From a virus: a stretch of 20,690 nucleotides of DNA. The position numbers were made by a program, and so were the translations under genes. This document shows, one piece after another, positions 1-20,690 of the stretch. The stretch lies in IMG/VR virus record IMGVR_UViG_3300044640_003373, positions 1 to 20,690 of that record; one strand, written 5' to 3'. Position 1 is the first letter of the stretch. Every line of letters starts with the position of its first letter. Under the pieces are notes generated by a model, which was given only the letters and a program-made list of their open reading frames with translations, did no database searches and had not been told where the DNA came from.

Positions 1-1133
1 TCCTTGTTGATCTGGAAAAGGTCGCGGTAAAATGCGCGATCAATCATCTCGCGTTCTTCTTGGTGCAGCGCGGCGGCTTCGGTTAAGTCTGCGCCTTCAA
101 GCCATGGCTGCATCGTGGGGTTGCCGCTCTCGTCCAGCCCGCCATAGGTGACACCATAAGGGCCAAGGTTCATGATACCGCGATCAAGCGCATCGTCCAT
201 TGCAATGATTCGCGGCTTGGTTTTTTGCTCGACCGCCAAAACGCGGTCTTGTTTCATGACCTGGCACGCGCGAATTTCCGGCAACACGAACATTGCCGGG
301 CATTTGCCATAATGCTGGTTAAGCCCGCGATCAAACGAACTGACAATGCGCGGTAGGGTTTCATATCCACCCGTCGCAAACATATTATCATCCCCGCCTT
401 CAAGATAATATCCGCCCAGCCATGGCATACCTGCTGCATCAAGCCTGCCTGTCAGCAATCGGCTGTTTTTTTCGATGCAATGAACAAAAGTAAAATCGCG
501 GTCAGGATTCTTGTTTAGGCCCGTCATGGCGTCGACAACTTCCTTGGGGGACTTGTCTTTCCACTTGTCCATCGCCTGCTGCGCCGACAAAATGATCTTG
601 CGATGAATCCGATATGGGCGTCCCGCGCCGTCGAGCTCCAGATAAATCCCGTCAATATGCTCTGCCTCATAGGTCAGGCCAACAGCCCGCCCGCGCTGGT
701 CACGGCGAAGGTCAGGCCACATCGATTGCATCGCAAAGGCAAAAAGGCTGCACGCAGATTGGTGCATGTTCCAGACAAAGCCGCTTTCGGGATCGTTGCG
801 CAGCGCAAATAACCGCCCTTCCATCGCTTCCAGCCACACGCGGTTCGCACGACGATTATTAACCGCTTCATCCGGAACTCTAAATTTTTGCCAACGCTGC
901 CCCTTGGGCATGACAAAATCCTCAAAACCCGCAACGCCATCCAGCAACGCCAAAGCCGGATAGCTATCGAAACGGCGATTGTTGGAATATTGGCCTTCCA
1001 TCCGGCTCATTGTCGGGAAATGGCCTTCTTCATCGAGCAGGAGCGGCGCGATTTCAGAACGACGGGCATCGACATTCGACCGGTTGCTCTCCATCCGGCT
1101 TTGCGCTGATTTCGCCTGTTTGATATCGATCAT
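1..1133 (-). CDS. Phage portal / head-tail connector protein (3' end outside window)
   Basis: The leftward frame is open from ATG 1133-1131 to the window edge, giving 377 codons with no stop. A strong ribosome site (AGGAG, 7-nt spacer) precedes the ATG. The protein opens MIDIKQAKSAQSRMESNR and continues with a long alpha/beta region (SRMEGQYSNNRRFDSYPALALLDG, then FEDFVMPKGQRWQ). This resembles the head-to-tail connector (portal) family of T7-like and Bordetella BPP-1-like podoviruses, usually about 500-700 residues, so roughly half is visible. A portal forms the dodecameric ring at the capsid vertex through which terminase pumps DNA. Its position just downstream of the terminase genes in the same leftward operon supports the call. 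The frame is certain; the family call is from sequence character and context. Confidence 0.8.
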   Translation of the reverse strand, partial: MIDIKQAKSAQSRMESNRSNVDARRSEIAPLLLDEEGHFPTMSRMEGQYSNNRRFDSYPALALLDGVAGFEDFVMPKGQRWQKFRVPDEAVNNRRANRVWLEAMEGRLFALRNDPESGFVWNMHQSACSLFAFAMQSMWPDLRRDQRGRAVGLTYEAEHIDGIYLELDGAGRPYRIHRKIILSAQQAMDKWKDKSPKEVVDAMTGLNKNPDRDFTFVHCIEKNSRLLTGRLDAAGMPWLGGYYLEGGDDNMFATGGYETLPRIVSSFDRGLNQHYGKCPAMFVLPEIRACQVMKQDRVLAVEQKTKPRIIAMDDALDRGIMNLGPYGVTYGGLDESGNPTMQPWLEGADLTEAAALHQEEREMIDRAFYRDLFQINK

Positions 1134-1166
1134 GTTACCGCTCCTGCTGTGATGATATTGCTGCCT

Positions 1167-1934
1167 TTAGGCTGCGCCGGTTTCCGCTTCTGACTTTTTA
1201 GGCGCCCGGAACAGCAACGAACCGCTGTTGATCCGCGCACTGCCACCGCCCGATACCGACAAAGGCGATACAAATTCGCACACCGACAGCGCTTTGCCCT
1301 TGGCATCCACCAAGAACGCCGCCGCGACGCGTCGTGCCGGCGCATGTACGGGGAATTCGATTTCGGCATTCAACGTGCGACCGTTCGCGGCACCGCTGAA
1401 CTTGTCCGACGAAAACGACAATGGTGGCAAATCGGTGATCAGATTGCCGTTGCTGTCTCCAAAAACGACCGTCGTTGCACGTTCGAATTCTTCATCATCG
1501 ACCTTGCTGGCAACCGATATCTGCTTTGTTTTTTTGATTTTCAGTTGCGATGGATCGGGCGTGAGCGCCTCGATCTGGCTATGCAATTCGACTTCAACGG
1601 CTTTTGCTTCTTGCAAAGCCCGCAACGCGGCATCGGCGATCATAGCGACGGGAATTGCCTCATCTGCGGGTGGCAAGAACGCCTCATTCCGTAGATATCT
1701 TGCAAGCGGGATTAAAGACTCTGTGAAGTCAGCAACTTGTCGCTGTACTTCGAGCAGATCGACATCAGAACCCTTTGCCGGTGCCGCCGCTACGTCAGCT
1801 TGCAAAGCATTTTCAATTTCGGCGGCGTTTTCTTGCTGGATGCTTGCTGGATCAACGCCAGCCTGTTTTTCGACCGCCACGATGGCATCCTGTGTTTCGG
1901 CGACAGCAGCGCCCTCAACTTTAGCTTTACTCAT
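1167..1934 (-). CDS. Phage structural-region protein of unknown function
   Basis: A 255-residue protein starting MSKAKVEGAAVAETQ, lying between the large terminase side and the portal. The ATG at 1934 is preferred because AGGAG lies 8 nt before it; an upstream in-frame GTG at 1943 is only 3 nt from that site. The first 70 residues are rich in Ala, Glu and Asp and look disordered. A middle helical part (about 80-130) is followed by a probable beta-rich half with FERATTVVFGDSNGNLITDL and a Gly/Ser-rich stretch SVSGGGSARINSG near the C-terminus. I do not recognise a family. The location suggests a virion or head-assembly role, for example a decoration or accessory head protein, but that is inference from position only. 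Confidence 0.75.
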   Translation of the reverse strand: MSKAKVEGAAVAETQDAIVAVEKQAGVDPASIQQENAAEIENALQADVAAAPAKGSDVDLLEVQRQVADFTESLIPLARYLRNEAFLPPADEAIPVAMIADAALRALQEAKAVEVELHSQIEALTPDPSQLKIKKTKQISVASKVDDEEFERATTVVFGDSNGNLITDLPPLSFSSDKFSGAANGRTLNAEIEFPVHAPARRVAAAFLVDAKGKALSVCEFVSPLSVSGGGSARINSGSLLFRAPKKSEAETGAA

Positions 1935-1949
1935 ATCACTCACTCCTGA

Positions 1950-2177
1950 TTATCCGCCCAATGCGGTCTTTTTGCCGGTGGATGACTCCACCCCGCCCGC
2001 GCCTGTGCGCTGGTTTTCGATTGTGCCACGTCGCGCCGACAAGGCATTGGCGACCACGCTGTTGCTGCGCGGCGTAGCTGTTGGTTGCGCGTAAACCGGC
2101 TTTTGTGCGGCGGGCTTTTTCTTGAAAGCCCCCGCAAGGGCCAGAACTGGTGAAAGAAATGGCAACGCTTTCGACAT
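1950..2177 (-). CDS. Small Ala/Pro-rich protein between terminase and portal
   Basis: A 75-residue protein (MSKALPFLSPVLALAGAFKKK at the start). It begins 5 bp after the large-terminase stop codon and has AGGGG about 8 nt before its ATG, so it belongs to the same leftward mRNA. It shows a short hydrophobic N-terminal stretch (about residues 5-18, LPFLSPVLALAGAF), a basic patch (KKKPAAQK) and a low-complexity Ser/Thr/Gly tail. Small genes of this type are common between terL and the portal in podoviruses, but no function is known to me. A hydrophobic anchor, a minor virion component and a small assembly factor are all possible. Confidence 0.6.
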   Translation of the reverse strand: MSKALPFLSPVLALAGAFKKKPAAQKPVYAQPTATPRSNSVVANALSARRGTIENQRTGAGGVESSTGKKTALGG

Positions 2178-2182
2178 AATGC

Positions 2183-4000
2183 TTACCCCTGATGTGCAAA
2201 TGGACCCGAACCGTAATTGACCTTGACGCGCGACCGCGACCGCGCACGTTCGCGCTCTGCCTGCCCCGCTTGGGCATCTTCCCAACCCTCGAACTTGGTC
2301 AGGCCAAGCACGAGATATTGGTTCGCGTCGTGAATATGGCTCCAATCATTTTTGACCGGCTGATCTTTCCAGCGACCACCGCCTGTGCTGAATTGCGTGC
2401 GCGCCATGACATAGCCGCGGTTGAAGCCTTCACGTAGCTTGCGGCACTTGTCCGAAATAACATATCCCGGCTCTGCATCGCCTTTCAGCTTTTCAGCTAC
2501 CGCCTCAATACGCGGTCCAATCAGGTTTTGCTTAACCGGCGCTGGCTTCATTTTCAGCTTAACGCCAATCGCAGTTTCGTTGAATCCGGCGACGAACTTA
2601 TGGATGAATGCCCGATCTTCCTGATTTTTTTCGCTGTCACCATACCAGCATGAAGGGTCGGCCCAGCCCAATTCACCCAGCTTACAACCGGCAAAATTAT
2701 CGTTCCAATATTCGCCGCACTCTTGGCCAAACTCCTTGCCACCCAATTTATCGAGCACATCGTCTTTACCGGCTTTGAAAATCACCACTTCATCGACGAC
2801 ACGGATCTGTCCCTTCGCAGTTTTTTGCGCGAAAAGGGCGGCGGGCGTGCTGCCACCATCAAGTCCGATATAGATCGGCAAACGGCGATCGACCGCCATG
2901 TCGGCGATGCAATGGCGGCTATCGTTGTAACCGGCATAGACCGGGCTTCCGTCGCGCACCGCGCCGAATTTGTTATGGATGAACCGGCGCTTGTCGCCTT
3001 CGGTCATACCGATCTGGATGCGCTCATAATATCCGACCGGCAAATTGCCGATATTTTCGGCACCGGCAGATAATCCACCTGGCTGCACATGGAACGTCAC
3101 ACGGAAATTGTCGCCGAAACTTGCGCGGTAGGCGTCCATTTGTTCGGGCGACAAACCGATATTCTTGTTGACGTTAAAGTCATACGTCCAATTATCTTCG
3201 GCAGGGGCGTTCATGTCGCCGATCATGCCGGACCAGCCCCCAAGCCGCGTGCCCGGCGCGCGATAGCGACCGACGCGGGGGAAGCCATATTTGAACACGT
3301 CGATGTGCAAGGTGTCCATTTCGTTCAACCACAGGCCAGTAAGCGCCATACCCTTAAACAATTCTTCGGCGGATTGATTATCGACCGCGCGGAAAAGCAT
3401 TTCCAGCTCAAGCCGCATGATATCGCCATTGGCTTGCGGAATGGCGAATGACAATTTGTGGGTATTGGTCGTTTGGTTGTAATTTTCCTTGGTCTTGGGA
3501 AACCACATAAACCAATCGGCCATGACGTTGGATTGCAAATGACCATAGGTATCGCGCACCACACACCAGCGCGCACGCCGCACCCCGTCCGGGCCGGGCG
3601 GTTGCCAAATCAGCGAATTGATGATTTTTTGGAAACAGGTCGTCGTTTTGGCGGAGCCATAAGGCCCCATAATCGTTGATACCGCCGCCTTGTCCGACCG
3701 GAACGCATGCGCGACCGGCCCCACCCAATTCATCGTCAGGCCCTTGCTCGCGGCCAGCAATTCACCAAAGCGGCCTTTGGCGTCGGGTTCAATATCTGCA
3801 ATGTCGATTTGCGATAGCCGCTCAATAATCCGGTCAGCTTCTTGAATTTGCCGCGCTTGCTCGACCGTATTGCTCGACATATCGCGCAGCGGGCGGGCTT
3901 CGATTATTGCCTCTGCACATTGATCGAGTATCGGCCCAGTTATCAGGCTGGCCGCCATAAGCGCGTGCAGCGCATTGTCGATGAAGGGCTTAACCTTCAT
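2183..4000 (-). CDS. terL: Terminase large subunit (ATPase-nuclease packaging motor)
   Basis: A 605-residue protein of normal length for a phage large terminase, which cuts the DNA concatemer and drives it into the prohead through the portal. The ATPase domain shows a Walker A-like loop GPYGSAKT at residues 112-119. The Walker B-like strand GLWLNEMD lies at 222-229, with the catalytic acidic pair E-M-D. The C-terminal RNase H-like nuclease domain is marked by IYIGLDGGSTPA (Asp about 381) and by SHIHDANQYLVLGL near residue 570. The start codon lies 11 nt inside the small terminase gene, which indicates translational coupling. The neighbours (small terminase before, portal after) fit the usual packaging module. 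The ATPase loop reads SAKT rather than the common GKT/GRT form. Confidence 0.93.
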   Translation of the reverse strand: MKVKPFIDNALHALMAASLITGPILDQCAEAIIEARPLRDMSSNTVEQARQIQEADRIIERLSQIDIADIEPDAKGRFGELLAASKGLTMNWVGPVAHAFRSDKAAVSTIMGPYGSAKTTTCFQKIINSLIWQPPGPDGVRRARWCVVRDTYGHLQSNVMADWFMWFPKTKENYNQTTNTHKLSFAIPQANGDIMRLELEMLFRAVDNQSAEELFKGMALTGLWLNEMDTLHIDVFKYGFPRVGRYRAPGTRLGGWSGMIGDMNAPAEDNWTYDFNVNKNIGLSPEQMDAYRASFGDNFRVTFHVQPGGLSAGAENIGNLPVGYYERIQIGMTEGDKRRFIHNKFGAVRDGSPVYAGYNDSRHCIADMAVDRRLPIYIGLDGGSTPAALFAQKTAKGQIRVVDEVVIFKAGKDDVLDKLGGKEFGQECGEYWNDNFAGCKLGELGWADPSCWYGDSEKNQEDRAFIHKFVAGFNETAIGVKLKMKPAPVKQNLIGPRIEAVAEKLKGDAEPGYVISDKCRKLREGFNRGYVMARTQFSTGGGRWKDQPVKNDWSHIHDANQYLVLGLTKFEGWEDAQAGQAERERARSRSRVKVNYGSGPFAHQG

Positions 4001-4724
4001 CGGCTATCTCGCTATAATCAGCATCCTGCACCGGCCCACCATGCGACGGCAAAAACTGCATGTTTTGCAGCTGCTCCATCGTCAATTCTGTGTCGTCCGC
4101 CATCGCCGCCAGCGCGGCGGGGTTAGTCAATCCGGCTATATTGAGGATGACGTCAGGTTTCTTGTTGATATCGACCACGATCGGTTGCTTGCCGTGGACG
4201 TATGGCGCAACATCGACCAGCGCCGATTTTTTAATTTTCATCGCCTTTTCGGCCAAGTCGCCGGGCTTCATGGCGTAGCGGCGGATTGCATCAAACACCC
4301 TGTCTGCAAGCTCACCTAGTGTATCCAGATAGTCCTGACTCGCTTTACCCTGCAAATCCTCAATTTTGGCCGTCAAGCGTTCGGCCATGTCCGTCAGTTT
4401 TTCTTCGATCTTGCTTTGCCCTGTGGCAATCACCAACATTTCAACCATTTGGTCAAGCGGCATAAACCCGATGCTGGCCAGCTCCATTACCGGGTCGCCG
4501 TGGACCTGCACGACCATCTGCGCAATTTTGCGGTTGAGCTTATTGGTGGAACCTGGACGACGCCCTGGACCGCTGCGCACTTGCCGATATGCATCTTGCG
4601 GCAACCGACCATCTTTGTCGCGCAATAAGTCAAGCTGCTCTGCTGTCGTTTCAGCGCCCAAAAAACCGGCTCCAATCACCGTTTCGCGCACCGCCGCTTC
4701 AAGGCTCGAAACTTCAGTTGACAC
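3990..4724 (-). CDS. terS: Terminase small subunit-like DNA-packaging protein
   Basis: A 244-residue protein read from GTG 4724, with a G-rich site (GGGGCGG) 6 nt upstream. A TTG at 4754 would add ten residues but has no visible ribosome site, and no ATG is available near the 5' end. The segment GRRPGSTNKLNRKIAQMVVQ followed by HGDPVMELASIGFMPLDQMVE is typical of small-terminase-like phage proteins found directly before terL. A coiled-coil-prone part (KIEEKLTDMAERLTAKIEDLQG) could mediate ring assembly. Small terminases recognise the packaging site and regulate the large subunit. The gene is first in the leftward packaging operon and overlaps terL by 11 nt. The family call rests on context and overall character; the DNA-binding fold was not confirmed. 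Confidence 0.75.
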   Translation of the reverse strand: MSTEVSSLEAAVRETVIGAGFLGAETTAEQLDLLRDKDGRLPQDAYRQVRSGPGRRPGSTNKLNRKIAQMVVQVHGDPVMELASIGFMPLDQMVEMLVIATGQSKIEEKLTDMAERLTAKIEDLQGKASQDYLDTLGELADRVFDAIRRYAMKPGDLAEKAMKIKKSALVDVAPYVHGKQPIVVDINKKPDVILNIAGLTNPAALAAMADDTELTMEQLQNMQFLPSHGGPVQDADYSEIADEG

Positions 4725-5014
4725 GGTGCACCGCCCCGCATAGCATCGCGACAACGGCTACATCGGAAGGCACATGCCCAGCGACTTTACCCCTTACCCC
4801 TTTGGCATCCACGCCACTTCCACCGGAAACACCGCAGTTTTCGGCTAATTTTTGGCCAAATCGGTCCGCCCGCACCCCCGACCCCGTTTGAACGAATTGA
4901 AGTTCGCCGACCTCCGAAACCTTGTGATTGCTTGGCAAAGTGCGTGGAGCGCTTTTTTGAAATCTTGGTCCTGCGCATCCGCGACGGGCATAGCGTGCGT
5001 GCGTCGTCGCGAAA

Positions 5015-5029
5015 GGGGGCCCCCCCCCC
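5015..5029. repeat. G5C10 homopolymer tract
   Basis: Five G followed directly by ten C, in non-coding DNA. No other homopolymer of this length is seen in the window. It may be real or a length error from sequencing or assembly. Confidence 0.6.
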
Positions 5030-5095
5030 GCCCGATCTGGCCGCGTGATCAAGGTCACCCCGCCCTGCCCAACAGCGACCGGCCAGCGTGACGGA

Positions 5096-5117
5096 TAACT
5101 AACGGTTAGACGACCGG
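5096..5117 (+). repeat. 22-bp boundary element, left copy
   Basis: The 22 bases match the reverse complement of 19141-19162 at 20 of 22 positions. The element contains the palindrome CTAACGGTTAG and ends GACGACCGG. The right copy lies 14 kb away in the other border of the early region, in the opposite orientation. Both copies are followed (reading from this element's 5' end) by TGCGACG repeats 41-52 nt further on. The function is unknown; a binding site for a replication, packaging or recombination protein is possible. Confidence 0.65.
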
Positions 5118-5125
5118 CACCTTGT

Positions 5126-5223
5126 AACCCGCAGAAATTCGCGCTTTTCATGCTACCGTGCGACGCTGGCCATGCGACGATGCGACAGCCGACCCGCTGA
5201 AACCCGCAGAAATCCGTGCTTTC
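5126..5223 (+). repeat. Direct repeats AACCCGCAGAAAT plus TGCGAC cluster
   Basis: Two imperfect direct repeats, 5126-5149 and 5201-5223, share AACCCGCAGAAATYCG and the following YGCTTT, 75 bp apart. Between them TGCGAC occurs three times (5159, 5173, 5181), two of them as TGCGACG. The same two motif types recur at the right border (CCCGCAGAAATCCG at 19103-19116; TGCGACG/CGTCGCA at 19049-19088). They could be iterons for an initiator protein. Confidence 0.55.
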
Positions 5224-5449
5224 GAAGAAACGGGCCGCAACAGCCCGAGAGCTGCGCGACCCGTTCCGATATGCCAGGTCAACGACTACACCAGCACCAT
5301 CGAGCGCACCAATCCGGCGCGCCGATCCCAAAAAATTCTGCCGATCCCGACAAACACCCCGACCAAACACCCATCGAGAGCGGAAACCGGAATTTCCACC
5401 CATTAGAATATTCGCCGAAGTCGGAACGCATGACGCCATAGGCCGAAGC

Positions 5450-5468
5450 AGTTACCAAATGAGATACC
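5450..5468 (-). promoter_or_regulatory. Putative repressor operator O1 (leftward)
   Basis: On the minus strand the 19 bases read GGTATCTCATTTGGTAACT and match the consensus RGTATCTYMTWTGGTWACT found at four other places. TTGCAA precedes it, with an 18-nt gap to TAACTG, which could be a promoter firing leftward towards the terminase genes. TTGATA with a 16-nt gap to TATCTC is an alternative. This would place leftward transcription into the late region under the repressor. Confidence 0.55.
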
Positions 5469-5492
5469 AACCTTGCAAGCGATATCAACCGC

Positions 5493-5705
5493 CGTTCTAA
5501 ATGTTCTATCCATAGAACGGTCTAATTATATGTAATAGAACGTAAATCAGGCGCTTGTTCTGCGTTCTGCACGTCGCGCGCGCATAAGGCACACACATAC
5601 ATACGCACATGGAGAAAATCGGCGATAGAACAGAACGATAGAACAAAACGCCAAGATATTGAAAAACAACATATACCGATAAGTCAATGCAGAACATTTA
5701 GAACG
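5493..5705. repeat. TAGAAC site array bracketed by 15-bp perfect inverted repeats
   Basis: The outer repeats are CGTTCTAAATGTTCT (5493-5507) and its exact reverse complement AGAACATTTAGAACG (5691-5705). Inside and overlapping are seven TAGAAC/GTTCTA hexamers (5494, 5503, 5513, 5536, 5626, 5639, 5699) and eleven GAAC/GTTC tetramers in about 210 bp. Two of the hexamers form a perfect dyad, GTTCTAT-CC-ATAGAAC (5503-5518). The stretch after that dyad is AT-rich. The pattern fits a cooperative protein-binding array, either an origin or a switch. Confidence 0.7.
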
Positions 5706-5845
5706 CCCCCCAACCCGCAGAAACAGCCAAAAATCGGCCCAATTTCTTGCTTGGTTCAACGGGTGTGGGTTCGGGTGCAGCGGCACAAAGCCATGGCGCC
5801 ACGCCCCAAAACACAGCTTTGTGGCGGATAGAGAGAGAATGATGA

Positions 5846-5884
5846 AGCCGTGCGCACCGCGCGCCGGCGGCGCGCTGCACGGCT
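5846..5884. other. Large two-part GC-rich hairpin
   Basis: An outer 8-bp perfect stem AGCCGTGC/GCACGGCT (5846-5853 with 5877-5884) encloses an inner 7-bp stem GCGCGCC/GGCGCGC (5859-5865 with 5869-5875) with loop GGC. An asymmetric bulge (GCACC against T) lies between them. No T-run follows on either strand, so it is not a standard terminator. It sits 25 bp before the rightward early promoter. Confidence 0.6.
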
Positions 5885-5909
5885 GATTGGGCGTATGAAA
5901 AAAAACCTA

Positions 5910-5944
5910 TTGACCTGCCTTTAATAGTATCTTATTTGGTTACT
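5910..5944 (+). promoter_or_regulatory. Rightward early promoter with overlapping operator O2
   Basis: TTGACC (5910-5915) is followed after 17 nt by TATTTG (5933-5938). The 19-bp operator AGTATCTTATTTGGTTACT (5926-5944) covers the -10 region. Bound repressor would therefore block transcription of the operon that starts at 5983. Confidence 0.6.
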
Positions 5945-5982
5945 AGTTACCTAAACAATCATTGGCGAAGAAAGGCCGAGAT

Positions 5983-6123
5983 ATGAAACTAGCAAAGATA
6001 CAACCGACGCGACGATTCGCCTCACCTGCCGCGATGGCGGCTGCGCTGGGCACCTCGCGCTACCCGTTTCGCAGTCATGGGACGCTGGCAGACCATGCCA
6101 AGGCGCAGGCGGTGCAATCATGA
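5983..6123 (+). CDS. Small unknown protein, first gene of rightward early operon
   Basis: A 46-residue protein (MKLAKIQPTRRFASPAAM at the start), 39 bp after operator O2. A weak ribosome site (AAAGG) lies about 8 nt upstream of the ATG. Its stop overlaps the next start in the sequence GGTGCAATCATGATGG, and its last residues, AVQS, match the ends of the next two proteins. The composition is basic with no membrane segment. I do not recognise a family. Being first after a repressor-controlled promoter, it is an early accessory gene, perhaps aimed at the host, but this is inference. Confidence 0.55.
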   Translation: MKLAKIQPTRRFASPAAMAAALGTSRYPFRSHGTLADHAKAQAVQS

Positions 6124-6341
6124 TGGAATTTAGCGTTTGGGGCATTGCGCCTGGAGATGAATTTGAAACACTTCTTTGCGAAGTTGTCCGTGGTGAACGC
6201 ATAACCGACAAGCGACTTGCAGAGGCCGTTAAAGTTGAGGCGATTAAGCGCGGGAATAAAAATGTCCGTATAATGGAACTGGACATGGCCTGCGCAGATA
6301 TAGCTGGAATGTTTAGTGCAAGCGCACCGGTGCAATCATGA
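6120..6341 (+). CDS. Small unknown early protein with duplicated C-terminal tag
   Basis: A 73-residue protein, MMEFSVWGIAPGDEFETLLC at the start, coupled to the preceding gene by an ATGA overlap. Residues 18-50 are charged and helical (ITDKRLAEAVKVEAIKRG). The last 18 residues, MACADIAGMFSASAPVQS, are identical to the end of the following protein because 60 bp of DNA are duplicated. No family is recognised. The first 55 residues are unlike the neighbour, so the two genes share only their tail. Confidence 0.6.
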   Translation: MMEFSVWGIAPGDEFETLLCEVVRGERITDKRLAEAVKVEAIKRGNKNVRIMELDMACADIAGMFSASAPVQS

Positions 6342-6343
6342 GC
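6284..6343 (+). repeat. 60-bp perfect direct repeat, copy 1 (gene 3' end)
   Basis: Identical to 6742-6801. It spans the last 19 codons of the gene, its stop codon, and the ATGA overlap that starts the next gene. Confidence 0.9.
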
Positions 6344-6799
6344 TGCTTTATGATATCCGATGCCCACGCCGATTTTCTGGCAACCGCTTATCTGCAATTC
6401 GTTGACCATAATGCAGACCCGCAAGCCATTGGCCAAGCGATCTTGACAGAGAACGCCCGTTCATGCCGCGCGCGATATGAAGACAGGCACGGCATGGCGG
6501 ACGATGGCGACGCACAGGCCGCCGCCTACGTCTATCGCCGCTGGATCGGCAACATCGCACCAGCGAACCTTAACAAAAACGCCCGCTGCGCCGCTTATCA
6601 GGCGTGTGAGCATGACGAATGGGAACAAAGCACCGCCTTTGCGCAAATTAAACAAATGATTGATGCAACGGGTGGGGGTAATTGCGACATGGACGACGAC
6701 TATCCATGGGGCATTGATGAGCATCCAGAGGACGCGATGCCCATGGCCTGCGCAGATATAGCTGGAATGTTTAGTGCAAGCGCACCGGTGCAATCATGA
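6338..6799 (+). CDS. Unknown phage protein (YQACEH-type) with duplicated C-terminal tag
   Basis: A 153-residue acidic protein. The middle motif CAAYQACEHDEWEQSTAFAQ (about residues 84-103) resembles a widespread family of small phage proteins with a YQSCEHPEWE-like signature and no known role. Residues 115-135 are acidic (NCDMDDDYPWGIDEHPED). The final 18 residues copy the tail of the preceding protein through the 60-bp repeat. The start overlaps the previous stop by ATGA, so translation is probably coupled. The family resemblance is from memory of the motif and should be treated as moderate. Confidence 0.65.
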   Translation: MSCFMISDAHADFLATAYLQFVDHNADPQAIGQAILTENARSCRARYEDRHGMADDGDAQAAAYVYRRWIGNIAPANLNKNARCAAYQACEHDEWEQSTAFAQIKQMIDATGGGNCDMDDDYPWGIDEHPEDAMPMACADIAGMFSASAPVQS

Positions 6800-6801
6800 G
6801 C
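6742..6801 (+). repeat. 60-bp perfect direct repeat, copy 2 (gene 3' end)
   Basis: Identical to 6284-6343, 458 bp downstream and again placed at a gene junction with an ATGA overlap. Confidence 0.9.
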
Positions 6802-7254
6802 GCAAATTTAACAGTCGAAAAACGCATTTATTGGCAAGTCTTTTGGCGCGGCTATTCAGTGCATTCCGCAGCGCTTTTTCATCACAAAAGCGTTGCGACG
6901 CGACTGCACGACTTCATTCTCAACGAATTGCAACAGCTATCCGTCGGTGATCATCGTCCGCTTTTAGATCAGTTTGCCTATAAACGGGTGACCAGCTTTA
7001 TTTACCAACTTCTGTTGGACGATGGATCCTTGTTGCGGCGCGGTGCAATCATGACCGCCGCCACAACCAAAGAGCAACGGCTTGCCGAACGCGACGACGC
7101 ACTGGACGGCCTTGCCCGCGCCATTGCGGAGCGCGATCGGCAAATGATAGCCGCCGCCGTCAACGGCCCCCACCGCCGCGCGATGCACGTCGATCAACGC
7201 GACGCGGGCCATTTACCCCTTTTCATTGCAGCTAACGAACCGAGGATGATCTAA
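6796..7254 (+). CDS. Unknown early protein, possibly two genes fused
   Basis: A 152-residue frame starting MSANLTVEKRIYWQVFWRGY, with its start overlapping the previous stop. At residue 86 the DNA reads GGTGCAATCATGACC, the same 13-base junction that joins the three preceding gene pairs, but here the frame reads straight through. The second half (MTAATTKEQRLAERDD, from ATG 7051) therefore looks like a separate gene that has become fused in frame. It could also still be started internally. The first half is aromatic-rich and helical; the second half is charged (RAIAERDRQMIAAAVNGPHR). Neither half is recognised. The stop overlaps the next ATG as TAATG. Confidence 0.6.
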   Translation: MSANLTVEKRIYWQVFWRGYSVHSAALFHHKSVATRLHDFILNELQQLSVGDHRPLLDQFAYKRVTSFIYQLLLDDGSLLRRGAIMTAATTKEQRLAERDDALDGLARAIAERDRQMIAAAVNGPHRRAMHVDQRDAGHLPLFIAANEPRMI

Positions 7255-7558
7255 TGACCAAAACACTTGCATATTGCGACCGCGCCGGAGTGATCGGCTT
7301 TGCCGTCGGTAAACCAGCGCCAGACGGCACACTTTCATTTTTCAGCGCACGGTCCGAAAAGGCGTGCCGCCTGAAGGTAGAGGCGACCGCGCGCCATGCC
7401 TATGACCAAACGACTTTGCTTGTTCCCGGCGTGCCAGAGGCGGTTGACGAGGCACACGCTCTCGAAGCGTTGCAGCTGCACCGCGCTTGGCTCCAAGGGG
7501 ACCAATCGGACGATTTACCCGCCCGCCGTGAGGCATGGCAACAACGCTTGTTTGCGGC
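7231..7558 (+). repeat. 328-bp direct repeat, copy 1 (gene plus its ribosome site)
   Basis: Matches 7991-8318 at 318 of 328 positions with no gaps. The repeat begins 23 bp before the start codon, so it carries the ribosome site (GAGG) with the gene. Confidence 0.9.
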
Positions 7559-7568
7559 GCGGTCATGA
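7254..7568 (+). CDS. Putative host-nuclease-inhibitor-like protein, copy 1
   Basis: A 104-residue protein, MTKTLAYCDRAGVIGFAVGK at the start. The pattern AYC-x-RAG-x-IGF, an A-[TA]-x-AYD element and TLLVPGVPEA (about residues 53-64) matches what I recall as the phage family annotated host nuclease inhibitor protein. Direct evidence for nuclease inhibition in that family is thin. If the name is right, the product would protect incoming phage DNA from host exonucleases such as RecBCD/AddAB early in infection, which fits its place in an early operon. A second copy with about 97% identity follows at 8014. The two proteins differ at a few residues (L40R, H48R, Q52R, DD to EN near residue 86) and at the extreme C-terminus. 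Confidence 0.6.
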   Translation: MTKTLAYCDRAGVIGFAVGKPAPDGTLSFFSARSEKACRLKVEATARHAYDQTTLLVPGVPEAVDEAHALEALQLHRAWLQGDQSDDLPARREAWQQRLFAARS

Positions 7569-7975
7569 GCAGTTGGCCGCACTCCCAATATGCGCACGAC
7601 CTGTCTGGCCTTGGTCCACCAGCGCCGGACGAATTGCGCCGCGAAGATGAAAGCCGCCCGACGATTGGCGACTTTTTGCCGGTCGGCACAGTCATTGTCT
7701 CAAGCTATGACACTGGCCCTTATAGGATCGAGACAGTAACGAAGCATCAAACCTATCCCGACTTTCATTCTTGGTCACTTGTGCTGATCGACCAGAAGGG
7801 CGGCGAATTCATCCGCACAAAGAACGATTATTGCTACATCAACGAATTGGTCGTGGAGTGGGATGGCGAAACGCCGCGCTTCCGCAAGCTATTTGCGTGC
7901 AACAACCACGAAGTTTTCATTGTCAGCCAGTTTGCGCCGACCACAGACCAGCGCGGCCAAATGAGCCTGATATGA
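7565..7975 (+). CDS. Unknown protein between the duplicated genes
   Basis: A 136-residue protein from ATG 7565, overlapping the preceding stop as ATGA. After a polar start (MSSWPHSQYAHDLSGLGPP) it reads as a compact beta-rich domain: IGDFLPVGTVIVSSYDTGPY, then SWSLVLIDQKGG and ELVVEWDGETPRFRKLFAC. This is reminiscent of a small SH3-like or barrel fold, but no family is recognised. It was presumably carried along when the flanking gene was duplicated. It is followed by 15 bp and then the second copy of the repeat. Confidence 0.65.
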   Translation: MSSWPHSQYAHDLSGLGPPAPDELRREDESRPTIGDFLPVGTVIVSSYDTGPYRIETVTKHQTYPDFHSWSLVLIDQKGGEFIRTKNDYCYINELVVEWDGETPRFRKLFACNNHEVFIVSQFAPTTDQRGQMSLI

Positions 7976-7990
7976 CTTATTTTTGTCAAC

Positions 7991-8318
7991 GCTAACGAAC
8001 CGAGGATGATCTAATGACCAAAACACTTGCATATTGCGACCGCGCCGGAGTGATCGGCTTTGCCGTCGGTAAACCAGCGCCAGACGGCACACTTTCATTT
8101 TTCAGCGCACGGTCCGAAAAGGCGTGCCGCCGCAAGGTAGAGGCGACCGCGCGCCGTGCCTATGACCGAACGACTTTGCTTGTTCCCGGCGTGCCCGAGG
8201 CGGTTGACGAGGCACACGCTCTCGAAGCGTTGCAGCTGCACCGCGCTTGGCTCCAAGGGGACCAATCGGAAAATTTACCCGCGCGCCGTGAGGCATGGCA
8301 GCAACGCTTATTTGCGGC
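7991..8318 (+). repeat. 328-bp direct repeat, copy 2
   Basis: About 97% identical to 7231-7558 at a constant offset of 760 bp. Five of the ten differences lie in the last 50 bp. Confidence 0.9.
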
Positions 8319-8331
8319 AATGGCATCATGA
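8014..8331 (+). CDS. Putative host-nuclease-inhibitor-like protein, copy 2
   Basis: A 105-residue paralogue of the gene at 7254, with the same ribosome site (GAGG, 8-nt spacer) copied by the repeat. Three substitutions introduce Arg (L40R, H48R, Q52R), so this copy is more basic. The C-terminus diverges from residue 102 onward (AAMAS against AARS). Keeping both frames intact over 760 bp suggests either a very recent duplication or selection for two versions or for dosage. The stop overlaps the next start (ATGATG). Confidence 0.6.
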   Translation: MTKTLAYCDRAGVIGFAVGKPAPDGTLSFFSARSEKACRRKVEATARRAYDRTTLLVPGVPEAVDEAHALEALQLHRAWLQGDQSENLPARREAWQQRLFAAMAS

Positions 8332-8606
8332 TGGCACAGCTTGACCTATTTGCCGCCGCGCAAACGCATAACAGCAACAGATATTCCGTGCGTCACGGCT
8401 ACAACTATGCAGCCCATGACTACCGCAGAAGCGCCGCTAGCGATGCGCACGGTGGGCTTTGTCGGCACATATGCAGAGTTTCCGCCCAGCACAAACGCAA
8501 GCGTCACGCCGCCTATCATGACAGCAATCGGCGTGTACCATTTACCTGGCGTAAAAATGGCTATCGCGGCTGTTATCAAGATGAACGGGTCTATCATTGT
8601 GCCTAA
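8328..8606 (+). pseudogene. 5' remnant of a small early gene cut by an inserted gene
   Basis: ATG 8328 overlaps the preceding stop. The first residues, MMAQLDLFAAAQ, look like a genuine small phage protein start. Downstream the frame (to 8606) becomes His/Arg/Tyr-rich, as expected for the back side of the membrane-protein gene on the other strand. The real gene therefore probably ended its conserved part near 8360. A plausible 3' remainder in another frame lies at 8735-8974. Confidence 0.35.
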
Positions 8607-8729
8607 GCCCATACCAATGATTAAGGCGGAGTCACTGGAAGATATCGGAATAAGTGCAGCCAATATGATTGCAAAAATCAATCCGGGCCCGGACTTGCTC
8701 GTAACTATTGCTTTGAACGACTTCCACAT
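8346..8729 (-). CDS. Multi-pass membrane protein, probable inserted accessory gene (moron)
   Basis: A 127-residue protein running against the surrounding rightward operon. ATG 8729 is chosen because AAGGGG lies 9 nt upstream; ATG 8735 is only 3 nt from it. About four hydrophobic segments are visible: GLIFAIILAALIPISS, ALIIGMGLGTMIDPFILITAAIAIF (possibly two), YTPIAVMIGGVTLAFVLGG, and SAVVMGCIVVAVTHGISVAVM. The protein ends in a basic RLRGGK tail. Base composition looks more AT-rich than the flanks. An opposite-strand membrane gene within an early operon is typical of lysogeny-expressed cargo such as superinfection exclusion, but no family is recognised. Confidence 0.6.
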   Translation of the reverse strand: MWKSFKAIVTSKSGPGLIFAIILAALIPISSSDSALIIGMGLGTMIDPFILITAAIAIFTPGKWYTPIAVMIGGVTLAFVLGGNSAYVPTKPTVRIASGASAVVMGCIVVAVTHGISVAVMRLRGGK

Positions 8730-8734
8730 TCTCA

Positions 8735-8974
8735 TTGTCCCCTTGCACGTTTGCGCAATGGCTGCCATATCCCGTCGCGCAAGGCAAGTCGCCTTCTCGG
8801 GATTGGGAACCCGCTTATGTAGGCGCACCCAGCGCCACGGCCCTGCCTGAGGCGTTTTCTTTATGGCCGGACGTGGATGGGGCAGCGAAAGCTGCGCCGT
8901 TGCCTACAGCGGTATTTCCAACCCGCCACGCCCGGTCACCAAGCTATTGGGAAAGCTTGACCGGCAGACTGTAG
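8735..8974 (+). pseudogene. Probable 3' remnant of the interrupted gene
   Basis: A plausible protein frame that lacks any ATG start (only TTG at 8735). It reads LPYPVAQGKSPSRDWEP, then SATALPEAFSLWPDVDGA and SPSYWESLTGRL before a TAG. The composition looks protein-like, and the frame stops 9 bp before the antirepressor start. It sits just beyond the inserted membrane gene in a different frame from MMAQLDLFAA at 8328. It is most simply the tail of that gene. A functional TTG-started gene cannot be excluded. Confidence 0.35.
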
Positions 8975-8982
8975 GAATTGCC

Positions 8983-9711
8983 ATGAACGATATACTAAAT
9001 TTGACATTCGAGAACCAACCTGTCCGCATCGTCCTGCAGGACGGTGAACCGTGGTTCGTCGCCACCGACGTCGCTTCGATCTTGGGTTACAGCCACGGCC
9101 CACACATGGTTAGAATAATGGATGACGATGAAGCTGCTGTCCACATTATGGACACCAGCGGGCAAAACCGCGAAGTTTCTATCATTTCCGAATCGGGCCT
9201 ATACAACGCGATCTTCAAGTCGCGCCGGGCGGAGGCAAAGGCGTTTCGCCGCTGGGTTACGGGCACCGTATTGCCAACGATCCGTCAGACAGGGCAATTT
9301 GCGTTTTCTGCAAATTATCCGCCAGTCCCCGATATGCGCCGTTTTGACGATGCCGCTTGGCTCAACGCGGGCGTTGCTGCGGTGCGAGAGGCGCGGCGCT
9401 TGTTCGGCCATGGCGTCGCGCGCGCCGTGTGGCGCGACATCGGCCTGCCTTTGCCTGAAAATGCGATGCCGGCCTTGCCCGATGGCCTGTCCGATGCCGT
9501 CAACCTGTGGACCGATGGCCGCGACCGATTTACTTTTGCTGATCTTGCGGCGGGTCTGGGTCTGGGCGAACCCGACTGGCCATTGAAACGTCGCTTTTCC
9601 GACATATTGACCGCCTTGGGCTGGACCGAGAAACGCACACGGCGCGGCAATGGCTTGGTCTATGCGTGGCACCGGCCAATCGAAACCGTCAATGCGGAGG
9701 AAGCGGCATGA
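8983..9711 (+). CDS. BRO-N domain antirepressor
   Basis: A 242-residue protein starting MNDILNLTFENQPVRIVLQD, with AGGA 7 nt before the ATG. Residues 1-105 form a BRO-N domain: GEPWFVATDVASILGYSHG, then SIISESGLYNAIFKSRR and AFRRWVTGTVLPTIRQTG. Its signature is the E-S-G-L-Y-x-x-I-F-x-S-x-x-x-x-A-x-x-F-R-x-W-V core. The C-terminal half has a second region with WLNAGVAAVREARRLFG and a GLGEPDWPLKRR segment ending near GLVYAWHRP, which looks like a specific DNA- or partner-binding domain. BRO/Ant proteins bind phage repressors or DNA and trigger lytic growth. The gene is near the end of the operon behind operator O2, so repression would control its own antagonist. Confidence 0.88.
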   Translation: MNDILNLTFENQPVRIVLQDGEPWFVATDVASILGYSHGPHMVRIMDDDEAAVHIMDTSGQNREVSIISESGLYNAIFKSRRAEAKAFRRWVTGTVLPTIRQTGQFAFSANYPPVPDMRRFDDAAWLNAGVAAVREARRLFGHGVARAVWRDIGLPLPENAMPALPDGLSDAVNLWTDGRDRFTFADLAAGLGLGEPDWPLKRRFSDILTALGWTEKRTRRGNGLVYAWHRPIETVNAEEAA

Positions 9712-9899
9712 TCCATACCGACTTGGCCTTTGCCGCTGCCGTCGCCAACGACCGCGCAGAACTGACGCACAGCCGTTTTGTCGCCGCTATCGCTTGGCTT
9801 GGCGACACATTGGAAAACATGCCTGACGACACATCGGCGCAAAGCTTGGGCGGGTTATTGTCATTGCTGGCCGAAAAGGCAGAGGACGATAGAGGCTAA
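9708..9899 (+). CDS. Small unknown protein, last gene of rightward early operon
   Basis: A 63-residue, mostly helical acidic protein (MIHTDLAFAAAVANDRAEL at the start), coupled to the antirepressor by an ATGA overlap and with GGAGG nearby upstream. No family is recognised. Its TAA stop shares bases with the TAG stop of the methyltransferase on the other strand, so the two early operons end exactly against each other. The close link to the antirepressor suggests a helper role, which is unproven. Confidence 0.6.
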   Translation: MIHTDLAFAAAVANDRAELTHSRFVAAIAWLGDTLENMPDDTSAQSLGGLLSLLAEKAEDDRG

Positions 9900-10465
9900 A
9901 GCAACCGCGCCGATTGGTCCCTTGTGCCGCTTGGCCAATGGAACCTGGTAGGCGCGGACTTGTCCGTGCTGAACCTGTACCAACTGCAATCGTCGGTCGC
10001 GTCATGCTTGCTGTTAAGGAACCATTTGAGGCGGCCGACACTGACAATATCGGTGCACAGCCGCTGGCCGATGGATGTCGCCGCCTTTGTGTGCGGCCAA
10101 CTGCTATCGAACAACAACCACACTTCATCGGCCATGGTCGCAAAATGTTCGATTAACGGGTGCAGCGACGCGCGAAACCATGGCGGGTTGGTGATGATCC
10201 GCAATTCACGGGTCTGGAGCGTCAGGGCGTCCCTGCGCGGGATATAGGGGCATTGCGGCTCCAGGTCGAACCGGCCATAACATTGGTGCCCATGCACATC
10301 GAGGAGGCCAATCAACGACCCGTCACCCGCGCATGGTTCCAAATAATAGGCTTCCGGCTCCAAAAACGGCAACAACGGCACCACCGCGCGCGGGTCAACC
10401 GTGGCGTAAAAATCATTCCGCCGCCGCTCCCGCGTGGTCCCCGTGGCGCGGCTAAGGGTGCTCAT
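9896..10465 (-). CDS. Phage DNA N6-adenine methyltransferase-like protein
   Basis: A 189-residue class I SAM-dependent methyltransferase. Motif I is LEPCAGDGSL (residues 42-51). Acidic residues after the second strand are in FDLEP (66-70) and RRDAL (77-81). The catalytic motif IV is ITNPPW (91-96), the NPPW form typical of N6-adenine or related amino methylation of DNA. The length is short, as in stand-alone phage enzymes without a separate target domain. GGAG lies 8 nt before the ATG. The likely role is modification of phage DNA against host restriction, or regulation. It is the last gene of the leftward replication operon. The substrate base is inferred from the motif only. Confidence 0.82.
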   Translation of the reverse strand: MSTLSRATGTTRERRRNDFYATVDPRAVVPLLPFLEPEAYYLEPCAGDGSLIGLLDVHGHQCYGRFDLEPQCPYIPRRDALTLQTRELRIITNPPWFRASLHPLIEHFATMADEVWLLFDSSWPHTKAATSIGQRLCTDIVSVGRLKWFLNSKHDATDDCSWYRFSTDKSAPTRFHWPSGTRDQSARLL

Positions 10466-10539
10466 GCGCTTGCTCCTCTTTTGTGCATATCAATAAATGC
10501 GGTCGCCCATGCGGTTGCAATGACGCGGTGGGTGGTTAT
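10462..10539 (-). pseudogene. 25-codon frame with apparently lost start codon (AUA)
   Basis: Between the unknown gene and the methyltransferase a frame reads (I)TTHRVIATAWATAFIDMHKR to a TGA that overlaps the methyltransferase ATG as ATGA. Upstream, the sequence AATAACC overlaps the previous stop. A single G at the third base of ATA would give AATGACC, the usual ATGA junction with an ATG start. It is either a tiny gene disabled by a G-to-A change or an AUA-started peptide. Confidence 0.35.
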
Positions 10540-11003
10540 TCGTTATTGACGCCTGTTTTTTTATAAACAGTCTGGAGGGCTGGCTCGATATCAAAAATCG
10601 CAAAAACGGGCTTGGCCGGATCGATCTTTATCAATTCTGCTTTTTCACGATAAAATGTCTCAAAGCCCATTAACAAAATGCCCGCGGCGGTCTCTTTGCT
10701 GATCGACAGCAGATATTGGCCTTTCTTGTTGCGCTTTGCCGAAAACATGCCTTTTTCATTATCGACCGTCATTGCCATTTTGCCGAACTCGTCGCCATTC
10801 CCAAACATCAACGCCAGCTTATGGTGGTCAAGCGATAGGTGCAGCCCCGCCGCCAACTTTTGGCCGATAGTCAGTTGAATATACTCGGCACCAGCCTTGC
10901 CATTTTTGCTTACGTTCATCTTGCGCGACGCCACTTTGACGCCACTGGAAAAATCAGGCGCGCCAGTATTGGCCACCTTGTTTATTAAAACGGAATACCC
11001 CAT
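10536..11003 (-). CDS. Unknown protein in replication operon
   Basis: A 155-residue basic protein from ATG 11003 (AAGGAG 7 nt upstream; a GTG at 11006 is too close to that site). It overlaps the stop of the ATPase gene by one base. It has beta-strand-like patches (GYSVLINKVANTG, EYIQLTIGQKL, KGQYLLSISKE) and many Lys residues (VKVASRKMNVSKNGKAG), suggesting a compact nucleic-acid-binding domain. A single-stranded DNA-binding or replication accessory role would fit its place after primase and helicase. No family is recognised, so this is inference. Confidence 0.7.
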   Translation of the reverse strand: MGYSVLINKVANTGAPDFSSGVKVASRKMNVSKNGKAGAEYIQLTIGQKLAAGLHLSLDHHKLALMFGNGDEFGKMAMTVDNEKGMFSAKRNKKGQYLLSISKETAAGILLMGFETFYREKAELIKIDPAKPVFAIFDIEPALQTVYKKTGVNNE

Positions 11004-12886
11004 CACTCAGCTCCTTCTTTACTGTTCCAAAACGATTTCAGCGGTATCGCCACGGCATTTTCGCTGCCGCCTGGGTTGAACCGGATTTTAAGCCCGCTGA
11101 TGCATCCGTCGATTTTTTGCATCGACTGTATCCATTTTCCGGCTTCCCACTGGCTGCGCGAAAACAGGTCGCACAAGGGCGATGACGTGGGATAGGCGAC
11201 CGCCAGATAGGCATTTTCGTCCTGCAACCACGCGTCTTTTATTTTGCGTTTACGGTCGACTGTTTCAAAACGGATAAGGCGCAGGCCAACGGTTTTCAGG
11301 CGTTCACGTGCTTTCTGGTCGATGCCGTGGCTTTCATTTGTTACTGGGTCGATGATTGGCTTTAATGCCCGGTCGATCCACTGCCCAACCGTTTCCGCCG
11401 CCGCGCCATGTGCGCCTTGCAATGTCTTGGCGAGGAGGAACGGCATAACCGTTTCGGTATCGCTTAACGCCTCTCCTTTGCCGACGGCTAACATCGGCAG
11501 GATCAAACGGGTCCATGCTTTTTCAGTCGGGTTTTCTGCATCTTCGGTGCGATTGCGCGGCGCATCGTCAAACAACAGCAAATCGGCGCAGGCCAACAAT
11601 GTGCCAAATGTGTCGGCCCATCGTCCACTATAGCCATGGCTTGAAATTTCGCGCTTATATGTCGCCAGCGTTTCGGCAAGGCGCGGCCATTGTTGCACCA
11701 TGCGGCGGTGCATTTTGCGTCCGATTTCGCGCCAATAGGACACATCGAAACTTAACGGCGCAACCCCTTCTGGCACCTGAAGCATGTCCAGCTTGGCAAC
11801 ACGGTTGCGATGTTCGCCCTTCAATGGCGCGTGCAGGACGCACGACAACATGAAACAGCTTTGCGCCGTAAATTCCTGCGCCTTGTGATCTTGTGACCCT
11901 CTAATGATTTTGCCGCCCGACGACGCCTTTTTCATCAGGTTCAATATCGCAATTTGGCGCTCTCCATTATCGTCGCCCTCGGCTTCGTCGAGCAGGAAAG
12001 GCAACGTATCGTCACCCAATATTTGCCGTATTGCCGCTTCGCTGGCATCTTCGGCAAACAAGGTCCAATCGCCATGCAACGCACGAAACAGGCTTTGTAA
12101 ATAGCTTTTACCCGCAGCGGTCGGGCCGGTGGCAAGCACATGGCTGCGCCACGTCAATGCGCCGCAAATGTGCATCTGTGCCGAAAAACCCAAAAGCAAT
12201 AATGTCGCTGCATCTTGTTCACGAAAGAACCATCGGTTGAACAATGCGCGAAGCTGCTTTCCTTCCTCGACCGTGCTGATGTCTTTGGCGGGTGCGGGCA
12301 ATGTCGGCAGCGCGGGGAAATAACTTTCCCCAACGCGGCCTGCCTTCACAACGCTAATCGGCTGATCGGTCTGTGCCCCGCGCCAGTCGGTGGCGCTGGA
12401 CAACATGACACGGTTGCCCATGTGCAGTATTAACTGTGTATCGTCATCCCGCGACCGGTGGGCCCCACGGCCAAACACACGGTTGACCGGGTTAAATATG
12501 CCCTTGGCATAGCAGGCGGACAATAAATCGACCTGGACTTCTTTTTGGTTGAACCCGTCTTTAACCGGCTCGCTTTGCCCTTTGCCCGGCTGTTTCCATT
12601 GCGGCCAGCGTTCGTCGAGATATTCACAGCCGCCAAAAAGCAGGATCAAGTCCCCTTTTTTGCAGTCTGTTTTCATGTTTATGATCTGGCTAGACGCATC
12701 AAGCACCCAAATGCTTTGCCCTTGCACGCCCAACGCGGTCACAGGACAATTTTCGGGCAAATAGCTGAACAATTGCCTTTCCTCGCGAATTTCTTCGCTT
12801 TTCGGCTTGCGCTTGCGCATATCGGGCGCGGGCTGCGGAGTCGCCGCTGCGGCGGCAACCGCCTCGATGTTGCTTGGGTCAGTCAT
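11003..12886 (-). CDS. Phage replicative helicase-like P-loop ATPase
   Basis: A 627-residue protein directly after the primase, overlapping it by ATGA. The N-terminal about 200 residues are variable, with a basic start (MRKRKPKSEEIREERQ). The central ATPase domain carries Walker A GPTAAGKS (residues 254-261, within SHVLATGPTAAGKSYLQSLF). Walker B is LPFLLDEAEGD (295-305). A downstream segment, KIIRGSQDHKAQEFTAQSCF, resembles the sensor region of helicase-like ATPases seen beside phage and plasmid primases. The arrangement primase then ATPase suggests it unwinds DNA at the phage fork. It lacks the RecA-type DnaB look, so an AAA+/SF3-like mechanism is more likely. The exact family is not certain. 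Confidence 0.75.
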   Translation of the reverse strand: MTDPSNIEAVAAAAATPQPAPDMRKRKPKSEEIREERQLFSYLPENCPVTALGVQGQSIWVLDASSQIINMKTDCKKGDLILLFGGCEYLDERWPQWKQPGKGQSEPVKDGFNQKEVQVDLLSACYAKGIFNPVNRVFGRGAHRSRDDDTQLILHMGNRVMLSSATDWRGAQTDQPISVVKAGRVGESYFPALPTLPAPAKDISTVEEGKQLRALFNRWFFREQDAATLLLLGFSAQMHICGALTWRSHVLATGPTAAGKSYLQSLFRALHGDWTLFAEDASEAAIRQILGDDTLPFLLDEAEGDDNGERQIAILNLMKKASSGGKIIRGSQDHKAQEFTAQSCFMLSCVLHAPLKGEHRNRVAKLDMLQVPEGVAPLSFDVSYWREIGRKMHRRMVQQWPRLAETLATYKREISSHGYSGRWADTFGTLLACADLLLFDDAPRNRTEDAENPTEKAWTRLILPMLAVGKGEALSDTETVMPFLLAKTLQGAHGAAAETVGQWIDRALKPIIDPVTNESHGIDQKARERLKTVGLRLIRFETVDRKRKIKDAWLQDENAYLAVAYPTSSPLCDLFSRSQWEAGKWIQSMQKIDGCISGLKIRFNPGGSENAVAIPLKSFWNSKEGAE

Positions 12887-13968
12887 GCGGACGCCATCTT
12901 CACACCGCGCAACACGTCGTTAAAATCCTTATATTCATGCGGCGGCCATAGGATGCTGACACCGCGCACTTCGCCGTCTGCCGTCATTTGTTGGTCGGCT
13001 TGCTCTTGTTGCAATGCGATGCACGCTTCCAATGCGGCGACCGCATCGCGCGGCTTGTCGGGCTGGCGCTTGTCCCATTGCCCGACGATCACCAGGTCGC
13101 CCGCTTGGGCTGGCAATATCAACGAGCCAATTTTATCCAGCGTGCCCGCTGCCAATACCCGCCGCGTTGGGTCAACCATTGCGATGGTGAGCGCATCCTC
13201 AATCCCCTCGCTGACATAGACGGGCGTGCCCGCGTCGATATCGCGCAGCGTCTTGGTGCAACTGCCTTTGTGGATCGGCATGGCCGCGCCTTTGAACCCA
13301 CCTAAAATCGTCTTTGGTGTATCAAGATTGGCTTTCACCCAACCTTTGCGCGTATGCTCCAAAAACGTGCGGTGCGTGGCGATATGCTTGCCATCGATGC
13401 CGATTATTGCGGTGACGACGGCGGGGATATTGCGCCGTAATTCGGCGTTCCAAGTATCATGCCGATATCGGATTGCGCCCGGCAACTTACCCAACTTGCT
13501 AAAATCAATGTGGCGACCCTCAAAATATTTCTGCGCGGGCGTGTCCTTCATCGGCGCGGCAAATTGCCACAATCCGCGCGCCGACTCCTGCTTTTGCTTG
13601 GCCGCTTCTTCCTCGCTGCGCTGGCGTTCAATGCGGCGCTGCTCGACCTCGGCACGATTGGCCGGCGTATCAAACGAAATCCCTGCATCGGCCTCAAGCA
13701 TCCGCAGCGCGGCGATAAACGTCATGCTTTTGCGCTCAATCAAATATTTGATCACATCGCCGTTCCAGCCACAGCCAAAACATTGCGCAAACTGCTTTGC
13801 GTCATTGATCATGAAACTGCCGGTGCGCTCCCCGTGGAACGGGCAACATGCTTCTTGTTCGCTGCCCTTCTTGGTCAGCTTCACATCGATGCCAACAATA
13901 GACGACATCGGCACGCGGTCCTTGACCGCCCGTGCGCGCGCCTGAATGTCTGTGGTCCCCACCTTCAT
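12883..13968 (-). CDS. DNA primase (CHC2 zinc finger plus Toprim domain)
   Basis: A 361-residue primase. The N-terminal zinc ribbon shows CCPFHGERTGSF (Cys42, His45) and CFGCGWNGDVIKYL (Cys63, Cys66), the usual C-x2-H and C-x2-C pairs of CHC2 primases. A Glu/Gln-rich helix (110-130) links to a Toprim domain. That domain holds VYVSEGIEDALT (Glu254, metal-binding) and LVIVGQWDKRQPDKP (Asp299), and ends near EYKDFNDVL. Primases of this type make RNA primers for phage replication. The length suits an integrase-type phage primase whose helicase is encoded separately, here by the next gene. It starts at ATG 13968, directly after a run of small frames and a tRNA in the same leftward operon. Confidence 0.92.
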   Translation of the reverse strand: MKVGTTDIQARARAVKDRVPMSSIVGIDVKLTKKGSEQEACCPFHGERTGSFMINDAKQFAQCFGCGWNGDVIKYLIERKSMTFIAALRMLEADAGISFDTPANRAEVEQRRIERQRSEEEAAKQKQESARGLWQFAAPMKDTPAQKYFEGRHIDFSKLGKLPGAIRYRHDTWNAELRRNIPAVVTAIIGIDGKHIATHRTFLEHTRKGWVKANLDTPKTILGGFKGAAMPIHKGSCTKTLRDIDAGTPVYVSEGIEDALTIAMVDPTRRVLAAGTLDKIGSLILPAQAGDLVIVGQWDKRQPDKPRDAVAALEACIALQQEQADQQMTADGEVRGVSILWPPHEYKDFNDVLRGVKMASA

Positions 13969-14093
13969 GATCCAAACCTATGCTGTTGTTTCAGCATGGC
14001 GGACATCCACGGCGAATACCGCCTCGCCATGAATGCCCGCGTCATTGGCCCGGCGCTCACCCGAAACGTGGGAAAACGGGTCGCCGGACCCAT
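13965..14093 (-). CDS. Possible small ORF between tRNA and primase
   Basis: A 42-codon frame whose ATG (14093) lies 3 bases past the tRNA CCA end. Its TGA overlaps the primase ATG as ATGA, the same coupling used through this operon. It reads MGPATRFPTFRVSAGPMTRA and is rich in Arg and Met. No ribosome site precedes the first ATG, and later in-frame starts (for example MARRYSPWMSAML) are possible. It could simply supply ribosomes to the primase start. Confidence 0.3.
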   Translation of the reverse strand: MGPATRFPTFRVSAGPMTRAFMARRYSPWMSAMLKQQHRFGS

Positions 14094-14346
14094 GATTGGT
14101 TGCAGGGGTCGGACTCGAACCGACGACCTCTTGGGTATGAACCAAGCAAGCTACCGCTGCTCCACCCTGCAATCTGTGAAATATTTCAGATATCGACTTG
14201 ACCTTATGCCGCTCGGTCCCGCGTTTGCTGCCGTCAGGGCCATAAAGTTCGGGACAAGCGCCAAGCACCTGCGCGCGCCGCTTACGCGTTTCCCATCCTT
14301 TGATCGAAGCGGCGCGGCTATCACGCACGGTCGGGGCCTTCGGCAT
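13978..14346 (-). CDS. Possible small gene running into the tRNA
   Basis: ATG 14346 lies within the 3' end of the preceding gene (26-bp overlap). The first 58 residues look like real protein: MPKAPTVRDSRAASIKGWET, then RKRRAQVLGACPELYG. The frame then passes without a stop through the whole tRNA and on to a TAG at 13978, giving 122 residues in which the tRNA sense strand is translated. Tail residues after the tRNA are not convincing. Either the tRNA was inserted into this gene, or RNase P processing leaves it without a stop codon. A third possibility is that the frame is accidental. Confidence 0.35.
   Translation of the reverse strand: MPKAPTVRDSRAASIKGWETRKRRAQVLGACPELYGPDGSKRGTERHKVKSISEIFHRLQGGAAVACLVHTQEVVGSSPTPATNHGSGDPFSHVSGERRANDAGIHGEAVFAVDVRHAETTA
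14097..14171 (-). tRNA. tRNA with CAU anticodon (elongator Met or Ile2), CCA encoded
   Basis: The minus strand folds into a full cloverleaf. The 7-bp acceptor stem is TGCAGGG/CCCTGCA. The D stem is GAGC/GCTT, the anticodon stem CTTGG/CCAAG with loop TTCATAC (anticodon CAT), and the T arm GTCGG-TTCGAGT-CCGAC. A discriminator A is followed by an encoded CCA (14099-14097). The first pair is T-A, not the mismatched C1:A72 of initiators, and the anticodon stem lacks the three G-C pairs of initiators. It is therefore an elongator Met tRNA, or an AUA-reading Ile tRNA if the C is modified by the lysidine enzyme. It lies inside the leftward early operon and would have to be cut out of that transcript. 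Confidence 0.93.
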
Positions 14347-14626
14347 CCGAAATCGGCAGCAAATGGCAAGGCGGCACTTTGAGAAATGATTGCCGCGTAA
14401 AGACAACTGCATCCGACATGTCACCGCCTGCTGGCCCATGCATGATGCGCTCATAATTTTCCGCCATTTCGCGCGCCCGTTCCGGCACCCGCCGCGCTGC
14501 GGCCAATTCCTTTTCCAACTGTTCACACAGCGCAGGCGGCAGGCCGATGCGGAAATCACCGATGAACAACTGCACCTCGCCCTTATTCTCGTTCCACACG
14601 ATCTGGATATCGATATCGGCTTTCAT
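14321..14626 (-). CDS. Unknown early protein
   Basis: A 101-residue protein from ATG 14626 (GAAGG 4 nt upstream), overlapping the Cro-like gene stop as ATGA. It opens MKADIDIQIVWNENKGEVQL, a probable beta sheet, and continues with a charged helix (LCEQLEKELAAARRVPERA, then REMAENYERIM). No known motif is recognised. Position between the regulator and the primase suggests an early regulatory or replication accessory function, without direct support. Confidence 0.65.
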   Translation of the reverse strand: MKADIDIQIVWNENKGEVQLFIGDFRIGLPPALCEQLEKELAAARRVPERAREMAENYERIMHGPAGGDMSDAVVFTRQSFLKVPPCHLLPISDAEGPDRA

Positions 14627-14943
14627 GCTACCTTCTCCATAATCTGAAATAACTGGCGCGGGCATTTGCCGTGCGTGCATCCTTGCACAACCGGGTCACG
14701 CAACCGTCGTTCGCATGTCGCGCACAGCAACGGGCCATCGACGGTTTCAAACCAATCGTGTCGATCCACAATATCATCATCATGCAATTTGTTGATGATA
14801 GCTTTGGACGGGAAGGCAATTAAGCCTGTCTCCCATTTATAAACCCTTTGCTTGTTAACGCCGAAACGCGCACCAAACTGGGCCTGCGTCAAACCGAATG
14901 CCTCACGGAACGCTTTGATCTTGTGTGCTGCTAAACTAATCAT
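14623..14943 (-). CDS. Cro-like HTH regulator with C-terminal Cys cluster
   Basis: A 106-residue protein, first gene of the leftward early operon. Residues 7-40 form an XRE-type helix-turn-helix: IKAFREAFGLTQAQFGARFG, then VNKQRVYKWETGLIAFP. The C-terminal part holds Cys74 and Cys77 (CATC) and Cys89, His91 and Cys94 (CTHGKC), a spacing that could bind zinc. The gene diverges from the repressor-like gene at 15018. Operator O3 lies only 7 bp before its ATG. No ribosome site is visible, so its mRNA may start at or next to the AUG. It probably competes with the repressor for the shared operators; the Cys cluster is unusual for Cro. Confidence 0.78.
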   Translation of the reverse strand: MISLAAHKIKAFREAFGLTQAQFGARFGVNKQRVYKWETGLIAFPSKAIINKLHDDDIVDRHDWFETVDGPLLCATCERRLRDPVVQGCTHGKCPRQLFQIMEKVA

Positions 14944-14950
14944 GCTTGTC

Positions 14951-14969
14951 AGTAACCATAGAAGATACT
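14951..14969 (-). promoter_or_regulatory. Putative repressor operator O3 at leftward early promoter
   Basis: On the minus strand the 19 bases read AGTATCTTCTATGGTTACT, the best dyad among the five sites (AGTAtC...GgTtACT). Possible promoters are TTGCCA with an 18-nt gap to TACTGA, or TTGTTA with 18 nt to TATGGT. Both place the operator between or over the boxes. A degenerate half-site (AATTACC, 14994-15000) lies next to it, nearer the divergent gene. Confidence 0.65.
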
Positions 14970-15017
14970 ATGTGGCAATAACAAATTTCACTGAATTACC
15001 AATTTTGGATTTTTAAG

Positions 15018-15410
15018 ATGACCGCACATATTGTAAAATTTCCCTCGATGGCACGAAAAACCTTATCCGATTATCCGAACCGTGTGCGCTTTTGGCGTGA
15101 TCAGGTCGGATTGAAACAAGAAGAGCTTGGAAAGCTTGTTGGTCTCAGCAAGGTGCAGATTTCTCGCATTGAACTGGGACAACGCGACTTAAACTTTGGT
15201 TATGCGCGGCGGATTGCGGCTGCATTGGGCGTTGCGACCGCTGACCTATTGACCGAATTGGATAATCCGGTTGCTGCCGATCCAAAGCTGAGCGAAATTA
15301 ATAAGAATTACCGCCTGGCAACTGACGAAGGCCGCAATACGATTGCTGCCGTGGCGCAAAGCAGCGCACAATTCCGCGCTGGACCAAAAATACTCCCTTT
15401 CGCCGTCTGA
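15018..15410 (+). CDS. XRE-family repressor-like regulator (candidate immunity repressor)
   Basis: A 130-residue protein. The helix-turn-helix spans about residues 22-75: VRFWRDQVGLKQEELGKLVG, then LSKVQISRIELGQRDLNFGY and IAAALGVATADLL. There is no C-terminal peptidase (S24) domain, so RecA-stimulated self-cleavage is not expected. The gene stands alone: it diverges from the Cro-like gene and is closed by a strong terminator 31 bp after its stop. Operators lie on both sides (O3 upstream, O4 and O5 downstream), the usual layout of a phage immunity repressor. Its N-terminal arm (MTAHIVKFPSMARKTLSDYP) could reach into the minor groove. Which of the two regulators maintains lysogeny is inferred from layout. 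Confidence 0.78.
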   Translation: MTAHIVKFPSMARKTLSDYPNRVRFWRDQVGLKQEELGKLVGLSKVQISRIELGQRDLNFGYARRIAAALGVATADLLTELDNPVAADPKLSEINKNYRLATDEGRNTIAAVAQSSAQFRAGPKILPFAV

Positions 15411-15440
15411 TAAAGCCCAACTGACCGCCCAAAATTTTCG

Positions 15441-15475
15441 GCCGCGCTGCGCAATCTGTGCAGCGCGGCTTTTTT
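15441..15475 (+). terminator. Rho-independent terminator after the repressor-like gene
   Basis: A perfect 10-bp stem GCCGCGCTGC/GCAGCGCGGC with a 9-nt loop is followed by TTTTTT. It isolates the repressor-like gene from the operon starting at 15575. Confidence 0.93.
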
Positions 15476-15490
15476 GTGTCGCATATCGCC

Positions 15491-15509
15491 AGTATCTCCT
15501 ATGGTAATT
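15491..15509 (+). promoter_or_regulatory. Putative repressor operator O4
   Basis: AGTATCTCCTATGGTAATT matches the operator consensus, with a weaker right half (GGTAATT). It lies 33 bp before O5, about three helical turns, so cooperative binding is possible. Confidence 0.55.
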
Positions 15510-15515
15510 TTTTTG

Positions 15516-15544
15516 TTGCACTCGGTATCTTATATGGTTACTAT
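15516..15544 (+). promoter_or_regulatory. Rightward promoter with internal operator O5
   Basis: TTGCAC (15516-15521) and TACTAT (15539-15544) are separated by 17 nt. Operator O5, GGTATCTTATATGGTTACT (15524-15542), fills the spacer. The leader then carries AGGAG (15564-15568), 6 nt before ATG 15575. Confidence 0.68.
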
Positions 15545-15574
15545 TTAAAGCGACCGAGTTACCAGGAGACTTCA

Positions 15575-16000
15575 ATGCAACCAAATAATAATTTTCACTT
15601 GGCGCACGACGGCAGCAACATATTGCCGTTCCCTGTTGCCGCAATAGACGAAATGCCGCGCGCAATACCAAGCCCGCGTGATCGCATGACCTTTAATGAG
15701 GTTGCGCGCGAAATGTGCCTCGACTGGCATAAGCGCAACTGTGGCATTATCGAAAAACTACGCAGCTTGCACCGGCATCAATCCATGCCGTTGCCCGAAA
15801 ATCCCCGCTTTAAATCGGGTGTTCCTTGCAAGGGTGCGGAAAATATCTGCGCACACAGCATTTGGTCGCGCCAGAAATTTATGGCGTGGAAACATCGCGG
15901 GGCCGAACAAGTCGGTATTGGCCCTGCCGAAAGGCGCGCTGTGGAAGGACGCTTGGCCCGCAACGCTGCCTTGGTGGCTGGCACATCGGGTGCCCTATGA
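15575..16000 (+). CDS. Unknown early protein, first gene of integrase-side operon
   Basis: A 141-residue protein from ATG 15575 with a strong ribosome site (AGGAG, 6 nt). A longer frame back to 15458 crosses the terminator and promoter and is not used. After an N-terminal polar part (MQPNNNFHLAHDGSNILPFP) it has a helical, Cys/His/Trp-containing core: FNEVAREMCLDWHKRNCGII, then PRFKSGVPCKGAENICAHS, ending in Ala/Arg-rich helices. The Cys and His residues could hold a metal. The place just after a repressor-controlled promoter is where CII-like or antihost genes occur, but no family is recognised. Confidence 0.68.
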   Translation: MQPNNNFHLAHDGSNILPFPVAAIDEMPRAIPSPRDRMTFNEVAREMCLDWHKRNCGIIEKLRSLHRHQSMPLPENPRFKSGVPCKGAENICAHSIWSRQKFMAWKHRGAEQVGIGPAERRAVEGRLARNAALVAGTSGAL

Positions 16001-16140
16001 AAAAGATTATCCGCGAACGGCTTTACAGCTTTCTGGAAAACAATCTGGCCATTGGCTTTGCCATGTGCCTGATTGCCGCCGGTGGCATCGGCGCGGCATG
16101 GGCAAAGTTTGAAGCCCTCACATCGGCCACCCCTTTATGA
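15997..16140 (+). CDS. 47-residue single-span membrane protein
   Basis: A small protein with a basic start (MKKIIRERLYSFLENN) and one membrane segment, LAIGFAMCLIAAGGIGAAWA (residues 17-36). The start overlaps the preceding stop as ATGA and the stop overlaps the next start the same way. It should sit in the inner membrane with a short periplasmic tail. Function is unknown; small membrane proteins in this position can affect superinfection or energy state. Confidence 0.6.
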   Translation: MKKIIRERLYSFLENNLAIGFAMCLIAAGGIGAAWAKFEALTSATPL

Positions 16141-16310
16141 ATTTGGCGAGCCTTCGAAAAGCTGCCAAAGCGCGTCGCTTTGCCCACCCCGGGTTCGACG
16201 CGTCCAACCTGCCCGTGCCTTGCTTTCCCCATTTTCGGGATGATGGAGCCGAAGACGACCAAAGGTCAATTCACCTGCAAGGCGCGGGCTTTTTTGGCGG
16301 CATCGCATGA
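16137..16310 (+). CDS. Small unknown protein
   Basis: A 57-residue protein (MNLASLRKAAKARRFAHPGF at the start), with a basic N-terminal helix and a middle VPCFPHFRDDGAEDD. Both ends use ATGA overlaps with neighbours, which is the main evidence that it is real. No family is recognised. Confidence 0.5.
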   Translation: MNLASLRKAAKARRFAHPGFDASNLPVPCFPHFRDDGAEDDQRSIHLQGAGFFGGIA

Positions 16311-16459
16311 CCAATAGCCGCCCGCCTATATCACTTTCCGAAAAACGCCGCCGCGAACGGCGCTACGCCGAACAGCGCAGCTTGAATTGGTGCAGCAATC
16401 TTGGCCGTGTTGGCCATGTCGGAAGCAGGAGCCAGAAAAATGGACAGCCCAGCATTTGA
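16307..16459 (+). CDS. Small basic unknown protein
   Basis: A 50-residue very basic peptide: MTNSRPPISLSEKRRRERRY, then AEQRSLNWCSNLGRVGHVG. It is joined to the previous gene by an ATGA overlap and runs 20 bases into the next gene. It may bind nucleic acid. Evidence is limited to the coupled start and coding-like context. Confidence 0.45.
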   Translation: MTNSRPPISLSEKRRRERRYAEQRSLNWCSNLGRVGHVGSRSQKNGQPSI

Positions 16460-16844
16460 TCGCCCGCCGCTCGAAGCATCGACGGACTTGTTCGACGGCA
16501 CACCCGCTGCGCCGCCGCGCCTCAAAGAACGCGATGAATTGAACAGCGCGCAACAGGCAACGCTTGACCGGCTTATGCGGCATCCGGCTGCCTTGCTGGA
16601 CGTCAATAAGCTCCGTATGGAACAAGTGACCAAACACGGCCACAGCGACGAAAGCGACGCGGAGGAACGGCTTATCAATATGATTGGCCGCTCCCGCGAA
16701 CGCCTGACCGACGCCATGGAATATTGCGGTGGAAACGAAGCCACCAACTTCGACTATATCCGCCGCAAACTGGCCATCAGCGCCGCTCTATCCATGGCCG
16801 CAATGGACTGGATCGACAATTTTCAACCAAAGAATGAATACTAA
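16440..16844 (+). CDS. Unknown phage protein of the HGHSDESDAE type
   Basis: A 134-residue helical acidic protein. ATG 16440 is chosen because AGGAG lies 8 nt upstream; earlier in-frame starts (16401, 16416) have none. The core RMEQVTKHGHSDESDAEERL, followed later by YIRRKLAISAALSMAAMDWI (about 100-120), resembles a common phage family with a Q-x-x-x-G-[HY]-[ST]-x-E-x-D motif and a C-terminal R-x-x-L-x-x-A-A helix. I know no proven function for that family. It belongs to the operon leading to the integrase. Confidence 0.7.
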   Translation: MDSPAFDRPPLEASTDLFDGTPAAPPRLKERDELNSAQQATLDRLMRHPAALLDVNKLRMEQVTKHGHSDESDAEERLINMIGRSRERLTDAMEYCGGNEATNFDYIRRKLAISAALSMAAMDWIDNFQPKNEY

Positions 16845-16845
16845 A

Positions 16846-17139
16846 ATGGCCAACTTACCCGAAACCACAAACCCTATGGTTGCCGTCGCGCAAGGGGCGG
16901 TAGCATCGGTGCAAGCGGCGTTTCTCAAACGCTTTGACAAGTCGATCGACGTCACTGTCCACAAGTTCGTGGATCCAGCAACGCACAAACCGGCCATCGA
17001 ATTCCGTTTCAGCCCGACGAAGCCGGGCTTGCTACCCACGGCTATAGAAAAGGCATTTTTCGACGGCTTTATGGCTGGATATCAGCAATGCCATTATGTC
17101 GTCTGCAACATGTTTATGATTGAACAACCGGTGAATTGA
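16846..17139 (+). CDS. Unknown small protein
   Basis: A 97-residue protein from ATG 16846, one base after the previous stop; an in-frame ATG at 16834 would add four residues. Neither has a strong ribosome site. The chain reads AVAQGAVASVQAAFLKRFDK, then DVTVHKFVDPATHKPAIEF (a probable beta hairpin) and IEKAFFDGFMAGYQQC. No family is recognised. It is followed by 49 bp with a weak GGGCG/CGCCC hairpin (17151-17171). Confidence 0.62.
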   Translation: MANLPETTNPMVAVAQGAVASVQAAFLKRFDKSIDVTVHKFVDPATHKPAIEFRFSPTKPGLLPTAIEKAFFDGFMAGYQQCHYVVCNMFMIEQPVN

Positions 17140-17188
17140 CAAAACCACGGGGGCGGCGCAACGTGTCGCCCTTAATGATGATTGGCAG

Positions 17189-17377
17189 ATGGAGGCCGAC
17201 TTGACTATTTCCAACACCGAAGAATTCCGCTCCCTTGTGGACCGGCATGGTGGGCCGGCTGCCGTTTCTCGAAAATTTGATGTCGGACGGCGATCACTTA
17301 ATCGGCTGCTCAATGGCTCTCAACCACCGCCGAACAATTTGCTCGATGAAATGCGCACGGCAAAGGTGCCATCATGA
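17189..17377 (+). CDS. Small HTH protein upstream of integrase (Cro/YdaS-like; candidate excisionase)
   Basis: A 62-residue protein. The helix-turn-helix core is DRHGGPAAVSRKFDVGRRSL followed by NRLLNGSQPPP, the G-G-x-x-A-V-S-R-x-[FL] pattern of YdaS-type Cro-like proteins. ATG 17189 lacks a good ribosome site. A TTG at 17201 has GGAGG 5 nt before it and may be the true start, giving 58 residues. The stop overlaps the integrase start as ATGA. A tiny DNA-binding protein coupled to an integrase is a good candidate for the directionality factor, but it could also be a regulator. Confidence 0.65.
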   Translation: MEADLTISNTEEFRSLVDRHGGPAAVSRKFDVGRRSLNRLLNGSQPPPNNLLDEMRTAKVPS

Positions 17378-18654
17378 CCCGCAAGCGCAGCAAGGGCCGC
17401 ATTGGTATCCCCAACCTGTTCCCCGTCGAATTGGCTGGCGGCGTCATCAAATATCATTGGAAACCGACTCCGCGCATGCGCCGCGCGGGCTGGGCTAATC
17501 TGGATTGCGGCACGGATCGCGCGACCGCTATTCAACTGGCCGAGGCACGCAACGCTGAAATCGCCACTTGGGACGCTGGGCTTAACCATGCTGGCCTTGG
17601 CCATAATGGCGGGCCTTCACTGTCTGACATGCGCCCGCGCAGCATGCGCGAACTTGCCGACGCATGGATGCGCAGCGACCATTTCCGCAACACACTCGCG
17701 CCAAAAACACAGCGGCTATACAAACACAGCGCCGACAAGTTGATGATCTGGACCGAGCAAGGCAGCATTCCCGTTGCACATATCAGCCGCGCCGCATGTC
17801 TTGAACTGCGCGATCACTTGGTACGCAGCGGCCAAAAAAGCGCCACCGCCAACACATTGCGCGTTTTGCGCGTCCTTATGGCTTATGCCGTTGATCGCGG
17901 CATCATCGCCGTAAACCCTGCGCTAAAAATGCGCATCCCCGAATCCGACCGGCGAACCCACATCATTGACGCCCGCGCAATTGACTTGCTCGACCGCGCC
18001 GCAACTGCGCTGCATCTGCCATCGGTCAGGCTTGCCATGCTCATTGGCTTTTGGACTATGCAGCGTGAAAGTGACCTTCTCGCTTACACTAAGGCTGATT
18101 GGCGCATCATTCCAGCGGTAGACGTCCCGCCCGAAGCGCGGTGCGCCCTGTCCGACGCACACGGCAATGTATGGGGCTTCAAAAAGGCGCAGCAAAAAAC
18201 CAAGCTGCACGTATGGCCATCGGTGCCGCCCGCCGTGCGCGACCTTGTGCATACGACCATAAAGGCCAATGAAGCGCGCGACGTGCCAACCTTTGTCATC
18301 TTGCCAGATGACCGCATGGCAAAACGCTACAGCGACAAACAGTTTCAGCGCCGCTTTAGCCAGGTGCGCGCCGTCGCATGGTATGGCGCCATCCTTGCCG
18401 GTGACTGGCGGCTTGCCAAGCATATCCGCAGCACCCAATTCCGCGATTTCCGCCGCACCGGCATGTGCTATTTCGGCGAACTGCGCGTGCCCGTGCCGCT
18501 AATCGCCGCGATCAGCGGCCACAGCATCGCCTACACGCAAAAGATCATCGACACCTACATGCCGGCCAACAACCGCTTCGCCGTCATGGGGCTGGCCGAG
18601 GCGATAACCCGCGCCGCCGAACGCACCATTATCGAGGAAAGGTTAGAGGGATGA
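17374..18654 (+). CDS. int: Tyrosine recombinase (phage integrase)
   Basis: A 426-residue integrase of normal length. An N-terminal arm-type region (1-90) is followed by a core-binding SAM-like domain (about 90-190, with LADAWMRSDHFRNTLAPKTQ). The catalytic domain then shows Arg231 in FWTMQRESDLL and Lys275 or Lys277 in the hairpin QQKTKLHVWP. Box II is QFRDFRRTG (Arg360), the second His is His383 in ISGHS, and the nucleophile is Tyr395 in IIDTYMP. The usual first box II His is Arg357 here, a replacement I recall from many alphaproteobacterial integrases. The enzyme joins attP to attB and reverses the reaction with a directionality factor, perhaps the gene just upstream. The attachment core was not identified. 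Confidence 0.93.
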   Translation: MTRKRSKGRIGIPNLFPVELAGGVIKYHWKPTPRMRRAGWANLDCGTDRATAIQLAEARNAEIATWDAGLNHAGLGHNGGPSLSDMRPRSMRELADAWMRSDHFRNTLAPKTQRLYKHSADKLMIWTEQGSIPVAHISRAACLELRDHLVRSGQKSATANTLRVLRVLMAYAVDRGIIAVNPALKMRIPESDRRTHIIDARAIDLLDRAATALHLPSVRLAMLIGFWTMQRESDLLAYTKADWRIIPAVDVPPEARCALSDAHGNVWGFKKAQQKTKLHVWPSVPPAVRDLVHTTIKANEARDVPTFVILPDDRMAKRYSDKQFQRRFSQVRAVAWYGAILAGDWRLAKHIRSTQFRDFRRTGMCYFGELRVPVPLIAAISGHSIAYTQKIIDTYMPANNRFAVMGLAEAITRAAERTIIEERLEG

Positions 18655-19124
18655 CCGAGTTTAACCCCATTGAGTTTATGCTTGAGCAACATGACCTAGC
18701 AAACCGCAATCGCTATAGAATAACACATTGGGCTGTAAACGACGGCGCTTTGATGGAGCTGGCTTCGCGCGATTGGCGCAGCACATTTTGCGATGAAAAG
18801 ATGCTTGGCAAGCCTATGCTTGAAAGAGAATATCTAGGTATTCCTTTGCGGTTCATGGAACAATGGCACCCCCACTATGAACCTCGAATGGGAGTGCAGT
18901 ATGAGACCTATGGTTCTAGTATTCTAATACACGATTATGATGGCTCTATTTGGCATGGCAACGACCAGAAGCGATTTTTAAAGCGCATAAAAGACAGCCT
19001 CGATATTGCACGCGCATTGAATGACCGAATTACCCCAAAAGATACCATCGTCGCACGTGCGACGGCGATATCGTCGCACGGCGTCGCACAGAACACTGTT
19101 GACCCGCAGAAATCCGACGTTTAA
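18651..19124 (+). CDS. Unknown protein overlapping integrase end
   Basis: A 157-residue protein from ATG 18651, overlapping the integrase stop as ATGA. It is acidic and aromatic-rich: NPIEFMLEQHDLANRNRYRI, then FMEQWHPHYEPRMGVQYETY and HDYDGSIWHGNDQKRF. Base composition is more AT-rich than the integrase, suggesting separate origin. The last 25 codons are built from repeat DNA: the palindrome CGTCGCACGTGCGACG and a CCCGCAGAAATCCG motif lie inside the reading frame. The C-terminal tail may therefore be shaped by a DNA site rather than by protein function. No family is recognised. Confidence 0.68.
   Translation: MTEFNPIEFMLEQHDLANRNRYRITHWAVNDGALMELASRDWRSTFCDEKMLGKPMLEREYLGIPLRFMEQWHPHYEPRMGVQYETYGSSILIHDYDGSIWHGNDQKRFLKRIKDSLDIARALNDRITPKDTIVARATAISSHGVAQNTVDPQKSDV
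19049..19116. repeat. TGCGACG repeat cluster with 16-bp palindrome
   Basis: CGTCGCACGTGCGACG (19049-19064) is a perfect palindrome. Further CGTCGCA copies lie at 19072 and 19082, and CCCGCAGAAATCCG at 19103-19116. Another CGTCGCA occurs at 19233. The same motifs occur at 5126-5223. All of this cluster lies in the 3' end of the unknown gene after int. Confidence 0.6.
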
Positions 19125-19140
19125 GGGCGTCAATTCTTCC

Positions 19141-19162
19141 CCGGTCGTCTAACGGTAAGTTA
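19141..19162 (-). repeat. 22-bp boundary element, right copy
   Basis: Read on the minus strand it matches 5096-5117 at 20 of 22 bases, with mismatches at positions 6 and 9. Its GACGACCGG end faces the TGCGACG cluster, as in the left copy. Confidence 0.65.
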
Positions 19163-19256
19163 TTGTCCTACTGTTATTTTTCATTTACTTAACTTTCGAA
19201 TTTCACGCGAGTTTGCGGCTAATTCTGCGCAGCGTCGCATGGCTACATAGCAAAAC

Positions 19257-19278
19257 GGCGACGCATTGCTACGTCGCC
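19257..19278. other. Hairpin GGCGACG/CGTCGCC
   Basis: A perfect 7-bp stem with an 8-nt loop CATTGCTA. No T-run follows on either strand, so termination is doubtful. The stem sequence repeats the GCGACG theme of the nearby cluster. Confidence 0.5.
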
Positions 19279-19414
19279 GCTCGGTTGACCACAGAATTTG
19301 TGTCCTGAGTCTAAAGGGGTTTAGAGTTTGGATTCCACAATACGGCCAAGCCTTTCATTTTAGGCGCTGTAAGGGGCCGCAGCGCGCTTCGGCCACCTAC
19401 GGACCCGCAACGCC

Positions 19415-19699
19415 CTATTGGGGCTTTACGGCCCCGCAAATCGCGTTGTAGCGGGCATTATGCGCCTGTATCTCGGACACTGTTATGTCGCTGTCCGCTT
19501 TGTTTCCCGAATCGAGCTGTTGCTCGGCGGGCAAGGCGCGCTGCGCTGGCGTCAATTGGGCATAGCTGATCCTGCTATATGCCGCGCAACTGACGTCGCT
19601 AACAGTTTTCGGGGGTTCTGGAGTCGCGCACGCAATCAGCGTTGCGCACAACAGGATCGCTGCGAACTTCGGCAGCCGCTTCATTGGCATTTTTGACAT
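19415..19699 (-). CDS. Rz1-like outer-membrane spanin lipoprotein
   Basis: A 94-residue protein from ATG 19699 with AGGAAGG 7 nt upstream. A basic start (MSKMPMKRLPK) and hydrophobic segment FAAILLCATLIAC end in a lipobox L-I-A-C with Cys24, followed by ATPEPPKTVSD. It should be cleaved and lipidated and reach the outer membrane. The gene starts inside the Rz-like gene in another frame, the classic Rz/Rz1 arrangement. The pair fuses inner and outer membranes in the last step of host lysis. The C-terminal part has two further Cys residues (SCAAYSRISY; NAICGAV). It is the last gene of the leftward lysis group. Confidence 0.8.
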   Translation of the reverse strand: MSKMPMKRLPKFAAILLCATLIACATPEPPKTVSDVSCAAYSRISYAQLTPAQRALPAEQQLDSGNKADSDITVSEIQAHNARYNAICGAVKPQ

Positions 19700-19880
19700 T
19701 TGACATTCCTTCCTCTGCAACAATGGCGCGCACATTGGCCGCGCCGGTTTCTTCGGCCGACTGAAAAGCGACATCAATGAAATGGTTGATCGTGGCGACC
19801 GCGATGCCGACCAAAGCCAGGGCCATCAAAACGACGCCTAGCTTCGCCACCATATTCAACCCTTTGAACCAATCAATCAT
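19599..19880 (-). CDS. Rz-like inner-membrane spanin
   Basis: A 93-residue protein with one N-terminal membrane segment, VAKLGVVLMALALVGIAVATI (about residues 11-31). A periplasmic helical part (FQSAEETGAANVRAIVAEE) leads to a polar tail with a Cys near the end (DCVRDSRTPENC). The topology fits an i-spanin; it is shorter than lambda Rz (153 residues). The Rz1-like gene is nested in its 3' half in a different frame. It lies 29 bp after the NlpC/P60-like gene in the same leftward transcript. Confidence 0.77.
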   Translation of the reverse strand: MIDWFKGLNMVAKLGVVLMALALVGIAVATINHFIDVAFQSAEETGAANVRAIVAEEGMSNVKNANEAAAEVRSDPVVRNADCVRDSRTPENC

Positions 19881-19909
19881 TTCAATTCCTTGCTAAACAC
19901 CGCGTCCAT

Positions 19910-20452
19910 TTAGTTTTCGCCCAGGCGGCGTGCAATCGCTCCGACCATATTTGGATTAAACTGCCAAGGGTCATCAAATTTGAGCGCACCCATAACAATC
20001 TCGCTGCAAAACCACAGCAATGCCGATCCACTGTGCGGACGCCAGACAAAGCCAAACAGGCCGAAATAGTCATATCTTAGACCACGGCGCTCTTCGAAAA
20101 AAGCTCGCGCATATTTCTCGTCGAAAACTTGGGTAAGGCCTTGCGCGATAAAAGCCTTGGCAAGGTTATCTGCGATTTGCCGATTCTGCTCGGACTCTTG
20201 TTCAAGCCGCTTTAAGATCAAAGTCCGCAAATGTTCCTCATCGACGCTAAGATCAATGAAATCCCAATGCTCCGGCTTGAAATCGATCCGCTTAAAACGC
20301 ACCCCGCCGTCGCGTGCGGAGGCGGACGCCGACATGCCGTCGCTAAATATCAATTCGACGTGGCTGTAGGCTCCCCGCGTCCACCAACGGACGGCGGCGT
20401 CAAACGCACCAGCGGAACCGCCGCGCTTGCCCTTATACAGCGCAACCTTCAT
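19910..20452 (-). CDS. NlpC/P60-like (YiiX-type permuted papain) peptidase-family protein
   Basis: A 180-residue protein. The N-terminal element GAYSHVELIFSDG places a His at residue 31, and LLWFCSEIVMGAL places a Cys at residue 149, followed by a PWQFNPNMVGAI tail. This His-first, Cys-later order with SHVEL and FCSE is typical of circularly permuted NlpC/P60 (YiiX/YebB-like) proteins. These act on peptidoglycan peptides or lipid/amide bonds. A helical insert (about 72-110) separates the two motifs. It starts by ATGA overlap with the partial upstream gene and precedes the spanins, so it may be a cell-wall enzyme used in entry (virion-borne) or lysis. Substrate is not known. Confidence 0.72.
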   Translation of the reverse strand: MKVALYKGKRGGSAGAFDAAVRWWTRGAYSHVELIFSDGMSASASARDGGVRFKRIDFKPEHWDFIDLSVDEEHLRTLILKRLEQESEQNRQIADNLAKAFIAQGLTQVFDEKYARAFFEERRGLRYDYFGLFGFVWRPHSGSALLWFCSEIVMGALKFDDPWQFNPNMVGAIARRLGEN

Positions 20453-20690
20453 GGCTCAACAATATCGACCGGAGCGGCCAGATAGCCCGCAGCCACAGGA
20501 TCGTCCACCTCGACAATTTGAAGGCGGGCATCAGGATAATCAAGCGACAATGGCGCATGAAGTAGGATGCCTTGCAACGGGCCGTCAGTGCCGAACATCT
20601 GGTCCGCAACCTCGCGGCCACGGTTGCCGAGATGTGCATATATTTTCCCATAATCCGCCCAATGCAGCCCCGGCGTTTCAAGGTGCTCGT
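20449..20690 (-). CDS. C-terminal part of an unknown late protein (5' end outside window)
   Basis: The leftward frame is open from the right window edge to TGA 20449-20451, 79 residues with no stop: EHLETPGLHWADYGKIYAHL, then GILLHAPLSLDYPDARLQIV. The stop overlaps the next ATG as ATGA, which supports the frame. The alternative frame from ATG at 20681 lacks this coupling and looks unnatural. The sequence has mixed helical and beta character; no family is recognised. It belongs to the tail or lysis end of the late operon. Confidence 0.65.
   Translation of the reverse strand, partial: EHLETPGLHWADYGKIYAHLGNRGREVADQMFGTDGPLQGILLHAPLSLDYPDARLQIVEVDDPVAAGYLAAPVDIVEP

Follow-up and report, generated by a model that had tools for sequence, protein, structure and literature searches.

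The cluster of GAAC-containing words at positions 5493-5705 of a temperate phage fragment is probably (about 80%) the vegetative replication origin of the phage, an origin of the iteron type whose words, as judged from sequence comparison, would be read by the helicase encoded at 11003-12886 with its partner primase. The fragment, hereafter the window, is the whole stretch of 20.69 kb that was analysed, and it encodes a T7-type head-tail connector (PF12236), a BcepC6B-type large terminase, a TerS-like protein, and a Bro-N antirepressor. The genes that bear on the function of the array are as follows.

11003-12886, minus strand: helicase/initiator of 627 aa, AAA+ core with Walker A ending in GKS at 259-261; proposed word reader
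12883-13968, minus strand: CHC2 zinc-finger/Toprim primase, overlapping the helicase gene (PF01807, PF23639; Toprim_3 just under the cut-off)
3990-4754, minus strand: TerS-like protein, neighbouring late gene and rival reader (synteny, GRPxGxxNKR-type motif)
2183-4000, minus strand: large terminase, TerL (tblastn to BcepC6B TerL, 34%)

Composition of the array in the window

The initial annotation had described TAGAAC hexamers enclosed by a perfect 15-bp inverted repeat. Indeed, the arms of this repeat (CGTTCTAAATGTTCT, 5493-5507; AGAACATTTAGAACG, 5691-5705) are 100% complementary with 183 nt between them, and seven of the eight TAGAAC in the whole window (both strands; chance mean, 2.75) lie at 5494-5704, in agreement with the seven counted earlier. 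The eleven GAAC/GTTC tetramers in the 213 bp of 5493-5705 were likewise confirmed, as was the statement that fewer than two are expected by chance, the window mean being 1.48 per 213 bp. Elsewhere in the window, GAAC/GTTC reached at most six and TAGAAC at most one per 213 bp, and this was the single word cluster found in the 20.69-kb fragment. The array is AT-rich compared with its surroundings (59% versus 45%) and is located between leftward terminase genes on one side and rightward small ORFs from about 5980 on the other, that is, between late and early operons as had been noted. The pair GTTCTAT-CC-ATAGAAC, which had been singled out, is present but is only part of a wider pattern; similarly, the 15-bp repeat is real, but it is the 4-6 bp GAAC word, and not this repeat, that forms the unit of the array. 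The dyad centre, near 5599, is equidistant from the two arms of the 15-bp repeat. Arrays of the sub-type represented in the window have their outermost word pairs facing outward. The elements are listed below.

5493-5508, minus strand: GTTCTAAATGTTCTA, the outer left pair, with 9 bp between its two words; also the left arm of the 15-bp repeat
5513-5541, plus strand: two TAGAAC (5513 and 5536) facing the inner left pair; GAAC at 5515 is 42 bp from the inner pair
5519-5556, unstranded: left AT-rich arm, candidate melting site (sequence; AT-rich arms across 39 arrays)
5545-5557: IHF-like AATCAGGCGCTTG, left-arm side
5557-5567, minus strand: inner left word pair, GTTC at 5557 and GTTC at 5564
5568-5625, unstranded: central spacer with GCGCGCGC, alternating purine/pyrimidine
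5626-5644, plus strand: inner right words TAGAACAGAACGATAGAAC, GAAC at 5628, 5633, and 5641
5645-5691, unstranded: right AT-rich arm, candidate melting site (sequence; AT-rich arms across 39 arrays)
5652-5664: IHF-like CAAGATATTGAAA, one mismatch, right arm
5692-5705, plus strand: GAACATTTAGAACG, the outer right pair; also the right arm of the 15-bp repeat
5846-5884, plus strand: conserved hairpin on the early side; its internal loop has GCACC facing one T

The Alphaproteobacterial LexA box is GTTC-N7-GTTC. This candidate was rejected because the window pairs, GTTC-N5-GTTC and GTTC-N3-GTTC, have the wrong spacing. A promoter at TTGACC 5910 was also discarded, since its spacing was poor and a promoter scan did not report it.

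Conservation of words and layout among relatives

Relatives of the window were found among Sphingomonas and Stakelama prophages, including L021 and L022 from Sphingomonas hankookensis and Stakelama pacifica, and many metagenomic virus contigs, and a DNA similarity search among named phages gave no match. A comparison of spacing in related phages had been suggested, and both sites and spacing were kept; the loss of conservation in close relatives that would have spoken against the array was clearly not observed. In close relatives, words and spacing were mostly intact, and the outer left pair GTTCTAAATGTTCTA was identical in L003, L005, L015, L016, and L017, and also in the distant L022. In the closest relatives, a change at the edge made the 15-bp repeat shorter, or the repeat was more degraded. 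Every relative whose contig covers the region carried a word cluster, and those with a 67-73% identical TerL nearly always had 9-11 words in 230 bp versus about one expected, L007 having six only. In prophages with only about 30% identical helicases, GAAC was often replaced (GGTAACC, TTGGGAAGT, TTGGGAAC, or GGAACCG) in the same layout. The word varies among phages as a set of dialects (TAGAAC, GGAACC, TTGGGAAC, GGTAACC, GGGAAGT, CTAACG, and others) on a constant mirror-symmetric layout, and the window carries this conserved array in its GAAC dialect.

A profile search of IMG/VR with the helicase gave 224 relatives, from which 80 loci were kept. A strand-mixed word cluster was observed in 69 of these 80 loci, a few of the 69 being doubtful words rather than arrays, versus 4 of 95 control viral loci (log10 P <= -7), the controls being a chance-matched rather than a random sample in which some loci have clusters of their own. 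Several GAAC arrays escaped the 6-mer scan, and L209, L231, L240, and L251, for which it picked doubtful words, were omitted from the co-variation test described below. In total, 91 arrays were modelled, and nearly all of those loci encode a relative of the window helicase.

Among 55 non-redundant arrays, 52 had an inner core of two word pairs in opposite orientation, with 7-9 bp within a pair and, in the median, 76 bp between the pairs. Outer words were reached through an arm of 38-46 bp on at least one side in 44 of the 55, and on both sides in 31. The arms, with words on either side, were AT-rich (57% AT versus 35% for the loci; 39 arrays, p=3e-11), and the central spacer showed a purine/pyrimidine alternation of 0.69 versus 0.53 (39 arrays, p=2e-8). 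Furthermore, IHF-like sites occurred in 10 of 66 arms, where about 0.001 per arm is expected. The array lay nearly always just upstream of TerS, even with the helicase gene kilobases away. In most relatives it lay between same-strand helicase and terminase genes, in many (e.g. L221, L265, and KLER1-1) directly 3' of the helicase gene; the window array is 5.3 kb from that gene. In one prophage, G049, the helicase is 45% identical but the array is missing, probably as a result of decay.

Besides an origin, a late-gene activator site and a DNA-looping switch had been proposed for the region, and neither of these two received specific support. In such a scheme, a phage regulator bound to the words would switch the late and early operons, perhaps by looping, in keeping with the location between divergent operons in the window and with an 18-bp near-perfect inverted repeat that brackets the array (5450-5467 / 5927-5944). 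In most relatives, however, the array stands between same-strand genes, an operator needs neither AT-rich arms nor a large dyad, and the HTH protein common to these phages agrees with the word less well than the helicase (25:8, p=1e-5). Transcription control is very unlikely to be the function of the array.

Several other elements were observed around the array or elsewhere. In 25 of the 91 loci, a hairpin similar in shape to that at 5846-5884, but with a different stem sequence, was located close to the array (0.15 per locus expected by density elsewhere); the window hairpin had no match in Rfam. The arms of the 18-bp repeat, AGTTACCAAATGAGATAC, are 459 nt apart, and in L021 and L022 the two equivalent positions carry words of the GGGACA type; these are perhaps repressor operators. 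The sequence CCGCAGAAATYCG occurs three times in the window (5129-5141, 5204-5216, and 19104-19116; 0.15 expected with one mismatch), its first two copies flank TGCGACG repeats, and similar words lie upstream of TerS in distant relatives, making it a candidate packaging or regulatory element. Repeats like CCCGACCC and GGGTCGGG are found on both sides of the array region (4870-4890 and 5706-5800), in relatives too. Two near-identical small ORFs of the early region (7254-7568 and 8014-8331; MTKTLAYCDRAGVIGFAVGKPAPDGTLSFFSARSEKACR...) are an apparent gene duplication. An early intergenic region of Vibrio phage VA-RY-3 (L180:6792-7110) contains a strand-mixed cluster of AGGAT words that are arranged differently, possibly another kind of origin. 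BcepC6B was rejected as a carrier of the array; only a tandem-inside-inverted-repeat stem (9-73-9) was found, at the start of the record, 3' of its primase gene.

Correspondence between the word and the helicase

Word distances were taken over both orientations because the orientation of some arrays is ambiguous. Word distance correlated best with helicase distance, the correlation being modest (r of about 0.26). A rival reading takes the array for a cosB- or pac-like packaging site, with the words as TerS sites, IHF bends, and a cut site between the array and TerS; in its favour are the location immediately upstream of TerS at almost every locus, the IHF-like sites in the arms, and further conserved elements in the interval up to TerS (two copies of CCGCAGAAATYCG at 5129-5216). 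In Mantel tests (n=55), however, the partial correlation of the word with the helicase given TerS was significant (r=0.175, p=0.001), whereas that with TerS given the helicase was not (r=0.05, p=0.13), and TerL likewise added nothing significant given the helicase. Where the nearest helicase and the nearest TerS neighbours were discordant, the word sided with the helicase in 29 of 37 cases (29:8; Wilcoxon p=0.0013), and discordant cases with the helicase more than 2.5 kb from the array still favoured the helicase (7:1).

Natural exchanges gave the same picture. L169 and L170 are 66% identical in TerS and 77% in TerL, yet their words differ; the helicase of L169 is 55-56% identical to those of L168 and L165, which have the same or a similar word. 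L178 showed the same pattern, its word going with the helicase and not with the terminase. In the natural recombinant pair L052/L172, the array and most early genes are near-identical, whereas TerS and TerL are 36% and 38% identical, respectively. KLER1-1 and L265 have unrelated gpA-type terminases, yet the array lies unchanged in layout 3' of the helicase homologue. Conversely, in Pmp11 and Y3, TerL relatives with lambda-type O/P replication, no array was found upstream of TerS. A packaging site is quite unlikely in view of these results. Still, since the array lies nearly always just upstream of TerS, it may take part in packaging, or may be origin and packaging region at once.

Within the helicase, the segments at about aa 115-165 and 470-560 co-varied best with the word, and much of the ATPase core hardly did; the latter segment lies within the C-terminal domain. 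Taken together, co-variation, natural exchanges, and segments within the helicase are three lines that point to the helicase as the putative word reader. It is also conceivable, though unlikely, that the array is an origin whose words are read by the primase or another linked early protein: the primase fits almost as well, since its partial correlation is small but persists (0.12, p=0.03) and the two were not separated by the neighbour test (16:12, not significant). The partial correlation of the helicase was nevertheless larger (0.18, p=0.001), the phages with the GAAC word fall into two clades by their primases, and known analogues read the origin through the C-terminus of the helicase (PMC7581432).

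A predicted mirror-image origin and its counterparts

The helicase was assigned to phrog_21086, which is listed as unknown, and to phrog_35358 ('DNA primase'), and had no Pfam match. Its AF2 model (pLDDT 90.6) gave PriRep1 bound to dsDNA (7pds), the SaPI5-type initiator, as the top Foldseek match in PDB (E 1.8e-7, TM-score 0.32, 10% identity), followed by the NrS-1, D5/E5, and ASFV primase-helicases. The model supports assignment to the class of self-loading initiators and not close kinship with PriRep1, because the TM-scores are low (about 0.3). The secondary structure of the C-terminal domain is only winged-helix-like, and a fold search with this isolated domain against PDB gave no significant match.

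Conserved sites and spacing, word-helicase co-variation, AT-rich arms, and the likeness of the helicase to self-loading initiators support the origin reading well. In the proposed arrangement, the GAAC words would be iterons bound by the helicase, acting with the CHC2/Toprim primase encoded beside its gene. The array would consist of two mirror-image half-origins, each with outer words, an AT-rich arm of about 41 bp, and an inner word pair, joined head-to-head across the GC-rich alternating spacer. By analogy with P4 alpha and SaPI Rep, we infer that the bound helicase would melt the AT-rich arms, perhaps helped by IHF, before priming by the neighbouring primase; the mirror symmetry could allow two helicase rings to be loaded and to move off in opposite directions. 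A bidirectional origin should show a leading-strand change, which a GC-skew test did not reveal: third-position skew fell from the helicase to TerL, opposite to the expected shift, a result confounded by the comparison of different genes.

SaPI Rep reads iterons just downstream of its gene with its C-terminal domain (PMC7581432), and P4 alpha is described as binding its origin repeats with a winged-helix domain (PMC4234260). In the PICI/SaPI origins with Rep or Pri-Rep initiators (PMC6092414, PMC7581432), short iteron sets flank an AT-rich stretch as they do here, and the origin is 3' of the helicase-initiator gene, as in many relatives but not in the window. Rep uses its C-terminal domain, one peak of word co-variation falls in the C-terminal domain of the present helicase, and PriRep1 is the top structural match of this helicase. 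In contrast, PICI/SaPI are satellites without structural genes of their own, whereas the present array occurs in complete temperate phages, and the head-tail connector, TerL, and TerS-like genes set the window apart from satellites. Moreover, the present array is two half-origins head-to-head, its AAA+ protein comes from an otherwise unnamed family, and its primase is of the CHC2/Toprim rather than the AEP type of SaPIbov1 and SaPI5.

P4 (alpha/crr/ori) combines a Toprim primase with a helicase as here. Its crr, annotated as required for replication and located directly 3' of alpha, has a spacing of 9-41-11, in which pairs of 9 and 11 bp face across 41 bp; the window has about 8, 41, and 12, so that crr is almost the present half-array, and the P4 word GGTGAACA also contains GAAC. 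However, P4 has direct 120-bp repeats (crr) and a separate ori about 5 kb off instead of one inverted, dyad-symmetric array. Lambda-type origins also have iterons adjoining an AT-rich region, but lambda iterons lie within the O gene, O is not a helicase, and O/P-carrying relatives lack the present array. Lambda cosB and terminase binding sites share repeated words and IHF-like sites upstream of TerS, but here the word goes with the helicase, and phages with another family of terminase keep the layout.

That helicase initiators of phages or satellites can read iteron origins is already known. It appears to be new that the layout is doubled, that it is spread among complete temperate phages, and that it has so many matched word dialects, and no description of the doubled array layout was found in the open-access literature. 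We lean slightly towards regarding these arrays as a widespread, undescribed family of temperate-phage origins, in which two P4/PICI-like half-origins are fused head-to-head and read by a new helicase-initiator family, with diverged dialects and nearly fixed spacings. If this is true, the origin reading would give phrog_21086 a function, satellite and phage origins may share one design whose range the doubled form in complete temperate phages would widen, and the words would constitute a natural recognition code. The dozens of matched helicase/word pairs would then be a data set on how a helicase initiator reads its origin, and would let one ask whether the word changes for phage incompatibility or for escape from satellites.

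Follow-up and report, generated by a model that had tools for sequence, protein, structure and literature searches.

The closest described counterpart of the locus analyzed here is immI of phage P1, which comprises sim, c4, icd and ant; P1 can do without sim, and c4 and icd are also described on a D6-like plasmid (PMC6906374, PMC10695390, PMC6799933; like the other PMC sources below, these are cited for their accessible parts). In the P1 annotation, simABC run leftward beside c4, and PsimA and P2c4 diverge around the C1 operator Oc4. As the accessible text of PMC8546580 has it, Sim may prevent DNA injection by superinfecting phages, and the accessible part of PMC9603915 counts sim as one of eight variable regions of the P1-like phage-plasmids. 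Other leftward envelope genes stand at the sim position in P7 and SJ46, and D6 has no gene there.

A second precedent is provided by the Klebsiella telomere phage-plasmids. Their telocins are made in host cells and come from five cassettes at one equivalent locus, some phages having none (PMC12042878); in the accessible part of that source no mention of an antisense RNA, a small RNA, Icd or a promoter was found. We find a colicin-like gene at the corresponding place in three Klebsiella telomere phage-plasmids (L134, L141 and L142), and the place is empty in L139 (Enterobacter) and L140; the C4 RNA was confirmed by Rfam in L134, the sole telomere phage-plasmid scanned.

The window, by which we mean the whole stretch of viral DNA analyzed (20,690 nucleotides), resembles P1 immI in that leftward accessory genes adjoin a rightward C4 RNA controlling an antirepressor, the order a1, b1, c4, a2, b2 being the same, and the window's leftward gene has the position and direction of sim beside c4. 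It differs in lacking icd, in having a BRO-type Ant, in being a phage fragment with an integrase (17374 to 18654), and in its cargo, which is predicted to be a membrane protein of several helices and is not related to SimA or SimB; BLAST found no match to either, and there was neither a PHROG match nor similarity to named exclusion proteins. With the telocin cassettes it shares the leftward orientation beside C4 and the variability, or absence, between relatives, although bacteriocins are encoded there and a small membrane protein here. The sim region of PMC9603915 likewise has the same position and a variable content, but the accessible part of that source draws no tie to C4 and its phages differ from the window's. 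The literature searched, outside which most subscription journals lie, was found to contain no account of a C4-linked cargo slot shared by different phage lineages.

The C4 RNA, its targets and the antirepressor gene

The argument concerns the following features of the window.

8328 to 8363, plus strand: 5' remnant MMAQLDLFAAAQ (MMAQLDLF); L009 (2528 to 3208) and L010 (2674 to 3354) have the whole gene
8346 to 8729, minus strand: cargo of the slot, start ATG at 8729, a 127-aa protein with four hydrophobic segments
8739 to 8744, minus strand: Shine-Dalgarno-like AAGGGG of the leftward gene, 9 nt from the ATG at 8729 and inside the conserved block
8743 to 8758, no strand assigned: imperfect palindrome TTGCAC-GTTT-GCGCAA
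8743 to 8771, plus strand: weak, putative promoter-like pair for C4-ant (TTGCAC, 17 nt, CATATC)
8785 to 8826, plus strand: a1/b1 target region, a hairpin with loop ATTGGGAA and then TGTAGGCG, with 7-nt a' and 8-nt b' complementarity
8859 to 8943, plus strand: C4 antisense RNA, RF01695 (Rfam covariance model, 53.3 bits, gathering score 45, E 1.5e-07)
8944 to 8982, plus strand: a2/b2 target sites and ant leader, loop TTGGGAA and CTGTAGG directly before the ant start
8983 to 9711, plus strand: BRO-N antirepressor Ant (PF02498, E 3.1e-22; phrog_130, E 1.6e-43)

RF01695 is matched above its gathering score, at the same place, in the window and in all four of its close relatives (L007 to L010), with up to 65.8 bits. 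The likeness to this family extends from sequence and structure above the curated score to loop-target complementarity and the antirepressor downstream, whereas the window's a1/b1 region matches the c4-a1b1 family (RF03163) weakly (8785 to 8817, 13.4 bits against 46.7). Over 7 nt, the a' segment of C4 is complementary to both the a1 loop and the a2 loop, and b' to its sites over 8 and 7 nt; ant follows directly after C4/b2, with no icd gene between. The C4 RNA, its targets and Ant are thus established at the level of sequence.

Among the five family members a', a1 and a2 change in step (a'/targets TTTCCAA/TTGGGAA, GTATCAA/TTGATAC and CTATCAA/TTGATAG), L009 and L010 being the members whose a' and both targets differ from those of the window. 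This is what a functional C4 pairing predicts, and it suggests three immunity types among the five phages. Whole-loop duplex energies were noisier and did not always rank the phage's own target first, and in the table of a'/b' complementarity the entry for locus L071 was mis-parsed.

The palindrome upstream of the targets appears in L007 as an exact TTGCA-N6-TGCAA. It may be operator-like, the C1 operator Oc4 of P1 serving as the model and its position being the only argument; palindrome matches elsewhere in the window were no more numerous than in shuffles. A sigma-70 consensus scan found nothing in either direction; promoter activity here is a prediction. Beyond the family, RF01695 had no match in two genomes in which the control sequences were silent too, the C4 pattern was absent from 396 Sphingomonadales genomes, and a scan of genome contigs with Ant yielded distant relatives only.

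The flanks of the membrane gene and its replacement in close relatives

The earlier note on this DNA interpreted the site as one small early gene split by an inserted cargo gene with terminal inverted repeats. A cargo-like membrane gene does have a start on one side and an open frame on the other, and a 9-bp inverted pair is present. The gene start proposed at 8328 was also correct: MMAQLDLFAAAQ begins there, overlapping the stop of the frame 8014 to 8331. It belongs, however, to a different gene that is whole in L009 and L010, where it encodes 226 aa beginning MMQMDLFAAAP and, in the L009 copy, matches Mg_chelatase_C (PF13335, E 7.7e-9). On the other side, the supposedly protein-like frame 8735 to 8974 has no Pfam or PHROG match and no codon signal and is overlain by the C4 RNA match, and for these reasons we regard it as a by-product of a structured RNA region. 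What had the appearance of a broken gene is in this sense a regulatory RNA with covarying targets.

An uninterrupted gene joining the two flanks was sought in the relatives and not found. The flanks are separate in all four, an outcome that the earlier note had itself named as counting against a split, and in L009 and L010 a different leftward membrane gene still stands between the intact 226-aa gene and C4. The inverted repeats exist as a 9-bp GCGCAAACG pair, with the left copy at 8358 to 8366 and not at 8354 to 8362, but they do not rise above chance: the window contains 106 exact 9-mer inverted pairs at most 520 bp apart, some 2 per 400 bp, and hence the pair carries no weight. Its right arm lies within the conserved promoter-like stretch, where the sequence differs in the relatives. 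A gene split by a mobile element was accordingly rejected, there being no uninterrupted gene in the relatives and no terminal repeats above chance, and we give this model a negligible probability. The flanks had at no time formed a single gene.

When the window is aligned with L007 to L010, shared DNA appears on both sides of the slot, and on the right it begins abruptly at about 8738 to 8742; the L010 alignment reaches back to 8710, since the first residues of the leftward gene product, MWKSFKA, are shared and their codons fall within it. Leftward hydrophobic ORFs, unrelated or partly related to that of the window, occupy the slot in L007 (94 aa), L009 (84 and 94 aa) and L010 (132 aa). L008 has no leftward gene, and its upstream gene start runs into the C4-ant block. 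The AAGGGG leader stands in the block before the leftward genes of all four occupied phages, the window included, and is absent in L008. Close inspection of the proteins reveals that those of the window and L010 are alike near their starts only (MWKSFKA; E 5e-4 in the six-frame comparison), and that two proteins are homologous to the second one of L009, namely that of L010 (E 6.7e-9) and one in prophage L144 (46% identity over 93 aa). The L144 homologue again follows a small hydrophobic gene; within the stretch of L144 covered, no C4 exceeded the threshold. The homologues in L010 and L144 support both the leftward coding and the mobility of these genes. Two further genomes, L146 and L147, gave weak matches.

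Exchange at the slot and the shared leader are likewise demonstrated, and on this comparison the site is a cassette slot and not an insertion into a gene. The C4 RNA and the slot are well supported; the function would follow from position.

Several observations on the neighboring DNA can be recorded here. Relative to L007 to L010, the interval 6123 to 8738 of the window is mosaic, with blocks such as 6786 to 7558, 7040 to 7271 and 7991 to 8331 present in some relatives and missing or shifted in others, and parts of 2.6 to 6.1 kb and of 8.74 to 13 kb are conserved. Within two tandem phrog_1518 (host nuclease inhibitor) genes, at 7254 to 7568 and 8014 to 8331, there is a 219-bp repeat of 95% identity (7340 to 7558 and 8100 to 8318). 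The start ATGATGCAAATGGACCTRTTTGCCGCC recurs at module joints (8328 in the window, 2526 in L009, 2120 to 2195 in L010), and in L010 a phrog_1518-type gene ends in a further copy, which is truncated and fused to it; ATGATGCAAATGGACCTRTTTGCCGCC may be a micro-homology for module exchange.

The coding strand of the slot gene

The leftward four-segment membrane ORF of the earlier note was confirmed, with its ATG at 8729 and 127 aa. A second in-frame ATG at 8735 gives a version of 129 aa, and the last codons overlap the MMAQLDLF remnant. It is alone in having four hydrophobic segments among the 83 window ORFs that reach 80 aa, and 500 rounds of dinucleotide shuffling of 8346 to 8735 never produced three or more. 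In the five family contigs taken together, at least two such segments were present in only 8 of 296 ORFs (at least 80 aa), and five of these eight are slot genes. The protein is predicted to insert into the membrane. It has no match in Pfam, PHROG or PADLOC, no relative in the viral contigs or phages searched, and no homologue in the 396 Sphingomonadales genomes, a search run without a positive control. Its AlphaFold model was poor (mean pLDDT 46) and was not used for a fold search.

The case for the leftward strand is built on this hydrophobicity, the leader, the orientation and the homologues. It could be objected that the leftward ORF is spurious, and that the rightward frame 8341 to 8850, or no protein at all, is used. 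No stop codon interrupts such a frame across the slot in any of the four occupied family members, and the generic codon score in the window slightly favors it (0.148 versus -0.032 for the leftward frame); codon use is neutral and lends no support to 8346 to 8729. But in the rightward frame the first codon positions face the T-rich second positions of a membrane frame and, by this reasoning, the lack of rightward stops is accounted for by the membrane frame itself. The rightward frames, moreover, extend into the C4 leader, the shared leader exists on the leftward side only, and the homology is clearer leftward, where the six-frame comparison gives E 2e-9 for L009/L010 against 0.002 and 0.006 for the best rightward pairs, and where the L144 homologue is found. 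A spurious leftward frame is in our opinion improbable. We take the leftward gene to be, in all likelihood, real.

Recurrence of the slot and the role of its cargo

The generality of the slot was assessed on viral-contig C4 loci, of which 80 were listed from 89 stretches; with the window these make 81, and the 72 that have 800 bp upstream fall into 25 clusters. A gene was scored as cargo if it was leftward and had either at least two hydrophobic segments or a family match. Among the stretches listed, 12 of the 25 upstream clusters (19 of the 72 loci) have leftward cargo, and the 12 cargo types are six hydrophobic ones, BrnT/BrnA (L065), Gp49 (HigB-like, L063), TumE (L106, with an HVO_A0114-type HTH partner), PDC-M31, a SimA-like protein and a SWIM protein. 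The other 13 clusters are without leftward cargo, and ten ORFs from nine of them had no Pfam match in a scan that left out L049, L051, L052 and L110. L137 and L094 have no slot gene. A sample of 14 E. coli C4 loci, from 24 listed of 3,088 matching records, contained no recognisable accessory gene at the slot; the nearest annotated 5' gene was leftward in two (L153 and L161), both annotated pseudogenes. The slot is recurrent, not universal.

Some of these loci deserve individual mention. In L095 (IMGVR_UViG_3300002180_000387) an AAA_21 ATPase and a Toprim-like protein, 0.4 to 2.4 kb upstream of C4, match the PADLOC candidate defence pair PDC-M31 A/B. In L085 (IMGVR_UViG_2773857937_000001) a leftward exported-type phrog_3933 protein beside the C4 RNA has 67% identity over 42 aa to P1 SimA. 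Matches to the Rfam family isrK begin about 100 bp before C4 in each of six loci (L045, L063, L065, L085, L106 and L134), and that of L085 overlaps a c4-a1b1 match; isrK and the C4 leader there look like one and the same element.

The explanation toward which we lean, with somewhat more confidence than doubt, is that the window gene is an accessory gene in an exchangeable slot beside C4, made in the lysogen and acting in superinfection exclusion. The site is a temperate phage's immunity locus with the layout of P1 immI. Its rightward transcript would carry the C4 RNA and then Ant, and C4, pairing through two short loops with targets before itself and before ant, would keep Ant off in the lysogen. 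Upstream and in the opposite direction, behind a conserved ribosome-binding leader, lies the slot whose coding sequence is swapped between close relatives. By analogy with P1, we infer that the cargo is expressed in the lysogen from the opposite, divergent side of the region controlling C4 and Ant, and the 127-aa four-helix membrane protein, acting at the cell envelope, would then exclude superinfecting phages. The exclusion role follows mainly from a position equivalent to that of P1 simABC. The earlier suggestion of a cargo gene (moron), perhaps lysogen-expressed and serving for example in superinfection exclusion, is therefore supported in kind, through the exchangeable slot and the position and direction of simABC.

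A cargo made in the lysogen could also have another role. It might be a membrane toxin or resemble an antitoxin, it might resemble a bacteriocin-immunity protein, or it might belong to an abortive-infection system. The presence at the same position elsewhere of BrnT/BrnA, Gp49/HigB-like, TumE-pair, PDC-M31 A/B and colicin-like genes is in keeping with this, as are the two-gene membrane pairs of L009 and L144. However, neither the window gene nor its family neighbors match a PADLOC family, and the P1 precedent favors exclusion; we consider such an alternative role possible, though rather unlikely.

Returning to exclusion by a lysogen-made protein, the preferred reading, we propose more tentatively that the C4-ant flank could be a recurrent expression platform, in which a constant divergent promoter, operator and ribosome-binding leader would serve cargo that unrelated lineages swap and that is active whenever, and only when, C4 is. 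Exclusion proteins, bacteriocins, toxin-antitoxin pairs, defence pairs and orphan membrane proteins would all then be cargo of one platform, and the window and its four relatives would have caught the exchange in the act, with its boundary at the leader. The place just upstream of a C4 RNA would offer a sequence address for lysogen-expressed exclusion and defence genes. Near-identical phages in which one slot holds three other membrane cargoes or stands empty form, together with the window, a natural series for testing what small orphan membrane proteins do.

Elsewhere in the window, a tRNA match (RF00005, 63.8 bits) lies on the minus strand at 14100 to 14171.
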